Shown here one piece after another: positions 1-64,000 of a stretch of 64,000 nucleotides of DNA. The stretch lies in NCBI RefSeq assembly GCF_015687155.1, contig NZ_JADPQF010000004.1, positions 186,001-250,000 of the forward strand. Reading direction: 5' to 3'. Positions within the stretch are counted from its first letter, which is position 1, and every line of letters starts with the position of its first letter. The position numbers and the translations under genes were made by a program. The notes under the pieces are model-generated. The model had not been told where the DNA came from, made no database searches, and saw only the letters and a list, made by a program, of their open reading frames with translations. Source of the DNA: Aliikangiella sp. G2MR2-5. Its GTDB lineage: Bacteria > Pseudomonadota > Gammaproteobacteria > Enterobacterales > Kangiellaceae.

Positions 1-1039
1 ATCTTTCAGCATGACGATCAACATTCTGCCAGTCAAAGCTCGTTTGCCAGGTAATATTTTTATTTGCATTTTGCCAACGTCTCAGCCATTTTAACCCAGA
101 GGTTTTTGAGTAGGAATCTGTTAACATACGCATTGATGCTGTTTGCTCCCGCAAACTAAAGTTGTCCATTACATGATGTGCTTCATTAAAATAAAGCTGA
201 TACTCGGTGTAATTATTAGAGTTTTGATCTCCGTCCAGATACATTAATTGGATTGCATCCATATCTGTTTTGGGTCCATCCATCATGGTGCCGGCAAAAA
301 GTGCATCCGCACCTCGGTTTGCCATAAAAGAAATGCGCCACTCTACATCCTGGTTTGGGGTATATCCTGCAATCAGGGTATTCGTTCTAGTATTGAATGC
401 TGTACGAGTAAGCTTGCCTTCACCATCCTCATAGCTCTTTTGATCGAGTAGTTGACTAATTAGCCTGAGGTACCCTTTTTCGTTTCCTGTGGCCAAATCA
501 GTACCAAGTTTATAGTAATCCGGTGAATAAGCGACCATCAGCTTTCCCTCTATTTCGTTTTCTCCTAATAGCGGGCTATAGCGCTTGAAATTTATCGTTC
601 CTGCAGGACCGCCTGAACCAAAAATCAAAGACTCAACACCTTTAATAATTTGTACCTCATCCCAGCCGAAGGGTTCAGTGTAGGAGCCGGGTGAATCCAT
701 TCTATTGGGCCCTGCCCCGTGAAGAAATGCGCCTTGCTGTAATAAATTAAGTCGTGTTTGGCTTTGTCCGCGTAATACTGGATCGATGCCATGGCCGCCA
801 GCTCTTATTGCGGAAAAACCAGGAAAACGAATCAGGAGATCACCGGCATCGGTGATGACCTGGTTATCATACTCGTCAAGTTGTTCGCTCAAGCCTTCAA
901 TGCTTTGTTGAATCGGAGAGCCAGTAATGACCAGTGTACGACTCTCATCAATTGTTGCATCGTCAGCGTAAATATAACTACTGGAGAGAAGGATTGATGT
1001 GGCAACGATAAATTTTTTAAATTGAAATGTGTTTATCAT
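1..1039 (-). CDS. TonB-dependent copper receptor (OprC/NosA-like), C-terminus beyond the window
   Basis: The reading frame opens at the ATG whose complement is at 1037-1039 and stays open to the left edge, giving about 346 N-terminal residues. A signal peptide (ending near YIYA) precedes a plug domain with VLRGQSQTRLNLL and a segment HGAGPNRMDSPGSY, followed by IIKGVESLIFGSGGPAGTINF-like residues. The PNRMD-P-SY block followed by IKG and GSGGPAGT is characteristic of the copper-receptor branch (OprC, NosA). Such outer-membrane proteins bind or import copper using TonB energy. In Pseudomonas OprC a Cys lies four residues before the Met (GACPNRM); here it is Gly (GAGPNRM), so the metal site may differ. 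It is divergent from the regB-like gene. The barrel cannot be judged from this fragment. Confidence 0.85.
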   Translation of the reverse strand, partial: MINTFQFKKFIVATSILLSSSYIYADDATIDESRTLVITGSPIQQSIEGLSEQLDEYDNQVITDAGDLLIRFPGFSAIRAGGHGIDPVLRGQSQTRLNLLQQGAFLHGAGPNRMDSPGSYTEPFGWDEVQIIKGVESLIFGSGGPAGTINFKRYSPLLGENEIEGKLMVAYSPDYYKLGTDLATGNEKGYLRLISQLLDQKSYEDGEGKLTRTAFNTRTNTLIAGYTPNQDVEWRISFMANRGADALFAGTMMDGPKTDMDAIQLMYLDGDQNSNNYTEYQLYFNEAHHVMDNFSLREQTASMRMLTDSYSKTSGLKWLRRWQNANKNITWQTSFDWQNVDRHAER

Positions 1040-1251
1040 GATTACTACACTTATTTTGAAAATGGGAGCTAATTACTAAAATCAGTCAAAGCCGGGTAAT
1101 TGGTTGCATGGTAATATTCAAAGAGGCGCGATTCTATGCGACTAATTGTCGCACCCACTCGCTTTTTGTTCGGTGTTAGAATGTGAAACCCTTACAATAA
1201 ATGTTTACCAAAGGCGTGAACTACGCGGGATAGAAAAGAGAGTAATTAAAA

Positions 1252-2538
1252 GTGATCCCTGTTTTTCATATGGCAAAGGCCGATTCAAATCTGTCTTATC
1301 TGGCGATTCTAAATCGCATTCGATTGATCGCGATCAATGGCCAAATTCTGATGATTCTTGCAGCCAACTGGCTATTACAGATTCGTTTACCGTTGGACTG
1401 GTTGATTTTACTTATCGGCGTTGAAATTTTGTTTCAGAGCTATGCATTTTGGCGATGTAAGCAAGGAGGCAATTTTTCTTCGACCTTGTTGATGATGCAC
1501 CTGTTATTCGACTCGCTAATCTTAACGGGACTGATCTTTTTCACAGGAGGAGCTAACAACCCATTTATTTATCTTCTTCTCCTTTTTCTTGCGCTGGCAA
1601 CTTTTATGTTAAGTCAGAAAGAGTTGATTTTGGTAAGCATTAGTCAACTTGCGCTTTACTCTTTTCTGAATCTTTATCAGAGACCGCTAGAGCTTGGCGA
1701 TGCCAGCCCATTGAATTCCTTTCACTTACACTTGGCCGGGATGTGGGTTAACTTTTTTTTGACTGTAATATTGATTGCTTTTTTTGGTTTGTTGGCTCGA
1801 CAGGTGTTTCTTCTGCAAGAAAAGAAGATTAGAGAGCTTCATGAAAGACAGCTTCGTGATGAGCAACTTTTGAATTTGGGCATAATGTCTGCCGGCGCAG
1901 CACATGAACTGGGAACGCCAATGTCGACAATGGCTGTTGTTGTCGATGATCTACAGCATAGCGATATTGGCATCGAGTTTAAGGATGATCTTAAGATTAT
2001 CGCAGACCAAATAAACGCTTGTCGTCAAATTATTCAGTCTCTGGCAGAAAAAAGTCGGACTGTTAAAAACCAGGAGACGATTACTCAAGGATTACCAGGA
2101 GATTTTAAACAACAACTCAGTAAAACTTTGGAGCAATGGTTAGTGTACCGACCCAGAATGCAGCTTATTCAAAGCTGGGACGCAGCTATTGATAGTGTCG
2201 CTAAAGGTCTTTCGGTAACGCTGCAGCAAGCTATAACTAACCTATTGGATAATGCTGCTGATGCAAGTTTGCTTAATGGCAGCGACCAGATTCGGGTTGA
2301 ATGCTACTTGAATGAAACATGGGTTTTTATTGATATAAAAGATAACGGACTGGGAATCGGAGAGCTGAAGCAGCAAACATTAGGTAGCGCGCCAACTTTA
2401 AGTGATAAAAAGCAGCGTTTGGGATGGGGATTATTCTTGTCAAACGCCAGTATAGAGAGAGCGGGCGGACAAGTGCATTTGATGAGCCAGCAAGCAGGTG
2501 GTACTTTGACCCGAATCCAGCTTCCTCTTATGCCCTAA
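1252..2538 (+). CDS. regB: RegB/PrrB-type redox sensor histidine kinase
   Basis: A 428-aa membrane kinase. About six hydrophobic segments fill residues 20-190, with the family's quinone-sensing loop GGANNPF at 99-105. The dimerisation box HELGTP places the phospho-accepting His at 218. A Cys lies 39 residues further on (257, in ACRQII), matching the spacing between His225 and the redox-active Cys265 of RegB. The N box LLDNAADAS and the G boxes DNGLGIG and GWGLFLS complete the ATPase domain. RegB-type kinases couple respiratory redox state (quinone pool, thiol oxidation) to transcription. The response regulator follows 40 bp downstream. The GTG start has a GAGAG about 10 bp upstream; ATG at 1270 is a shorter alternative. 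Confidence 0.93.
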   Translation: MIPVFHMAKADSNLSYLAILNRIRLIAINGQILMILAANWLLQIRLPLDWLILLIGVEILFQSYAFWRCKQGGNFSSTLLMMHLLFDSLILTGLIFFTGGANNPFIYLLLLFLALATFMLSQKELILVSISQLALYSFLNLYQRPLELGDASPLNSFHLHLAGMWVNFFLTVILIAFFGLLARQVFLLQEKKIRELHERQLRDEQLLNLGIMSAGAAHELGTPMSTMAVVVDDLQHSDIGIEFKDDLKIIADQINACRQIIQSLAEKSRTVKNQETITQGLPGDFKQQLSKTLEQWLVYRPRMQLIQSWDAAIDSVAKGLSVTLQQAITNLLDNAADASLLNGSDQIRVECYLNETWVFIDIKDNGLGIGELKQQTLGSAPTLSDKKQRLGWGLFLSNASIERAGGQVHLMSQQAGGTLTRIQLPLMP

Positions 2539-2578
2539 AGCAAGAAAAAATATCAAGCTTTTTAATAAGGAGCTATTG

Positions 2579-3109
2579 ATGTCCCTTGAATTTATTTTAA
2601 TCGATGATGACGCTACTTTTCGTCAGGTGATGGCTCGTAGTTTGTCACGGATGGAATATAAAGTTGAGGCTTTTGAGCACCCTGAAGTTGCTAGCGAATC
2701 CATTTACAAAGCTAAAGCACCGTATGTGATTCTGGATCTCAAGCTGGAAGGAGATTCTGGTTTAAGGTATGTAAAGTCAATCAAATTAGCTAACGCAAAT
2801 TGTCGAATAATACTGCTTACAGGGTATGCCAGCATTTCAACTGCGGTGGAAGCAATTAAATTGGGAGCAGATGACTATCTGACCAAACCCATTACCGCCA
2901 GAGAGTTGATTGCACATATTGAATCACCTGTTGAAGGCGAAGAAACCCCAATCGAGGACAAACCTATGTCGATCGATAGACTGGAATGGGAACATATTCA
3001 CAAAGTCTTATCCGAATACGGCGGAAATATCTCGGCAACCGCAAGAGCATTGGGGATGCACCGTAGAACGCTGCAACGTAAGTTAGCAAAGCGCCCGAAG
3101 CAAAGTTAG
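2579..3109 (+). CDS. regA: RegA/PrrA/ActR-type response regulator
   Basis: A 176-aa two-domain regulator. The receiver carries the acidic pair in LIDDDATFR, the phospho-Asp in VILDLKLEGDSG, Thr in LLTGYAS and Lys in YLTKPI. The C-terminus is a Fis-type helix-turn-helix (GNISATARALGMHRRTLQRKL), the arrangement typical of RegA. ATG 2579 is preceded by TAAGGAG, a good ribosome site. It is co-transcribed with the redox kinase upstream and probably controls respiratory or energy genes. Which targets it has here cannot be read from the window. Confidence 0.93.
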   Translation: MSLEFILIDDDATFRQVMARSLSRMEYKVEAFEHPEVASESIYKAKAPYVILDLKLEGDSGLRYVKSIKLANANCRIILLTGYASISTAVEAIKLGADDYLTKPITARELIAHIESPVEGEETPIEDKPMSIDRLEWEHIHKVLSEYGGNISATARALGMHRRTLQRKLAKRPKQS

Positions 3110-3175
3110 ATATCTGAAAATTAGAGTGCTCTCTCCTTTTTTGAAGCAAAAATGGTTAAAAACAGCAGGCTCCAC

Positions 3176-3197
3176 TAAGCTTAACTTAATAAGCTTA
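3176..3197. repeat. Paired TAAGCTTA boxes
   Basis: Two copies of the self-complementary octamer TAAGCTTA (3176-3183 and 3190-3197) are separated by six bases, just upstream of the 143-aa gene. They can form a weak AT-rich hairpin or serve as a protein site. No T-run follows, so a terminator for regA is doubtful. Confidence 0.4.
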
Positions 3198-3211
3198 ATT
3201 GGCGGACCAGA

Positions 3212-3643
3212 ATGCAATTATTTAAGGAAAAGGGAGTTGTTAATGTTTTCTACGAGGAAGATGAAATGCTCCAGATCCATGAGTGGCTAAACTATAGCCC
3301 GGATGGGGATGAACGAATTATGTTTAAGGCTCTAGATAGAATTTATCAATTGTTGATCGAATATCCGGTCACAAAAGTTCTGGTTATTGCTGACCAGGCT
3401 AAAGGCGCATTTTCACCTAATCTACAAGCTTTCATCCGAGAGACTCAATTCCCGCGATTAATATCTGATACTCAAATCCGCTTTGTCGCAACGGTAAAAC
3501 CTGCTGACTTACTCGCACAAGTATATACAGATGTGTGGAAAGAGCAGCTCAAACAAAACTCAACTTTAATAATGCATGATGTTGCTGATGAAGCTAGTGG
3601 ACGCAGATGGTTGAGAGAAGCTGAAGCGTTAGCAAATAGCTAA
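3212..3643 (+). CDS. Conserved hypothetical protein, possible SpoIIAA/STAS-like fold
   Basis: A 143-aa soluble protein without signal peptide or membrane segment. The alternating pattern (VVNVFYEEDEMLQIHEWLNY, VTKVLVIADQAKGAFSP, RFVATVKPADLLAQV) suggests an alpha/beta sandwich like the small STAS/SpoIIAA-like proteins, but I see no catalytic motif and cannot name a family securely. The codon pattern and length look like a real gene. It follows regA by 100 bp and converges with rpiA, ending 8 bp from that gene's stop. The ribosome site before ATG 3212 is weak. Confidence 0.6.
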   Translation: MQLFKEKGVVNVFYEEDEMLQIHEWLNYSPDGDERIMFKALDRIYQLLIEYPVTKVLVIADQAKGAFSPNLQAFIRETQFPRLISDTQIRFVATVKPADLLAQVYTDVWKEQLKQNSTLIMHDVADEASGRRWLREAEALANS

Positions 3644-3651
3644 CTCTTCGA

Positions 3652-4317
3652 CTATTTTGAGTCTAAGCTTACTATTCCATCTCCTGTTGCCAGAATCAGA
3701 TGATCTGCTTTGCGTTGAGCGAACAACCCATTGGTAACCACCCCTACAATCTGATTAATTTTGGACTCAAGAATTTTTGCCTGGGTGATTTCCAGACTAT
3801 GAACGTCGAGAATTACATTACCATTATCAGTGACTACGCCAGTTCGATACACCGGATCGCCGCCTAACTTAACAATTTCTCGGGCTACGTGGCTTCTAGC
3901 CATCGGAATGACTTCAATAGGAAGCGGGAAGTTTCCGAGAGTTTTTACGTATTTTGATTGGTCTGCAATACAGACAAATTTTTCTGCGACTGCAGCAATT
4001 ATCTTTTCACGTGTAAGTGCTGCCCCTCCGCCTTTGATAAGTTCCAGTTGTTCATTAGCTTCATCTGCTCCATCAATATAAACCGGGATATAATCTGCAT
4101 CATTTAGATCCAGAACTTCGATGCCAAGAGCCTCCAGTTTTCGCGTTGATGCTTCTGAACTGGAAACCGCAGCCTTTATTCTGTGCTTGTGCTCTGCTAG
4201 CAGATCGATAAAGCAGTTAACAGTAGACCCTGTCCCTATTCCAATGATTTCGCCGTCTACGATGTATTTTAATGCAGCGCGTGCAGCTTCAATTTTAAGT
4301 TGCTGTTGTTTATCCAT
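3652..4317 (-). CDS. rpiA: Ribose-5-phosphate isomerase A
   Basis: The 221-aa product has the usual RpiA length (E. coli 219). It interconverts ribose-5-phosphate and ribulose-5-phosphate in the non-oxidative pentose phosphate pathway, in the cytoplasm. The phosphate-binding loop GIGTGST is at 26-32. The catalytic set is in place: Asp82 and Asp85 in YIDGADEAN, Lys95 in [13 protein letters not shown], and Glu104. The gene is monocistronic here and converges with the 143-aa gene. A perfect 9-bp-arm palindrome lies about 130 bp upstream of its start. Confidence 0.97.
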
Positions 4318-4448
4318 TATGTTTTCCGGAAGTTAAAATTAAGGACAAAAAATATTGAAAAAGGACCTAAAGAGCGGACACTTATTATTCGCATCTGAGC
4401 GCGATTATACCTGCTTTAAATATCGCCGATAAAGAAAGTTTTGTGATT

Positions 4449-4471
4449 AAAATGTGAGCAGTTCACATTTT
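4449..4471. promoter_or_regulatory. CRP-like perfect palindrome
   Basis: AAAATGTGA, five bases (GCAGT), then TCACATTTT: 9-bp arms, perfectly complementary. It resembles the CRP/Vfr consensus TGTGA-N6-TCACA, but the spacer is one base shorter. Another TTGTGA lies directly upstream at 4441. It sits in the 400-bp gap between rpiA and the 44-aa peptide gene and could serve either. The gap otherwise holds only the hairpin at 4486-4521 and no gene that I can support. Confidence 0.5.
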
Positions 4472-4485
4472 AGTCGAAAATTTGT

Positions 4486-4521
4486 CATACCCCCTTGATC
4501 CTGTCAAAAAACAGGAGTATG
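4486..4521 (+). other. Stem-loop in the leader of the small-peptide gene
   Basis: CATAC (4486-4490) pairs with GTATG (4517-4521), and TCCTGT (4499-4504) pairs with ACAGGA (4511-4516) around a CAAAAA loop, leaving an eight-base bulge on one side. No T-run follows, so it is more likely an RNA leader structure or a protein site than a terminator. Confidence 0.4.
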
Positions 4522-4714
4522 TTGTCTGTCCGCTTTGAAAAAGCAGTCTTAATTCAAAGTGATAAGGAAATAACTTGTTCAGTGTTCTATAAAACTGTGA
4601 GCGCAGTTTTAGATATTCTGAAGATTGAGCAGGAAGGAATTTTGGGTAAGGGACTCCAACAATAAAAAAAATAGCAAAAAATTGACTGCCTCAGGGGGCA
4701 GATTGGAGAACCAA

Positions 4715-4849
4715 ATGAAACGTAAACCAGATATTTTAGTTGTTCTGGCTGCGTTACTTGGGATCGGCATGGTGTTGTCGAGCTTTAGTGGGGTTAGTGT
4801 TGCTGAAACACAAACGCAACAAGTTCAAGTATCGTCAGTTCAGTCTTAA
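4715..4849 (+). CDS. Small exported or membrane peptide, unknown function
   Basis: The ATG at 4715 follows TTGGAGAA at a good distance and gives a 44-aa peptide. It has a basic start (MKRKPD), one hydrophobic segment of about 20 residues (ILVVLAALLGIGMVLSSF), an Ala-rich VSVAE that could be a signal-peptidase site, and a short Gln/Val/Ser tail. The frame is open further upstream to 4625, but that stretch is Lys/Asn-rich without a clear ribosome site. I do not recognise a family. The long structured 5' region and the hairpins downstream suggest regulated expression. Confidence 0.55.
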   Translation: MKRKPDILVVLAALLGIGMVLSSFSGVSVAETQTQQVQVSSVQS

Positions 4850-4910
4850 AAGCATTTCATATGCTGCTTTCCTTTGTCTATTTAAGTGAAAGCACATATG
4901 TGTGTATATC

Positions 4911-5009
4911 CAGACCTCTTACCCTTTGGTCTGTTGAAAGCATGAGCCTTCGAGGTCATTAGTGTGCCCTAGTTAGCACTGATAGTAAGGCTCTTTCCCC
5001 ATTTTTCTA
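4911..5009 (+). terminator. Tandem hairpins with T-rich tail after the small-peptide gene
   Basis: CAGACC (4911-4916) pairs with GGTCTG (4928-4933). GAGCCTT (4944-4950) pairs with AAGGCTC (4987-4993), enclosing an inner AGTG/CACT stem. TTTCCCCATTTTTC follows. The second structure is a plausible terminator of the small-peptide transcript and is also correctly placed to stop fau transcription from the other side. Confidence 0.5.
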
Positions 5010-5033
5010 TTACGACAAAGTTTTAGTGGCGCT

Positions 5034-5651
5034 TTATTTTCGGTTAAACAGATAGAGTTGTTTTTCAGTGAGAACTCCATCGAGAGGGTAGTCCCACTTT
5101 TCAACCGGAATCTTTTCTACTTTTTGTTGTTCAAAAGCCAGGCCAATACAGGTTGGGCGTAGACTTTTGTTTTTTTCATCAACTAAATGAGCGAGCGTGG
5201 CATCATAATAGCCTCCCCCCATTCCTAACCTATTTCCGTGTTCGTCGAAGGATACAAGCGGCATCAATAAAAGATCGATTTTGGAAGGAGCGATAGCAAA
5301 ATTAACCGACTTTTGTACTTCCGGGATCCCGAGTCGATTGGGTAGTAACTGCTCGCCAGCTTCAAATGGAAAAAACCATAACCGATTTGGTTTACTTGGT
5401 CTTAGCTTTGGGAGCAGACAATAGCGCTTGTCTTGCTGAATTTGTTTGATTAGTGGCGTGGTGTTGATTTCTCCATCAAAGGAGAGGAAACAGGCGATAT
5501 TTTTAGCTAGCCGGTAAGACTCTAACTCTATTAGTTGTCGGGTAACATTTAAACCAGCGTTGAGAGAGTATTTTTTGTTGATACTGCGACGAACCTCCCG
5601 GATCTGATTTCTGATTTCCGATTTTAGCTGTTGAGTGGAGCTGGGGTTCAT
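5034..5651 (-). CDS. fau: 5-formyltetrahydrofolate cyclo-ligase
   Basis: A 205-aa enzyme (YgfA/MTHFS) that uses ATP to convert 5-formyl-THF into 5,10-methenyl-THF, returning folate to one-carbon metabolism. The signature NRLGMGGGYYD is present near residue 145, and a basic helix RNQIREVRR is at the N-terminus. I place the start at the ATG complementary to 5649-5651 (MNPSSTQQ); the frame extends upstream, but that part overlaps the 6S RNA. The order zapA, 6S RNA, fau on one strand is the standard gammaproteobacterial arrangement, in which fau is often co-transcribed with 6S RNA. Confidence 0.93.
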   Translation of the reverse strand: MNPSSTQQLKSEIRNQIREVRRSINKKYSLNAGLNVTRQLIELESYRLAKNIACFLSFDGEINTTPLIKQIQQDKRYCLLPKLRPSKPNRLWFFPFEAGEQLLPNRLGIPEVQKSVNFAIAPSKIDLLLMPLVSFDEHGNRLGMGGGYYDATLAHLVDEKNKSLRPTCIGLAFEQQKVEKIPVEKWDYPLDGVLTEKQLYLFNRK

Positions 5652-5702
5652 AGTAATTAAACGTTGAGCAGGTAAAATGAGCAGAGCATTTGAAGGAGGA
5701 AT

Positions 5703-5912
5703 CATCACCCGCTTTGCCGTTTGCTGGTCTCGCCCATGAACCCGGAGGTTCAGGGGGGAATTCCGTGTTTAACTCAGGCTTTCCGATTTCCGAAACTAAC
5801 GATAAATCGCTAATTTTGGCCGGACTTGCACACCATTAATCAACAAGAACTCCCAGAGATACAGTTTATCGGCTCAAGGACTACAACAGCTTGGCGCACA
5901 AAGCAGGCGATG
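5703..5912 (-). ncRNA. ssrS: 6S RNA
   Basis: On the minus strand, between zapA and fau, which is its conserved location. The terminal stem is formed by 5899-5912 (CATCGCCTGCTTTG on the RNA strand) and 5703-5716 (CAAAGCGGGTGATG). The 5' half contains CCTTGAGCCGATA, matching CCCUGAGCCGAUA of E. coli 6S RNA. The 3' half contains GAACCTCCGGGTTC, matching the GAACC/GGGUUC hairpin. The length of about 210 nt is slightly above the usual 180-190, so the ends are approximate. 6S RNA mimics an open promoter and sequesters sigma-70 RNA polymerase in stationary phase. Confidence 0.9.
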
Positions 5913-5919
5913 CAAGATG

Positions 5920-6234
5920 CTATGTTAACTCCATTTGGGCGCTGGAAGCTAGCTTTGAATCTATATCTTTTTGTAATTGTTTGATTCGTTGATCGATACT
6001 GGTCGACAAGTCGCTTTGACCTGACTCGCCATGTAATAACTCAAAAGCCAGGTTTAGTGCAGCCATTACCGCTATGCGATCCATGCCCACTATTCTTCCG
6101 CCGGCCTTTATTTCTCGCATGCGCTTATCTAGTTCTTTAGCAGCTTTTTCAAGCTTTTCAGCCTGCTCAGGCGGGCTAGAAACATGGAACTCGTTTCCAA
6201 GAATGTAGACGGTTACTGGTGTTACTTCTGCCAT
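5920..6234 (-). CDS. zapA: Cell division protein ZapA
   Basis: A 104-aa protein. The N-terminal beta region VTPVTVYILGNEFHVSSPPE is followed by the helical part with AAKELDKRMREIKAGGRIVGMDRIAVMAALNLAFELL, the ZapA signature, and a C-terminal coiled coil. ZapA bundles FtsZ filaments and links the Z-ring to ZapB. It starts 3 bp after the stop of the upstream short coiled-coil gene, so the two are one operon. 6S RNA begins just downstream. Confidence 0.95.
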   Translation of the reverse strand: MAEVTPVTVYILGNEFHVSSPPEQAEKLEKAAKELDKRMREIKAGGRIVGMDRIAVMAALNLAFELLHGESGQSDLSTSIDQRIKQLQKDIDSKLASSAQMELT

Positions 6235-6237
6235 GGC

Positions 6238-6417
6238 TTAGCCCAACTCTTTTAATTTGGTGATCATGGCTTCAATCTTTTGACTAGCGAGTTTATTTTT
6301 CTCGATCAAACTGTCACGATCCTGACGCAGCTTCCTGTTTTCCCGCTGCAACGACTCAAATTGGTCGAGCATCCTGGAAACGCTGTCCTCAAGTTGTGAA
6401 AGATTTGAAGTATTCAT
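6238..6417 (-). CDS. TIGR02449-type short coiled-coil protein (ZapA operon partner)
   Basis: A 59-aa product starting MNTSNLSQLEDSVSRMLDQF and continuing as an uninterrupted heptad-like helix (RENRKLRQDRDSLIEKNKLA) to the end LKELG. This matches the TIGR02449 family, ZapB-like coiled-coil proteins regularly found just before zapA in gammaproteobacteria. The stop is 3 bp before the zapA ATG. A role in Z-ring organisation is inferred from linkage and shape only. Confidence 0.88.
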   Translation of the reverse strand: MNTSNLSQLEDSVSRMLDQFESLQRENRKLRQDRDSLIEKNKLASQKIEAMITKLKELG

Positions 6418-6532
6418 GGCAAACTGTTGTTTTTTAGAATGATTTCAATATAGAGCGCATCATCATTCGGGTCAATGGTATAATCGTCAAAATTGACAAT
6501 TATTCCCTATTTTATAGGTATAGGAGCCCTAA

Positions 6533-7117
6533 ATGGAGCCGAGAAAAGACCTAAACTACGAAAAGGTCGAAGAAATACTGGCTGAAGCCGACCTCGAGCT
6601 GACCGCAGCCGAACTACAGGCAACATTGTGCGGAATGATATCTGCAGGTCTTAAGCTTTCAGATGAAGGATGGCAGGATAGTATTGCTGTATTGGTTAGA
6701 GAAGATGGGCAAGTCCCGGAAAATATCCAGCGGCTGATTAATGATTTAGCACATTGGACAGAAGCAGAGATGCAGCATCATGACCTCTTGGCCCCGACCT
6801 TATTGCCTGATGAAGATTATCCTGCGGTTGATCAGCTTGAAGCTATCACGCTTTGGTGTCAGGGGTTTTTGTTGGGATTTGGATTACAAACAGGAGATAA
6901 CCCTATAGAAAACACCGATGTCAGAGAAGCGATAGCAGACCTGGCCGATATTTCTCAGCTTATGATTGAGGCCGACGATGACGAAGAAACACAGGAAGCC
7001 CTTTTCACTGTAGCGGAGCATATTAGAGTTGCTGTTCAGGTAATCTATTGGGAAATAGTGATGAAGTCTCAGGCTGGAGAAACAGCTGAAACACCAAAAA
7101 ATGAGACTATTCATTAA
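6533..7117 (+). CDS. ygfB: UPF0149 family protein YgfB
   Basis: A 194-aa acidic helical protein with the UPF0149 features AELQATLCGMISAG near 25-40, WCQGFLLGFGL near 108-118, and an acidic C-terminal helix with HIRVAVQVIYWEI. In E. coli ygfB precedes pepP-ubiH-ubiI, exactly as here. In Pseudomonas YgfB has been linked to regulation of beta-lactam resistance genes, but its biochemical role is not settled. AGGAG seven bases upstream supports the ATG. It is divergent from the zapA operon. Confidence 0.93.
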   Translation: MEPRKDLNYEKVEEILAEADLELTAAELQATLCGMISAGLKLSDEGWQDSIAVLVREDGQVPENIQRLINDLAHWTEAEMQHHDLLAPTLLPDEDYPAVDQLEAITLWCQGFLLGFGLQTGDNPIENTDVREAIADLADISQLMIEADDDEETQEALFTVAEHIRVAVQVIYWEIVMKSQAGETAETPKNETIH

Positions 7118-7238
7118 CCTGAGATAGGAAGGTAAAGGTTTTTCTACTAAAATAAACTACAGCCCTCTCAGCGATTGATAGTTATTCAGGTGGGAGGCTT
7201 ATCAACTTGTTAAAAATAATAATCCTGATGTAAATTCT

Positions 7239-8555
7239 ATGATATCAAGAGCTGAGTTTGCTCGCCGCCGCCGAGAGTTAATGGATTTAATGGGCAATAA
7301 TTCTATTGCTATTTTGCCTTCAGCCAGCGAGGTTACTCGGAGTCGCGATACAGAATACCATTTTCGTCAAAATAGTGACTTTCATTATTTAACCGGTTTT
7401 CCAGAGCCTGATGCGGTTCTGGTTCTCTTGCCGGGGAGAGAGCATGGCGAGTATGTTATTTTCTGCCGGGAAAAGGACGTTAAAATGGAAACCTGGCATG
7501 GGCGCCGTCAAGGACAGATTGGAGCCAAGAAAAATTTCGGCTGTAATGATGCTTTCCCGATTGATGATATTGACGACATCTTGCCTGGATTGATGGAGGG
7601 CAGAGAGAGAATCTATTACGAATTTGGTAACCACACTGAGTTCGATAATCGAATCATGGGGTGGATAAATAGCTTAAGAAAAATGGTTAAAAAAGGTGCC
7701 CACCCTCCAGGGGAGCTGATCGATCTCGCACATATTCTGCATGATATGCGCTTGATTAAAAGTAAAGCCGAAATCAAAGTAATGAAAAAAGCTGCGGAAA
7801 TTTCTGTTCAAGCACATATCGCTGCGATGAAAAGATGCCGTCCGGGATTAAGCGAGTTACAAATCGAAGCGGAGTTAAAGTACCAGTTTGCCAACCTTGG
7901 TGCGCGTTTTGAAGCATACAATTCCATAGTGGCTGGCGGAGAAAATGCCTGTATTTTGCACTATGTTGAAAACAATTGTGAGCTAAAAGACGGAGACTTG
8001 ATCCTGATAGATGCGGGCGCCGAGTTAGACGGCTATGCTGCCGATATCAGTCGTACATTCCCTGTGAATGGATGCTACTCTCCCGAGCAGCTTGAAGCTT
8101 ATCAATGGGTTCTTAAAGCCAATAAAGAAGCTATTAAGGCTGCCAAGCCGGGTAAAGCCTGGACCGATCCTCATGATGTAGCTGTTAGGGTTCTGACTGA
8201 AGGGTTACTCAGTATGGGAATTCTTCACGGAGAATTGGAGGCCTTAATTGAAGCAGGCGCTTACAAACCCTTCTACATGCATAAAACTGGACACTGGTTA
8301 GGCCTTGATGTTCATGATGTTGGTGATTATATGCAGGATAACGAGCCGAGGGAGCTCGCTGAAGGTATGGTTCTTACTGTGGAGCCCGGTCTCTATTTTG
8401 CGCCAAAAACAAAGGGGCTGGATAAGAAATGGTGGGGAATTGGAATAAGAATTGAGGACGATGTCTTGATTACCAAAAAAAGTAATAAGGTACTGACGTT
8501 TGGCGTGCCCAAAGAACCCCATGAAATAGAAGCCTTGATGCAGTCAGAAGCATAA
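7239..8555 (+). CDS. pepP: Xaa-Pro aminopeptidase II
   Basis: A 438-aa cytoplasmic metalloprotease that removes an N-terminal residue preceding proline. The N-terminal creatinase-like domain (1-170) includes YHFRQNSDFHYLTGF. The C-terminal pita-bread domain has all five metal ligands: Asp258 and Asp269 (LIDAGAELDGYAADISR), His352 (HKTGHWLGLDVHD), Glu382 (VEPGLYF) and Glu406 (GIRIEDD). The length equals the E. coli enzyme (441). The gene sits in the conserved order ygfB-pepP-ubiH-ubiI. Confidence 0.96.
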   Translation: MISRAEFARRRRELMDLMGNNSIAILPSASEVTRSRDTEYHFRQNSDFHYLTGFPEPDAVLVLLPGREHGEYVIFCREKDVKMETWHGRRQGQIGAKKNFGCNDAFPIDDIDDILPGLMEGRERIYYEFGNHTEFDNRIMGWINSLRKMVKKGAHPPGELIDLAHILHDMRLIKSKAEIKVMKKAAEISVQAHIAAMKRCRPGLSELQIEAELKYQFANLGARFEAYNSIVAGGENACILHYVENNCELKDGDLILIDAGAELDGYAADISRTFPVNGCYSPEQLEAYQWVLKANKEAIKAAKPGKAWTDPHDVAVRVLTEGLLSMGILHGELEALIEAGAYKPFYMHKTGHWLGLDVHDVGDYMQDNEPRELAEGMVLTVEPGLYFAPKTKGLDKKWWGIGIRIEDDVLITKKSNKVLTFGVPKEPHEIEALMQSEA

Positions 8556-8600
8556 TGAAAAGCAAATATTGAAAGTGGCTAAGAAAATGAGGAAGTTTGT

Positions 8601-9872
8601 GTGAGTAGTCCGGCAGAACCACAAAATTTTGATATCGCTGTAGTCGGTGGCGGTATGGCAGGTGCTATTGCAGCATTTGCGCTCGCCAGGCTTGGGTTGT
8701 CAATAGCGTTAGTAGAGCCGGTTGAACCCGGTTCCAATTTAAGTTCCAGTTTTGATCAAAGAGCGGTCGCCCTCTCTGCCGCGTCTGTAAAAATATTGGA
8801 AACACTGGGCTTATGGCAGGCTATCCAGCACCTTGCCTGCCCGATAGAAAAAATTCATGTTTCTGAACAGGGACAGTTTGGTTTTGCCCGTTTCGACTCA
8901 AAAAATTATAAGCAATCAGCTTTTGGTGAAGTCATCCCTCTTGATGATTCTGGCCCATTAATTTGGGAGTGCCTGAGCAATCAGGAAAATATAAAGCTAT
9001 TTTGCCCTTGGGAAGTTACGAATCTGAAACAGGCTCGGGAGCATAGTGAGCTGTTACTGGTAAGTGTTGCAGATAAGCGTCAAAAGTTGCATATCAAGGC
9101 GAGCCTGACGTTAGCTTGCGATGGAACCTTTTCCAGACTGGCTAAAGCTAGTGGAATTAAAGTTAACCGATATAGTTACGATCAATATGCGGTTATTGCC
9201 AACATTGTAACCGAATTGCCTCACGACAATCGTGCATTTGAACGTTTTACCCCAGGCGGGCCATTGGCTTTATTGCCATTGACAGGCAATCGTATGAGTC
9301 TGGTCTGGTGCCACAAACCGGACGATGTAGAAAACATGATGGATGTAGAAGATGATGTCTTTTTAGCACAACTGCAGCAGGCTTTTGGCTACCGCCTGGG
9401 GAAAATCAGAAGTATCGGAAAGCGTTTTTCTTATCCATTGGCGAGCCACTGGGCTGAAGCGCATTACCAAGGAAGGCTGTTGCTTCTGGGAAATGCCTCA
9501 CATACTTTGCACCCGATCGCGGGACAAGGATTTAATCTGGGATTAAGAGATATTGCGATGTTGACAGACTGCATTAGAGACGATCTGTTGAAGGATAACT
9601 GTATCGGAGGAAGCGCCAGTCTGAAGCGATTTGTTGACTCGCGACAAGCAGACTGGCAAAAAACCAGCCTGGCAACAGATATACTAGCGAGATTATTTAG
9701 TCGAGAATTTTTACCCCTGCAAATAGGACGCAATAAATTATTGTCAGGATTGAACAGGATACCCTGGTTAAAGAAACGCTTTGCCATAGCTGCTATGGGG
9801 TTGGACGGCAAAAGCTCACGATTGGCCAGGGGACTTTCCGGTGATTTATCGCAGAAGCTGGAGGCAAAATAA
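8601..9872 (+). CDS. ubiH: 2-octaprenyl-6-methoxyphenol hydroxylase
   Basis: A 423-aa FAD-dependent aromatic hydroxylase of ubiquinone biosynthesis. The Rossmann fingerprint VGGGMAGAIAAFALARLGL is at about 13-31, the second FAD motif LACDGTFSRLA is mid-protein, and the third is LLLGNASHTLHPIAGQGFNLGLRD. An HPIAGQGFNLG motif preceded by N-A rather than D-A is typical of UbiH and distinguishes it from UbiI downstream. The GTG start is supported by GAGGAAG just upstream. The stop overlaps the next start by one base (TAATG), indicating translational coupling. Confidence 0.92.
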   Translation: MSSPAEPQNFDIAVVGGGMAGAIAAFALARLGLSIALVEPVEPGSNLSSSFDQRAVALSAASVKILETLGLWQAIQHLACPIEKIHVSEQGQFGFARFDSKNYKQSAFGEVIPLDDSGPLIWECLSNQENIKLFCPWEVTNLKQAREHSELLLVSVADKRQKLHIKASLTLACDGTFSRLAKASGIKVNRYSYDQYAVIANIVTELPHDNRAFERFTPGGPLALLPLTGNRMSLVWCHKPDDVENMMDVEDDVFLAQLQQAFGYRLGKIRSIGKRFSYPLASHWAEAHYQGRLLLLGNASHTLHPIAGQGFNLGLRDIAMLTDCIRDDLLKDNCIGGSASLKRFVDSRQADWQKTSLATDILARLFSREFLPLQIGRNKLLSGLNRIPWLKKRFAIAAMGLDGKSSRLARGLSGDLSQKLEAK

Positions 9873-11104
9873 TGACAAGCGGATTGAAAGCGAATAGTCG
9901 AAAATTCGATATCATCATTGTTGGTGGTGGAATGGTTGGCCTTGCTATGGCTGCTTCTCTCTGCGAAACAGGATTGCAAATTGCGGTTATAGAAAAACAA
10001 TCTTTGAGTTTAGATCTGTTTGCTCCATTGCTGTTGCCTGAAGAGCCTGAGGCGAAGGATTTTGATATCAGAGTAAGTGCAATTAGTCCTGCCAATCAGG
10101 AATTACTTTCTGAATTTCATTGCTGGCAAAAAATTCCGCAAGCGCGGCAGGGGCTTTACGAGAAAATGACTGTTTGGGATGGTGATGGCAGCGGCGAAAT
10201 ACATTTTGATGCTGCTGATGTCGCTGCGCCCTACCTGGGTTGTATCGTTGAAAATCGTTGTATTCAAGGCGCAATACTGATGCGTCTGGCACATCAGCCG
10301 ACGGTTAAACTCTATGATCAAAATACTGTTTCAGCAATTGTCGAAGAGAGAGATAAGATAACCGCATTGCTTGAAGATGGAACCTCATTAGCAGCCAAAT
10401 TACTTATTGGTGCTGACGGTTCTTTATCCAAAGTTCGCGAAATGCTGGGAGTTAGCTTTTCATCTGTACCCTATAAACAAACGGCTTTTGTGGCCAATGT
10501 AAAAACAGAACTGGGTCATCAGCAAACAGCATGGCAACGATTTACTTCAACAGGCCCGATCGCTTTTTTACCCATGGCAAACCCCGAACTCTGTTCTATC
10601 GTATGGACGGCTGACGACAACTTTGCTGAAAAAATCGAGACCTGGGATAGAAGCTCTTTAGAAGATAAAATAACCAGACAGTTTGAGTCCAGGCTAGGGA
10701 GGGTTGAGTTAGTCAGTCAGTTTCAGGGATTTCCACTAGTTAAGCGTCACGCTGAGAGCTATCTTGGCAAACGAGTTGCTCTCATCGGCGATGCAGCGCA
10801 TACTATTCACCCTTTGGCTGGACAAGGTGTAAATCTGGGTTTTCAAGATGTTGCAAGTCTGAGTCGATTGATTAAAGAGTTGTTCGACAAGGGGCGAGAC
10901 TTTGGATGGTGTGATAATTTACGTCCATTTGAAAGAGAAAGAAAGCTGGAAAATCGAATAACTCAGGAGTCAATGTCTGCGCTAAAAACGTTGTTTGGGG
11001 AAAACAATACTGTTTTTACAATTTCGCGCAACTTGGGGCTAAACTGGGTAAACCATAGTCCATCGATAAAGTCTTTTTTTACGAAGAAAGCAATGGGCTG
11101 GTAA
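9872..11104 (+). CDS. ubiI: 2-octaprenylphenol hydroxylase (VisC family)
   Basis: A 410-aa flavoprotein paralogous to UbiH. It has VGGGMVGLAMAASLCETGL near the N-terminus, LIGADGSLSKVREMLG, and VALIGDAAHTIHPLAGQGVNLGFQDV. It catalyses the C5 ring hydroxylation in aerobic ubiquinone synthesis. The assignment to UbiI rests on the GDAAH motif and on its position after ubiH, as in E. coli. It overlaps ubiH by one base and is the last gene of the operon. Confidence 0.9.
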   Translation: MTSGLKANSRKFDIIIVGGGMVGLAMAASLCETGLQIAVIEKQSLSLDLFAPLLLPEEPEAKDFDIRVSAISPANQELLSEFHCWQKIPQARQGLYEKMTVWDGDGSGEIHFDAADVAAPYLGCIVENRCIQGAILMRLAHQPTVKLYDQNTVSAIVEERDKITALLEDGTSLAAKLLIGADGSLSKVREMLGVSFSSVPYKQTAFVANVKTELGHQQTAWQRFTSTGPIAFLPMANPELCSIVWTADDNFAEKIETWDRSSLEDKITRQFESRLGRVELVSQFQGFPLVKRHAESYLGKRVALIGDAAHTIHPLAGQGVNLGFQDVASLSRLIKELFDKGRDFGWCDNLRPFERERKLENRITQESMSALKTLFGENNTVFTISRNLGLNWVNHSPSIKSFFTKKAMGW

Positions 11105-11245
11105 CTTCAGAGGAGTTACCAAAAGACATTGAGCTTACTATTTTTTGTAAAAACGAGACAGTATTGTGACAGGCTTATGTCGTTCAATTAAGTGTTCAAG
11201 GGAAAAGTCGTACCAAAAAGGAAGGTGAAATAACGGGGTCAAATT

Positions 11246-13228
11246 TTGGAAATCAAGTCTAACCGACAGTATCGTACTTATGTTATCAGCTGGTTTTTGC
11301 TGGTGACCGGTTTGATTGTTTCTTTAGGCGGATATGGAATTTATCAACTCATCGAAGAGCACTTTTTTGTCCGTTTCAAAGAAGAAAAGTTAGTTTTAGT
11401 CAAGTCATTAGCGGCAATGATTGATGGTGATTCTCACCAGAAACTACTTTCCTCTAATTTGAAAGAGAGCAAGCAGGCTCAGTCAATCGATCGGCGCCTG
11501 GCTTCTGCTATTACTGCAAACGGAAATCAATACCGTCTTTTCACTTTGATTGACCCCGGGAATAGTGGGAGGCTTTATTATGGTATTGATACTTCTAAAG
11601 CTGAACGAGATTTCATTCAAATCTATAGCGATAGTTTTGAGTTTAAAGTAGCTCTAGATAACTCTGGAAAAGCAAAGCTTTATCATTCTGAGCATTTTGG
11701 CGACAAAGTTACTATCGAAAGAGAGAATCTTAATTATACATTTAAGCTGATAGATAAAGGAAAAGAAGTTATTGTTCAGGTGAATGATATCCCCGTATTA
11801 TTTATCAGAACTTCCAACTCCCTGAATGGTTTTTACAATAAGATAGAAATTCATAAGAAAAGTAAGGGCGTTCTGAAAAACAAGATAAAAATTGGCAGCG
11901 TGACTCATTATTTTAGCTATCGATTTGTCAGTAAAGGGGACTCAATTCATCAGCCGGGAGATAGTTTTTTTAGCGAAAATAGTTTGCAAAAAGCTTTGAC
12001 TTCCGCAATTCGAAATCAAGGTTCTAAAGGTGTACATCCATTTACTGAAGATACGTTAAGTAGTCAGTTTGCGTTTGCTCAAATACGAAACAGTAAAGGT
12101 ACTTCGATTGGTTTGATTGTACTCCAGATTCCACGAAGCGAACTTACAAAGTTGCGAGAATCTTTACTGAAACCGATCATATTAGGTATGAGTGTGCTGG
12201 CTATTTTCTTTATGTTGGCGGCTATCTTCTTTGCCAGAAAAGTAACTTCACCTTTAGAGCAGCTTACTATCGCTATTGCCCGCCTAATTCAAAATGACTT
12301 TAATTTTAAGCTATCGCCGAAAGCGTTTGGGAGTTTCGGCTACCTGGCTAATCAGTTCAACCTGATGTTAATGCGTGTTCATAAAAGTCGGGGAGAAATG
12401 ATCCGTCTTAATAAATCCTATAGTCGTTTCGTTCCACACCAGCTTTTGAAGCAACTGAGTGCTGGCGGCGTTTCTGATATCGCTCTGGGTGACTGTTGTG
12501 AAAGAGAAATGACAGTACTGTTTTGTGATATTCGGGGCTTTACAACCTTATCTGAAACAATGTCGCCTGAGGCTAATTTTCGATTTATAAACCGTTACTT
12601 GAGTCAGATTGCGCCTGTCATTAATAAAAATGGCGGGATCATTGATAAGTACCTCGGAGACGGTATTATGGCTTTGTTTCCTGGTGGTGCAGATACTGCC
12701 GTAACCGCTGCAATTCAGATGTTGGAAGCGCTCGATGAGTATAATAAGAAGTTGCGCCAAAAAAAGTTACCCATTATTGAGGTCGGTTTGGGGCTGCATA
12801 CAGGAAATACCATGCTGGGAACTGTTGGAACAGCTTCCAGAATGGATGCAACGGTCGTCTCTGATACAGTCAACGCGGCCGCAAGAGTTGAGTCAATGAC
12901 CAAAGCTTTTGCTACAAAAATTCTGATCACCGAAGAAACTAAGCGTAGCTTGAAGGACTTAAGTAAATATCGGATCCGTTATATAGCCTCTTGCTTCATT
13001 CAGGGTAAGTCGAAGCCGGTAACGCTTTATGAAGTTTTTGACAATGATAACTTTAGTTTGCAAAAGGAAAAGCTACATAATCAGACAACAATGATAAGGG
13101 CCTGGAAAGCATATAAGCAGGGAGATACTGCACTCGCTATTCAGATGTATCAGAAACTGATAGAAACCAGTCCTAACGATAAATCATTATTTGCTTTGAT
13201 TGAACGTTGTCAAAGTGGAAGACTTTGA
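11246..13228 (+). CDS. Membrane-bound class III adenylate/guanylate cyclase with HAMP domain
   Basis: A 660-aa protein. Membrane segment about 12-34; periplasmic sensor region 35-305; second membrane segment 309-330; HAMP-like helix 331-385; catalytic cyclase domain about 420-600; Glu/Gln-rich helical C-terminus. The metal-binding aspartates are Asp428 (LFCDIRGFTTLS) and Asp472 (DKYLGDGIMALF). Lys468 in DKYLGD is the position favouring adenine, so cAMP is the likelier product. It begins with TTG (an in-frame stop lies 15 bp upstream and the next Met lies after the membrane segment). The periplasmic domain is not one I can name. Confidence 0.88.
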   Translation: MEIKSNRQYRTYVISWFLLVTGLIVSLGGYGIYQLIEEHFFVRFKEEKLVLVKSLAAMIDGDSHQKLLSSNLKESKQAQSIDRRLASAITANGNQYRLFTLIDPGNSGRLYYGIDTSKAERDFIQIYSDSFEFKVALDNSGKAKLYHSEHFGDKVTIERENLNYTFKLIDKGKEVIVQVNDIPVLFIRTSNSLNGFYNKIEIHKKSKGVLKNKIKIGSVTHYFSYRFVSKGDSIHQPGDSFFSENSLQKALTSAIRNQGSKGVHPFTEDTLSSQFAFAQIRNSKGTSIGLIVLQIPRSELTKLRESLLKPIILGMSVLAIFFMLAAIFFARKVTSPLEQLTIAIARLIQNDFNFKLSPKAFGSFGYLANQFNLMLMRVHKSRGEMIRLNKSYSRFVPHQLLKQLSAGGVSDIALGDCCEREMTVLFCDIRGFTTLSETMSPEANFRFINRYLSQIAPVINKNGGIIDKYLGDGIMALFPGGADTAVTAAIQMLEALDEYNKKLRQKKLPIIEVGLGLHTGNTMLGTVGTASRMDATVVSDTVNAAARVESMTKAFATKILITEETKRSLKDLSKYRIRYIASCFIQGKSKPVTLYEVFDNDNFSLQKEKLHNQTTMIRAWKAYKQGDTALAIQMYQKLIETSPNDKSLFALIERCQSGRL

Positions 13229-13240
13229 CTGTTAACAGAA

Positions 13241-13429
13241 TCAAACTGCCCTGAAGGTGTCATTAGCATGTCTAATATAAAGACATAGCTCTCGTTCAGC
13301 TTCTTCTATCGAAATGTATGGTCCTTCTTCTACTCCTTCTCGCGTCTGAAACCACCAGCCATCTCCAGTATGATAGAAACGTTCACTCCGGAACCAGGAT
13401 TTAGAGTTTTCACCTGCGCGATTGACCAT
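13241..13429 (-). CDS. DUF6316 family small protein
   Basis: A 62-aa protein with the family's pattern: WFRSERFYHTGDGWWFQTREG, then GPYISIEEAERELCLYI. Such proteins are found widely in Pseudomonas and marine gammaproteobacteria, with no known function. It is soluble and aromatic-rich, probably a small beta fold followed by a helix. It converges with the cyclase gene, leaving only 12 bp between stops. Confidence 0.8.
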   Translation of the reverse strand: MVNRAGENSKSWFRSERFYHTGDGWWFQTREGVEEGPYISIEEAERELCLYIRHANDTFRAV

Positions 13430-13604
13430 TGGTATTCTCCGTTACAACATGAAGTCCTTTAAGTTTAGTTGCTAATATCTCCTCTTGTAATATTGATTTG
13501 GGATTAAAAATAGAGTGTTCAAACAAAGAGAGCATTTACTTTCCTGCCTGGCTTGTTTATTGCGTCAACTTTTGCAGCAGGTTATCTATAATTGGGAAAA
13601 GGTA

Positions 13605-15815
13605 TTAGAATTGCCAGTATATTGATAAGTCAATATTTCGTCCCGGTTGCGCTATCTTTGCATTGTAGAAGTTTTCGCTACCTATCCAGATTCCGTTTCC
13701 ATCAACTTCTCCAGGGTTAGTGTCACTGGCTCCTGCACTTCTTAAGCCTGGATGAAAGTAAGTCTTGTTAAACAGATTGGTAATGTTCAGCTGATAGTTG
13801 AATTGACTATTCTGAGGTTGATAATTAAGGTTAAGATCCAACACACTGAATGCATCAATCTTGTCCAGCGGATTGGTTTCCACCGTCGCTCGCTCTCCGT
13901 AGTATCTGCCTCTGAGACTCAACTGCCAATGCTCATTGAAAGTCAAATAACTTCCAAAGTGGAGTGTCGTGTCAGCCAAATCCCCTACTGGAAACCAGGC
14001 TAGTGCACCACTGTCATCAAATGTTTGCTCTTTTGCATCTATCCAGGCGTAACTGGCCCAAAAAGTAATATTATCTGACCAGTCAATATTCGGTCGGTAA
14101 CGAACTCTTAAATCTCCGCCTTTGCTTTTGGCTTCACCAGCATTGATCGCCCCGCTGTCAGTCGTGTTGAACAAGTTAGCGCTGTCCATTTGAAAGATAT
14201 TTGCGGATACCAATAGTGTCTCTAACTTGTAATTAATATTGAATTCCCAGGTTTTTGCATTTCTAGGCTCCAGGGTTGGATTACTTCCCGAACCTTTCCA
14301 ACCGCCATACAGCAGTCGAGGAGATGGTTCCTGGTAAGCTTCTCCATAAAATAGTTTAAACGTTGTATTTTTTAGTCGGCCTACATACCCTGCTCTAATT
14401 GTGGTTTCGCTTTCGTATTCAGAGTCGTGAACATTGCGCATGCCAAAGTGGAGTTTTTGAGCAAGAAGGCTTTGTTCGTCGGCAACTTCGTATTCAACCA
14501 GGCCGTACAGGCTGCTTTGACTGGTATCGATTCGGTTATTGGCAACTGTGTCTATCGTTGGTGGCGCCGGAAAAGAATAGTCTGCTGTAACATCAGCTGG
14601 AGGCAAAGAAGGGCCAAAATCTGTATTGTAGGCCTTCTGTAAATCTTTAGCTTCATGTTCAATACCTCCTAGAAAATGCCACTTTTCTGATGCTAGCCAG
14701 TCCACTTCCAGATTGAAAGATGTACTGTTATTTTTGGAAGACCAATAGGAGGCATCGAGTAACCGAATATTTGCCCCTGACTCAGGGTCCTGCACCAGAT
14801 AGCCTTCGATGAAAAAAGAATCCTTGTCGAAATTGCTTTCGCGTAGCCGAAGATCAGTCTTAACTTTTAAGTTATTACTGAGCTGTTCCTGCCAGCGCCA
14901 GACAAAGGAAAAATCCTGCTCTATCCACTGCCCTGCATCAGGAAGCGAGTGATCAAAAGTGTATTTTAACCCGTAGCCACTTGATAGTTCATAGAGCTGC
15001 AAGATAAATTGATTCTTACTGGTTGAGAGCCGAATGTCGAGCGCTCGATTGTTGTGAGGAGAGGATAGCTGGGTGTATTCGGGAGAAAACCCGCCCCATA
15101 TATCGGGGTTTTCCAATAAAGAGCGCTGGGTCCAACGATATTCGTCAGTATGGCTGAAGTCCAGATCTCCCCTGTCCGTTCTGGCTGTCAGTGACAGATC
15201 CCACTCTCTAAACCGCTTAAAAAAACTGGCATCTATTACTTTGGTATCCTGTTTGCCTATTTGTAAAAAACCCTGCGCATTAGCTTCGCTCCGTGCTCTT
15301 TCATTAGGAGTATAGGTGATGATATTGATTATACCGGCTACTGCATCGCTGCCATAAGCAACGGAAGCTGGGCCATAAACTATTTCGATGTGTCTAATAT
15401 TAGAAATTGGCATTGCAGCCATAACTTCTGATTCGTTAGTATAGAGGTGATTAAACCGAATACCATCGACAAGAATAAGATGAGAACTGCCAATCGTATG
15501 TCTGATTCCGCGCCAGAAAGTATTGAAGTAGTTGTCGCTATAAGCTCGAGAAATCTGAATGCCTGCTAGATCATCGAGCAAATGGCTAAGATCTTTATAG
15601 CCTCTGCGCTGTAAATCAGACTGGGTGATAATTTCCACAAGTGCCGGTGATTCGTCAAGACTTTGCTCTCGTTTGGATGCACTGACAACTTTCAAGTTAA
15701 GCAGTTCTTGCAAGGAAAGCTTGTTAACATCAATATCTCGCCCGTTGACAGCCGGTGCTGCCAAATATGCTGCTAGAAAAATAGCAGGTGAATAACGGTG
15801 TAAACATTGAAGCAT
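13605..15815 (-). CDS. TonB-dependent outer-membrane receptor
   Basis: A 736-aa receptor. Signal peptide about 1-25; a LQELLNLKVVSASKREQ segment (STN/TonB-box region typical of CirA/FepA-like receptors) at 33-50; plug domain with IITQSDLQRRGYKDLSHLLDDLAGIQI and VYGPASVAYGSDAVAGIINIIT; the rest is a barrel ending in an aromatic (SIYWQF). The substrate cannot be told from sequence. The nearest relatives by motif are vitamin B12, siderophore or colicin I-type receptors. Genes on both sides look unrelated, so context does not help. Confidence 0.88.
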   Translation of the reverse strand: MLQCLHRYSPAIFLAAYLAAPAVNGRDIDVNKLSLQELLNLKVVSASKREQSLDESPALVEIITQSDLQRRGYKDLSHLLDDLAGIQISRAYSDNYFNTFWRGIRHTIGSSHLILVDGIRFNHLYTNESEVMAAMPISNIRHIEIVYGPASVAYGSDAVAGIINIITYTPNERARSEANAQGFLQIGKQDTKVIDASFFKRFREWDLSLTARTDRGDLDFSHTDEYRWTQRSLLENPDIWGGFSPEYTQLSSPHNNRALDIRLSTSKNQFILQLYELSSGYGLKYTFDHSLPDAGQWIEQDFSFVWRWQEQLSNNLKVKTDLRLRESNFDKDSFFIEGYLVQDPESGANIRLLDASYWSSKNNSTSFNLEVDWLASEKWHFLGGIEHEAKDLQKAYNTDFGPSLPPADVTADYSFPAPPTIDTVANNRIDTSQSSLYGLVEYEVADEQSLLAQKLHFGMRNVHDSEYESETTIRAGYVGRLKNTTFKLFYGEAYQEPSPRLLYGGWKGSGSNPTLEPRNAKTWEFNINYKLETLLVSANIFQMDSANLFNTTDSGAINAGEAKSKGGDLRVRYRPNIDWSDNITFWASYAWIDAKEQTFDDSGALAWFPVGDLADTTLHFGSYLTFNEHWQLSLRGRYYGERATVETNPLDKIDAFSVLDLNLNYQPQNSQFNYQLNITNLFNKTYFHPGLRSAGASDTNPGEVDGNGIWIGSENFYNAKIAQPGRNIDLSIYWQF

Positions 15816-15910
15816 GCGAGCAGAATATTCTTAACTACTGACTATTTAGTATAGTACAGGTCAATCAGCCTGCTATTGCATTTATCTATATTTGAAATCT
15901 GTTTCCTGTG

Positions 15911-16771
15911 TTACAGTTTATTTAACGGCAGTCTTATAAAATGAGTCCCACTGGCGCTGGCTAGTGGCATCTTTCCTGCCCGGATATTAACTTGTAGTGC
16001 CGGGAGTATCAGTTTGGGAACTGGTAGCTGTTGATCTCTTTCGCGACGCATTTTGACAAAGCTGTCTTCGTCTACGCTTGAGTTGATATGAATATTGTCC
16101 CGCTTTTGCTCAGCTACACTTGATTCCCACTTCAAATCTCTTCCGCCTGGCATATAGTCATGACACATAAGTAAGCGTGTATCATCTGCGAGAGAAAGTG
16201 TTCTTTGTAATGACCGGTAAAGCTGCCTGGCATCTCCGCCGGGAAAGTCACAACGAGCGGTTCCAAAATCTGGCATAAAAATGGTATCGCCGACGAAAGC
16301 CGTGTTCCCGATTACATAGGTACAGCAAGTTGGTGTATGTCCTGGCGTATGCATTACTTCAATTTCAAGCTCTCCCAAAGTTAGTCGATCACCATCTTTT
16401 GCAAGATGGTCAAAATCATCTGCGCTAGCTTCAGCAGCTCCTTCCAGTTCAAACAGCTCATTGAAAGTCTTCTGTACTTCGGTAATATGCTCGCCTATGA
16501 CGATTGGCGCATCGAATTTAGACTTCAGCCACTGAGCCGCTGATAGGTGATCGGCATGCGCGTGGGTTTCAATTACCCAGCATAAATCCAGAGCAAGAGC
16601 TTGAATTCTCTGGTAAATCTTTTCGATGCTACAAGTTGAGGTCCTCATTGCTGCAGGATCGAAATCCATGACTGGATCGATAACGGCCGCTTTCTTGCTT
16701 TTCGGGCAATAGACAAGGTGAGTGAATGAAAAAGTTGGCTTGTCGAAAAAGGTTTCTACAACTGGGTGCAT
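15911..16771 (-). CDS. MBL-fold hydrolase, persulfide dioxygenase/glyoxalase II-like
   Basis: A 286-aa metallo-beta-lactamase-fold enzyme without signal peptide. Metal motif THAHADH with His70, His72, Asp74 and His75; further ligands in HTPGHTPTC, and GDTIFMPDFGTARCDFPGG. The last segment, and opening VETFFDKPTFSFTHLVYCPKS, match the ETHE1/Blh group that oxidises glutathione persulfide in sulfide detoxification. There is no fused rhodanese domain. The C-terminal extension PVPKLILPALQVNIRAGKMP is also found in Blh-type proteins. Confidence 0.85.
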   Translation of the reverse strand: MHPVVETFFDKPTFSFTHLVYCPKSKKAAVIDPVMDFDPAAMRTSTCSIEKIYQRIQALALDLCWVIETHAHADHLSAAQWLKSKFDAPIVIGEHITEVQKTFNELFELEGAAEASADDFDHLAKDGDRLTLGELEIEVMHTPGHTPTCCTYVIGNTAFVGDTIFMPDFGTARCDFPGGDARQLYRSLQRTLSLADDTRLLMCHDYMPGGRDLKWESSVAEQKRDNIHINSSVDEDSFVKMRRERDQQLPVPKLILPALQVNIRAGKMPLASASGTHFIRLPLNKL

Positions 16772-16839
16772 AAGAAATTCCGTTTTGAATATTTTGACTG
16801 GCAGTATAGGGGCGATGACAGTTTAATTAAAGCCTGTGT

Positions 16840-18231
16840 TCAAAATCGTTTAACTACACTCATCAGTTCTATAAAGCGAGGGTCGTCACGAAGTCCTGAT
16901 AATTCATCGAATGCCCAGGCGGTAGGGACCATCGAGTGACGATCTTTAACCGCCTGCTTTAGTTGTGCGAGAGCTCGCTCATTATAACCGAGCTCTGCTA
17001 AAGCAAGCGCTTTGTTGAAGGGGTCTTCGATTTCTTGTTCTAACCAGTCGAGATACCACCGGTTAAATTCCTCTATAATGCCTTTTTCCAGGGATTCTCT
17101 GACAGGTTGAATAGTTGACTCTTCTACGTTGGCCAAACGCATATATTCGGTGAGATAGTGTGTCGCTGTCTGGGCGAGATTGAGTTTAAGCGCTGAACGA
17201 CCCGCACAGAGTAAACTGAAGCGGTGTTTGGGCTCTATTTCCAGACTTTCAACACATTGCTTTAAGGCCAGGTCATATCTTTGTGCAACTTGATAAAACC
17301 AGCCTGCGTGATAGTGTTCTTGAAAGCGTCCGGGATCAACCTTCAGGGCTTGATGAATTGCAGCTTCGGCTGAGGATAGGTCTCCCTGAATTGCTGCTGT
17401 GACCGCCAGGTCGTGAAGTGCCGGTATGGACTGAGGATCCAGTTCGGCGGCTTTTTGAAAATGGATTCGTGCCTGTTCAACATTCCATTCCCAATAAAAA
17501 AGAATTTTTGCCTCAATCAAGTGACCATGACTACTTCCAGGGGAAAGCTCGAGAGCTCTATTGGCATGTAGTTTAACCTGAGCTCTGGCTTGTCGAGTAT
17601 AGGCCCTTTGCGATTTTAGCAGGCCAAGGCCTGCGTGTGCTTCCCCGACTTCAGGATGATCTTTTAGTACTTTTTCAAAAAGTAGCTGACTTCTTTCGTG
17701 GTTTTCGGGGCCTCCCTGCTCGTACAGGTAATAAGCTCGTTTTAATGATTGTTCCACTTCTGCTGGATATTCTGGTAAATCACTGGAACCAATCCATAAC
17801 TTGAATCCGATAATGAACAGGAATAGTCCCGCAACAACGGCGATTCGCTTGAAAGTTAAAAGTCGAGTTTGACTCTTTGTACCGGGAGTGACTAGTGAAG
17901 TTTCAGCAATAAAGCGGTAGCCCTTTTTGGGGACTGTTTCAAGATACACAGGATTCTTGGGATCATCTTTCAAAACCTGTCGAATTTGCTTGATACAAAA
18001 ATTGATATTCTGATCAAAGTCGACAACTTGTTCGCCCCAGACGGTCGTGGCAATCTCTTCCCTGGTAACCAGCTTTCCGGCTTTTTCGAGCAGAATTTCG
18101 AGTATTTGTGACGGCTTGGGTGATAGCTCCAGCTTACCGCCAAGCGATATCAATGAGTGAGTGGCAAGATCAAACTGAAACCCATCAAATTCAATTTTTC
18201 CTTTTTTTTCAGTCGCTTGAGTTCTTCTCAT
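16840..18231 (-). CDS. CadC/ToxR-like winged-helix regulator with membrane anchor and TPR domain
   Basis: A 463-aa protein starting at MRRTQATEKK, where GAGAAAG sits 7 bp upstream. An OmpR-type winged helix covers about 12-105 (SPKPSQILEILLEKAGKLVTREEI and ETVPKKGYRFIAE), then a linker, one membrane helix about 130-148 (IAVVAGLFLFIIGFKLWIG), and six or more tetratricopeptide-like repeats in the periplasm. The frame is open further upstream to a TTG at 18324, but that part looks non-coding. It is divergent from the ankyrin protein gene with about 95 bp between starts, so it may regulate that gene. Confidence 0.88.
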   Translation of the reverse strand: MRRTQATEKKGKIEFDGFQFDLATHSLISLGGKLELSPKPSQILEILLEKAGKLVTREEIATTVWGEQVVDFDQNINFCIKQIRQVLKDDPKNPVYLETVPKKGYRFIAETSLVTPGTKSQTRLLTFKRIAVVAGLFLFIIGFKLWIGSSDLPEYPAEVEQSLKRAYYLYEQGGPENHERSQLLFEKVLKDHPEVGEAHAGLGLLKSQRAYTRQARAQVKLHANRALELSPGSSHGHLIEAKILFYWEWNVEQARIHFQKAAELDPQSIPALHDLAVTAAIQGDLSSAEAAIHQALKVDPGRFQEHYHAGWFYQVAQRYDLALKQCVESLEIEPKHRFSLLCAGRSALKLNLAQTATHYLTEYMRLANVEESTIQPVRESLEKGIIEEFNRWYLDWLEQEIEDPFNKALALAELGYNERALAQLKQAVKDRHSMVPTAWAFDELSGLRDDPRFIELMSVVKRF

Positions 18232-18325
18232 AACTTTCTCATAAGGATTTAAGCTTGGCTCATTAGGCGTTTGGAATTTTGCTATTGATGATGTTAGCAC
18301 GTTAATATTGATTGCAGACAACAAA

Positions 18326-21016
18326 ATGATCTTGAATTACCGCAGAAGTCTTTTGCTTCTATTACTCACCGCATTTTCAACAGTTTATAGCCTGTGCGCC
18401 CAGGAGACCGGAGTCCCATTTAGTCAGATATTGCATAAGGTTGTTGAGCGCGGAAATACATTAAAATTAGAGGAGCTTATAAAGAGTCATCCCTCTGAGT
18501 CGTTGCAGGTTCTGCAAAAGCCTGTAAACGGAAAACTTGCCTTACTTATTGCTGCTGATAAAGGCCACCTGCCCATAATCAGGAAGTTGCTGGATTTGGG
18601 GGTTTCAATCAATCAGCAAGATGATAAAAAAGCGACGGCTTTAATGAAAGCGGCTTATTCCGGACATCTCGATGTAGTTGAATTTTTGATTAATAGCGGA
18701 GCTAATATTCGACTGGAGCATCTGAATGGATATGAAGCATTTGACTGGGCGCTGGAGAGCGGCAGAATTAAAATTCTGAAAGCGTTACTCGTGGAACTTT
18801 CTCGCACAACAAAAAAAGAAGTGCCTATCAGCGTGAAATTCTCTCTCGGTCTGATACAAAAAAAGTCCTTTTTTAAAAAGGGACAATACAAAAACGGAAT
18901 ATTACCTGATCCTCAAACACAGTCTTTCAGCTTAATTGGAGCTGTATTGGCAAATGACATTTCAGCTTTGCAGCAGCTGCTGGATATTGGTTTTAACCCA
19001 GATCTACACAACTTTACTGGATATGCTTCCTTACCCTTGGCAGTAAGGTTAGACAGAAGAGAGATCGTCGACCTTTTGCTCTCTAAAGGAGCAAATATCA
19101 ACCTGGGGAATAATGGAAATGACGAAGCCAGCGCGATTAACCAGGCGGCCCGTGCAGGTAATCTAATTCTCGTAGAACGGCTAGTAAAAGCAGGCGCTAA
19201 CATTAATAAGCAAAATGCCCGTGGTTACGCTGCACTGCATATTGCCTCTTACCGTGGCGATATTCAGATGGTTGAGTATTTATTGAAAAATGGAGCGGAT
19301 CCATATGCTGAAGCAGAGAAAGGGTTTCTACCTTTTGACTATGCCATTCAGTCAAACAAACGAGAACTCATTGCTCTATTTATTCTGAATTCTATTGAGC
19401 AGAAATATGGACGTTTGCTGAGAATGCAAAGCAACGCTGCCACTCAAAATCCAAAGTCGCTCTCGATTAACCTCCCTCAAACCCTGGAAGTTCTGATGCT
19501 TGGAATCCTGTATGATCGTGAGAGCTGGGTTAATGAAGAGTCACTCAACCTTTTTTCCAACGAAAATTTTTTAGGTTATTACCCTCTTAATCTGGCAGCT
19601 ATGTTTTCATCCTTGCCAATATTGGAAAAGCTCAAGTCTGCCGGAGCTAATGTGAATCAGGTCGGCAGTAGCGGCTATCATACTTCTCCGTTGATCGATG
19701 CTTGTCGTGGTGCTGGTAACTTTATCGCGATTCAATGGCTGCTCGACAATAATGCCAAAGTTAAAGCTACTGATAAGTACGGCGATCCTGCAATTAACTG
19801 GGCGGCTTATTATAACAATGAAAAAGCCGTGAGTTTGCTTCTTAACTATGGTGCTGATCCTCTTCAGAAAAGTGAACACGCCTATGATGCTTTACGCACG
19901 GCAAAAGAAAATAAGTTCTCTAACCTGATTCAAATTATTGAGCAGCATATTGAAGATCAGAAACTTTTGCTTAAGGGAGAGCAGGCAATTCTCGAAAGAA
20001 ATTTTGATGCACTAAAAAAGAACGCGCAGAGTTTATCAAATATCAATGCCAATAACTCTTCGGGATATACGCTATTGCATCTAGCAGTTAAACAGTCTGC
20101 CTTGGAGTCTGTCGACTATTTGATATCGGTAGGCGCAAATCCAAATCGTGTACGTATGAGCAACTATAAGGAATCGCCACTGATGTCCGCGGTAGTCAAC
20201 GACGATCTTAAAGTTTTAGTTCAGCTACTAAGAGCTGGTGCCGACTTGGAGTTAGGTGACAAAGTCGGTGATACCGCGCTTAACTGGGCCAGCTTCCTCA
20301 ATCGTATCGAGGTTGTCAGGGTCTTACTGGATGCTGGTGCTCAGGTAAGTGTAAGAACAGTTCATGGTAATGCATTTGAGATTGCTCTACGACGAGGACA
20401 TGAAAAACTAATTTCCATTTTTAAGTCGAGATTAGATCACAAGTTTGTAAATTCGCAATCTGAAAAATTCTTTCAAGCGATAGAACAAAAAAAATTCTCT
20501 TTGTTAAAGAATCTGCCAGAGAAATATCTAGAAGATGGTGTGGTAGACCCTTATGGAGATGATTTATTAACTTTTGCAGCACGCAAGAGATGTTTACCTT
20601 GTGTAGAGCTTCTCATTAATCAGGGGTATTCAGTCAATAGTGTTGACTCTTTAGGATTTAGTTCGTTAATGATCGCCAGTCGAGATGGAAACCTTCCATT
20701 ATTATCTTTGCTGTTAAAGGCCAAAGCAAGGGTTAACCAGAGAGCAAATGAGAGAGGTATGTATTTAAGTGCGCTGACGTTAGCTGCAACTCATGGCAGA
20801 ACGAAAGCTGTTCAAAAACTAGTTTCAGCAGGAGCTATTATCGAACATCAGGATGCAGTAGGGAATACTCCTTTGGTTTGGGCTCTTAGTGAAGGACAAA
20901 AGGAAACAGCGAAAACATTGATTGATGCTGGCGCCAAAGTAGATGTTGTCGAATCGCTAGGAGTCGACGTCAATCAATTACTGTCAGATCTCAATTTAGA
21001 AACAACATTGAACTAA
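18326..21016 (+). CDS. Large exported ankyrin-repeat protein
   Basis: An 896-aa protein with a signal peptide (MILNYRRSLLLLLLTAFSTV, then SLCAQETG) and about 20 ankyrin repeats in three or four blocks (for example GHLPIIRKLLDLGVSINQQDDKKATALMKAAY-type units, repeated to the end). The G-H/D-L-LL---GA signature recurs about every 33 residues. Between blocks lie helical stretches such as EKYGRLLRMQ and EKFFQAIEQKKFSLLKN. It is likely a periplasmic protein-binding scaffold; the partner is unknown. It is flanked by a CadC-like regulator upstream and a solitary winged-helix protein downstream. Confidence 0.85.
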   Translation: MILNYRRSLLLLLLTAFSTVYSLCAQETGVPFSQILHKVVERGNTLKLEELIKSHPSESLQVLQKPVNGKLALLIAADKGHLPIIRKLLDLGVSINQQDDKKATALMKAAYSGHLDVVEFLINSGANIRLEHLNGYEAFDWALESGRIKILKALLVELSRTTKKEVPISVKFSLGLIQKKSFFKKGQYKNGILPDPQTQSFSLIGAVLANDISALQQLLDIGFNPDLHNFTGYASLPLAVRLDRREIVDLLLSKGANINLGNNGNDEASAINQAARAGNLILVERLVKAGANINKQNARGYAALHIASYRGDIQMVEYLLKNGADPYAEAEKGFLPFDYAIQSNKRELIALFILNSIEQKYGRLLRMQSNAATQNPKSLSINLPQTLEVLMLGILYDRESWVNEESLNLFSNENFLGYYPLNLAAMFSSLPILEKLKSAGANVNQVGSSGYHTSPLIDACRGAGNFIAIQWLLDNNAKVKATDKYGDPAINWAAYYNNEKAVSLLLNYGADPLQKSEHAYDALRTAKENKFSNLIQIIEQHIEDQKLLLKGEQAILERNFDALKKNAQSLSNINANNSSGYTLLHLAVKQSALESVDYLISVGANPNRVRMSNYKESPLMSAVVNDDLKVLVQLLRAGADLELGDKVGDTALNWASFLNRIEVVRVLLDAGAQVSVRTVHGNAFEIALRRGHEKLISIFKSRLDHKFVNSQSEKFFQAIEQKKFSLLKNLPEKYLEDGVVDPYGDDLLTFAARKRCLPCVELLINQGYSVNSVDSLGFSSLMIASRDGNLPLLSLLLKAKARVNQRANERGMYLSALTLAATHGRTKAVQKLVSAGAIIEHQDAVGNTPLVWALSEGQKETAKTLIDAGAKVDVVESLGVDVNQLLSDLNLETTLN

Positions 21017-21036
21017 CATTAGCCTGGAGAGTTGAT

Positions 21037-21525
21037 ATGCAGAGTTTATCTGAAATAGAACAATCTTATTCGAGTCAAGATTTTAAACTTGATTTTTCAT
21101 CGCAACGAATTCTTCATGCCAGAGGAAGTATCAGGCTTAGATGTAAGTTATGGGAACTATTAATTTTACTACTGGAATCAAAAGGAAGTCTGGTTCAGAG
21201 AAATCTGATCATCGACCGCCTTTGGTTAGGAAATTACTATACTGGTCCGTCGGGACTAAACCATAGTATTTGTCACCTACGAGCGATAATCAAAAAAATT
21301 GCACTACCCTTCGAAATCGTTACTGTTCCGAAACGAGGATATATACTCGCGTCTACAGAAAAAAAGAAAATAAAAAACCTAACTTTTAAATCCGTAGTTT
21401 CCGCTAATCACTCGCACAGGAAAGATTTTTATAACGAAAAAATCGATAGTGAAACAACGGAAAATAACGCTGGATTAGGAAAGCATAACTTGAGTTGGAA
21501 CTATCAAGAGCTTATTCTTAGTTGA
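21037..21525 (+). CDS. Soluble OmpR/ToxR-type winged-helix protein
   Basis: A 162-aa protein with a single trans_reg_C-type domain at about 15-105: FKLDFSSQRILHARGSIRLR, LWELLILLLESKGSLVQRNLI, HLRAIIKK and IVTVPKRGYILAS, which is the DNA-binding wing. No receiver, membrane helix or sensor domain follows, only a Lys/Ser-rich tail of about 50 residues. It is 20 bp after the ankyrin gene, so probably co-transcribed. It may be a DNA-binding partner for the CadC-like protein or a truncated relative. No frameshift that would restore a longer protein is visible. Confidence 0.75.
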   Translation: MQSLSEIEQSYSSQDFKLDFSSQRILHARGSIRLRCKLWELLILLLESKGSLVQRNLIIDRLWLGNYYTGPSGLNHSICHLRAIIKKIALPFEIVTVPKRGYILASTEKKKIKNLTFKSVVSANHSHRKDFYNEKIDSETTENNAGLGKHNLSWNYQELILS

Positions 21526-21548
21526 TGTTTCAAATTGAGGTTTTCAAA

Positions 21549-21965
21549 ATGCGTTTTTTACATTCGATGATTCGAACTAACGTACCAGAAGAAAGTATTA
21601 CATTTTATACAAAAGGACTTGGCTTAAAGTTAATTCGACAAAAAGATTATCCAGATGGAAAATTCTCTTTGTATTTTCTGGCACAAAATGAAAGTGCGCC
21701 GATGATAGAGCTTACCCACAACTGGGAAGAGCGTAACTACCAGCAAGGCGATCAATTCGGTCACCTTGCATTCGAAGTAGAGGATATTTATCAAACTTGT
21801 GAGCTCTTAGTGGATATGGCGGTCACTATCAATCGACCGCCAAGAGACGGAAGGATGGCATTTGTTAAGGATCCTAATGGTATTTCGATCGAACTACTGC
21901 AAGCGGGACAGGCTCTTCCACCCCGGCCGCCCTGGGTTGATATGAAAAATATTGGTAGTTGGTGA
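21549..21965 (+). CDS. Glyoxalase I-like VOC family protein
   Basis: A 138-aa member of the vicinal oxygen chelate superfamily, close to lactoylglutathione lyase GloA: MRFLHSMIRTNVPEESITFY, MIELTHNWE, GHLAFEVEDIY and DPNGISIELLQ. The metal ligands His6, Glu56-like, His74-like and Glu in IELL are present. GloA converts the hemithioacetal of methylglyoxal and glutathione into S-lactoylglutathione. The C-terminal tail PPRPPWVDMKNIGSW is atypical for GloA, so a related VOC function is possible. An upstream in-frame ATG at 21525 would add eight residues. Confidence 0.82.
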   Translation: MRFLHSMIRTNVPEESITFYTKGLGLKLIRQKDYPDGKFSLYFLAQNESAPMIELTHNWEERNYQQGDQFGHLAFEVEDIYQTCELLVDMAVTINRPPRDGRMAFVKDPNGISIELLQAGQALPPRPPWVDMKNIGSW

Positions 21966-22050
21966 CAGACCGGTTTCTCCAATTTTACTCCTGTGTAAAA
22001 GCGTCTATGCTTAACCGAAGAGAGCTGAACAGGCTGCCGGGAGAAAGGCT

Positions 22051-22842
22051 ATTAAAAAGATTGCTGTTTTCATACTCGCATCACTTTGCTTATTCACCAA
22101 TTTGCAAATCGTCGCTGCCAATCAAAGTGAACAATCTGAAAGCCATACTATTTGCAGGTTGAAATATGGGTTTGGTATTTGGAAACCCTATCAGTATGTA
22201 GATGAGAAAGGAGAGCCTCGGGGCTTTCACATTCGGTTAGTGCGACGGCTGGCAGCGGATATTGGGTGTCAGGTAGACTTTGTCCAATTACAATTTGCAC
22301 AGACGCTAGAAGGTATCGAGAGCGGTGATATTCAATGGTCTGGCCTAACAACGCCGACGGCAAAACGTGGATTAATTGCAAAGTTTTCGATTCCTTACGC
22401 TTCCGACTTTTATGCATTATATGTTTTAAGTAAAAGGCTTCCTGCCTTTCGTAAAAAGTCCCTAACAGAACTGCTGGCCTCTGGGTTTCGTCTAGGGGTA
22501 ACCAAAGGTCATTATTATGGACCTGAGTTTCAGAAGATAGCTGAAGAGCTGGAGTTAAGCGATAATATTATTGTCGCTTTTGATACTTACGATAACCACG
22601 ATAAACTGATATCGGGTGAAATAGATGGTTTTCTAGATAACCCATTGATCGTTGCCTATGCACAGAGAGGGAAGACGGGAACAAGGATAGCGAGTCTTCC
22701 CAGTATACAGTTCAAAAACCCGATCGCCTTTATTTTAAGCAAAAAGTCTTTTCCTGAGCACCTGGTAATGCCTTTAAACGATGCGATAAGAAAGCTTCTG
22801 GCGGATCCTGAGTTCAGTGAAAAGTGGAATCTGAGGCAGTAA
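22051..22842 (+). CDS. Periplasmic amino-acid-type substrate-binding protein, probable ATT start
   Basis: A class 3 extracellular solute-binding protein: YGFGIWKPYQYVDEKGEPRGF at the N-lobe, DIQWSGLTTPTAKRGLIAKFSIPY, FRLGVTKGHYYG, GEIDGFLDNPLIVAY. Read from ATT 22051 the product is 263 aa and has a perfect signal peptide (KKIAVFILASLCLF, ending VAA), with GGGAGAAAGG five bases upstream. No ATG, GTG or TTG lies in this stretch before the end of the signal peptide, and an in-frame stop is at 22012. ATT starts are rare (infC). No permease gene is adjacent, so it may act as an orphan sensor or binding protein. Confidence 0.78.
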   Translation: MKKIAVFILASLCLFTNLQIVAANQSEQSESHTICRLKYGFGIWKPYQYVDEKGEPRGFHIRLVRRLAADIGCQVDFVQLQFAQTLEGIESGDIQWSGLTTPTAKRGLIAKFSIPYASDFYALYVLSKRLPAFRKKSLTELLASGFRLGVTKGHYYGPEFQKIAEELELSDNIIVAFDTYDNHDKLISGEIDGFLDNPLIVAYAQRGKTGTRIASLPSIQFKNPIAFILSKKSFPEHLVMPLNDAIRKLLADPEFSEKWNLRQ

Positions 22843-22879
22843 TTTCTGGCCCAACTTACAATATTTCAGATTAGATAAT

Positions 22880-22896
22880 CTAATGCGTCGCATTAG
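22880..22896. promoter_or_regulatory. 17-bp palindrome upstream of gcvT
   Basis: CTAATGCG-T-CGCATTAG, complementary arms of 8 bp around one base. It lies about 85 bp upstream of the candidate gcvT promoter and 40 bp after the binding-protein gene. It could be an operator or the stem of a short transcript end; there is no T-run. Confidence 0.45.
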
Positions 22897-22942
22897 TTAT
22901 ATTTATATTGTGTGATATAACAAAAAGATACAGTCCTCTGAG

Positions 22943-22971
22943 TTCAATTTCAAGCTTTTGCCCTGTATAAT
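22943..22971 (+). promoter_or_regulatory. Candidate sigma-70 promoter for gcvT
   Basis: TTCAAT (22943-22948), 17 bp, then a perfect TATAAT (22966-22971). The transcript would begin about 25 bp before the gcvT ATG, leaving no room for a glycine riboswitch. Confidence 0.55.
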
Positions 22972-23003
22972 TCGCCACCAAGCTTACTAACAGAGAAATT
23001 TTC

Positions 23004-24089
23004 ATGGGAAAACAGACTCCACTTTTTGAGAGCCACAATCAATGCGGCGCTAAAATTGTCGACTTTGGTGGTTGGGATATGCCCCTGCATTATGGTTCAC
23101 AAATCGAAGAACATCATGCGGTTCGTCAAGACGCGGGTATGTTTGATGTATCCCATATGACCGTTGTTGACGTTACTGGCGAACAGGCTAAAGACTATTT
23201 ACGTTACTTATTAGCAAATGATGTAGCAAAATTGAATGTTAGTGGCAAAGCCCTGTATAGCGGGATGCTAAATGAGCAAGGTGGCGTGATTGATGACCTG
23301 ATTGTCTACTATATTTCAGATACTAATTTCAGAGTGGTTGTTAACGCCTCTACTCGAGACAAAGATTTAGCATGGATGGCAAAACAGGCTGAAAATTTTG
23401 CAGTAGAAATTGTAGAAAATAATAGCTACGCGATGATAGCAGTGCAGGGACCAAATGCCCGCGAGAAAGCCAACTCTACTTTTTCACAAGCTCAACAAGT
23501 CGCTGTCGATGGATTAGGAATATTTGTGGCAGCTGAGAGTGAAGGTTACTTCATTGCTCGTACCGGTTACACCGGAGAAGATGGCTATGAAATTATGGTG
23601 CCGGCTGAACAGGCTGCCGATTTTTGGCAACGATTGGTTGAGGCAGGCGTCAAACCATGTGGACTAGGGGCTCGTGATACCTTGCGTCTGGAAGCTGGTA
23701 TGAATCTCTACGGAAACGATATGGACGAAACAGTTTCTCCTTTAGAAGCTAATATGGGATGGACCATTGACTGGAGTGATGAGTCACGAGACTTTATCGG
23801 TAAGTCTGCACTCCTGGCGGAGAAAGAAGCCGGCGTCAAAAATAAGCTTGTTGGCCTGGTTCTTGAAGGAAAAGGGGTAATCCGTGCACATATGAAAGTT
23901 ATTGTGGATGGTATCGGTGAAGGTGAAACCACCAGTGGGACCATGTCCCCAACTTTGAAAAAATCTATCGGTATGGCTCGTGTTCCAAAGACTACTGGCG
24001 AAGAAGTTATGCTTGAAATCCGTGGCAAACAGGTGCCTGCTAAGGTCGTTAAGGCCTGTTTTGTTCGAAAAGGAGAGGCTCTGGTTTAA
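23004..24089 (+). CDS. gcvT: Glycine cleavage system T protein (aminomethyltransferase)
   Basis: A 361-aa enzyme that moves the aminomethyl group from lipoylated GcvH to tetrahydrofolate, forming 5,10-methylene-THF and releasing ammonia. Family motifs: [61 protein letters not shown], and [15 protein letters not shown]. Length is normal. The T-H-P order is the usual operon, although a 191-bp gap to gcvH suggests internal regulation. Confidence 0.97.
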
Positions 24090-24280
24090 TTGAAGAGCAA
24101 CAGTTTTGGTGTCAATGTTAGTGTTAGTGTAAAATGAGCGCCGAGATTTTTTTGAATAATTGAATAAAATTCGTCTAAAGTGGTGTTAGTTTATTTTAAA
24201 ATCTGACACTACCCAAATAACAACAATAAGCAGTACTTACAAAGTATTTGTTGAAAATTTATTAACTGAGGAAAGCTAGT

Positions 24281-24667
24281 ATGAGCAACGTACCAAGTGA
24301 TTTGAAATATGTCACCTCTCACGAGTGGATCCGTCAAGAAGATGATGGCACTGTAACTGTTGGTATTACTGACCATGCACAAGAGTTACTGGGTGATGTG
24401 GTTTACGTTGAGTTACCGGAAGTAGATAGCGAAGTTGCGGTCGAAGATGAAATCGCAGTTGTTGAATCTGTTAAGGCAGCTTCAGATATTTATGCCCCTC
24501 TATCGGGCACTATCATTGAGGTCAATGAAGCTCTTGAAGATGCTCCTGAGACAGTCAATGCCTCTCCTTATGATGACGGTTGGATGTTCAAGATGAAGCC
24601 ATCAGAGCCGTCAGAGCTTGATAACCTGATCGACGCTGAAGCTTACACCTCAGAAATCGACGAATAA
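24281..24667 (+). CDS. gcvH: Glycine cleavage system H protein
   Basis: A 128-aa lipoyl carrier. The lipoylated Lys65 lies in [17 protein letters not shown], and the closing motif [10 protein letters not shown] is complete. It shuttles the methylamine group between GcvP, GcvT and the dihydrolipoamide dehydrogenase. AGGAAAGC sits upstream of the ATG. A terminator-like hairpin follows before gcvP. Confidence 0.97.
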
Positions 24668-24716
24668 TTTACCAAGTTTTCGCCTTAGATCTTACCCAGC
24701 AAATGAAGTTTGACGG

Positions 24717-24741
24717 GCCTCGGCAAGTGTCGGGGCTTTTT
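24717..24741 (+). terminator. Intrinsic terminator after gcvH
   Basis: GCCTCGGC (24717-24724) pairs with GTCGGGGC (24729-24736), including two G-U pairs, with a four-base loop and TTTTT after the stem. It would end or attenuate gcvT-gcvH transcripts before gcvP, lowering P-protein relative to the H carrier. Confidence 0.7.
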
Positions 24742-24809
24742 CGATTTAACGGCGGTATCTGATTTTTATGGGCCTGCAATTTGAGGCCGATTGATAAATG
24801 AGAAAGCGA

Positions 24810-27680
24810 ATGAACAAGACTCTTAACCAACTTTCTGGCAGTCAGGAATTTATTCAACGACATGTTGGTCCTGATGCCGATGAAACCCAGAAAATGCTCG
24901 ATTATCTGGGGGTTTCTTCACTGGATGAACTGATTGAGCAAACTGTACCTAATAAAATTCGTCGAGAAGAAATGAACCTTCCCTCTTCTCGAAGCGAACA
25001 GCAAGCACTTGAAGACATCGGTGTCTACGCCAGTGAAAATAAGGTTTATCGTTCATTTATCGGTATGGGCTACTACCATACCAAAACTCCGACTGTTATT
25101 TTGCGAAACGTACTTGAAAACCCTGGTTGGTATACGGCGTATACACCCTATCAGCCGGAAATTGCACAGGGGCGTCTGGAAGCAATACTAACTTACCAGC
25201 AAATGACTATGGATTTGACGGGTCTGGACCTGGCTAGCGCTTCACTTCTGGATGAAGCAACTGCAGCTGCAGAAGCGATGGCGATGGCAAAACGAGTGTC
25301 TAAGAATAAAAAGTCAAACCAGTTTTTTGTCGATGAAGACGCTTTTCCACAAACCATTGATGTTATTAAGACTCGTGCAGCTCACTACGGGTTTGAATTG
25401 ATTTTTGGTAAGGCTAAGGACGCTGCTAATCACGATGTTTTTGGTGCTTTCGTTCAATATACTAATCGCTACGGTGAAGTGATTGATTTGCAGGAAGTCA
25501 TCAGCCAGTTACAGGCTAACAAAGCGATCGTTGCCGTTGCTGCCGACATAATGAGTCTGGTGATGTTAAAAGCGCCAGGTGAAATGGGTGCAGATATTGT
25601 GCTTGGCTCGTCTCAGAGATTTGGTGTACCAATGGGGTTTGGTGGTCCTCACGCAGCCTTTTTTGCAACCAGCGAAAAACATAAGCGAGCCATGCCAGGC
25701 AGAATTATTGGTGTTTCCATAGACAGCAATGAACGCCAAGCTTATCGTATGGCGATGCAAACACGTGAGCAACATATTCGCCGTGAAAAGGCAACCTCCA
25801 ATATTTGTACTGCTCAGGTGCTTTTGGCAAACATAGCTGCATTTTATGCTGTTTATCATGGACCGCAAGGGCTGAAAGATATCGCCCATCGTATTCATCG
25901 ATTAACAGGAATACTTGCTCATGCACTTCAGGAAAAAGGTCTACAGCTAGTTAATAAAAGCTATTTTGATACGCTCACAATTGATGCCGGCGATCAGCGA
26001 GACGAGATAATTGCTCGCGCAGCTGAAGCGAAAATCAATTTACGCGTAGATGACAATGGTCAAATAGGCTTGAGTCTTGATGAGGTGACTACCGAGCAAG
26101 AGGTACAAAAACTTTATTCTGTAATTTCCGGTGATGATAGTGGACTGGATCTTGTGTCGTTAGATGAAAAAGCCAGAGCGCACGAATCATTTGAAAAAGG
26201 TTTATTGCGAGAAAAAGATATTTTAACTCATGCAACGTTTAACACTCATCACAGTGAAACTGAAATGTTGCGTTATTTGAAGCACCTGGAAAATAAGGAT
26301 CTTTCCCTGGCACACGCAATGATTCCGTTGGGTAGTTGCACAATGAAACTTAATTCAACTTCTGAAATGTTGCCGGTAACCTGGAAAGAGTTCGGCCATA
26401 TTCATCCGTTTGCGCCAGCTTCGCAAACCATGGGCTATCAGAAAATGATCGAAGAACTCGAGTCATGGTTAGCTGAAATTACCGGTTACGATGCGGTTAC
26501 AGTTCAACCCAATTCCGGGGCACAAGGTGAATATGCTGGATTACTGGCTATTCGAGGATACCATGAAAGTATTGGAGAAGGTCATCGTAATATCTGCCTA
26601 ATCCCTAGCTCTGCACATGGTACCAATCCTGCAAGTGCGCAGATGGCCAACATGAAAGTAGTTATCGTTAATTGTGATGACAAAGGAAATATTGATTTCG
26701 AAGACTTAAAGGCGAAAGCTGAAGAAGTTTCAGAAAATCTTTCCTGCTTGATGGTTACTTATCCTTCAACCCATGGGGTATTTGAAGAAACAATCAAAGA
26801 TATCTGCTCGCTAATCCATGAACATGGCGGTCAGGTTTATATGGATGGTGCAAATATGAATGCGCAGGTGGGAATTACTTCGCCTGGACTAATGGGCTCT
26901 GACGTTTCACACCTTAACCTTCACAAGACCTTTGCTATTCCTCACGGGGGAGGCGGACCGGGAGTTGGCCCAATTGGTGTAAAATCTCATTTGAAGCCAT
27001 TCTTGCCAAATCATGCGGTGAGAAAGTTGCAAGGTACCGGGGAGAACAATGGTGCAGTATCTGCCGCTCCATATGGTAGTGCAGGCGTGTTACCTATTTC
27101 ATGGATGTATTGTGCAATGCTTGGCAAAGAAGGATTAACGCATTCGACCAAAATGGCGTTGCTCAATGCCAATTACTTAACCAAGCGACTTAGTGAGTAC
27201 TACCCTATTCTATTTACCGGACGTAATGACAAAGTAGCACACGAATGTATCGTAGATCTTCGTCCACTTAAAGCCGAAACTGGAATTACAGAAGTTGATA
27301 TTGCCAAGCGGCTGATGGATTATGGATTCCACGCCCCGACAATGTCTTTCCCTGTTGCTGGTACTTTAATGATTGAGCCTACAGAAAGTGAACCATTTTG
27401 CGAGATAGAGCGATTTGCCGAAGCGATGATTTCGATTAAGAAAGAAATTGAAAAAGTTGCTAGTGGTGAATGGGAAAAAGGCAATAACCCGCTGACTAAT
27501 GCGCCGCATACGCAATTCGATCTGCTTAACTGGAATAAGCCCTATTCCATACAAGAAGGTGCTTACCCGGTACAAGGTCAGCAAGATAATAAATTTTGGC
27601 CGACGGTTAATCGAATAGATGATGTTTATGGCGACAGAAATCTTTTATGTTCTTGCCCGTCCCCGGAAGACTATCGCTAA
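24810..27680 (+). CDS. gcvP: Glycine dehydrogenase (decarboxylating), P protein
   Basis: A 956-aa PLP enzyme that decarboxylates glycine and loads the aminomethyl group on GcvH. The start MNKTLNQL is chosen because it aligns with MTQTLSQL of E. coli GcvP; an ATG four codons upstream is possible. The N-half has [32 protein letters not shown]; the C-half has the PLP lysine in [18 protein letters not shown] and the glycine-rich loop. It is a single-chain P protein (not split gcvPA/PB). Confidence 0.97.
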
Positions 27681-27746
27681 AAGAGCAAAATCTTTCAAAA
27701 GATAAAGTTTGAAAACTACTCGTAAAGCGAAAGTGTCAATTGTTGA

Positions 27747-27776
27747 GTCTGGTGCGTTGTTTATCACGCACCAGAC
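27747..27776. terminator. Strong hairpin downstream of gcvP
   Basis: GTCTGGTGCG and CGCACCAGAC form a perfect 10-bp stem around a ten-base loop, 66 bp after gcvP. No T-run follows, so termination may be Rho-assisted, or it may be a processing or barrier hairpin between gcvP and the convergent halogenase gene. Two 13-base direct repeats (RTTACATCAAGAC) follow at 27777-27802. The rest of the 430-bp gap to 28112 shows no gene. Confidence 0.55.
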
Positions 27777-28112
27777 ATTACATCAAGACGTTACATCAAG
27801 ACATGCCAAGGATACAGATCGGCTATTATCAACGATAGATTTCCACATTTTATCTTTATAGAGAGCCTCCTTTTCTCTTGACCATAACTAACACCAAAAA
27901 ATAGCTGAAAGTTGTCTTCTAAATAAATTATCCTGCGTTTGTATCAAAACTAACTAATTTGCGCCTGATTTTCTAAACATTTTCTCATATGTTAAGTTGT
28001 GGCTCATAGTTAAGTGTATATTTTTATTGTTGAAAAATGATCAAATTGACAAGCAGAGCGACAATACCAAGCTATCGCTCCGCTAACCAATACTGCAGGA
28101 ATTGAAAAATGA

Positions 28113-29606
28113 TTAATAAGAATCAGCCTTGCAGAAGCTATCTATAAACTCCTGGTGTGTTGGTAGATTTTCAAGTTCCATCTCAATCTTTTCCCTCATT
28201 TGGGCAAATACCTTTTCAAGTTGTGACTCTGGCATTAAGTCTACGATTGGATGATAACCGTTTGGCGTGATGCCCTGTCCCAACATTATCTGTTGCCAAG
28301 ATCGCTTACTGAACATATCTCCTTCCTTTTGTTCAATTCTTGACGTACGAGTAAATGTTTCGATCTTCTGTTTTAATGATTCTGGTATATCCATTTCCCT
28401 GCAATAAATCCAAAAGTCACTATCATCACGCTGGTTAAGATAGTAGTGCAATATTATAACATCTCGAACTCTCTGATATTCATTGTTAGTCTGACTGTTA
28501 TATTCGGTGCGCTCTTTGTGAAAGTTTTCTTTGCTCGGGAAAAGTTTCACAAATCTTTTGATACCTGTGTGAATAAGATGAAGGCTTGTTGATTCAAGGG
28601 GCTCCAAAAAGCCACTTGCCAACCCAATCGCCAGACAGTTATTCTTCCATGGCTCAACACGCATCCCTGTTTTAAATCTGATGACTCTAGGCTCAGTTAA
28701 TAAATCACCATCAATATTATCAACCAAAGTTTTTCTCGCTTCGTCATCATCCATAAACTTGCTGCTATAAACTATTCCATTTCCGACTCTATGCTGTAAT
28801 GGAATACACCACTGCCAACCGACTTTATGTGCAGTTGACCGCGTATATGGGATCGGTTGCTTAGTTGATGAGCTTTGAACGGCGATTGCACTATCCGCTG
28901 GAAGCCAATGACTCCAGTCTTCGTATTCGGACCCTAGAGTCTCTCCTATCAACAAGGATCTGAATCCAGTGCAATCAATAAAGAAATCGCCCGAAACTTC
29001 TTTTCCTGATTCCAAATTTAATTGCTTGATAAATCCTCGTTCATCTTTTTTTACATTAGTTATCTTACCTTCAACTCTCTCCACACCCCATTTTTCACTA
29101 AGCTCTCGCAAATATTTTGCGTATAAGCTTGCGTCAAAATGATATGCATAAGAGGTTTCATCACAAAACTTATTATCTTTTGACGCTAAGTAATTCAGAG
29201 AGAAATCCCAGAAGTCACTACTATCATATTTTTGTTTGTACTTTAGCCAGTAGTCAATAAAACTGGCATCAGAAAACTCACTACTTGCCGCAATACTATT
29301 TCCGACTCGACCAAAAGCGTGCATATAGCTATCGCCGACTTTACCCCAGTTATCAAACTGAATTCCGAGTTTGAAGGTACCTTTAGTGAACTTAAGAAAA
29401 TCAGCTTCATCAATACCCAGCATTCTATTAAAATTTTTAATTGCTGGAATCGTTGCTTCGCCAACACCGACAGTTCCAATCGCGTCAGATTCAACAAGAA
29501 TGATTTTAATTGCAGGACTAAATAGCTTCGATAGCATTGCAGCAGTCATCCATCCTGCACTACCTCCGCCGGCAATAACTAAAGACTTAATTTTGTTTGT
29601 ACTCAT
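28113..29606 (-). CDS. Flavin-dependent tryptophan halogenase
   Basis: A 497-aa member of the tryptophan halogenase family, starting at MSTNKIKSL. FAD motif GGGSAG at 13-18; GEATIP at 50-54; catalytic Lys79 in TFKLGIQFDNW (the same number as Lys79 in PrnA); WxWxIP at 264-269 (GWQWCIPL); catalytic Glu338 in FLEPLESTS (equivalent to Glu346 of PrnA). It should make hypohalous acid from FADH2 and O2 and guide it to an indole. A flavin reductase is not encoded nearby. It is divergent from the Trp-rich peptide gene (30010), so peptide tryptophans are the likely substrate; related peptidyl halogenases are known (MibH, SrpI). Free tryptophan cannot be excluded. Confidence 0.9.
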   Translation of the reverse strand: MSTNKIKSLVIAGGGSAGWMTAAMLSKLFSPAIKIILVESDAIGTVGVGEATIPAIKNFNRMLGIDEADFLKFTKGTFKLGIQFDNWGKVGDSYMHAFGRVGNSIAASSEFSDASFIDYWLKYKQKYDSSDFWDFSLNYLASKDNKFCDETSYAYHFDASLYAKYLRELSEKWGVERVEGKITNVKKDERGFIKQLNLESGKEVSGDFFIDCTGFRSLLIGETLGSEYEDWSHWLPADSAIAVQSSSTKQPIPYTRSTAHKVGWQWCIPLQHRVGNGIVYSSKFMDDDEARKTLVDNIDGDLLTEPRVIRFKTGMRVEPWKNNCLAIGLASGFLEPLESTSLHLIHTGIKRFVKLFPSKENFHKERTEYNSQTNNEYQRVRDVIILHYYLNQRDDSDFWIYCREMDIPESLKQKIETFTRTSRIEQKEGDMFSKRSWQQIMLGQGITPNGYHPIVDLMPESQLEKVFAQMREKIEMELENLPTHQEFIDSFCKADSY

Positions 29607-29767
29607 AATTCCATTGAACATTTGTTATTAATTTTGTCTGATTCTACACTTGCGACAAATTACATATCAATAAGTTTATCTCTCGTTTTGATTTGTTTGA
29701 TAACCAAAGCTATGCCGAAATACTTTAGCAAATTTTCAAATGAATTTTACTAGTAAATATTCACTAG

Positions 29768-29813
29768 AATCTCTTTGTTGAATATTTTTTCAATCTCTTT
29801 ATTGAATTTTTAT
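29768..29813. repeat. Imperfect 22-bp direct repeat in the AT-rich promoter region
   Basis: Two near-identical units that begin AATCTCTTTGTTGAAT (29768) and AATCTCTTTATTGAAT (29792) occur 24 bp apart, in the very AT-rich gap between the halogenase gene and the peptide gene. They could bind a regulator serving both. The rest of the 400-bp gap holds only very short frames. Confidence 0.45.
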
Positions 29814-29928
29814 TTAAATTATCATCGAATAAAAATTATTTTAATCTCCATTGTAGATATATTTTTTATTTAACGCTGGTAGGTATTTTTAATATCTCGA
29901 TAACAAATAATTGGGCAATTGTTGGCTG

Positions 29929-29980
29929 TTGATTAAATTATTTTTTTTGGTTTACACTACTCCTCCCTTGATTTAAGGGA
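29929..29980 (+). promoter_or_regulatory. Candidate promoter and 5' hairpin of the peptide gene
   Basis: TTGATT (29929-29934), 18 bp, then TACACT (29953-29958) is a fair sigma-70 match. A small stem follows at 29964-29980 (TCCCTT, five bases, AAGGGA). AAGGA at 29997-30001 lies eight bases before the peptide ATG. Confidence 0.4.
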
Positions 29981-30009
29981 TAACTAAATTAATAACAAGG
30001 AATATGTAA

Positions 30010-30162
30010 ATGAAAACTGAAACAGAAAATAAAGTAAATAAAGAGTTAGATCTAAACGACGTTGAGTTGATCACAAATGTTGAGACAAAAGCAGGCGTTT
30101 GGGAAACTCCTCCTGGTGAAGTTGACAAAAATGAGTGGTGGACTATCACTCGTAACTTCTAA
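30010..30162 (+). CDS. Putative RiPP precursor peptide, Trp-rich core
   Basis: A 50-aa peptide with a charged, Cys-free leader (MKTETENKVNKELDLNDVEL) of the Nif11/double-glycine style, L-D-L-x-D-V-E-L-I, then ETKAG at 25-29. The likely core begins at residue 30 with VWETPPGEV and ends EWWTITRNF. Three of its 21 residues are Trp (31, 43, 44), with four Thr and no Ser or Cys. An AG dipeptide before the core fits, less well than GG, a C39 peptidase site. The neighbours (Trp halogenase, C39 exporter, oxygenases, kinase) supply matching chemistry: Trp for halogenation, Thr for phosphorylation, and Asn, Pro or Arg for hydroxylation. No homologue is recalled. Confidence 0.75.
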   Translation: MKTETENKVNKELDLNDVELITNVETKAGVWETPPGEVDKNEWWTITRNF

Positions 30163-30683
30163 GAGGTAATTATAGATACGTTAGTTACTGTATCAATATT
30201 TACTTTTAAGGTCGGGAACTTTTATGGTTTTCGACCTGTAAGTTATGTTTTTGATAGATACAATTTTTGCTTTACTCCATTGTGCATTTAAAAATATATC
30301 AACGGAAGTTCTAATTTAGCGCGAGAATCACTTCAGAATCTTTAGAAGCTCACATCGTCGAGTTTGCTTGTAGTATTTTTTAAAAATCAAAACAGGTTTC
30401 GATGCGGAACTGGTGTGCGTAAGCGTGGATAGGCATTTTTATAAGGATATATTGTTTACCGGTTTAGTAAAAAATCTGGTTGCTAAGAAGTCCATGCGTA
30501 TTAGTAAATCATTCCAATATCATCTACGTAAAACATGAGTCGAAAGTTTTCGAATCAACACTGTGACTTCGTAAAGTAATAGCCAGTTTGATTGGATGTA
30601 TCATTGGAACGCTAGAGCGTGTGTTAAAAAAAATTGAAGTGCCTTAAAAGGGCATCTAGTAATATGATGAAATAGAATCAGGT
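30163..30683. other. Non-coding gap between the peptide gene and the export operon
   Basis: 520 bp with only frames below 25 codons. It holds the hairpin at 30209-30237 and, near its end, TGCCTTAAAAGGGCA (about 30642-30656). It may include a second promoter or RNA processing site. I see no second precursor gene. Confidence 0.5.
30209..30237 (+). terminator. Hairpin directly after the peptide gene
   Basis: AGGTCGGGAAC (30209-30219) pairs with GTTTTCGACCT (30227-30237) over 11 positions (two G-U) around TTTTATG. It is 47 bp after the peptide stop, with no T-run. A read-through terminator or RNase barrier here would let the peptide mRNA exceed the enzyme mRNA, as is usual in RiPP operons. Confidence 0.55.
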
Positions 30684-31907
30684 ATGAGTCTTAATGAAAA
30701 TCTAATCTTAAAAATTATTGTTCGAGTGACGATATTTATATCGTTGGCGCTATATATACTCTTGAGCTTTGTTCATGTGGATGACTATTCCAAGCCAATC
30801 AATGGCTTTGTTTCTACTAATCCATACCCATACAAAATAAAATCACAGGTATCGGCTGAAATTAAAGAACTTCCAGTCAAAGAGGGAAACAATGTTTTAG
30901 CTGATCAAATCTTGCTTCAACTTGATGACAACGCTTTGAAAATCGAACTTGATTCACTAAAAAAGAAAAAGGAATACTTAAATCAAAAAATAATCGGGTA
31001 CCTAGAGAAAAAAGAAATCTTAGCGGAAAGACTGATACTAAATAAAGAGTATGAAAAAAACCTGATAAAGAGATTAAGCTCCAAGAAATCTTTTGTCGAA
31101 AACAAGAAGGAACTCTCAGAAGTAAGTAAGTCATATGTTGGCTCGATTAAAGATGATGCGAAAAAGCTAATCCAGCAACTCGATAAAAATAATAAGCAGC
31201 TATTGTCAAAAGTAAAAGAGTTAGATATTCGAACTCAAGCACACAATGTTATTGAGAGAGGACTTTCCTATGAAAAAGAGAGAGCTTCAATACAATATGA
31301 AAACGAACTGGCTTCACTGGAATTTGCAGACAGCCAATACCAACTGGGAATAGAGAATCGTAATATTGACTATGAAATAAACCAGGTAAGCCAGGAGCTA
31401 CTTGATTTAAATAGTACCCTGGATGACGTTAAATCTAAAATTGAACAACTGAAAATAAAATTGACTCATACGACGGTACTAGCTCCTATTAGTGGAGTTA
31501 TAACTTCTGTAGAGCCTAGTGTACTAACCAGCAATACGATAACAGCTAATGAAACTTTAGTCACCCTGGTTCCCGAAGGCGCAAAACTAATTGGCGTGCT
31601 TGCACTGTCGGATGAGGACTATCGACAAATAAAAGTCGGGCAAAAAGTCAATCTGGAATTTTTTGCATGGAATCACTATAAGTACGGCATTCTAAAAGGA
31701 ACTGTAGAAAAGGTATCAGTCGGAAAGATTTCACATCCTGTCTCCGGGCGCTTAGGTCATTTTGCTGAAGTGAATCTCGATAATCGGTTAGATGTAGAAA
31801 TCGGGTATTCTTTCAGGGCAAGAGTTTTGTGGGAAAAAGTTCCTTTGTATAAATATATTCTTAAAAAAATGAATATTGATAACGAGAGTGAAAGCAGACG
31901 TGGTTAG
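30684..31907 (+). CDS. HlyD-family membrane fusion protein
   Basis: A 407-aa periplasmic adaptor. N-terminal anchor about 9-30 (KIIVRVTIFISLALYILLSF), lipoyl half-motif (VSAEIKELPVKEGNNVLADQ), a long coiled coil at about 90-265, second lipoyl half (LAPISGVITSVEP) and a beta-barrel domain. This is the layout of type I secretion adaptors for C39-peptidase exporters (CvaA, LcnD type). It joins the inner-membrane exporter to an outer-membrane channel, probably TolC, which is not in the window. It overlaps the exporter gene by 32 bp. Confidence 0.9.
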   Translation: MSLNENLILKIIVRVTIFISLALYILLSFVHVDDYSKPINGFVSTNPYPYKIKSQVSAEIKELPVKEGNNVLADQILLQLDDNALKIELDSLKKKKEYLNQKIIGYLEKKEILAERLILNKEYEKNLIKRLSSKKSFVENKKELSEVSKSYVGSIKDDAKKLIQQLDKNNKQLLSKVKELDIRTQAHNVIERGLSYEKERASIQYENELASLEFADSQYQLGIENRNIDYEINQVSQELLDLNSTLDDVKSKIEQLKIKLTHTTVLAPISGVITSVEPSVLTSNTITANETLVTLVPEGAKLIGVLALSDEDYRQIKVGQKVNLEFFAWNHYKYGILKGTVEKVSVGKISHPVSGRLGHFAEVNLDNRLDVEIGYSFRARVLWEKVPLYKYILKKMNIDNESESRRG

Positions 31908-34344
31908 TGACTTTTTTACACAAGAAAAGTACAACAGATATATTGACAGACAGTTGAGTACTAATGATTGCGCGATAAGCGTAATCAAGACCATTTTTAA
32001 TCTATTTAACATCAATGTTAAACGTCATGATATTCAACAGGAAATAACGCTAGACGAAGAAGGGGCAGATTTTGATTCAGTAAAGAGCTATCTGGCGTCC
32101 TTTGATGTATCAGGTAAATACAATATTCTCGATATCAATAAACAAGACCATAGTGATCTACTTCCTTGCATTGCGATGATAGAGAAGAGAAACAGGAATC
32201 ACTACGTCATCATAGAGAAGCAGAAAAAAAACAAGTTTCTTATATTAGATCCTGTTAGAGGTTCGTCCAAATGGATTAACAAAGAAGAGTTTTTTGGTGA
32301 CGTTAGTAGAATCAAGAGTTCTGTAAATGAAGAACTATCACTTGAATTAATGAAAAGTACAGTTCAAAAATATAGCGAAGAGCTTAAACTTGACTTCAAA
32401 TTAAGCGATTCAAAAAAGGACATAATAGATAGCTACAATAAAATACAATACTTAAAATGGTTGGAAGATACGGTTGGCTTTGAGTCCAAAGAGAAAAAAG
32501 CTGTTTTCCTGAAGAAAATACTTAGTGCAAATAATGGCTGTCTTCCTCCTAGATTTAAACATTTTGAGTTAGCAAAAGAAGATGTATTGCTTAAAGCGCC
32601 TATAGTCTTCTCCTATAAAAATAGTATTAAAGTAAATGATAAAATAGTTATGGAGCGTAACAGGGATATTCCCAGTTTTATCGCCCATATAACAAGATCT
32701 TCTTCAGAAGTATATCGTTCGTTAAAGCAGTTCACATTAGTAAGCATCTTTACAATCATGATTGCTACATTACTGCTGTTTGCGAACCAGGCTATTATAG
32801 ATGAAGTTAGCCCTGCTCAAAACATGTCAACCGTAATGGTTTTTCTTGTTGTTCTATTCTTTGTCAGGTTTTTCGAACTTCTCTTAAATGTTATTAGTAG
32901 TTTGTCCGAAATTGTTTTATCGAGGCGTTTAGATAGCTGGCTAGTAAAGCAGTATAACAACTCACTGTTGTATTATGACGTAGAGTCAATCTCCGCCTAT
33001 TCTAGAGGAGAGTTAGTTCAACGACTTAATGACTTGTTTAGAATAAAGAACGTAATCTTTATGTACTGCAATAACTATATTTTTAATATAGTTGTGTGTT
33101 TGCTCATTTCTTTAACCGTACTGTTTATTCATGCAAAAGTCTTTTATATAGTTTCATTGATTTGTGCTATTTACGCTGTTGCATTATATCTGACTGCGCC
33201 AAAGGTCAAAGAGCTAGAATCTAAAAAGTTTTCACAAAAAAGCTCGTTAATAACTGAGACTATGAATGTTATTGAAGGGCACGATATTATCAAGAAGAAC
33301 AAGCTTCAACCCGTATTTTCAGAGAGTAACGAATTTACTTTAAATAATTTTCTCGATTTACAAGCTAAGAGTCTTCTAATTTCAAAGTTATTCGTTCATA
33401 TTCCAAGGTTTATAGGTGTTTGTGGATATATAGCTGTTATTTGGATCTCTATGAATGAACATATTGAAGAGCAGCAACTATCTTTAGGCCAGGTATTTAC
33501 CTTGATGGTACTTAGTAACTATTTGATAAGCTCTCTGAGAGTTGTTTTGAATACGAAACTCCAACTGCAGGAGCAAACGGTTGTGATAGACCGTTTTCTG
33601 GATTTTATTTCAGGAGCTAACGGTTCGGATAATGTTCCTACATCAAATGTCGAGACTAATAATCTTGCCAGGATAGACTTTAATGACTTTAGTTATAAAG
33701 TATCTGACTCTAAGTTCAAGCTTTCGATTAAAAGACTATCGATTCAGGCCGGAGACAGAATTCTTCTCGATGGTTTGAATGGTAGTGGCAAGTCCACTTT
33801 CTTAAAAATATTGTCCGGTTCAATTACTCGAAACATAAATGGTGGTATTAGGTTTTTCTCAACAGACAATTCGCCTTTGAATGAACAGATCAGTAAAGAC
33901 CGAATTATGTTGTTTCGTGCAGAAGACAAAATATTTAACGAGTCAATTCAATTTAATATTAACTTCACTAATTCTGCGAATAACTCAGCGATATATCAGC
34001 TTATTAAAGAATTGGGAATGGACGACTTTATCTCGCCTCATAATAGAAGTTTAAACTCATGGTTAGAAGATAATGAAGATAGCCTTTCAACAGGGCAGAA
34101 AAGAAAAATTCTGGTTCTTCGGGCGCTTATGTCGGACGCTGATGTGCTGATATTCGATGAAATATTTAGAGGAATAGATCGGGGTTCTGTCCAAAAAATT
34201 GTCAACTACTTGAATAACATATCTAAACAAAAAATCGTTATCTACACGACACATGAAACTATTGAAAACCTAAAATTCAATAGAAACCTGCATATTAGTG
34301 ACGGAGAATTGGTTGAGAATGATGACGACACAGCAGCAATATAA
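31876..34344 (+). CDS. Peptidase-containing ABC exporter (C39 leader peptidase)
   Basis: An 822-aa protein. N-terminal C39 protease with the full triad: Cys32 (STNDCAIS), His109 (NRNHYVII) and Asp125 (ILDPVRG). A long linker (130-270), six membrane helices (about 290-560), then the nucleotide-binding domain with Walker A GLNGSGKSTFL, signature LSTGQKRK (for LSGGQ) and Walker B VLIFDE. Such PCAT proteins cut leaders after a small-residue pair and export the core. The peptide at 30010 is the obvious client. The TTG start is uncertain; GTG codons at 31888 and 31900 are alternatives. The end overlaps the kinase gene. Confidence 0.92.
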   Translation: MITRVKADVVSDFFTQEKYNRYIDRQLSTNDCAISVIKTIFNLFNINVKRHDIQQEITLDEEGADFDSVKSYLASFDVSGKYNILDINKQDHSDLLPCIAMIEKRNRNHYVIIEKQKKNKFLILDPVRGSSKWINKEEFFGDVSRIKSSVNEELSLELMKSTVQKYSEELKLDFKLSDSKKDIIDSYNKIQYLKWLEDTVGFESKEKKAVFLKKILSANNGCLPPRFKHFELAKEDVLLKAPIVFSYKNSIKVNDKIVMERNRDIPSFIAHITRSSSEVYRSLKQFTLVSIFTIMIATLLLFANQAIIDEVSPAQNMSTVMVFLVVLFFVRFFELLLNVISSLSEIVLSRRLDSWLVKQYNNSLLYYDVESISAYSRGELVQRLNDLFRIKNVIFMYCNNYIFNIVVCLLISLTVLFIHAKVFYIVSLICAIYAVALYLTAPKVKELESKKFSQKSSLITETMNVIEGHDIIKKNKLQPVFSESNEFTLNNFLDLQAKSLLISKLFVHIPRFIGVCGYIAVIWISMNEHIEEQQLSLGQVFTLMVLSNYLISSLRVVLNTKLQLQEQTVVIDRFLDFISGANGSDNVPTSNVETNNLARIDFNDFSYKVSDSKFKLSIKRLSIQAGDRILLDGLNGSGKSTFLKILSGSITRNINGGIRFFSTDNSPLNEQISKDRIMLFRAEDKIFNESIQFNINFTNSANNSAIYQLIKELGMDDFISPHNRSLNSWLEDNEDSLSTGQKRKILVLRALMSDADVLIFDEIFRGIDRGSVQKIVNYLNNISKQKIVIYTTHETIENLKFNRNLHISDGELVENDDDTAAI

Positions 34345-35488
34345 GTTGATAGAAAACACGTCTTTTACAAAGCAATCTGACGGTAAAGTTCATGTTCGAT
34401 GTCAACGGGAAAATCACGTTGTAAATTTTATGGTTAATGAAAATATTATGGAGTTTATGCAAGCATTTAGCGCTTATCAAACTGTTGCTCAAGTAGCGAG
34501 CAAACTTGAAGGCAAGGGTTTTAATTCAGAACAAGTCGTCAGTTTTTCTGAAAAAGTTTTTAGTAGTCCCCTGTCGCATTGCTTTAAACAAGGTTTGCAT
34601 TACACTCATCCAAAGAAGATATTGACACGTTTTGGCTTCAAGCTTAAGGATGTTTTTAGAAATAGTAGACTTGTTGCCGTTGTTAGTGCAGTAGATAGCA
34701 ACAATGAGGAAGTGGTTTTGAGGGTCGTAAAAGCCCCACGTGACGACAAGAATTTTGCTCGACAAGAGTCCAGACTAAATTTTGAATATCAGCTACTTTC
34801 TGAATTGCGAGAAATAGAAAATGTCATTGATGCCTATAAATTAGAAGATGATAGCTATGTTGCACTCGCTTACAAATATATAAACGGCACATCCTTGAAA
34901 GACTTTGTCAATAGAAGACATACCATTAAACAAAGAGTTGAGCTAGCGCTAGAGATAGTACGCACCTTTCGCGCTATTCACGAAAAGGGCTTTCTACATG
35001 GCGATATTCATCCGTCTAACATACTGATTGATGACTCAGGTAAACCAACTGTTATTGATTTTGACTGTGCTTACAAAATAGGCGGGCCAGTCGCTGATAG
35101 AATTGGCGGCGTACCTCATTTCTTTCCACCTGAAAATACTAATGAATCGTGGTTCGATCAAAGTAAATCGATTCCTATTAGCTATTATGGAGAGCTATAT
35201 CAAATAGGTCTAGTCGTTTACTACTGTCTAACAGGAAAATTACTTTTTGACAAGCCCGGCTATTCTGAGCTAATGGAAGCAATAAGTAATAATAGCTTTG
35301 AAGTGTTTAACCAAACTCCCGAAGGGGAATATATTGAGGAAAATATTCTCGAATTTATAAAGCAATGTGTTAGCAAGTCACCCGAAAAACGAGAACTAGC
35401 ATGTAACAAGCTGGACGAAGCACTCGCAGAAATGCTGGGAGTGAATTACAAGAATTATTTAAATGAGTGTCGGGTTGAACTTACATAA
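34319..35488 (+). CDS. Protein kinase-like enzyme with PqqD/RRE-like N-terminal region
   Basis: A 389-aa protein. Kinase-fold core about 100-385: Lys138 (RVVKAP), catalytic loop HGDIHPSN with Asp229 and Asn234, metal loop DFD at 247-249, and a PPE end to the activation segment. The invariant residues are all present, so it should transfer phosphate. Residues 8-85 (YKLIENTSF, then VNFMVNENIMEFMQAF and VAQVASKLEGKGFNSEQVV) have the strand-strand-three-helix pattern of PqqD-type leader-recognition domains; this is inference from pattern. It overlaps the exporter gene by 26 bp. There is no LanC cyclase domain, so it is not a class III/IV lanthipeptide synthetase. Confidence 0.78.
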   Translation: MMTTQQQYKLIENTSFTKQSDGKVHVRCQRENHVVNFMVNENIMEFMQAFSAYQTVAQVASKLEGKGFNSEQVVSFSEKVFSSPLSHCFKQGLHYTHPKKILTRFGFKLKDVFRNSRLVAVVSAVDSNNEEVVLRVVKAPRDDKNFARQESRLNFEYQLLSELREIENVIDAYKLEDDSYVALAYKYINGTSLKDFVNRRHTIKQRVELALEIVRTFRAIHEKGFLHGDIHPSNILIDDSGKPTVIDFDCAYKIGGPVADRIGGVPHFFPPENTNESWFDQSKSIPISYYGELYQIGLVVYYCLTGKLLFDKPGYSELMEAISNNSFEVFNQTPEGEYIEENILEFIKQCVSKSPEKRELACNKLDEALAEMLGVNYKNYLNECRVELT

Positions 35489-35517
35489 CCTTGTTGGAAA
35501 GCAAGAGGAACAGCATA

Positions 35518-36720
35518 ATGAATACTAGTGTTTTAGATATTTGCGCCAATGAGCAGTTCAAGGTTAACAGTTACGACAGCATTAGTGCGTCCGATACCAC
35601 ACCTTTTACTTATCTATTAGAGATGATCAGGAACGGAACATTTTTTAGTTGCTATTGGCAAAAAAGGAGTGTTCATATACGTAATGACTTTGAACTAACT
35701 CAAGCAGAGCATACACTTGATAGTTTGTTGAATATCGTTAGAAATAATAATATCTATTCCAGGGACTGTCGTATAGTTTATACCGGCAATGTATTACCTT
35801 TTGAGCAATTCGAGAAAGATGGTATCGCTTGTGTCGAAACAATTGAAAAACTTATTGAAAAAAATGCGACGCTCGTTTTCCGATACTTTGACAGATTTGA
35901 TGGTCGAGTAAAGAATCGTATTCAAAGCCTGAAAAACGGTTTGGAAAAACGCGTTCTTGCAACAACGCGCTCCAACTGCTACTACACGCCTCCAAATTCG
36001 AAAGGATTTGCTCCACATTGGGATTGTCACGATATTGTTGTCTATCAAGCATCTGGTAGCAAAAACTGGTCGCTCTGGAATAGCCCAGTCAAACTTCCGA
36101 ATAAATATCAGAACTTCAGTCACTATCCATATGAGCCGAAAGATGAAATTAAGCTCACTTTAAATGCAGGTGATATCCTGTTTTTGCCAAGAGGATGTAT
36201 TCATTCAGCAAGTACCAGTGATTCGTTATCGGTTCACTATTCATTTGGAATTAGAACTGTCGATTATAGTGATGTGGCAATGAAGTGGCTAAAGGAAGCT
36301 ATTTTTGACGATGAGCTATTCAGAGCCAGTCTAGAGTTCAGTGGTGAGAAAACTCTAGATCAGGTTAAGCAACAACTGGTTAATAAACTACTAGAGCACC
36401 CCATACTTCCTTCTATTTGCAATGCGAGCTCGGAACTACTCGGCAATAAAGAAATTCCTGCTCGAAGCAGCTTTGAACTCAAAATGGACTCTGTCCTTGT
36501 TAGAACAAACGTTGTTGCACATCTAGTAAAAGAGCAGAAAAGCCACTCTCTATTGACGCGCTATGATTCCATAACTATTCCAGAGTCGCTACTGGATATT
36601 GTTCAAAAGATAGTCAATGTTGATTCTATTTCACCGAGTGAAGTTGAGCTACCTACAAATGCCGCCTTAAAGCTATTTGAGAAGTTAGTAGAAGTAGGCT
36701 TGTTTGTTATTTCGGAGTAG
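35518..36720 (+). CDS. JmjC/cupin-like 2-oxoglutarate oxygenase (first copy)
   Basis: A 400-aa protein of the ribosomal-oxygenase (RoxA/YcfD-type) JmjC group. Iron ligands His167 and Asp169 (FAPHWDCHDIVVYQ) and His229 (LPRGCIHSA). The C-terminal winged-helix part ends in KLFEKLVEVGLFVI. RoxA-type enzymes hydroxylate Arg or His side chains in proteins, so peptide hydroxylation is likely here. ATG 35518 follows GAGGAA. The gene is in tandem between the kinase and phosphatase genes. Iron and 2-oxoglutarate use is inferred from the motif; ligand for 2-oxoglutarate is not identified. Confidence 0.85.
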   Translation: MNTSVLDICANEQFKVNSYDSISASDTTPFTYLLEMIRNGTFFSCYWQKRSVHIRNDFELTQAEHTLDSLLNIVRNNNIYSRDCRIVYTGNVLPFEQFEKDGIACVETIEKLIEKNATLVFRYFDRFDGRVKNRIQSLKNGLEKRVLATTRSNCYYTPPNSKGFAPHWDCHDIVVYQASGSKNWSLWNSPVKLPNKYQNFSHYPYEPKDEIKLTLNAGDILFLPRGCIHSASTSDSLSVHYSFGIRTVDYSDVAMKWLKEAIFDDELFRASLEFSGEKTLDQVKQQLVNKLLEHPILPSICNASSELLGNKEIPARSSFELKMDSVLVRTNVVAHLVKEQKSHSLLTRYDSITIPESLLDIVQKIVNVDSISPSEVELPTNAALKLFEKLVEVGLFVISE

Positions 36721-36727
36721 TGACGCT

Positions 36728-37996
36728 ATGGGTAAAAAAGGCAGACGTATAATAATTGTGGCTCTGGCTTTGCTGGTGTTAATGATAATATCTTTTTTAT
36801 ATTTGATGAATAGAGCTTACTTCGTCACCGATAGAAATGGTCTCTTTCAATACTATGTTATTCCGATAAGTGGTCCCTACTCTGCACGTTTCAGGTTATA
36901 TGAAAGTGCGAATAAGGAAAAAAATATAGCATTACAGAAGAAGTACTATGGCCCCATTTTTCGATTTAACGAGAAAAATGAAAGAATCGCAAAATGGATT
37001 TGTAATAACAGAGTCTTTAGTGAAAACACTCTAGGAGCGTCCAGTTATCAAATACAGTGTAATGATAAAAGTTATCGCTACAATTTGAATAACAAGCCAA
37101 TCAATATTCCGGATAGCATTGAAGATAGAGAAGTTTACGCTTTTAGTGATCTACATGGAAATATTGAATATTTCAAAAAAGTACTAATAAATCTCGGTAT
37201 TGTTGATGAGAATTACAATTGGAACTTTGCCAACAATGGAGTTGTGTTAACAGGTGATTTGATAGATAAATCAAGCGATGACAGAGCTTTAATGTGGTTT
37301 ATCTACAATCTAGAGCAACAAGCCGCTAAACATGGAGGATTTGTACTTGTTTTACTAGGGAATCATGAAGTTTTTCAACTACAGGGAGATTTTAGACATG
37401 CGCATCCGGTTAGCGTTTATCTAACACAGAAAATGTTTCCTCTGACTCAAGCACTTGACAAAAATACCATTTTAGGAGAATGGCTCCGATCGAAGCCTAT
37501 TATAGCGAAGCTCAATGGATATTTGTTTACACATGCAGGCTTGAGCCCGAAAATTATCGATATTAATGATCTGTTTTCATTGAATAAGGTACTGTTGGAA
37601 TATTGGCAAGGTAAGGCGCCAGATGATATAAGTTATCAGGCAATTTTTGGGCCTCAAGGTGTTATAAACTATCGTGGAATGGTAAAGGAAACTCCTTTCT
37701 ATCCTATGCTCTCACAACAGCAACTCAATAAACTTGCTTCTAAACATGATTTTAAAAAAATAATTTTTGGACACACTGAAGTTGATAATATCAGCTTTCT
37801 ATTTAACGATAGTGCAATAGCTATCGATGCCAGTCGTCACTCAACTGAAGTTCTAAGGCTAAAAAATAATGAGCTATCGCTTGTGGATGTGGCTTATCTA
37901 AACAAAAGCGAATCCTGGAAAAAGTCATCAGTAAGAATTCCATTTAACTTGTTCTCGAGTAGTGACTGGAAGCTCATTGCTACAGGAATAAATTAA
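36728..37996 (+). CDS. Membrane-anchored PPP-like metallophosphatase (Shelphs type)
   Basis: A 422-aa protein with a basic start (MGKKGRR) and one membrane helix (about 8-28), so the catalytic domain should face the periplasm. PPP-family motifs: SDLHGN (140-145), GDLIDK (176-181), GNHE (211-214) and a late GHTEVD. These are the metal ligands of Ser/Thr phosphatases, in the Shewanella-like (Shelphs) style. The ATG has GGAG ten bases upstream and sits just after the first oxygenase. Its placement beside a kinase suggests it removes phosphate from the exported peptide or from a partner. Confidence 0.87.
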   Translation: MGKKGRRIIIVALALLVLMIISFLYLMNRAYFVTDRNGLFQYYVIPISGPYSARFRLYESANKEKNIALQKKYYGPIFRFNEKNERIAKWICNNRVFSENTLGASSYQIQCNDKSYRYNLNNKPINIPDSIEDREVYAFSDLHGNIEYFKKVLINLGIVDENYNWNFANNGVVLTGDLIDKSSDDRALMWFIYNLEQQAAKHGGFVLVLLGNHEVFQLQGDFRHAHPVSVYLTQKMFPLTQALDKNTILGEWLRSKPIIAKLNGYLFTHAGLSPKIIDINDLFSLNKVLLEYWQGKAPDDISYQAIFGPQGVINYRGMVKETPFYPMLSQQQLNKLASKHDFKKIIFGHTEVDNISFLFNDSAIAIDASRHSTEVLRLKNNELSLVDVAYLNKSESWKKSSVRIPFNLFSSSDWKLIATGIN

Positions 37997-38009
37997 GTGA
38001 GGTAATGCG

Positions 38010-39248
38010 GTGCTAACGTTTTATAAAGATGAATTTTCTGCTGGTTGCAAATTAAAGCCTAATGATTTGAACGGCTTTTTTAATGGTGTAGGTTGCGAGC
38101 GATTCACTGACGAACATTTAGGATGCCGGCCATTGTTACTCACCAGAACTAATTCTGACTTCTACAATGATATTTTAAGCTTGAATGATATAAATAATAT
38201 TTTCAGTTCAAAAAGACTTATTGAAAACGACATCAGAGTTTTTAAGGCTGGGAAAAAAATAGCTTACTCTGAAATTTCATACGAAGATAGAAGCGCTGAT
38301 AAGAGTAAGATATTTGAACTTTTTAAATCCGGCGCAACGCTTGTTTTTGAAAATATAGGTAGATACCATTTACCGTTGGGACAATTTATAGCACATCTGG
38401 AAAATGAGTTTCATGTAAGAATGCGAGCAAATGCTTTTCTAACGCCTGCAGGAAGTCAAGGGTTTAAGCCTCATTTCGATAGTCATGATGTATTTGTACT
38501 ACAAATTTACGGACATAAAGAGTGGCTCATCGGTAATAATCCAATTGAACTTCCTGATGACATGACTTCAGAGACTCGATATCAAGCTGCAATTGAAAAT
38601 AGTGAAATACTAGCTACTGAGGTCTTAAAAAAAGGAGATTTATTATACTTGCCCAGAGGATTCGTACATTCTGCAAAAGCTTGCGAGTCTACCTCTCTGC
38701 ATATAACTATCAGCATGCGAGGCCATACCGGAGTAGACCTGTTAAAAAAATCACTAAGTCAGATATTTGAAAATTCTGTGGAGATGAGGAAATATATTAA
38801 TCACAAAAAGGTGTTTGATAACCAAAGCTATATTGAGCTCTTAACAAACGAGATTAAAAAAGTTCAATATGACAAATTATCAACTGAGCTTTATCAGGAT
38901 TACTTATTGCAAACCTTCCCAGTAGCTTATCAGCAGGTAGAGCGAATATTTTCACCACAGGAGCTGCTTCATGATTCATTGTTGGAAGTCAATCCCTATA
39001 TGGTTTGGCAGGCTTTTTATCAAGGTGACTTTATTCGTTTAATATTCGACGGAAAGGAAATGAGATTACCAAAAGCAGCACAAAATGCTCTGCAATATAT
39101 CTCCGAACAATCAAATTTTCGCCCGAGCGAACTGCCAGATTTCGATGAAAAAAATGCTTTAATGCTATGTGAAGTTCTATATTCAAATGGCTATTTGAAA
39201 TTTGCAGAGAGAAATAAATTGCGAGAAACCTGCCGAGATAGTCTTTAG
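38010..39248 (+). CDS. JmjC/cupin-like 2-oxoglutarate oxygenase (second copy)
   Basis: A 412-aa paralogue of the oxygenase at 35518. Iron ligands His155 and Asp157 (FKPHFDSHDVFVLQIYG) and His220 (LPRGFVHSA); C-terminal winged-helix region ends EVLYSNGYLKF. The two copies share the NxYxTP-G-GFxPHxDxHD core but differ clearly elsewhere, so they probably modify different residues. GTG start with GAGG seven bases upstream. Confidence 0.85.
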   Translation: MLTFYKDEFSAGCKLKPNDLNGFFNGVGCERFTDEHLGCRPLLLTRTNSDFYNDILSLNDINNIFSSKRLIENDIRVFKAGKKIAYSEISYEDRSADKSKIFELFKSGATLVFENIGRYHLPLGQFIAHLENEFHVRMRANAFLTPAGSQGFKPHFDSHDVFVLQIYGHKEWLIGNNPIELPDDMTSETRYQAAIENSEILATEVLKKGDLLYLPRGFVHSAKACESTSLHITISMRGHTGVDLLKKSLSQIFENSVEMRKYINHKKVFDNQSYIELLTNEIKKVQYDKLSTELYQDYLLQTFPVAYQQVERIFSPQELLHDSLLEVNPYMVWQAFYQGDFIRLIFDGKEMRLPKAAQNALQYISEQSNFRPSELPDFDEKNALMLCEVLYSNGYLKFAERNKLRETCRDSL

Positions 39249-39290
39249 TTACTGAGAACCAAAACAACAAATTAGAGAGTGATGATCGAT

Positions 39291-39929
39291 ATGATGAATA
39301 AAACGCTTTGCGGATCTGAAAAGGCGGATAAAAAATACGCTTTGGATGACCATAAACTAAGGAGTGTTTTTGATTTTATAACTGCTAATAAAGTCATATT
39401 AAGCGATCTGATTTCAATTAAGCATATTTCTCTTCTAGCAAGCAGTTCACTTTTATCTCCGGGTGATGTAAGTATATCCAGTGATGGTAGAGTGCTACCA
39501 ATGACGTCCTTTTCTGCCAAAGGTAAAGTCAATAGAAATGTAATGCTCGAGCATCTGTCTTCAGGCAAAAAAGTAAAAGTATCCTGCATAGAGAATTATT
39601 TGATAGATTTCAAAATATTTTTTGCCACTCTTGAAAGAAAAATGGGTTGTAATCTTAAGTCAGAACTTTGTTTTTCTTCTTCAGAAATGAATCTTAAAGA
39701 TTACAGTAAAATGCCAATTGACATGATATCTATACAGCTCTATGGAGGCAGGCGGGTCTATGTCGATGAGCTGAATGACACCAGAACATTGAAAAAGAAT
39801 GACATTATCTATCTTTGTGAGAAAACACATATTGAAGAACAGATATCTGGAAAATCGATTTATCTAAACCTGTATCTTAATTATGACGAAGAATGTATTT
39901 CGCCATACAAATTTTATGATTTCGAGTAA
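39291..39929 (+). CDS. Degenerate JmjC/cupin-like protein lacking the HxD iron ligands
   Basis: A 212-aa protein aligning with residues about 90-240 of the preceding oxygenase: EHLSSGKKVKV matches LFKSGATLVF, IDMISIQLYGGRRVYV matches HDVFVLQIYGHKEWLI, and LKKNDIIYLCEKTHIE matches LKKGDLLYLPRGFVHS. The HFDSHD iron-ligand segment is replaced by a sequence without HxD; the distal His is kept. It is therefore a probable pseudoenzyme or peptide-binding partner. The frame is intact. Start choice (39282 or 39291) is uncertain. Confidence 0.72.
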   Translation: MMNKTLCGSEKADKKYALDDHKLRSVFDFITANKVILSDLISIKHISLLASSSLLSPGDVSISSDGRVLPMTSFSAKGKVNRNVMLEHLSSGKKVKVSCIENYLIDFKIFFATLERKMGCNLKSELCFSSSEMNLKDYSKMPIDMISIQLYGGRRVYVDELNDTRTLKKNDIIYLCEKTHIEEQISGKSIYLNLYLNYDEECISPYKFYDFE

Positions 39930-39949
39930 CCATTTGCCAGGCGAGGGTT

Positions 39950-40084
39950 ATGAGTGAAAGTCTGACAACAGGCTATATCACTGTTCTATATGAGAGGTTT
40001 AATTGCGTTTGGCAAAGTGCTAGTGGTTTAGTAGAGATCCTAACCTCATTTGTATTAAGCTCTCTAACTGCTCAAACATGTTAA
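39950..40084 (+). CDS. Possible 44-aa peptide, unknown
   Basis: A short frame 20 bp after the degenerate oxygenase: MSESLTTGYITVLYERF, then a hydrophobic stretch ending FVLSSLTAQTC. GCGAGGG lies just before the ATG, slightly too close. It could be an immunity microprotein, a second peptide or chance. Nothing else occupies the 240 bp before the next gene. Confidence 0.3.
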   Translation: MSESLTTGYITVLYERFNCVWQSASGLVEILTSFVLSSLTAQTC

Positions 40085-40172
40085 GTAATTGGCTGGTATT
40101 CAATACGATTAAGAATATTGTAATAGATAGAAATAGGTTTGAGAACGGCAAAAACTTTTATCGAGTATTTTA

Positions 40173-41042
40173 ATGAAATCAATAAACCTTGATGCACAGT
40201 CTGCTATCAGGCTTATGTCAGTCGCACTTGGGTTGATCCCCTTTACCGCTATTTACTATTCCAATATTCACTATATTCAATCAGATTACCTGCCTTATAG
40301 TCTGTTAGGAGTTATTGGCGCCATTTTTGCGAATTCAACTGGCGCTGGAGGTGGTGTAGTATTTATTCCATTTTTTAATCAAATAGGATTATCGGAGGAG
40401 CAGGCTGTTTCAACGAGTATCGGCATTCAGTGTTTTGGAATGACAGCAGGCGCGTTAACTTGGTGTTTGTTCTATAGAAGCGAAAGAGTTTCGAATATGA
40501 AATGGAAGGCCTTTATTCCAACTTGCATTATTTCATCAATTTGTTCGACAATTGGTCTAGCCTTTTCCTTCATATTTAGTTTGTCTCCACCGGCATCTCT
40601 ACATCAGCTTTTTAGCTACTTTTCCATTATCTTAGGGCTTTGTATTCTGGTGGTTGTTTTTATTCCTAAAGGAAAAGTACGAACTGAATTACAAAAGCTT
40701 GACTATATAATATTGGCAATTGCTTCCATTTTAGGCGGAGTAATTACTGCCTGGCTTTCAGTTGGTATTGGGGAAATCATTGCAACCGTACTTATTTTGA
40801 GGTGTTTTGACACAAAATTTGCAATTGCAGCCGCAGTGGTTGTGTCGGCAGTTTCTATATGGGTTGCTTCAATAAAGCTACTTTGGCTTGAGCCTAACGC
40901 ATATCTTCAGATTGTACTGCTTGCAGGCCCAGGGGCGATTTTAGGCGGAATTATGGCAAAGAAATTGGCGCTATTGTTTAACGAGAGATATCTCAAAGCA
41001 TTTTTGGCATGTTGGATACTTATTATTGGGATTTATGGATAA
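40173..41042 (+). CDS. TauE/SafE family membrane permease
   Basis: A 289-aa protein with seven to eight hydrophobic helices. The N-terminal repeat GVIGAIFANSTGAGGGVVFIPFF and second repeat LGGVITAWLSVGIGEIIATVLIL match the sulfite exporter TauE/SafE (DUF81) family, which moves organic or inorganic sulfur-oxyanions and other small anions. It lies 240 bp after the peptide cluster on the same strand, so membership of the cluster is uncertain. Intact and normal length. Confidence 0.82.
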   Translation: MKSINLDAQSAIRLMSVALGLIPFTAIYYSNIHYIQSDYLPYSLLGVIGAIFANSTGAGGGVVFIPFFNQIGLSEEQAVSTSIGIQCFGMTAGALTWCLFYRSERVSNMKWKAFIPTCIISSICSTIGLAFSFIFSLSPPASLHQLFSYFSIILGLCILVVVFIPKGKVRTELQKLDYIILAIASILGGVITAWLSVGIGEIIATVLILRCFDTKFAIAAAVVVSAVSIWVASIKLLWLEPNAYLQIVLLAGPGAILGGIMAKKLALLFNERYLKAFLACWILIIGIYG

Positions 41043-41064
41043 TATTATTACTCGATTAATGAGA

Positions 41065-41725
41065 TCAATTGATTGAGTAACCTGCCATTTTATCGATTTC
41101 AAAAAGACCTACCGCTTATATCAAATCATTTGCAAAACTCTTCAGTTGTTCGTTACTTTGTTTTTCAGAAGGTGCTTTTAGTTCCAGTAAAAATCATTGA
41201 TTTCAGCTAAATTGTTTGATTTCTTTATTAGTAAGCATTGTTTTTTCTGCTTTGGAGTTAACGCTTTCAGGCTATTTTTTGAAATGAGATAGTGTTTTTT
41301 TCTGTCTCTCTTATGGCATTCTTTTCTGTTGAGACGGTCTTATTCTGATATGGAAGATATTTTTTCAATTCTGAGAAAAGTTCACACTTTAACACCTGTT
41401 TTTACAGGTAGCCATCGAAAAATCGACTACGCTTTGATTCATATTCATCTCTCACAACGGAAGCTGTTAACGCAACAATTGGCAAGTTGGCTGATAAATT
41501 TTTTTAATGCATCATTACCATCAATGGCTTCTGAACAAACTATCTCGTAAGATTTAAATATTTAGGTAATCAATAGGCTCTAATTCGAAACCATTTGCTA
41601 TTGACGTTGACGCCTGACTTCGTTGTACTGCAAATGAAAAGTTATAGTTGTCATCCTGAAGTATGCTCATCGCGACTTTGATGTTGTCTGCTACATCATC
41701 GATGATAAGGATATGATTGCTATTT
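41065..41725 (-). pseudogene. Decayed hybrid histidine kinase (receiver and C-terminal fragment)
   Basis: Reading the minus strand from about 41725, ILIIDDVADNIKVAMSILQ is an unmistakable receiver start. The sequence then loses the part with the phospho-Asp, and later resumes with LPIVALTASVVRDEYES and FDGYL, an in-frame TAA at 41402-41404, then KCELFSELKKYLPYQ, and near 41130 NEQLKSFANDLI and FEIDKMAGY. These blocks are normally the receiver domain and C-terminal tail of hybrid sensor kinases. Frameshifts separate the blocks. The kinase part is missing. The 858-bp gap between the permease and the hydrolase is otherwise empty. Confidence 0.85.
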
Positions 41726-41829
41726 TAAATAATAGTCATTAAGCGAAGTTCTTTTAGTCTATCCCTAAGTCTACTCAGTATAGAACAGACTCTGAGTCCT
41801 TGCTAAAGCGATAATGATTTGAATGGAAA

Positions 41830-41865
41830 GCCCCTGTACGAACATAGAAATTATCGTATAAGGGC
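41830..41865 (-). terminator. Terminator of the MBL hydrolase gene
   Basis: On the minus strand GCCCTTATACGA pairs with TCGTACAGGGGC (one mismatch, one G-U), with a 12-base loop and TTTCC after the stem. It lies 37 bp after the stop of the hydrolase gene. Confidence 0.55.
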
Positions 41866-41901
41866 TCGATTTTAAAGTTGATAGTAGACTCGCCAGGGAG
41901 G

Positions 41902-42813
41902 CTATTTACTCGCAGTTAGGCCTTTGTAAAGTTGTCGTGTCATTCTTTCAGTTGTAATAAACTGCCAATTCCATGCGTCATGAAACTTTTTAAGCGGATT
42001 TGACTTAACCACCTGCTCTTCACTATTACCTGCCTTTATTTCGGCTAAAATCAGCTCACGACTTTCCTTCAACATTGCTATTGTAGCCGCAAGATCTTTC
42101 CTGGTCGCCAGAGGGCCGTGACCAGGAATGATTTTCGTCTGATCATCTGCAATTGAGAGTATCTTTTCCTGCGCTTTAATGTAGCCATCTACGCTACCAC
42201 CGCTGTTTAGGTCGATAAAAGGAAACATTTTGTTAAAAAAGATATCTCCTGTGTGGATAACATTTGCATTTTTGAAATGAATGACAGCATCTCCATCGGT
42301 ATGTGCATTTGCAGCATGAAATATTTGAGCATCTTCATTATTTAAGTGGAAAGCCATTTCTTGCGAAAAAGTAATGACTGGTAACGAAGCTTTTGGCGCA
42401 GGCTTATTTCCTTCTGGCGTAGAGAATCCTTTTGATAAAAGATGATGTCTTAAGTTTTGATGAGCGACAATATGAGTGCCCTGCCCACCGAAGTTGTGAT
42501 TGTTGCCGGTATGGTCTCCATGCACATGGGTGTTGACCAGAAAGTCCACGTTATTAGGGGTTACAGTTTTAATCGCTTCTTTTAGCTTTTCAACTAATGG
42601 AGGCATGGAGTCATCAATCATTACCACTCCGTCTGTGCCGATCGAGAGGCCAATGTTTCCGCCTGTAAAGCCCCCTACTCCAGAAATCATGTAAAGGCCC
42701 GGAGAAACTTCTGTGGTTTCAAAATCTGGAGATTGCTCTTCTGCATTTAAACTAGTACTCAGTAGCAAAGCTAGTAACCCTGTTTTGAACCCGAATCTTG
42801 CTTTTATTTTCAT
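41902..42813 (-). CDS. Exported metallo-beta-lactamase-fold hydrolase
   Basis: A 303-aa protein with a signal peptide (MKIKARFGFKTGLLALLLS, cleaved near LNA). Zinc motif THVHGDH, further His in ANAHTDGD and IIPGHGPLA, and Asp in VIHTGDIFF. This is the B3-like/quinoprotein-relay (SoxH-like) periplasmic group rather than a proven beta-lactamase; substrate unknown. MKIKARF is preferred because GAGG lies six bases upstream; two ATG codons further up are out of position. It is divergent from the PspA-type operon. Confidence 0.82.
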   Translation of the reverse strand: MKIKARFGFKTGLLALLLSTSLNAEEQSPDFETTEVSPGLYMISGVGGFTGGNIGLSIGTDGVVMIDDSMPPLVEKLKEAIKTVTPNNVDFLVNTHVHGDHTGNNHNFGGQGTHIVAHQNLRHHLLSKGFSTPEGNKPAPKASLPVITFSQEMAFHLNNEDAQIFHAANAHTDGDAVIHFKNANVIHTGDIFFNKMFPFIDLNSGGSVDGYIKAQEKILSIADDQTKIIPGHGPLATRKDLAATIAMLKESRELILAEIKAGNSEEQVVKSNPLKKFHDAWNWQFITTERMTRQLYKGLTASK

Positions 42814-42880
42814 ACTCATCCTCATTGTGTTAATTGGTAGACTGTTCTATGACCGGAGTTGTTTACCCTTGCTCTCATAT

Positions 42881-42897
42881 TAAATGAATTTCATTTA
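42881..42897. promoter_or_regulatory. 17-bp perfect palindrome upstream of the MBL hydrolase
   Basis: TAAATGAA-T-TTCATTTA, arms of 8 bp around one base, 68 bp upstream of the hydrolase start and in the gap shared with the yjfI operon. A likely operator for a dimeric repressor. Confidence 0.5.
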
Positions 42898-42980
42898 TGG
42901 ACAAGCCACAAAGCGGTCAAGTATTGAGCATCTAGGGAATAAGACCCATTTCACAGCGTTTACTAGCAATGGGAAATACT

Positions 42981-43026
42981 TGACATAATATGTCGGTATT
43001 GGTAATCTTGTTGACATAATATGTCA
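42981..43026. promoter_or_regulatory. Tandem palindromic operators before the yjfI-pspA operon
   Basis: TGACATAATATGTC occurs at 42981-42994 and again at 43012-43025 (the second continues with A to give TGACATAATATGTCA). Each is GACAT-AAT-ATGTC, and the copies are exactly 31 bp apart, about three helical turns. Each is preceded by T, giving TTGACA, so both may overlap a -35 box. No sigma-54 element is visible. Confidence 0.65.
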
Positions 43027-43046
43027 AAAGCGCTCAAGGAGGCGAG

Positions 43047-43454
43047 ATGAATCTTTTGAATGAATTAACTCTGAAGCTGGCCGAATGCCAGGTTCAGGGA
43101 CATACCTTCAATTGTTTGCCAATTAAAGGTGAGCAGGAAGTATTGAGAGTAGAAGTATCCGGTTTAGAAGAGCTTCCAATCTTTATGACCGTTACCGAGT
43201 CCCAAATCTTGTGTATTTCCTATCTATTTACCAAAGAGGAAATTCATCAGGAAAGAGAAAATGAGTTAAATCAGTACCTGCTCGAACTTAACCTGCCGAT
43301 GCCTTTGAGTTCATTTGCAGTAGTCGATGGATACTATGTAATTTTTGGCTCATTAGCTACGGTGTCAAAATTTGACAGTATAGTTCAGGAATTGATTACC
43401 CTTGCGAGTAATTCAACAGATACTTTGCAAGCTTTAGAAGAGTTTATTAAATAA
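43047..43454 (+). CDS. yjfI: YjfI family (DUF2170) protein
   Basis: A 135-aa soluble protein with the DUF2170 pattern: VEVSGLEELPIFMTVTESQILCISYLF, then LNLPMPLSSFAVVDGYYVIFGSLA. In E. coli yjfI lies next to the pspA-like yjfJ, as here. AAGGAGGCGAG precedes the ATG. It is the first gene of an operon of seven genes running to 53271. Its biochemical role is not known; association with PspA-type envelope-stress proteins is by gene linkage. Confidence 0.88.
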   Translation: MNLLNELTLKLAECQVQGHTFNCLPIKGEQEVLRVEVSGLEELPIFMTVTESQILCISYLFTKEEIHQERENELNQYLLELNLPMPLSSFAVVDGYYVIFGSLATVSKFDSIVQELITLASNSTDTLQALEEFIK

Positions 43455-43464
43455 GGAGCCGGAA

Positions 43465-44148
43465 ATGAACATTATTACCAAGTTATTAACCGCTATCCGT
43501 GGTGGCGCCCGAGAAATTGGTGAAGCCGTTGTAGATACACAGTCTTTAAGAATATTTGAGCAGGAAATTCACGACTCGAAAGCTAATCTTGCGGAAGCTA
43601 AACAAGGATTAACAGAAATTGTTGCCAAGAAAATGGCTGCAGAAAGACAGCTAAAAGAAGTACAGGAACAGATAGCCGAAAATGAAAACTATGCAATTAA
43701 AGCGCTGGAAAAAAATGATGAAACTTTAGCATTGGAAATCGCAACGAAAATTGCGTCACTAGAATCTAAAGCTGAAACGCAAAAGATAGATCTTGCTACC
43801 TATGAGAAAAATGCTGACTTACTTAAATCCCAGATCCAGGAAGCAGAAAAGATCATTGCGGATCATGAGCGGGAACTGGCGATCGTCAAAACCAGAAATT
43901 CAGTTCATCAAGCGACCAAGTCGGTTACGCAGACGATTACCGCGAATGAGTCTTCAATCGGCTCTGCCAGGGAGTCTTTGGAACGTATTAAGCAAAAGCA
44001 ACAGGCTGAGGAAGATAAACTTCAAGCAGGCGTTGCGCTTAAAAAAGAAATGGAAGGCGACAGTCTCGAGCAGAAGCTTAAAGCATCGGGTATTAAACAG
44101 GAAAAGCACTCTGCTGAAGCTGTACTAGCAAGACTTAAGTCAAAATAG
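43465..44148 (+). CDS. yjfJ: PspA/IM30 (ESCRT-III-like) family protein
   Basis: A 227-aa protein formed almost wholly of coiled coil: LRIFEQEIHDSKANLAEAKQ, EEQEIAENENYA-type heptads, ending EQKLKASGIKQ. No membrane segment. PspA-family proteins assemble on damaged inner membrane and remodel or seal it. It starts 10 bp after yjfI and belongs with flotillin and YqiJ downstream in an envelope-maintenance operon. Confidence 0.88.
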   Translation: MNIITKLLTAIRGGAREIGEAVVDTQSLRIFEQEIHDSKANLAEAKQGLTEIVAKKMAAERQLKEVQEQIAENENYAIKALEKNDETLALEIATKIASLESKAETQKIDLATYEKNADLLKSQIQEAEKIIADHERELAIVKTRNSVHQATKSVTQTITANESSIGSARESLERIKQKQQAEEDKLQAGVALKKEMEGDSLEQKLKASGIKQEKHSAEAVLARLKSK

Positions 44149-44210
44149 TAATAATGCGCCGTTGTAGTCAGATAGTACTTAACGGCGCCAATAACCTCAA
44201 AAGAATTACC

Positions 44211-44543
44211 GTGACGAAAAAGGCCAATAAAAAGAGAGAACTTTTTTCCAGCGAGAAAAAAGCGATTAAAGCGACACAAGTTGCTTTTGATATTTCAACT
44301 GAAGCACAGAAGCGTTTGAAATTAAAAGCGATCCATAATGATCTGTCTCCATCTGATCAAATGAGAGCGATTTTGGGGTTGCCCTGTAAGAAACCAGTGC
44401 GCCCAAGACTGACTATTTCACTGTCTGAAGAAGACTATATACTTCTTGCTGAGAAATATGCGGTGAATTTGGAAGACAAATTAAAGATTAAAGAAAAGGC
44501 AGCTCAAACAATAATCGATGATGTGATGAAAGAGGATAAGTGA
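44211..44543 (+). CDS. Conserved small basic protein of the pspA-flotillin operon
   Basis: A 110-aa protein from GTG 44211 (MTKKANKKRELFSSEKKAI); an ATG at 44154 would add 19 residues with weaker ribosome site. Basic, soluble, with DISTEAQKRLKLKAIHNDLSP and a second block PRLTISLSEEDYILLAEKY, both like short ribbon-helix-helix elements. Possibly a small DNA-binding regulator of the operon, by pattern only. It is 5 bp before the rhomboid start. Confidence 0.6.
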   Translation: MTKKANKKRELFSSEKKAIKATQVAFDISTEAQKRLKLKAIHNDLSPSDQMRAILGLPCKKPVRPRLTISLSEEDYILLAEKYAVNLEDKLKIKEKAAQTIIDDVMKEDK

Positions 44544-44547
44544 TCAA

Positions 44548-45117
44548 GTGAATAAAGAATCAATCCAGAGTATGAAACTATTGGGATTTTTTTTAGTCCT
44601 GCTTTGGTTGATTGAAATTGTTAATCTGGTAGTGGAGCATCGACTCAACCAGTTCGCCTTGTTACCAAGAGATGTTTCGCAGCTATACGGTATTGTGAGT
44701 ATTCACTTTCTCCACTGGAACTTTGGGCATCTCTTCTCCAATACACTTCCCGTGGCTATTCTGGGCATCATGGTTTGCATTAAGGGGAATGCCGAAAAAG
44801 TAACCCTAAGCATAATGCTAATCACAGGTACTCTTGTCTGGTTATTCGCTCGAAGTGGTTTGCATGCGGGCGCTTCAGGGTTGGTCATGGGATACTGGGG
44901 ATATCTTATTAGTAGTGCAATATTTGACCGAAATCTAAAAAGTTTGATGATTGCAATAATAACTATTGCGCTCTACGGTGGAATAGTGTTTAGTCTGCTA
45001 GATTTTCGACAATCTGTGAGTTTTGAAGGCCATCTATTTGGTTTTTTGGCAGGAATCTTTAGTGCTTGGCTACCAATTCTTCGAACAAAAAATAATAGAA
45101 AGCAAGCAAGGGCTTAG
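44548..45117 (+). CDS. Rhomboid-family intramembrane serine protease
   Basis: A 189-aa protein with six hydrophobic helices. Family motifs: IHFLHWNFGHLFSNTLP, the nucleophile Ser110 in HAGASGLVMGYWG, and the general base His162 in FEGHLFGFLAG. Rhomboids cleave membrane proteins within the bilayer. It lies between the small basic protein and yqiJ, so it may act on a membrane-stress component; substrate unknown. GTG start. Confidence 0.88.
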   Translation: MNKESIQSMKLLGFFLVLLWLIEIVNLVVEHRLNQFALLPRDVSQLYGIVSIHFLHWNFGHLFSNTLPVAILGIMVCIKGNAEKVTLSIMLITGTLVWLFARSGLHAGASGLVMGYWGYLISSAIFDRNLKSLMIAIITIALYGGIVFSLLDFRQSVSFEGHLFGFLAGIFSAWLPILRTKNNRKQARA

Positions 45118-45126
45118 GGAGTTGAT

Positions 45127-45774
45127 ATGGAAAGTGTTCTTGAAATTGCAGGCAGTTTTCCAGTTGCTATTTTTACAACCATTAATCTCGTCATTATTGG
45201 AGTTTGGTTATTAATGGCACTGGGCCTTTTCGATGTTGAGTTTTTTGATCTGGACATTGATTTTGACGGTGATGTTGGAGATGTAAGTGGGGTTGCAGGT
45301 TTTCTCGTGACCTTAGGTTTGACTGGTGTTCCTATTTTCATCGTTTTAACGATAATCTTCTTTTGTTCCTGGTTAATATCTTACTTTGCGGTGAAATATG
45401 GATTATTTTGGAATAATTCTGATGCTATACGTTATCTTATTGGGGCAGGAATATTAGTAGTAAGTTTTCTAATGTCAATACCAATTACAGCACAAATAAT
45501 TAAACCACTAAGAAAGCTTTTTACAAAATTAAATAGTTCGACCACTAGTCAATCATTATTGGGTAAGCAGTGCAAAGTCAGAACGACGAAGGTAACGTCT
45601 GATTTTGGAGAAGCCGAATGCTTAAATGACGGAGCTAGTCTGATTTTAAAAGTTCGCTCAGACGAAAAATATCACCTAGTTAAAGGTGATCTAGCTAGAG
45701 TAATCAGCGTAGAAGTGGAAAGTTCTATTTATCAAGTCGTTCCTGAAAAGGAATTTGAAAGCAATAAATTTTAA
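45127..45774 (+). CDS. yqiJ: YqiJ-like OB-fold membrane protein (NfeD-related)
   Basis: A 215-aa protein: three or four membrane helices (about 12-35, 55-85, 100-125) then a C-terminal OB-fold (QSLLGKQCKVRTTKVTSDFGEAECLNDG, AYQV-like strands to the end). The acidic loop DLDIDFDGDVGDVSG after the first helix is characteristic of YqiJ. In E. coli yqiJ-yqiK (flotillin) form a pair; the flotillin gene follows 20 bp later here. Confidence 0.87.
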   Translation: MESVLEIAGSFPVAIFTTINLVIIGVWLLMALGLFDVEFFDLDIDFDGDVGDVSGVAGFLVTLGLTGVPIFIVLTIIFFCSWLISYFAVKYGLFWNNSDAIRYLIGAGILVVSFLMSIPITAQIIKPLRKLFTKLNSSTTSQSLLGKQCKVRTTKVTSDFGEAECLNDGASLILKVRSDEKYHLVKGDLARVISVEVESSIYQVVPEKEFESNKF

Positions 45775-45794
45775 TTAATAAATGAGGGATTAAC

Positions 45795-47759
45795 ATGGGT
45801 TCTGAAATCTTTATTATTGCGGGAGCGATACTCGCCGTAATCATATTTATTGGGATTTTTGTCGCGTCAGTCTACAAAAAGGTTCCGCAAGGCTATGCTC
45901 TGATAGTCAATAACCTGAGGGCTAAACCGAAAGTTAGTTTTACTGGAGCACTAGTGATACCCGTTGTGCACAAGATGGAAGTAATGAAAATTTCATTGAT
46001 TACTCTGGAAATTGACCGTCGTGGAAAAGATGGTTTGATTTGTAAGGATAACTTAAGAGCGGATATAACAGTAGCATTTTATCTTCGAGTGAATGAAACA
46101 ACTGATGATGTTCTAAAAGTCGCAAAAGCGATTTCAGTTGAACGAGCTTCAGACAGAGAAGCTGTAAACGAATTATTTAACGCCAAGTTTTCAGAAGCGT
46201 TAAAAACAGTCGGTAAGAAAATGGATTTTCTTGAGTTATTTGAAAATCGCATTCAATTTAGAGAAAAAATAGTTGATGTTATTGGTGATGATCTTAACGG
46301 CTATGCTCTGGAAGACGTCGCGATTGACTTTCTAGAGCAGACTCCTAAATCTCAACTTGATCCAAATAATATTCTTGATTCTGAAGGTATTCGTCGAATC
46401 ACAGAAATTACTGCCGTTCAAAATGTCGAAACTAATCGATTGGAAAAAGATGAAGAACTAGCGATCACCAAAAAGAATGTTGAAACCAAAGAAGCTCTTC
46501 TTGCTTTAGAGCGTCAGGAAGAAGATGCAACAGCAAAGCAGCAGCGTGAAATCGCAACTATCAGAGCTAGAGAGCAAGCCGAAACACTAAAAGTAGAAGC
46601 TGAAGAGAAGCTCAAAGCAGAACAGGCTAGAATTGCTTCAGACGAACAGATCGCGATCCGTGAAGAAAATAAAATGCGTCAGATTGAAGTCGCTGAGCAA
46701 AATCGTGAACGCGCTGTAGTCGTTGAAAAAGAAAAAGTTATCCGTGCACAACAAATGGAAGCGGTAAACCGTGAGCGTGAAGTTGAGCTTTCAATTATCG
46801 ATAAAGATAAAGCGCTCGAGGAAGAAAAGAAAATTATTGCGCAAACGATCAGTGAGCGAATAGCGGTCGAGAAAAAAGTAGCAGAAGAAGAAGAGCGAAT
46901 TAAAGAAGTTCAGGAAGTCTCCGAAGCTGACCGTCAGAAACAGGTAAAAGTGTTAGCCGCTGAAGCTTCGGCACAGGAAGAACTTGTTCATACGGTAAAA
47001 CGAGCTGAAGCTGAAGAGAAAAAAGCAGAGCATAAATCAAGAGAGATTAATATGCTCGCGCAAGCAGAACTTGAAGCCGCAGCGAAAAAGTCAGAGGCAG
47101 AAAAGAAAATTGCCGAAGGTACGCAAGCGACTCGAGCAGCATCCGGATTAGCTGAGGCTAAAGTCCTTGAAGCAAAAGCAGATGCTTTCGAGAAAGAAGG
47201 TTTCGCTCAGGCCAGAGTGCAGGAAGCAAAAGCAGCTTCGCTGCAAAAAGAAGGCCTTGCTGAAGCCAATGTACTTGAAGAGAAGCTAACTGCTGAAGCG
47301 AGAGGTAACGAGCAGCTGGGTAAAGCTGATGCTGTTGCCAAACGAGAAATCGGTATGAGCGAAGCAGACATTTTACGTGAAAAAGGTAAAGCTGAAGCAG
47401 ATGCGCTGGTTGAAAAATTCGCTGCGATGAACAATATGAGTAAAGATTCTCGCGAATTTGAAGAGTTCAGAATGAATCTTGAATACAACCTGAAAGAAGT
47501 ACTTGCGTCGATTGACGCTAACAAAGAAATATCGGGTGATCAGGCTGAAGTGCTTTCTGCAGCACTTAAGAATGCCAATATTGATATCGTCGGCGGACAA
47601 GGTGATTACTTCGATAAGTTAGCTAAAGGTATGGGTGCCGGTAATGCCGTCAACGGATTTATCGAAAAAAGTCCTATCGTTCAGGCTTTAATGGAAAAGC
47701 TGCTAGGCGGTGCTAGCAATAAGCCTGAAATCATTGAACCTTCCAAGAACGAAGTATAA
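45795..47759 (+). CDS. yqiK: Flotillin family protein YqiK
   Basis: A 654-aa protein. N-terminal membrane helix (about 5-25), SPFH/PHB domain at about 28-200 (VPQGYALIVNN, LEIDRRGKDGLICKDNLRADITVAFYLRV), long Glu/Ala coiled coil with repeated A-E-A-K-A units (about 210-560), and an oligomerisation tail ending GGASNKPEII. Flotillins form large rings that organise membrane domains. The EAKA-rich repeats are typical rather than odd. Confidence 0.92.
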   Translation: MGSEIFIIAGAILAVIIFIGIFVASVYKKVPQGYALIVNNLRAKPKVSFTGALVIPVVHKMEVMKISLITLEIDRRGKDGLICKDNLRADITVAFYLRVNETTDDVLKVAKAISVERASDREAVNELFNAKFSEALKTVGKKMDFLELFENRIQFREKIVDVIGDDLNGYALEDVAIDFLEQTPKSQLDPNNILDSEGIRRITEITAVQNVETNRLEKDEELAITKKNVETKEALLALERQEEDATAKQQREIATIRAREQAETLKVEAEEKLKAEQARIASDEQIAIREENKMRQIEVAEQNRERAVVVEKEKVIRAQQMEAVNREREVELSIIDKDKALEEEKKIIAQTISERIAVEKKVAEEEERIKEVQEVSEADRQKQVKVLAAEASAQEELVHTVKRAEAEEKKAEHKSREINMLAQAELEAAAKKSEAEKKIAEGTQATRAASGLAEAKVLEAKADAFEKEGFAQARVQEAKAASLQKEGLAEANVLEEKLTAEARGNEQLGKADAVAKREIGMSEADILREKGKAEADALVEKFAAMNNMSKDSREFEEFRMNLEYNLKEVLASIDANKEISGDQAEVLSAALKNANIDIVGGQGDYFDKLAKGMGAGNAVNGFIEKSPIVQALMEKLLGGASNKPEIIEPSKNEV

Positions 47760-47771
47760 CGAGCTGATTAC

Positions 47772-47789
47772 GGCCCAATAATTTGGGCC
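47772..47789 (+). terminator. Hairpin between flotillin and the AAA ATPase gene
   Basis: GGCCCAA, TAAT, TTGGGCC: a 7-bp stem 12 bp after the flotillin stop, with TATATTTCCGTTTTTA after it. A partial terminator would lower ATPase expression relative to the upstream genes. Confidence 0.6.
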
Positions 47790-47880
47790 TATATTTCCGT
47801 TTTTAGTATTCAATCGATCTGCAGGTTTAAGAGCTGGTCTTCTATAAATCTGCAGAACTCAGGGAAAGGCAGGAATTTTT

Positions 47881-50800
47881 GTGACTGATCAAAAGCAAGA
47901 CAACTCGATCGTAGAGCAAGCAGTTGCCGAGGGTGGCGCCTATGACATCATTCGACAACGATTGATCAAGCAAGGCAAGACGCTTGAAAACTTGACCGCT
48001 AAAATCAACAGTGAGCGTCAGGCGGAGTTTGGTACTACCGAAATGAAAGTTTTGGGGCGTATGCGGCTACGTACTGAAAATAATTGTCAGGCAAAAGATT
48101 TAGTCATTGTCGGCGAACACGTTCTTTTTGGGTATAACGTTTTCATCGGTCTACGCAAGGAAACCAAAGTTGACGATGTTTTTTCGCTTTATAAGCTCGA
48201 AGAAAAAGATGGACAGTATGAATTAAAAAACGTACCGACCATCGATTCATTTCTGAATGATCAACGATTTATCGAAGAGTTTGAAGAGCTTTACGCTTAC
48301 TATAAAAATACCAGCCTTTCTCAACTTGTACTTAAGGATAATAAACTCCTTGCTTCTTTTCAGATTGGCGACAAGCTCAGCGATATTCGTGTTTTTCGCT
48401 GGGAAGTTTCGGCTGATGGAAAACGAATTGAATACATTGATAACCGTGGAGAAAGAGATCTGCGACTACCGGACAGTCATGACTTTGAATGGTCTCAATG
48501 TCAGCGAGACGATGTTATCGATGGCCGCAATCCCCACATCAACATTCTGGATACTTTATTTGTCGATAATCTGCGTGGCGATATCACTATAAAAATTGAG
48601 AACAATACCAATGTTGGTAGAGGAATTTATTCGGAGTCAGTGGAGGAAAAAAATCAGTCACTGGATGACGCTGAGTTTTACTTTGCCGATCTGAATCAAC
48701 TCATTTTGTTAAAGATAAAACCCTATCTGGAAGATAATTTTCGCTATCTGGTTTTTAATCGACAAAACGAATCGATCACCCGTATTGATCAGATCGGGGA
48801 TGCCTGTCAGCAGCTTCCGGAAGACCATGGAATTATTTTCCCTGGAGGTTATTATCTGACGACCGGAGAATATAAAACTTTTGATGATGATTTAAACGGG
48901 CTGGTCTATAAAAAGACATTGCGCTCACCCAATGGTGAAGACGTGCTCTACATTTTTTATCAGCCGGAAACCAACATCATTGCGCTTTACCCCTATAATT
49001 TGATTGAGAAGTCACTGCAGAATCCACTTTTCGGGCACGGTTACGGTTTTTATGAAGATGGTCGGATGATTATTTTCTATGCGGAAGACGAACCGAGTCG
49101 CGTTCACCCTTTACAGATCTGGCAGACTCCCTACTTCTCAGAAGTTTTTGCCAGTCAGCAACCTGAGTCGACAAGTTTTTACGGCAAGATAGGCAATGCC
49201 GAACTGGTTAGAGGAATATCTGAGCTCTACTCTATCGCCAAAAGTGTGGCTTCCGAAGAAGTTTCGGCAACTCACTACAATGAATTAAGTGAAAATTGTT
49301 CAAAAATTTTCGACGCCTATTATTGGCTGGACTCAAGGGAACTCAAAGAAATCGCAGAACTAATAAAAGCGATCGCACAAACTTCAGAGTCAGTCATCGA
49401 TGAATATGAAAAAGTTGAAAGCATAAGACTGCAATCCAGCAAGGCTTTGCGAGATTCGGAAGTTCGGCAAAAGGAAATTATCCAACACATTGAGCCGGAC
49501 AGCTGGCATTCGCCGCAGGATTTTGTCGACGGGTTAAATAATATCCGACAGCATCGCGGTCATCTGATGAGTATCAGAGAGTATCGCTATATCGATATTC
49601 AGAAAATAGACGAACTCGATCAGGAAATTGGTGTTGTAGAGGATAAGCTCAATCAGCAAACTGTTGAGTTTCTTGCTTCAGATGATTCCCTCGATAGCTA
49701 TTACAAGGAGCTCGATGAAATTGCTAAAAATAGCGTCAAATGTAAAAGTAACGCTGAACTAAGACCCTTCATTGAGTCGCTCGATAGCATGGCGCAAGGT
49801 CTGGATCTGATTTCTGAAATGATGGCCACGCTAAAAGTGGATGATGCGACATTGCAGACAAAAATCGTGGACGCTGTGTCCGCTTTGTACAGCCAGTTAA
49901 ATCAGCAAAAAGCACAGCTGGATCATCAACGAAGATCGATGGGAAACAAGGAAGCTACAGCGCAGTTCGGCGCAAGGCTCAAATTATTGAATCAAAGTAT
50001 TCATAATGCTATCAGCTTGTCGACGACTCCCGAGCGATGCGATGAGCAAGTCTCGCGGCTCCTGGTTCAGCTGGAAGAGCTCGAGGGCGAGTTTAGTGAT
50101 TATGAAGAGTTCATTGCCGATATTATCGCCAAGCGAGAGGAAATATTCGAAACCTTCGAAGAGCATAAACAAACGCTGGTTGAAGCGAGACAGCGAAAAG
50201 CGCAATCATTGGCTGAAGCAGGTGAGCGAATATTGCAAAGTATTCAAAGAAGAGTAAAACGCTTTAATGAAACGGATGAGTTAAACGCGTTCTTTGCTGC
50301 CGATGGTCTGGTTAATAAAGTTCGCGATTTAATCGGGCAACTTATCGAACTGGATGACAGTGTTAAAGCGGAAGACTTGAGTGCTCGCTTAAAAGGGATC
50401 AAAGAACAATCGGTTCGCTCGTTAAGAGATAAAAGTGATCTCTATGAAGAAGGCGGCAATGTTATCAAGCTGGGGCCGCGGCATAAATTTTCCGTGAATA
50501 GTCAGGAGCTGGACCTGACCCTATTGCCAAAAGGCGACGGGCTAAACGTACGCCTGACGGGAACTGATTATTCTGAGCCTTTAACTAACGAAAAGCTCAA
50601 TGCCCTGAAAAACTTCTGGCATATCACCGTACCTTCAGAATCTGATAATTTGTATCGTTCCGAATATCTGGCCTATCAGATATTAACCTCGGCAATCAGC
50701 GAAGAGTTTGGACTGGACTGGCAAAAGCTGACTACCGCGGCTGCGGATTTCAAACTTCTGAATCAGCTGGTTTCCGAGTTTGCTACTCCGCGTTACAAAG

Positions 50801-53271
50801 AAGGTTATGAAAAAGGCATACATGACTATGATGCAGCGCTAATTCTGAAACAGGTTGTGCCGGTTTATGAAATTGCCGGGGTTTTTAAATTTGCGCCGCT
50901 TGCTCGCGGGCTGGCCTGTATTTTCTGGGCCAATATGCAAAGAGACGATTCTACTCGCTTATGGCAGCAGCGAGCCGGTAACGCTCGATTAATGGTTAAC
51001 CTGTTCAACAATGTTCAGGCAAAGTCTGATTTGGTAGAGGAAATAAAAGCCGCTATCGAGGCTTTTTTAGCGGAATACCAGCTGTCGCAGTCCGAACAGC
51101 TTATCGCCAGTAGCGCTGAATATTTATGCGATGAGCTTGCCGCAGAGCACGTCAGTTTTGCCACTTCAAAATACGCCCGTCAATTATGCGATGCTTTTAA
51201 AACCCATATGGAAACTCAGGGGGGATGGCGCGACTTTGTTAAAAGTCTTGAGGACTTAAAAGGACAAGTGGGTAAGCGCTGGCTGTTAACTTCAAGCTGG
51301 TTAAATGCCTATGTTAAATCGCAAAATAAAATTGAGTTTCAGGCATTTGTCGGTGAAGCGATCGGTATCTTGAACGCGGAACAACGCATAAGCCGTAGTG
51401 ATCGTGAGATAGATATCCAGTTTGAAGTTGAAGGTTTGATGGGGAGTCACCCATTGATCAAGGAAAGAAAACTTTCGCTGCGACTGGATGAATTTATTGA
51501 AAGAAATCGCTATCATCGAAATTGTGTAATACCGGGTTATGAGGCATTTCTTAAAACCAGGCACGAAGTAATTAAGGAGCAAAGAAATTTCCTACGCCTG
51601 GATGAATTTAAAGCGAAACCCTTGTCCTCTTTTGTGAGAAATAGACTAATTAACGAGGTCTATTTACCCATTATTGGTGATAACCTCGCCAAACAAATGG
51701 GAACCGTAGGTGATAACAAACGTACCGATCTGATGGGGTTATTATTAATGATTTCTCCACCCGGTTACGGTAAAACCACATTAATGGAATATGTCGCAGA
51801 TAGACTGGGTTTAATTTTCATGAAAATTAATTGCCCGGTTATTGGCCATTCAGTCACTTCAGTTGACCCTGCTCAAGCAGATAATAGTGCATCAAAGCAA
51901 GAGCTTGAAAAGCTTAACCTTGCATTAGAGATGGGTAACAATGTGATGCTCTATTTAGATGATATCCAACACACCAATAGTGAGTTTTTACAAAAATTTA
52001 TATCTTTGTGTGATGGAACCAGAAGGATCGAAGGAGTCTGGAAAGGAAAAACAAAGACTTACGATATGCGCGGCAAAAAGTTTTGTGTAGTTATGGCAGG
52101 TAATCCCTATACTGAATCTGGTGAGTCTTTCCAAATTCCAGATATGCTCGCTAACCGTGCTGATATATACAACTTGGGTGATGTGCTGAGCGGAAAGGAA
52201 GAAGTGTTTGCGCTAAGCTATATAGAGAACGCACTCACTTCTAATCCGGTTCTAGCGCCTTTAGCGACGCGTGATATGGGAGATGTATATAAATTTCTCG
52301 ATATGGCGAATGGCAAAGACATTGCTACAACTGAACTTTCACACCAATATAGTAGTGCCGAAGTAAAGGAAATTGTTGAAGTTTTAAAAAAGCTAAAGTT
52401 TATTCAGCAAGTTGTATGGCGGGTCAATCAGGAATACATCACTGCAAGTGCGCAAGACGACAAATTCAGAACAGAACCTACCTTTAAGTTACAAGGCTCT
52501 TACCGAAACATGAATAAGATGGTAGAAAAAGTTTCCGCCATTATGACCGAAGATGAAATACATAGTTTGATAGATGATCACTATCAGGGAGAGTCACAAC
52601 TTCTGACCACGGGAACAGAGGCTAATTTACTCAAACTAGGCGAACTCAGAAATACGCTAAATGCCGAGCAGGAGAGTCGGTGGGAGAAGATCAAAAAAGA
52701 TTATGTACGCAATAAAGCAATGGGTGGAGATGATGCCGACACGGGAAGTAAAATTGTTGTGCAGTTAAATGATTTGGTGAGTGGCATCAATGCCTGGCGA
52801 GCAGTTGCTGAGAAAAACATCGTTGTAGCGAATGAAACTGCGCAAGCTAATTCAATCGCAGAAAGGCAAGAAATCTCCTGGCAAAAAGAGTTTGTAGCTG
52901 CGATTAATCGGTTCGGTTCACAGTTGGAGAATGCTATTAAAACACAATCCCAACAATTGGCAGCAGAGTCTAAAATAGATGATTCCAATGGTACCGTTTC
53001 ACAAATTGACCAGTTTGCTACCTTGTTACATGAGACACTCAATCCTCTGGTTCAGGTAATGAATGGGAAGCTGGATCTTGATCTGGGGACGCACAAGCAG
53101 ATGACCGAGATAAACGAAAAACTGGAGAAGATTGCTAAGCGCTCTGGGCGAATGGTGGATTCAGACAGGGGCTTGTTCGGTGATGGTTCTACCAGTAAAA
53201 GTTCATCCAAAAAGAAATCAACAAAATCAGAGTCAAGTAGAGATTCTGATAATCAGTCGAATAAAGATTAA
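47881..53271 (+). CDS. Giant AAA-type ATPase (DUF3686/DNA repair ATPase family)
   Basis: A 1796-aa protein. N-terminal DUF3686-like region (about 30-420), long coiled coil with EE-rich heptads (about 470-860), a middle domain, and an AAA ATPase at about 1265-1500. Walker A SPPGYGKTTLM lies near 1290, Walker B MLYLDDIQH follows, and a sensor FCVVMAGNPYTES. The Ser/Lys-rich tail is disordered. Databases call such proteins DNA repair ATPases, but linkage with PspA and flotillin points to an envelope role. GTG start, with a weak ribosome site. Confidence 0.85.
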   Translation: MTDQKQDNSIVEQAVAEGGAYDIIRQRLIKQGKTLENLTAKINSERQAEFGTTEMKVLGRMRLRTENNCQAKDLVIVGEHVLFGYNVFIGLRKETKVDDVFSLYKLEEKDGQYELKNVPTIDSFLNDQRFIEEFEELYAYYKNTSLSQLVLKDNKLLASFQIGDKLSDIRVFRWEVSADGKRIEYIDNRGERDLRLPDSHDFEWSQCQRDDVIDGRNPHINILDTLFVDNLRGDITIKIENNTNVGRGIYSESVEEKNQSLDDAEFYFADLNQLILLKIKPYLEDNFRYLVFNRQNESITRIDQIGDACQQLPEDHGIIFPGGYYLTTGEYKTFDDDLNGLVYKKTLRSPNGEDVLYIFYQPETNIIALYPYNLIEKSLQNPLFGHGYGFYEDGRMIIFYAEDEPSRVHPLQIWQTPYFSEVFASQQPESTSFYGKIGNAELVRGISELYSIAKSVASEEVSATHYNELSENCSKIFDAYYWLDSRELKEIAELIKAIAQTSESVIDEYEKVESIRLQSSKALRDSEVRQKEIIQHIEPDSWHSPQDFVDGLNNIRQHRGHLMSIREYRYIDIQKIDELDQEIGVVEDKLNQQTVEFLASDDSLDSYYKELDEIAKNSVKCKSNAELRPFIESLDSMAQGLDLISEMMATLKVDDATLQTKIVDAVSALYSQLNQQKAQLDHQRRSMGNKEATAQFGARLKLLNQSIHNAISLSTTPERCDEQVSRLLVQLEELEGEFSDYEEFIADIIAKREEIFETFEEHKQTLVEARQRKAQSLAEAGERILQSIQRRVKRFNETDELNAFFAADGLVNKVRDLIGQLIELDDSVKAEDLSARLKGIKEQSVRSLRDKSDLYEEGGNVIKLGPRHKFSVNSQELDLTLLPKGDGLNVRLTGTDYSEPLTNEKLNALKNFWHITVPSESDNLYRSEYLAYQILTSAISEEFGLDWQKLTTAAADFKLLNQLVSEFATPRYKEGYEKGIHDYDAALILKQVVPVYEIAGVFKFAPLARGLACIFWANMQRDDSTRLWQQRAGNARLMVNLFNNVQAKSDLVEEIKAAIEAFLAEYQLSQSEQLIASSAEYLCDELAAEHVSFATSKYARQLCDAFKTHMETQGGWRDFVKSLEDLKGQVGKRWLLTSSWLNAYVKSQNKIEFQAFVGEAIGILNAEQRISRSDREIDIQFEVEGLMGSHPLIKERKLSLRLDEFIERNRYHRNCVIPGYEAFLKTRHEVIKEQRNFLRLDEFKAKPLSSFVRNRLINEVYLPIIGDNLAKQMGTVGDNKRTDLMGLLLMISPPGYGKTTLMEYVADRLGLIFMKINCPVIGHSVTSVDPAQADNSASKQELEKLNLALEMGNNVMLYLDDIQHTNSEFLQKFISLCDGTRRIEGVWKGKTKTYDMRGKKFCVVMAGNPYTESGESFQIPDMLANRADIYNLGDVLSGKEEVFALSYIENALTSNPVLAPLATRDMGDVYKFLDMANGKDIATTELSHQYSSAEVKEIVEVLKKLKFIQQVVWRVNQEYITASAQDDKFRTEPTFKLQGSYRNMNKMVEKVSAIMTEDEIHSLIDDHYQGESQLLTTGTEANLLKLGELRNTLNAEQESRWEKIKKDYVRNKAMGGDDADTGSKIVVQLNDLVSGINAWRAVAEKNIVVANETAQANSIAERQEISWQKEFVAAINRFGSQLENAIKTQSQQLAAESKIDDSNGTVSQIDQFATLLHETLNPLVQVMNGKLDLDLGTHKQMTEINEKLEKIAKRSGRMVDSDRGLFGDGSTSKSSSKKKSTKSESSRDSDNQSNKD

Positions 53272-53294
53272 TTGACGGAAGCGAGAGTTTTATC

Positions 53295-53576
53295 ATGGCA
53301 GTTATCAGCTTAATCAGAGAACACCAGTTATCAATAGACGAAGTTACGCGGCGAGTGAATAAGGTTGCTTCTAAGTTAGAGCAAAAACTGGGGATTTCGT
53401 CAGAATGGGACAATGAAAAAACAATGTTTTTTCGTCGTAAAGGTGCGAATGGCTCTATAGAGATTTCTGAGCATTCGGTCGAAGTGACGGTACGTCTGGG
53501 GATAATGTTCAAGGCGTTAAAAGGAGTCGTGCAGCAAGAGCTGGAGCAAGTACTTGATAAGCAGTTTAATATCTAA
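53295..53576 (+). CDS. Polyhydroxyalkanoic acid system family protein
   Basis: A 93-aa protein matching the PHA_gran_rgn family: ISLIREHQLSIDEVTRRVNKVASKLEQKLGI-type helix, then WDNEKTMFFRRKGANGSIEI and VTVRLGIMFKALKGVV. Such proteins occur in many bacteria without PHA genes; function unknown. It is 23 bp after the ATPase gene and may be the operon's last member. Confidence 0.82.
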   Translation: MAVISLIREHQLSIDEVTRRVNKVASKLEQKLGISSEWDNEKTMFFRRKGANGSIEISEHSVEVTVRLGIMFKALKGVVQQELEQVLDKQFNI

Positions 53577-53670
53577 AAACTATGGTGTTTAGAGTTTAAT
53601 GCAATTTATATATAGGTTGTAGGTGGTTTATACTCTGCCCAGATTCAATTAACTGATTAGGAAAAATTCC

Positions 53671-54150
53671 ATGACAATTGAGATTAACCAGACTATCCCC
53701 TCTACCAATGTAAAAATTATCAAAGGCGGCGAAGTCGCAGATATAGATACTGCTGACCTGTTTGCAAGCGGAAAAACGGTTCTTTTCGGCCTTCCGGGCG
53801 CATTTACTCCCACCTGCTCGGCGGCACATTTACCCGGCTTTGTTGTAAAAGCTGATGAAATTAAAGCAAAAGGTGTTGAGCAAGTCGTTTGTATGTCAGT
53901 CAATGATGCTTTTGTTATGAAAGCCTGGGGAGAAGCGAGCAATGCAGAAGAGATTGTAATGCTCGCAGATGGTAATGCCGATTTTACCAAGGCGTTGGGC
54001 CTGGATTTTGATGTTTCTGCTGCTGGTATGGGGATTCGTTGTAAACGTTTTGCCGCCATTATTGAAAATGGCAAAGTCACAGCTCTATTTATCGAAGAGC
54101 CAAAGCAGTTCGAAGTCTCTAGCGCCGAACATGTTCTAAGTCAGCTATAA
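53671..54150 (+). CDS. Peroxiredoxin (Prx5 type)
   Basis: A 159-aa thiol peroxidase. Peroxidatic Cys49 in LPGAFTPTCSAAHLPGF, the Prx5/hybrid-Prx motif. Two more Cys (75 in QVVCMSVND and one in GIRCKRF). Reduces hydrogen peroxide and alkyl peroxides using glutaredoxin or thioredoxin. No fused glutaredoxin. A good ribosome site (TTAGGAAAA) precedes the ATG. Confidence 0.92.
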   Translation: MTIEINQTIPSTNVKIIKGGEVADIDTADLFASGKTVLFGLPGAFTPTCSAAHLPGFVVKADEIKAKGVEQVVCMSVNDAFVMKAWGEASNAEEIVMLADGNADFTKALGLDFDVSAAGMGIRCKRFAAIIENGKVTALFIEEPKQFEVSSAEHVLSQL

Positions 54151-54200
54151 TGCTTTGTCGGACCATAGACGCTCTGTGGTCCAACGCTCGCACTTTACAA

Positions 54201-55064
54201 TTAAAAGTTAGCATAAAAATACAGATTGGTGCCCTGATATTCCCATTGAATTCCACTGGAAATATGGCTATTAACATCTTTTAGCAGGTCTTTTTCGATC
54301 CTAAACGTCGCGTTAAAAAAGCTATAAGAAACTCCTATTCCCCAATTTCTTGCTAAATCAAACTCCAAAGCAACTAATGACGAAGTCGTATAACCTTCGT
54401 TTCCGTTATTGGAAGACTCAAAGTAACGAAAAGAGCCAAGTAATTTACTACGATCACTTAGCCGGTACTCTGCTCCGAGGCCAAACAGAGGTATAGGTAG
54501 ACTGGTATTTGAAGTGCCTCTGTAATGTCCCTTACCCGAAATCTTTTCTTCATCACTCTGGATGTATGCAGAGACGTCGAGATTAAATTTTGTGTTAACC
54601 CAGTATAGCCCTGTCAGAGCTTCTAGACTCCAGTTTCCCCTATGATAAAAAACATAGGTGTATTCAAAATCAAATCCGTTAACATCTAATTGTGAGTCAA
54701 TTTGGCTTCCGATTTCATAAGTCTGCTGATTAAATGAAAAGTCCTTTGTAAGACCGCCAATTGCTCGTCTGGAAATAGGTAAAAAGGTAAGCGAAAACTT
54801 ATGGTTGGGCATGAACTCTGATTCCAGCTTAAGCATGCTTAAATTAACTTTTTTATCGAAATTCAGGTTGCTTTCAAAGTCAACAAAATCATCTCGAGAG
54901 AAGTCTTCCGATTGTAAGTAAAGAGAAGAATCAAACGACATTAAAGACTGGCCAAAGGTTATCTTATAGTGCGAAGGTTTAGCCTCAGCGCTTATTAAAG
55001 TGAGAGTGGTAATAAGTGATAAAACAACGAGTTGTTTTACCGGTAATTTCGTCCAGTGATTCAT
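54201..55064 (-). CDS. Putative outer-membrane beta-barrel protein
   Basis: A 287-aa protein starting MNHWTKLP, with AGGAGCAGG directly upstream, and a signal peptide ending SAEA. Alternating beta strands (SLYLQSEDF, YEFTYVFYHRGNW-like, LGAEYRLSDRSKLLGSFRY) and a terminal Phe (LYFYANF) indicate an 8-12-strand outer-membrane barrel. No recognised family; the GLGAEYRLSD segment recalls OmpW-like or DUF-type porins. Confidence 0.7.
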   Translation of the reverse strand: MNHWTKLPVKQLVVLSLITTLTLISAEAKPSHYKITFGQSLMSFDSSLYLQSEDFSRDDFVDFESNLNFDKKVNLSMLKLESEFMPNHKFSLTFLPISRRAIGGLTKDFSFNQQTYEIGSQIDSQLDVNGFDFEYTYVFYHRGNWSLEALTGLYWVNTKFNLDVSAYIQSDEEKISGKGHYRGTSNTSLPIPLFGLGAEYRLSDRSKLLGSFRYFESSNNGNEGYTTSSLVALEFDLARNWGIGVSYSFFNATFRIEKDLLKDVNSHISSGIQWEYQGTNLYFYANF

Positions 55065-55379
55065 CCTGCTCCTCGTCGTACTGCAGATACTGATAGTCAA
55101 CCTAGAACTATCAATATTCGTTGGGAAGCAACCTCGGAATTTATTGGTTCCTTTATTAAGTTATAGTTTGCAAAGATGACATAAACAAGGCAAACCTGAG
55201 GAGCTAAAAGTTAAATTATTGAAAACCTGGTACTTATAATATTTAAATTGTAACGAGTTGCCAAAATGGAGTGTCTAGGTATTATATTTGAAGAAATTCG
55301 AGGAAAGCATGAATCCTTTAATGCTGGCCTAGCTGAGTTTTTTTACTGTGAATTTGGTCATTATAAAGGTGGTTTTAGT

Positions 55380-55856
55380 TTGAATACTTCTACTCTGGTT
55401 TTTCACATAAAAAAGTCTATCGCAGTAGTCATTTCCATTTTTGCAATTCTTTCTTGCAGTAGCATGAAATTGAACGATGATGCCAGAAGTAAGGCCTACC
55501 AAAACTATGTCAAGCAAAATAATTTAGAGAGAACAGACTCTATTGTTGCATTCAGATTACATAGTTGGCGTTACCTGAATAGTGAGTACATTATTTTATC
55601 GACTTCGTTTAATCGACCATATTTAATTAAAATATCAACTCCCTGTGTTAATCTGAAATTTGCTCAAGCAATAGCTGTGAATCAGAGTAGTAGCTCGTTG
55701 TATGCAAAGTTTGATTCTGTTTCAGTGGCTGATCCGCTGCAAAAAACTTTACCTGAGAAGTGCTTTATCAAATCGATCACACCGCTAAGCAGGGAACAGG
55801 CAGATGAATTAAGTGCGATCGGAAGGGAAGAAAATAAAGAACAGATTCTGGAATAG
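55380..55856 (+). CDS. DUF6491-like lipoprotein
   Basis: A 158-aa protein read from TTG 55380, with AAGGTGG upstream. N-terminal signal with lipobox ILSC (about residue 25), then a beta domain FRLHSWRYLNSEYIILSTSFNRPYLI and CVNL/CFI cysteines that may form a disulphide, as in DUF6491 proteins. A longer frame starts at 55266 but lacks a ribosome site and places the signal sequence internally. No function known. Confidence 0.7.
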   Translation: MNTSTLVFHIKKSIAVVISIFAILSCSSMKLNDDARSKAYQNYVKQNNLERTDSIVAFRLHSWRYLNSEYIILSTSFNRPYLIKISTPCVNLKFAQAIAVNQSSSSLYAKFDSVSVADPLQKTLPEKCFIKSITPLSREQADELSAIGREENKEQILE

Positions 55857-55915
55857 ATAAAGCTAGTTAGAGGACTTTAAGGAAAGTCCTCGAAAGTGTC
55901 TAGTTGAATAGTGGG

Positions 55916-56896
55916 CTAGCTTTTAAGTTTTCGTTTAAACTTTTTTAGCTGCTTTGTTAGGGCTTCATCCTGATCGTCCTCTATTTCATCAATTAACGCC
56001 CTTGTTTTTTCCAGGTTTCCCAGAGCATGATAGATCATTGCAAGGCGGTAGCGAGCCCAGTCTTTACTGGGTAAACCTGTGCCAGCTTGCATGGTCATGT
56101 ATTTTTCCAGAGCATTCTTTCCAATATCGAGGTTTTGTTTACTGAGTACTGCAGTACGCCCAATTTGATAGAGAGAGGTTAACTTGGCTGTTTGTTGGGC
56201 ACTGTCTGTGGAATCTATTTCGCTTGCTGCCTGGAAGGTTCTGAAAGCTTTTTCAAACTGCTCGTTTTGTTGATAGCTAAAGCCGACGGCTACAAGAGCC
56301 TGTGCATCCTTATTGAATTTTTCTTCTATTTGCTTGGCCGTTTCGTTTAGCTTATCTATCTGCTCTTCTTTCTGGTAAATATCGAGCTTGCTAATCAGTC
56401 CATCCTTGATGGAAACCGCCTCCAGTTTATCTGCCATTTGAAGGGCTTTCTCGATGGAACCTCCAGCAATCGAAGGGGCTTGGGAGTAAAAGGCAATCAT
56501 GTTTCTCATCGCCTGTATATGACTCGGATCCAGCTCAATAGCTCTAAGTAAATGCTCCTTACCGTCGCTAGCGTAACCTGGTGCGCTGAAAATAGATGCA
56601 TTAGCTGCCTGTCTCAAACAAACTGAACCGTACCAATAATGATAATCTGCTTGCTCTGGAGCTGCCTTTACTGCTTCTTCCAGTCGCTCTTCAGCTTCAT
56701 CAAGGTCCGCTTCTGCGATGGCTATTCGACCGAGATAGTATTGTTGTTCTGGAGAGCTTTTCTGTTTTAAAAACAGTTGCTTAGCTTTATCAAACTTATT
56801 TTTATCAAAGGCTTCTATCGCTGGATTTGCCATCAAGCTTGATGGCAATATCAGCGATGATAAAAACAATGTTATAGTTATGATTCTGACAAGCAT
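55916..56896 (-). CDS. Exported TPR-repeat protein
   Basis: A 326-aa protein: signal peptide (ending LMA), then about seven tetratricopeptide-type helix pairs (FDKAKQLFLKQKSSPEQQYYLGRIAIAE, LDEAEERLEEAVKAAPEQADYHYWYGSV). The Lys-rich end is short. No catalytic domain. Periplasmic adaptor of unknown partner; the start MLVRIITITLFLSS has AAAGGAAAA upstream. Confidence 0.75.
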   Translation of the reverse strand: MLVRIITITLFLSSLILPSSLMANPAIEAFDKNKFDKAKQLFLKQKSSPEQQYYLGRIAIAEADLDEAEERLEEAVKAAPEQADYHYWYGSVCLRQAANASIFSAPGYASDGKEHLLRAIELDPSHIQAMRNMIAFYSQAPSIAGGSIEKALQMADKLEAVSIKDGLISKLDIYQKEEQIDKLNETAKQIEEKFNKDAQALVAVGFSYQQNEQFEKAFRTFQAASEIDSTDSAQQTAKLTSLYQIGRTAVLSKQNLDIGKNALEKYMTMQAGTGLPSKDWARYRLAMIYHALGNLEKTRALIDEIEDDQDEALTKQLKKFKRKLKS

Positions 56897-56930
56897 ATTA
56901 TTTTCCTTTAGTTAACTGGATGAAATAGAG

Positions 56931-57674
56931 TTATGCGACTCGATAAGTTCGACGGTATTTACGTGTTAGGTAAGCTGAACCGACGGTGCCTATTAGACCG
57001 GGGATTATCCACAAACTAACTTGAGTACCGCCATCGACAAACTGTGAAAATAGCCGGCTACTCCCAAATACAAAAAAGGCTGTATAAGCGCCTATACCAG
57101 CCCCAATAATTGCACTCAAGTGGGCGATTAGCCATTCACGGGGTTTGATGACAGGCTTGAATATATAGTGGAGATGACCAGAACCAACCAAAATACAAAT
57201 CACAGCAAAAATCTGGAATAGCACAATATTGAGCTCAAACCCTCTTAATCCAACAAAAACACCGGCAATGACTAGAAGTAAAAGAAGCGCCAGGTGAAAT
57301 GGCTGTCGTAGGAGTTTTCTGTTGTGTTTACTTTTAAGTACGAGCAGCCCCTGACGGACACTGACCAATACCAGTAACGACAGCATAAATAAAAAAGCGG
57401 CAGAGTTTCTGCTCTTCGTGGCTAATTGAGTCGCCGCTTCAAATGTCAGATTTCTTTCTGGCGCGCGAATTCCTATAGGGTCTAGCAGTACAAGAGATGT
57501 CATGGTCAATCCACTCAATGCGACTGTATACATAGCGATAGAAAAATAGTGACCATATTGACGGTGAATAGTTCCTCCTTTTGAAGCTAGCATCGGTAAC
57601 CAAAAGACTACCAGTGCTATGCTTCCTGCGATAACATGAATATAAAATGCGGTTTGATGTATTAACGGGCCCAT
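56931..57674 (-). CDS. Multi-pass membrane protein, DUF2306-like
   Basis: A 247-aa protein with seven hydrophobic helices, starting MGPLIHQTAFYIHV, with GAGGA nine bases upstream. Conserved His in FYIHVIAGS, HRQYGHYF and GHLHYIF suggest haem or metal binding, as in the DUF2306/cytochrome-like group. Lies 34 bp beyond the start of the TPR gene on the same strand, so the two may be co-transcribed. Function unknown. Confidence 0.65.
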   Translation of the reverse strand: MGPLIHQTAFYIHVIAGSIALVVFWLPMLASKGGTIHRQYGHYFSIAMYTVALSGLTMTSLVLLDPIGIRAPERNLTFEAATQLATKSRNSAAFLFMLSLLVLVSVRQGLLVLKSKHNRKLLRQPFHLALLLLLVIAGVFVGLRGFELNIVLFQIFAVICILVGSGHLHYIFKPVIKPREWLIAHLSAIIGAGIGAYTAFFVFGSSRLFSQFVDGGTQVSLWIIPGLIGTVGSAYLTRKYRRTYRVA

Positions 57675-57846
57675 CAAGTTTGTCCTCGTCTATGTTTTTG
57701 AGTGAATGGCATTTTTTTGCTTAATGCCTGTTCAAGACAAACTATTTTAGGTAACTCTCTCGCTGCTTCTAAGTGCGAGAAGTCACGAATTTAAACCATG
57801 ACTTTTGGCCTATTGGGTTTATTGCCAGATCTGTCATAATTAGGAT

Positions 57847-59010
57847 ATGAAAATATTAAACCAACGCTTTTCTTTTGCTGAACTTGCCGCTGTTATGACC
57901 TGGGCGGTGATACTCGGAATATCTCTCTATGTTTTACATCAAGCGCCAGAGTCAATCGCAAACAGAACACCGTATATCGTTGCCTGCTTCTTTTTATACA
58001 TTGCGTGTTTTCTGGCCATTGTCAGAGAAAGCGCTTTCATTAATAGCAAACCAAAGTTACTGGTTGTTTTAAGCTTACAGTTAGTTTCAGCGTTTGCCTT
58101 ACTATTCCTTTTCCCTGCGGATTTCTTGCCAATATTGATCATCATCTGGTCCGCAATTTTGCCACACATTTTTAGTTTGAGGGCTTCAGTTACTATTTCT
58201 ACGCTAATCTCAGTGCTATGGTTTAGCATCTATGCTTTCTACTGGGGTGATAAGAACGTATTCTTTACCTGTCTTCTGTATCTCACATTTCAAATCTTTG
58301 CAATACTGATGAACTATGAAACGAGACGTTCTGAAATTGCAACGGACGAAGCTAAAAGGTTAAACAAAGAGCTGGAAGCAACACAAACGCTACTCACTGA
58401 AGCTACGAGACAAAATGAAAGAACGCGAATTGCCAGAGAGTTGCATGATCTGCTTGGACATCATCTAACCGCACTGATCATAAATCTGCAGGTTGCTGGC
58501 AGAATGACTGATGGCGAAGCAAAGTCCAAAGTAGAACAGTGTCATGCGTTAGCTAAATTATTACTTAGCGATGTTAGAGAAGCTGTTAGTGCTTTGAGAG
58601 AGAATCAGCAGCTTGATTTTGACAAGATGCTTAAAGCGATGTGTGATTCTCTTCCTGGTTTAACAGTACATCGTCAGATTAGATACCAGTTCAATTTAGA
58701 ACAAATGAATATCGCCAAGGCTCTGTTCAGTGTAATCCAGGAAGCCCTGACAAATAGTTTGCGTCATGCTAACGCGACTGAATTTTGGGTAGATTTAAAG
58801 CAGAACAAACCGTCAAATTTGGTATTGGAGTTGTACGACAATGGTTCAGCGGGCGTTGATATTAAACAAGGTAATGGTTTAACAGGAATGCGAGAGAGAA
58901 TACAGGAGCTTAATGGTTGCATGCACATTAACAGGTTGAAAAATGCGCTTAAGATTAGCATCGAAATTCCATTGGCTAATGCTTCACCAATGTATTCAAG
59001 AGGTGTTTGA
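57847..59010 (+). CDS. NarL-type sensor histidine kinase (HisKA_3)
   Basis: A 387-aa kinase: six hydrophobic helices within 10-155, a short coiled coil, then the HisKA_3 phospho-acceptor His200 in RIARELHDLLGHHLTALIIN. ATPase boxes VIQEALTNSLRHANAT, YDNG and GNGLTGMRERIQEL. No periplasmic sensor domain is large enough to name; it resembles DesK-type membrane sensors. The regulator starts 3 bp after its stop. Confidence 0.9.
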   Translation: MKILNQRFSFAELAAVMTWAVILGISLYVLHQAPESIANRTPYIVACFFLYIACFLAIVRESAFINSKPKLLVVLSLQLVSAFALLFLFPADFLPILIIIWSAILPHIFSLRASVTISTLISVLWFSIYAFYWGDKNVFFTCLLYLTFQIFAILMNYETRRSEIATDEAKRLNKELEATQTLLTEATRQNERTRIARELHDLLGHHLTALIINLQVAGRMTDGEAKSKVEQCHALAKLLLSDVREAVSALRENQQLDFDKMLKAMCDSLPGLTVHRQIRYQFNLEQMNIAKALFSVIQEALTNSLRHANATEFWVDLKQNKPSNLVLELYDNGSAGVDIKQGNGLTGMRERIQELNGCMHINRLKNALKISIEIPLANASPMYSRGV

Positions 59011-59012
59011 GG

Positions 59013-59660
59013 GTGTCTATCCGAGTGATGCTGGTCGACGACCAGATGCTAGTTCGAGAAGGTATTAAGAGTCTGCTTAATCTTTCTGATAAGGTCACTG
59101 TCGTTGGTGAAGCTAAAGATGGCTCCGAAGTTGTCGACTCGATTGGTCATTGTCAGCCGGATGTTATTTTACTTGATCTATCCATGCCTAAAATTGATGG
59201 AATAGGGACACTTAACCTTCTTGCTAGTGAAGGGATTACCATTCCTGTGATTATCCTGACTACATTTGATGATCATGAGTTTATTCTGAAGGGTATCCAG
59301 GCTGGTGCCAAAGGCTACCTGTTAAAGGATGTTTCTCTGGAAACTTTGATTGATGCAATAGAAACGGTTTATGCCGGAAATCGATTGATGCAACCGGCAA
59401 TCACAGAACGTTTGATGCAGGGACTACAAGGGTATAAATCTGAGTTTGAGGCTCCGGAAAATATAGAGCCGCTTTCACCCAGGGAAATGGAAGTTTTGGG
59501 GTTGATGGCTAGTGGTTGTTCCAATAAGGAAATTTCAGAAGCGCTTCACAAATCTGAAGGAACCATCAAGAACCATGTATCAAACTTATTAGCCAAACTT
59601 GGGGTGCGAGATCGAACTCGTGCTGTATTGCTGGCGATAGAAAAAGGTATTCTCAAATAA
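59013..59660 (+). CDS. NarL/LuxR-type response regulator
   Basis: A 215-aa regulator: phospho-Asp55 in VILLDLSMP, Thr in ILTTFDD, Lys in YLLKDVS, and a C-terminal LuxR HTH (LSPREMEVLGLMASGCSNKEISEAL, TIKNHVSNLLAKLGVRDRTRAV). GTG start with AAGAGG nine bases upstream; a TTG two codons earlier overlaps the kinase stop. Paired with the DesK-like kinase. Confidence 0.92.
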   Translation: MSIRVMLVDDQMLVREGIKSLLNLSDKVTVVGEAKDGSEVVDSIGHCQPDVILLDLSMPKIDGIGTLNLLASEGITIPVIILTTFDDHEFILKGIQAGAKGYLLKDVSLETLIDAIETVYAGNRLMQPAITERLMQGLQGYKSEFEAPENIEPLSPREMEVLGLMASGCSNKEISEALHKSEGTIKNHVSNLLAKLGVRDRTRAVLLAIEKGILK

Positions 59661-59774
59661 CGTTATTTTCTCAAAGCGTCTGAAAATTGTCACTCAAGTT
59701 GTCACTCCTGACACTACCCTGTCAGGAGATACCGTTTATAGTAGGGCAACTTTACGAGAACGAGCAAAATACCT

Positions 59775-60476
59775 ATGATAGAACTGTATGGATTTACACC
59801 GAATTTGGGGTTAGAAGATCCCAGTCCTTTTGTGCTAAAAGTAGACACCTACTTGCGGATGGCCAAAATTGAGTATAGAAAAATTTCAAAACTCAGTAAT
59901 TTAAAGCACGCGCCAAAAGGCAAGCTTCCCTATATTAGAGATAACGATAAGATAATTGCTGATTCACAATTCATTTTTGATCATCTGGAAGATAAATTTA
60001 ACAGGCCACTTGATGGCCATTTAAGTGCTGAACAGAAGGCCATTGCTTATCTTACGACCAAGTCTTTGGATGAAAACCTATATTTCGCAATAGTCTATTC
60101 TCGCTGGCAGGATGAAGAATCCTGGGCAAAAGTGAAAAAGGCCTTTTTTGGCAAGCTTCCTTTTCCGCTAAACGCTATTGTTCCGATTATTGCCAGAAAG
60201 CAAGTGATTAGAACACTTTACGGTCAAGGTGTATCGCGTCACACTAAGGACGAAATCATCAGTATTTGTCAAAAGACTTATCAAGCATTGACAGACTTGA
60301 TAGGCGATAAACCCTTTGTTTTTGGTGATAGACCCTGTTCTTTGGACGCCACACTGTTTGGGTTTTTGGCAGAAGTTATTCTTGCTGATCTGGATAATAC
60401 TTTCAACGAATCTGCCAGAAATTATCCTGTATTAGTAAAATATTGTCAGCGAATTTATAAGCAGTATTATTCCTGA
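59775..60476 (+). CDS. Glutathione S-transferase-like protein (metaxin/Fax type)
   Basis: A 233-aa protein: N-terminal thioredoxin-like part IELYGFTPNLGLEDPSPFVLKVDTYLRMAKI, KGKLPYI and ADSQFIFDHLE (the GSH-binding Ser), then a helical C-terminus. The pattern places it with the failed-axon-connections/metaxin-like GSTs, found in many gammaproteobacteria. Role unclear; catalytic residue not obvious. Converges with the glycosylase gene. Confidence 0.8.
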   Translation: MIELYGFTPNLGLEDPSPFVLKVDTYLRMAKIEYRKISKLSNLKHAPKGKLPYIRDNDKIIADSQFIFDHLEDKFNRPLDGHLSAEQKAIAYLTTKSLDENLYFAIVYSRWQDEESWAKVKKAFFGKLPFPLNAIVPIIARKQVIRTLYGQGVSRHTKDEIISICQKTYQALTDLIGDKPFVFGDRPCSLDATLFGFLAEVILADLDNTFNESARNYPVLVKYCQRIYKQYYS

Positions 60477-60481
60477 TAAAG

Positions 60482-61087
60482 TTATCCGGCAAGTCGCCAT
60501 AGATACCAGCTGGCAATGCTCCTATAAGGTTGCCAGCGTTGGGCAAGTTTTTCCATTGCCGCAAGATCGTATGCCTCTTCACCAAAAAGTATTTGCATTC
60601 CCCTTTGTAAGCCGACGTCCAACGAAGAGAATATATCGATCCGACCCAGTGCAAAAATCATGAACATCTCAGCCGTCCATTTTCCTACGCCTCGAAGTTG
60701 AATGAGCTTTTCTATCACTTCTTCGTTACTCGCTGACTCTAGCTGCTTAAAATTGAGTCTTTTCCTTTTCACTGCATCGGCGATCCCCTGAACATATTCT
60801 ACTTTTCGACCAGATAAGCCTGCGTTTCGTAAATCATTCACATTTGCATTGATTATTGCAGTTGGTTTAAATTTTTTTCCAACAAGTTCGCGTACTCTAC
60901 CTTCGATAGTGTCTGCGGCTTTAACCGATAGCTGCTGCGAAATAATTGAAGCAATTAGCGCGTCAAAGGGGTCGCGGTTTTCCGGATTAATGTTACACCT
61001 ACCATAAGCTTTGACTGTGGGTCCGAGATATTCACACCTCAGCAATTCTCGACGTGCTTTACTTAGAGAGTTTTGATTAATTTGCAT
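60482..61087 (-). CDS. DNA-3-methyladenine glycosylase (AlkA-type HhH-GPD)
   Basis: A 201-aa enzyme: helix-hairpin-helix LRGVGKWTAEMFMIF (131-145) and catalytic Asp157 in FSSLDVGLQRGM. SIISQQLSVKAADTI is the conserved entry helix. It lacks the N-terminal domain of E. coli AlkA (282 aa), as do the shorter bacterial Mag-type enzymes. It excises alkylated bases. No iron-sulphur cluster cysteines at the end. Confidence 0.9.
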   Translation of the reverse strand: MQINQNSLSKARRELLRCEYLGPTVKAYGRCNINPENRDPFDALIASIISQQLSVKAADTIEGRVRELVGKKFKPTAIINANVNDLRNAGLSGRKVEYVQGIADAVKRKRLNFKQLESASNEEVIEKLIQLRGVGKWTAEMFMIFALGRIDIFSSLDVGLQRGMQILFGEEAYDLAAMEKLAQRWQPYRSIASWYLWRLAG

Positions 61088-61250
61088 AGATAAAATGACT
61101 CAATAAATTTTTGTAGACTGAATATCAATTGCTACAAGATTACCATAAGGAGAGACGCTTCTCTTTATCTATAAAAGAAATATCCTCGATCCTTTTCTCT
61201 TTTTAGTGTTAACTGGATACGAGCGAAAAAATATAGTCAGTGAAAGGTTT

Positions 61251-64000
61251 CTAGGTATCTTTAAACAGGTATATTTGTATTTTATCCAACAGCTCTTTCG
61301 CGCGAATTGGCTTGGCAATGTGATCAGTCATTCCATGGGATAAGTAGTATTCTATATCCTGCTGTAAAACGTTTGCAGTGGTAGCAATTACCGGAAGCTC
61401 TTTGAATCTCGGGTCTTTACGAATTTCAATGGTAGCAGTATTTCCATCCATTTTAGGCATTTGAATGTCCATCAGTACAAGGTCATAGTTATTGTCAAAT
61501 ACCATTTTTATCGCTTCCTTACCATCTTTGGCTACATCTACCTGTGCGCCAAAATTGGTCAGTAGCTTGATGGCTACCATTTGGTTAATTTCATTGTCTT
61601 CCGCGACAAGAATATGCTTGTTCTTTAGAGGTAATGGCTTATCTATTTCTAGAGCGCTTTTAGATACGATCACCATCTTGGGTAGCACCGAACGCAATTC
61701 GATTGGACTGAAAGGTTTATGTACCCAATAATAATTTTCAGATTTCACTATTTTTTTGAAGTCAGGATCTTGAGGATTGTTTGTATAAAGAACAATATTT
61801 TTCAATGGTATGCCTTGTTTATTATTAAGCTCTTCTATCTGTTGTTGCAATGTATTCTTGTCATGGTCTGCCGAGAGCATTATGACGGAATACTTAGAGA
61901 GTTCTTTTATTGGCATATTATTGGCCATATTTTTTTCGACAAACAATGTTTGATAGCAATGATTGATCTGAAGTGCTCTCGATAACTTTTCTTTGTCATC
62001 TGGAGTCGGTTCTATAACTGCAACCGATATCTTCGATTTTAGATTAGACAATTTCCTATATTGAGCAGTTTCCTGGCTGGCAATTGGCAAAGCGACAGTT
62101 ACAGTAAAGCAACTACCAATTTTGGGTTTACTTTTTACGGTGATGTCACCTCCCATTTTAACGGCTAACTGTCTGCTAATAGCTAATCCGAGGCCAGTTC
62201 CACCAAATTTTCTTGTGGTCGATGTGTCTGCCTGACTAAAACTGGAAAATAGCCTGGGTATGACTTCTTCCGGTATACCTATACCCTGATCGATTACATC
62301 TATTTTAAGCAGGCATTCAGTCTGTGACTGACTCAATGGAGTCACGTTTAGCGTAACTTCTCCTTTGGCGGTGAATTTGATCGCATTTGAGCATAAATTC
62401 AGTAATATTTGACCAAGCCGTGTTGCGTCACCCACAAGGTCTAGTGGTGTTTCTTGATCAATATGATAAGAAAAGTTAGTGTCTTTATCCTTGGATAAAG
62501 TTGTAATAACTGTATCTAGATTTTTGAGCATCAAGCTAAGGCTAAACGGGGCTGATTCTAGCTCCATTTTTCCTGCCTCTATTTTGGAAAAATCCAGGAT
62601 ATCGTTAACAATATTAAGTAGTGCCTTGGCTGATATATCAATGTTGTTAACGTAAACCGATTGAGTTTTTGAAAGTTCTGTTTCTTTGAGTAAACGAGCC
62701 ATGCCGAGTATACCGTTCATAGGCGTTCTTATTTCATGGCTCATATTAGCCATAAAAACACTTTTTACTTCAGCAGCATGACGTGCTTTTTCGTAGGCGT
62801 TGGCATTATCCATTACAATTGCCGTAGTCGAGGCTATTGTTTTAATAATATTCAAATCATATTCGCTATAGGCATTAGCACTGAAACTTTGGACAGTAAT
62901 TGTTCCTATAATTTTTCCGCCAACCTCAAGAGGCCAATAGATAATGGATGCCGTTTCATCCCCTGCTTTAGGGGCGACCAGAGGACGATCACCAACATAC
63001 TTAACTCTATCAATTTCTATGTTATTGATAATCACTGGTTTACGATGTGTTACACACCAAACTGCAAATCGCTCTTTCTCTGACATAGATACTGAAAATT
63101 CTGGCAGGTACTCTCCTTTTTCAATTGCCAGTTTAAAAACAATCTTCTGCTCTTCTTCCTCATAAAAACCGATACAAAAAACAGCAGCGTCCATCATTTG
63201 GTTGACTCTTTGATAGATAGTATTAAGAATTATTTTAAGATCCAGAGTCGAACTAATTTCGAGACCTATGTCACTTAAGGTGCGAACATTCAAATTCGAT
63301 TTTTCAAGCTCTTGAGTTCTTTGGTCAACTTTTTGTATGAGTACTTTTTGGTTTTGATGGAGCTGCCTGACTCTCAAATAGTAGACTAAATACAAGATGC
63401 CAAAGGATAGTATAAAAATTACGAATTTGAAGTGGCTGGTTTGATACCAGTCAGGTAACACGCGTATGGGAATTTTAAGTTCCTGGCTACTCCAAACTCC
63501 GTTTCTGTTTGTTGCATTTAGCCGAAACTCATAATTGTCAGGGGGTAAGTTACTATAAAAGGCCGTTCTGTTTTGCGCGTCAGTCGACTGCCAGGCAGTA
63601 TCGTAACCAACAAGTTGATAGCGATACTTCAAAGATTCTGGTGCTGAATAGTCGAGCGCACTAAATTCAAAGCTGAAGCTCTTTTGTTGCGGTTCAAGTG
63701 TAAGACTATCAAATTGACTGCCGGCAATTTTTTGGTTATTTATTTTTAATTGTGAGATCACTACTGGAGGATTGTATTCCCACTCAGCAAACAGTTCTGG
63801 TTTAATCATCAATAGCCCTTTCGAACCAGCATATAACAGGGTATTGGTTGCTGTTTTACTATACCCAGCGTACCAGTTCACTCCAAAGTCGACGCCATCG
63901 GCTTTGGTAAGCTCTCGCCTTTTGTTATTTTTGATGTCTAAAATATTTTTCCCGTCCCAAACTCTTCCTTGTTGGTCAATCAGCATATTTCCCCATAATG
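61251..64000 (-). CDS. Large hybrid sensor kinase with Y_Y_Y, GAF and two receivers; N-terminus beyond the window
   Basis: The frame is open to the right edge (about 915 residues visible), so the beginning, probably a propeller sensor (RVWDGKNI pattern), is missing. Visible: Y_Y_Y domain (about 70-170), one membrane helix ([24 protein letters not shown]), a GAF domain (240-390), HisKA with His in [15 protein letters not shown], HATPase with [13 protein letters not shown] and TGLGLAIS, a receiver-like stretch (AVIEPTPDD, where the phospho-Asp position reads VIMLSADH) and a true receiver with Asp in [13 protein letters not shown]. The first receiver lacks the usual Asp. Confidence 0.9.

Follow-up and report, generated by a model that had tools for sequence, protein, structure and literature searches.

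A putative RiPP-type gene cluster combining a protein kinase, JmjC oxygenases and a C39 exporter around a Trp-rich peptide

Our question was whether the genes beside a short, Trp-rich reading frame form one pathway that modifies and exports the encoded peptide. The window, meaning the whole 64,000-nucleotide stretch of DNA analysed, contains a gene for a 50-aa peptide (30010..30162, plus strand) and, divergent from it, a Trp halogenase gene (28113..29621, minus strand; Pfam Trp_halogenase PF04820, E 1.5e-174). Downstream of the peptide gene, also on the plus strand, are genes for a HlyD-family periplasmic adaptor (30684..31907; Pfam HlyD_3), a C39 peptidase-ABC exporter (31876..34344; Pfam ABC_membrane, ABC_tran and Peptidase_C39) and a Ser/Thr-type protein kinase (34298..35488; Pfam Pkinase, E 1.1e-31). 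These are followed by jmj1, for JmjC oxygenase 1 (35491..36720; Pfam JmjC_2, E 3.7e-24), a metallophosphatase gene (36704..37996; Pfam Metallophos) and jmj2, for JmjC oxygenase 2 (38010..39248; Pfam JmjC_2, E 1.2e-28). Last is jmj3 (39279..39929, plus strand), with nothing above the Pfam cut-off and a JmjC fold predicted by AlphaFold2 and Foldseek. All genes named in an earlier note on this DNA were found where it placed them. Its description of 30684-39929 as a tightly packed run is also borne out; the genes are on one strand and either overlap or are separated by no more than 30 bases. The gap between the peptide gene and hlyD is larger, at 521 bases. Scanning this gap identified no terminator-like site, and the count of promoter-like sites was not above that in shuffles.

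The 50-aa peptide matches no family in Pfam (at E<=1) or NCBIfam, and has no Nif11 or nitrile-hydratase-like leader. An AAGGA-like ribosome site, read by eye, lies upstream of its gene. Homologous peptides are encoded in front of hlyD in two genomes distantly related to that of the window: Parachitinimonas caeni (L063, 4737-4877) and G745, from the same class (L144:9972-10136). When the ORFs of 30-90 aa in each region were compared, every one of the three peptides came out as the best match to the other two, and no pairwise score was reached by any of 20,000 shuffles. Furthermore, alignment revealed that they have a leader and the WT[IL]T core motif in common. Hence, the 50-aa ORF very likely encodes a genuine precursor peptide, one belonging to a rare RiPP family. 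The leader spans approximately residues 1-29 and ends TKAG, leaving a predicted core of 21 aa, VWETPPGEVDKNEWWTITRNF, with an unmodified monoisotopic mass of 2603.24. Note that all three leaders end AG (or AAG), while the usual end of a C39 leader is GG. Cleavage would presumably follow the Ala-Gly pair. Near the C terminus, the window peptide has RN and both relatives have HN.

The three loci share a gene order: short peptide, HlyD, C39 exporter, protein kinase and MINA/NO66-like JmjC protein. The window HlyD protein is 28% identical to its P. caeni counterpart and 25% identical to that of G745; for the C39 exporter, the values are 38% and 33%. In each exporter, a C39 domain with a Cys/His/Asp triad is fused to the ABC part, and alignments show Cys32, His109, Asp125 and Gln26 to be invariant in the three copies. 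Besides the exporter, the kinase and JmjC protein are the only enzymes conserved with the peptide at all three loci. The earlier note suggested searching genomes for the joint occurrence of its families around short Trp-rich peptides. Such co-occurrence holds for the kinase and one JmjC protein (3/3 loci) and, in part, for the phosphatase (2/3), but not for the halogenase (1/3). Similarly, the second and third JmjC genes, jmj1 and jmj3, are each present at the window locus alone; like the halogenase, they are not supported as features of the family. The same note took homologous loci without a conserved peptide frame as evidence against its proposal; in the two loci found, the peptide is present. 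Thus, a gene-encoded precursor with a conserved leader and core lies beside modifying enzymes in 3/3 loci, and the proposal of a RiPP-type cluster stands. Judged from gene order, the conserved peptide and the catalytic motifs, except in the kinase, the cluster is a predicted RiPP-type cluster of an undescribed family. We consider it likely that the 50-aa peptide undergoes RiPP-type maturation and export by the cluster genes. With no more than three loci to compare, site conservation is a thin basis for argument.

The cluster appears to be rare. A profile of the exporter detected two of 369 genomes from the class, these being the window's own and G745. In 394 genomes of the order, and 398 of the phylum, the window's own genome was the only one. 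Scans around G745 (21 and 109 genomes) and around P. caeni (10 genomes) each recovered just the starting genome. These genome sets overlap, and misses are possible because few candidates were scored per genome: two in the class, order and phylum scans, and nine in the 109-genome scan. Searches of 40 other genomes, with the exporter as a single protein, gave generic ABC transporters of 24% identity or less, and the C39 part was unmatched in the best matches listed. None of 3976 matching plasmid records covers 80% of the exporter query. Viral contigs gave no match. The JmjC protein matched in 324 of 394 genomes of the order, mostly as ribosomal-oxygenase background. Four loci with better JmjC matches (L024-L026 and L028) were different clusters when their genes were read. 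A JmjC scan of genome contigs produced at least 592 stretches and at least 554 relatives, of which 80 were kept. Among 90 loci compared (L053-L142), HlyD, C39 exporter and kinase occur together only in P. caeni (L063). From a set of ten stretches, L053-L055 were read gene by gene, and the others were used in the locus comparison and JmjC tree only.

We turn now to the enzymes. The earlier note described complete catalytic residues in all proteins except the last. This is correct for the C39 exporter, jmj1, jmj2, the phosphatase and the halogenase, but not for the kinase. Here, Arg142 (V-L-R) occupies the position where both orthologues have the beta3 Lys (V-I-K), and so the window kinase could be weak or dead. 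Residues Glu163, Asp236, Asn241 and Asp254 are kept. In NCBIfam, the top model describes a MAD6 defence kinase (E 1.9e-20), not a RiPP enzyme, and LanL comes second (E 2.5e-18); every match falls far under the curated cut-offs. The N-terminal domain has a bbb-aaa topology in an AlphaFold2 model (mean pLDDT 69.5) and, on that topology, is a possible RRE; RRE searches with this domain found none. Among RiPP models, the kinase domain matches those of lanthipeptide LanL/LanKC enzymes. This fits a RiPP kinase, and would also fit elimination of phospho-Thr to dehydrobutyrine. Such lanthipeptide-like chemistry is highly improbable, and we rejected it. No lyase or cyclase family was detected among the window's nine proteins (Pfam, NCBIfam) and, with all three peptides free of Cys, a lanthionine ring could not form.

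Both jmj1 and jmj2 encode an HxD...H motif and a Lys, which we take to be the 2-oxoglutarate-binding Lys. In jmj2 the residues are H155, D157, H220 and K170; in jmj1, alignment shows that HWD and the distal His are kept. The jmj2 protein is 32% identical to the single JmjC protein of each relative and is their counterpart; jmj1 is an extra, fast-evolving copy. No HxD is present in jmj3. Its predicted fold (mean pLDDT 70; Foldseek match to NO66, E 4.8e-10), from an alignment that itself contained JmjC relatives, identifies it as a degenerate JmjC protein. In a tree of 48 rows, with loci L100-L142 left out, the JmjC proteins from the clusters group together, although support of 87/92 is under the starred threshold; jmj1 and jmj2 are on long branches. 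Among solved structures, the JmjC profile is nearest to the hydroxylases MINA53 and NO66 (jmj2-type profile A8 against MINA53, E 1.1e-37). This, together with the experimental demonstration that BipG, a JmjC enzyme of biphenomycin (bip/bpm) clusters, is a RiPP hydroxylase (PMC12707348), supports hydroxylation of the peptide. As a separate observation, MINA/NO66-like JmjC genes lie near short peptides with radical-SAM genes at L053 and L055, and with ATP-grasp at L096.

Could the peptide instead be an unmodified, exported signal or bacteriocin, with the kinase, JmjC proteins and phosphatase acting on other targets or only regulating export? The off-consensus beta3 position of the window kinase fits this explanation. 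Conversely, the kinase and JmjC protein accompany the peptide at every locus, and those relatives of the JmjC proteins with solved structures are hydroxylases of protein side chains. We regard an unmodified product as quite improbable. The best reading of these sequences is that the cluster peptide would be phosphorylated, hydroxylated and exported; the likelihood given above is that of RiPP-type maturation and export by these genes, and does not extend to each step.

The phosphatase bears on how long any phosphate would persist. Its closest solved chains, 2z72 and 1v73, are named protein-tyrosine-phosphatase (E about 1e-57). KKGRR precedes a hydrophobic segment that starts at residue 16, and there are two conserved Cys; the anchor and paired Cys occur in both copies (window and G745). 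Hence, the enzyme is probably N-terminally membrane-anchored and periplasmic. In G745, Glu replaces the first metal-site His. Plasmid searches matched four records, none covering 80% of the query. In one variant of our main reading, phosphorylation is transient. The phosphate would be lost before or on export, leaving a hydroxylated, and perhaps halogenated, product. Retention of a predicted periplasmic phosphatase with the kinase at two of three loci is consistent with this, but P. caeni has no phosphatase beside its cluster. Moreover, type I secretion, via TolC-linked HlyD/ABC systems, bypasses the periplasm, as this exporter would if linked to TolC. We rate the variant as a realistic possibility, somewhat short of even.

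The role of the halogenase is uncertain because it is absent from both relatives' loci (21 kb of P. caeni and 36 kb of G745) and its own relatives usually lie beside TonB receptors. Specifically, homologues 46-52% identical had a TonB-dependent receptor beside them, or in the same gene set, at 11/11 loci read (10 called by Pfam; L186 by eye). In G005, such a receptor-halogenase set directly follows gcvP. In the P. caeni genome, PF04820 is limited to two partial matches, both within a single frame of 418 aa (E 4e-12 and 8e-10). They pass the cut-off, but this model also matches in 5 of the 14 control genomes, one of them E. coli. A further variant of the main reading is an identical RiPP family with the halogenase outside it, a leftover or independent enzyme of the TonB-receptor-linked type common in this bacterial family that just happens to lie next to the peptide gene. 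We give this almost an even chance. Set against it, the enzyme is full length, keeps the motifs WQWCIP, GTFK and GGGSAG, and lies 388 bases from the Trp-rich peptide gene. A single query found no TonB receptor match in the 64-kb window, and the halogenase forms its own branch (length 0.69) away from the TonB-linked copies, as for a re-purposed enzyme. The closest solved chains are 9luq, 6y1w and 6frl (E 8e-164 to 1e-132), the latter two presumably Xcc4156 and BrvH; MibH (5uao) is far (E 3e-55). According to PMC7336383, it is not known on which native substrates BrvH and three halogenases from Xanthomonas act. Halogenation of the cluster peptide is possible.

Returning to phosphorylation, hydroxylation and export, the preferred reading, we propose the following sequence of events. 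Recruitment of the maturation enzymes would fall to the leader. The kinase, acting in the cytoplasm, would phosphorylate, most likely, one of the two Thr in WT[IL]T. The MINA/NO66-like jmj2 enzyme, perhaps with jmj1, would hydroxylate a residue of the core that may lie close to the C terminus (RN/HN). In the window organism only, the halogenase may halogenate a core Trp. The C39 domain would then cut after the leader Ala-Gly, and ABC/HlyD would export a peptide of about 21 residues. At or after export, the phosphatase, anchored in the membrane and facing the periplasm, would take off the phosphate, which could be a safety catch or switch. We infer these chemical steps and sites, the cleavage position and the phosphatase role from sequence comparison. 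That every element applies, making a new class with a WT[IL]T core, a Hanks-type kinase plus MINA/NO66-like JmjC enzyme, a phosphate safety catch and, in this organism, a re-purposed TonB-clade halogenase acting on the conserved Trp, is doubtful.

Microcin V-type export uses a C39 ABC exporter, a HlyD adaptor and a short leader. The window system is alike in these respects, but its leader ends AG rather than GG, and kinase and JmjC genes are dedicated to it. The kinase domain is related to that of class III/IV lanthipeptide synthetases; the cluster differs in having no lyase, cyclase or peptide Cys. Phosphate serves some other antibiotics in self-protection and, if our proposal is true, a kinase and a phosphatase working on opposite sides of the membrane would be the counterpart among ribosomal peptides. 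Linear polyphosphorylated and paeninodin-type lasso peptides are also exported ribosomal peptides modified by a kinase. These types, as described in PMC13381572, work with an HprK-like kinase plus an NTP transferase, and their RRE is a protein of its own, whereas the window has a Hanks-type kinase, JmjC proteins and a C39 exporter, with no separate RRE family match (Pfam, NCBIfam). Flavin-dependent halogenation of peptide Trp has likenesses in MibH, SrpI and ChlH (excerpts of PMC12615548, PMC10858898 and PMC12518702), though the halogenated proteusin (Srp type) carries the Nif11/nitrile-hydratase-like leader that the window peptide does not match. Within the excerpts of open-licence papers returned by keyword search, we found no description of one small exported peptide that is hydroxylated, phosphorylated and halogenated, nor of a RiPP cluster that brings JmjC and a kinase together with C39 or a halogenase. 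Biphenomycin offers the likeness of a JmjC 2-oxoglutarate oxygenase hydroxylating a ribosomal precursor side chain. Its clusters, as covered by extracts from PMC12707348 and PMC12257519, encode an MNIO together with a B12-radical-SAM enzyme, neither being among the window's nine proteins (Pfam), and those extracts mention no kinase, C39 exporter or phosphatase. Together with the JmjC genes near short peptides at L053, L055 and L096, the cluster suggests that MINA/NO66-like JmjC enzymes recur in RiPP tailoring.

We found every gene listed in the earlier note to be present, and its observation of a gene cluster (28113-39929) was confirmed. A flavin-dependent halogenase, full-length, is encoded on the minus strand. 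Divergent from it, and 388 bases away, is an open reading frame (ORF) of 50 codons (30010-30162, plus strand). After a further 521 bases come genes for HlyD, a C39-ABC exporter, a kinase, a JmjC protein (jmj1, 35491-36720), a metallophosphatase, a second JmjC protein (jmj2, 38010-39248) and a degenerate JmjC-fold protein (jmj3, 39279-39929), the JmjC genes all being on the plus strand. The window represents bases 186001-250000 of contig C31, in a genome of 5.0 Mb. GC content is 0.34-0.39 for the genes from hlyD to jmj3, 0.39 for the halogenase gene, and 0.404 for the window. Different genes follow gcvP in four other genomes of the genus (G001, G003, G005 and G006; G002 and G004, with gcvP close to a contig end, were left out). 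Low GC content, scattered distribution and this variable region together suggest horizontal acquisition of the cluster. The variable stretch occupies positions 27681-41900. Genes for a metallo-beta-lactamase-fold protein and PspA, farther along the window, also occur in G003.

A genome scan with JmjC alignment A2 (three sequences) led us to keep 80 loci among the matches listed. One of these, L063 in Parachitinimonas caeni, encodes HlyD, a C39 exporter (38% identical to that of the window), a kinase and a JmjC protein, in the window's order. An ORF upstream encodes MQKVENKELDLRNLEIVTEVTEKAAGNDTEESFEIWTITAGSSIHN, with the start codon chosen within a longer frame. Searching with a profile of both exporters identified a third cluster, in 1 of the 368 other genomes of the class that the search covered (G745), containing hlyD and genes for a C39 exporter, kinase, JmjC protein and phosphatase. 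Here, the upstream ORF encodes MKKLDQEKKVAELSIENMDIITEVDDTAGAALANDDQNEWFEFWTLTSAHNVNN, again from an inner start. The remaining five exporter-profile searches gave no additional locus. The three peptides align over the leader, EL[DS][LI]...[DE][LI][IV]T[NE]V..[KT]A, and the core, WT[IL]T. Among ORFs of 30-90 amino acids in its own region (437 in the window, 193 in L063 and 298 in 36 kb of G745), each peptide is the top match to the other two. Pairwise scores are 73-96, the runner-up never exceeding 38, and none of 20,000 shuffles equalled any of the three. Note that the G745 peptide was sought specifically upstream of hlyD; its position is not independent evidence, while the sequence match is. 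Homologous loci without a conserved peptide frame, named in advance as counter-evidence, did not appear: both loci found encode the peptide.

The peptide, HlyD, C39 exporter, kinase and one JmjC protein are common to all three loci. The phosphatase occurs in two, and the halogenase, second JmjC and third JmjC in one each. The earlier RiPP interpretation is partly supported: it stands for the conserved peptide, exporter, kinase and one JmjC, and not, as family features, for the halogenase or the second and third JmjC genes. Overall, the cluster makes a good candidate for a RiPP family not yet described, centred on a kinase and a JmjC protein; its chemical steps, and the halogenase's part in them, are putative.

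PF04820 matches only two stretches in P. caeni, both partially and weakly. In G745 it has six strong matches, all of them outside the 36 kb around the cluster. Since neither cluster includes a halogenase, halogenation does not belong to the core chemistry that the three loci share. For this organism's own pathway, halogenation is about an even bet. The window halogenase forms a branch of its own, and adjoins the peptide gene. Across 40 related genomes, its best homologues share about 45-57% identity with it. We inspected 11 loci with homologues 46-52% identical to it. In ten, by Pfam, a TonB-dependent receptor adjoins the halogenase or lies within the same gene set; the eleventh (L186) encodes a similar TonB-receptor-like protein, judged by eye. 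Some sets include SapC and, at L182, a Cupin_8 protein. One set there (L182:9211-17281, genome G037) comprises a TonB receptor, two halogenases, SapC and the Cupin_8 (JmjC-related) protein; halogenase and JmjC-type genes co-occur outside RiPP clusters too. A single query for a TonB receptor gave no match within the window. From structure matches, plus the identities of the PDB entries, we take BrvH and three halogenases of Xanthomonas to represent this clade. A 2020 article (PMC7336383) states that the natural substrates of these four enzymes were unknown.

The window kinase has a Pkinase match (Pfam). In NCBIfam, the MAD6 defence kinase is best (E 1.9e-20), then LanL (2.5e-18) and LanKC (1.9e-14), all far under cut-off. 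The beta3 lysine of both relatives' kinases is Arg142 in the window protein. Replacement of this lysine usually weakens canonical kinases. Glu163, Asp236, Asn241 and Asp254 are retained, and the C39 triad is kept in the exporter of all copies. The claim that catalytic residues are complete except in the last gene holds for the triad and these other kinase residues, and needs correction at Arg142. Kinase residues 11-100 are predicted to adopt a bbb-aaa arrangement (AlphaFold2, pLDDT about 75-86), which we take to resemble an RRE; searches for an RRE in this N-terminal part gave no confirmation. The nearest chains to the phosphatase, presumably Shewanella proteins, are named protein-tyrosine-phosphatase or psychrophilic phosphatase I. 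In both copies, the N terminus has a positively charged stretch, then a hydrophobic segment, and two cysteines are kept between this anchor and the catalytic domain. These features argue for a periplasmic enzyme. In the G745 phosphatase (L144:16312-17589), Glu replaces the His of the first metal motif, which reads SDLEGN versus SDLHGN.

Further JmjC loci were noted. L053:7315-16086 (G016, same family) is RiPP-like: it encodes two short peptides having GG-type leaders, along with a radical-SAM enzyme and two JmjC-like proteins, as well as HlyD and a C39 exporter. L055:7531-11631 (G046) encodes a 60-aa peptide ending FGSWREWD. After it come genes for a radical-SAM/SPASM enzyme and a short JmjC protein, plus two others; this is a possible RiPP cluster. 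At L096:7125-11392 (Aphanothece sp.), a tandem JmjC pair adjoins a peptide with a GG leader and an ATP-grasp protein resembling MvdD, possibly a graspetide with JmjC tailoring. L024:1243-3376 (G071) encodes a JmjC protein 28% identical to jmj2, followed directly by a protein with the motif CTHGKHDKCCAKFG, presumably sucrase/ferredoxin-like.

In a 48-protein tree, jmj1, jmj2 and the JmjC proteins of both relatives form one group (87/92, under the starred level), with long jmj1 and jmj2 branches. This grouping fits an origin of jmj1 within this cluster type. The third protein was correctly called degenerate: the JmjC fold is present and the HxD iron ligands are absent. Near the peptide C terminus, both relatives have His-Asn and the window Arg-Asn; at a guess, from three sequences, this may be the JmjC target site. 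Among solved structures, the JmjC profile best matches MINA53 (E 1.1e-37), then NO66, both named in the PDB as ribosomal histidine hydroxylases, with the ribosomal protein L16 arginine hydroxylase far lower (E about 6e-8).
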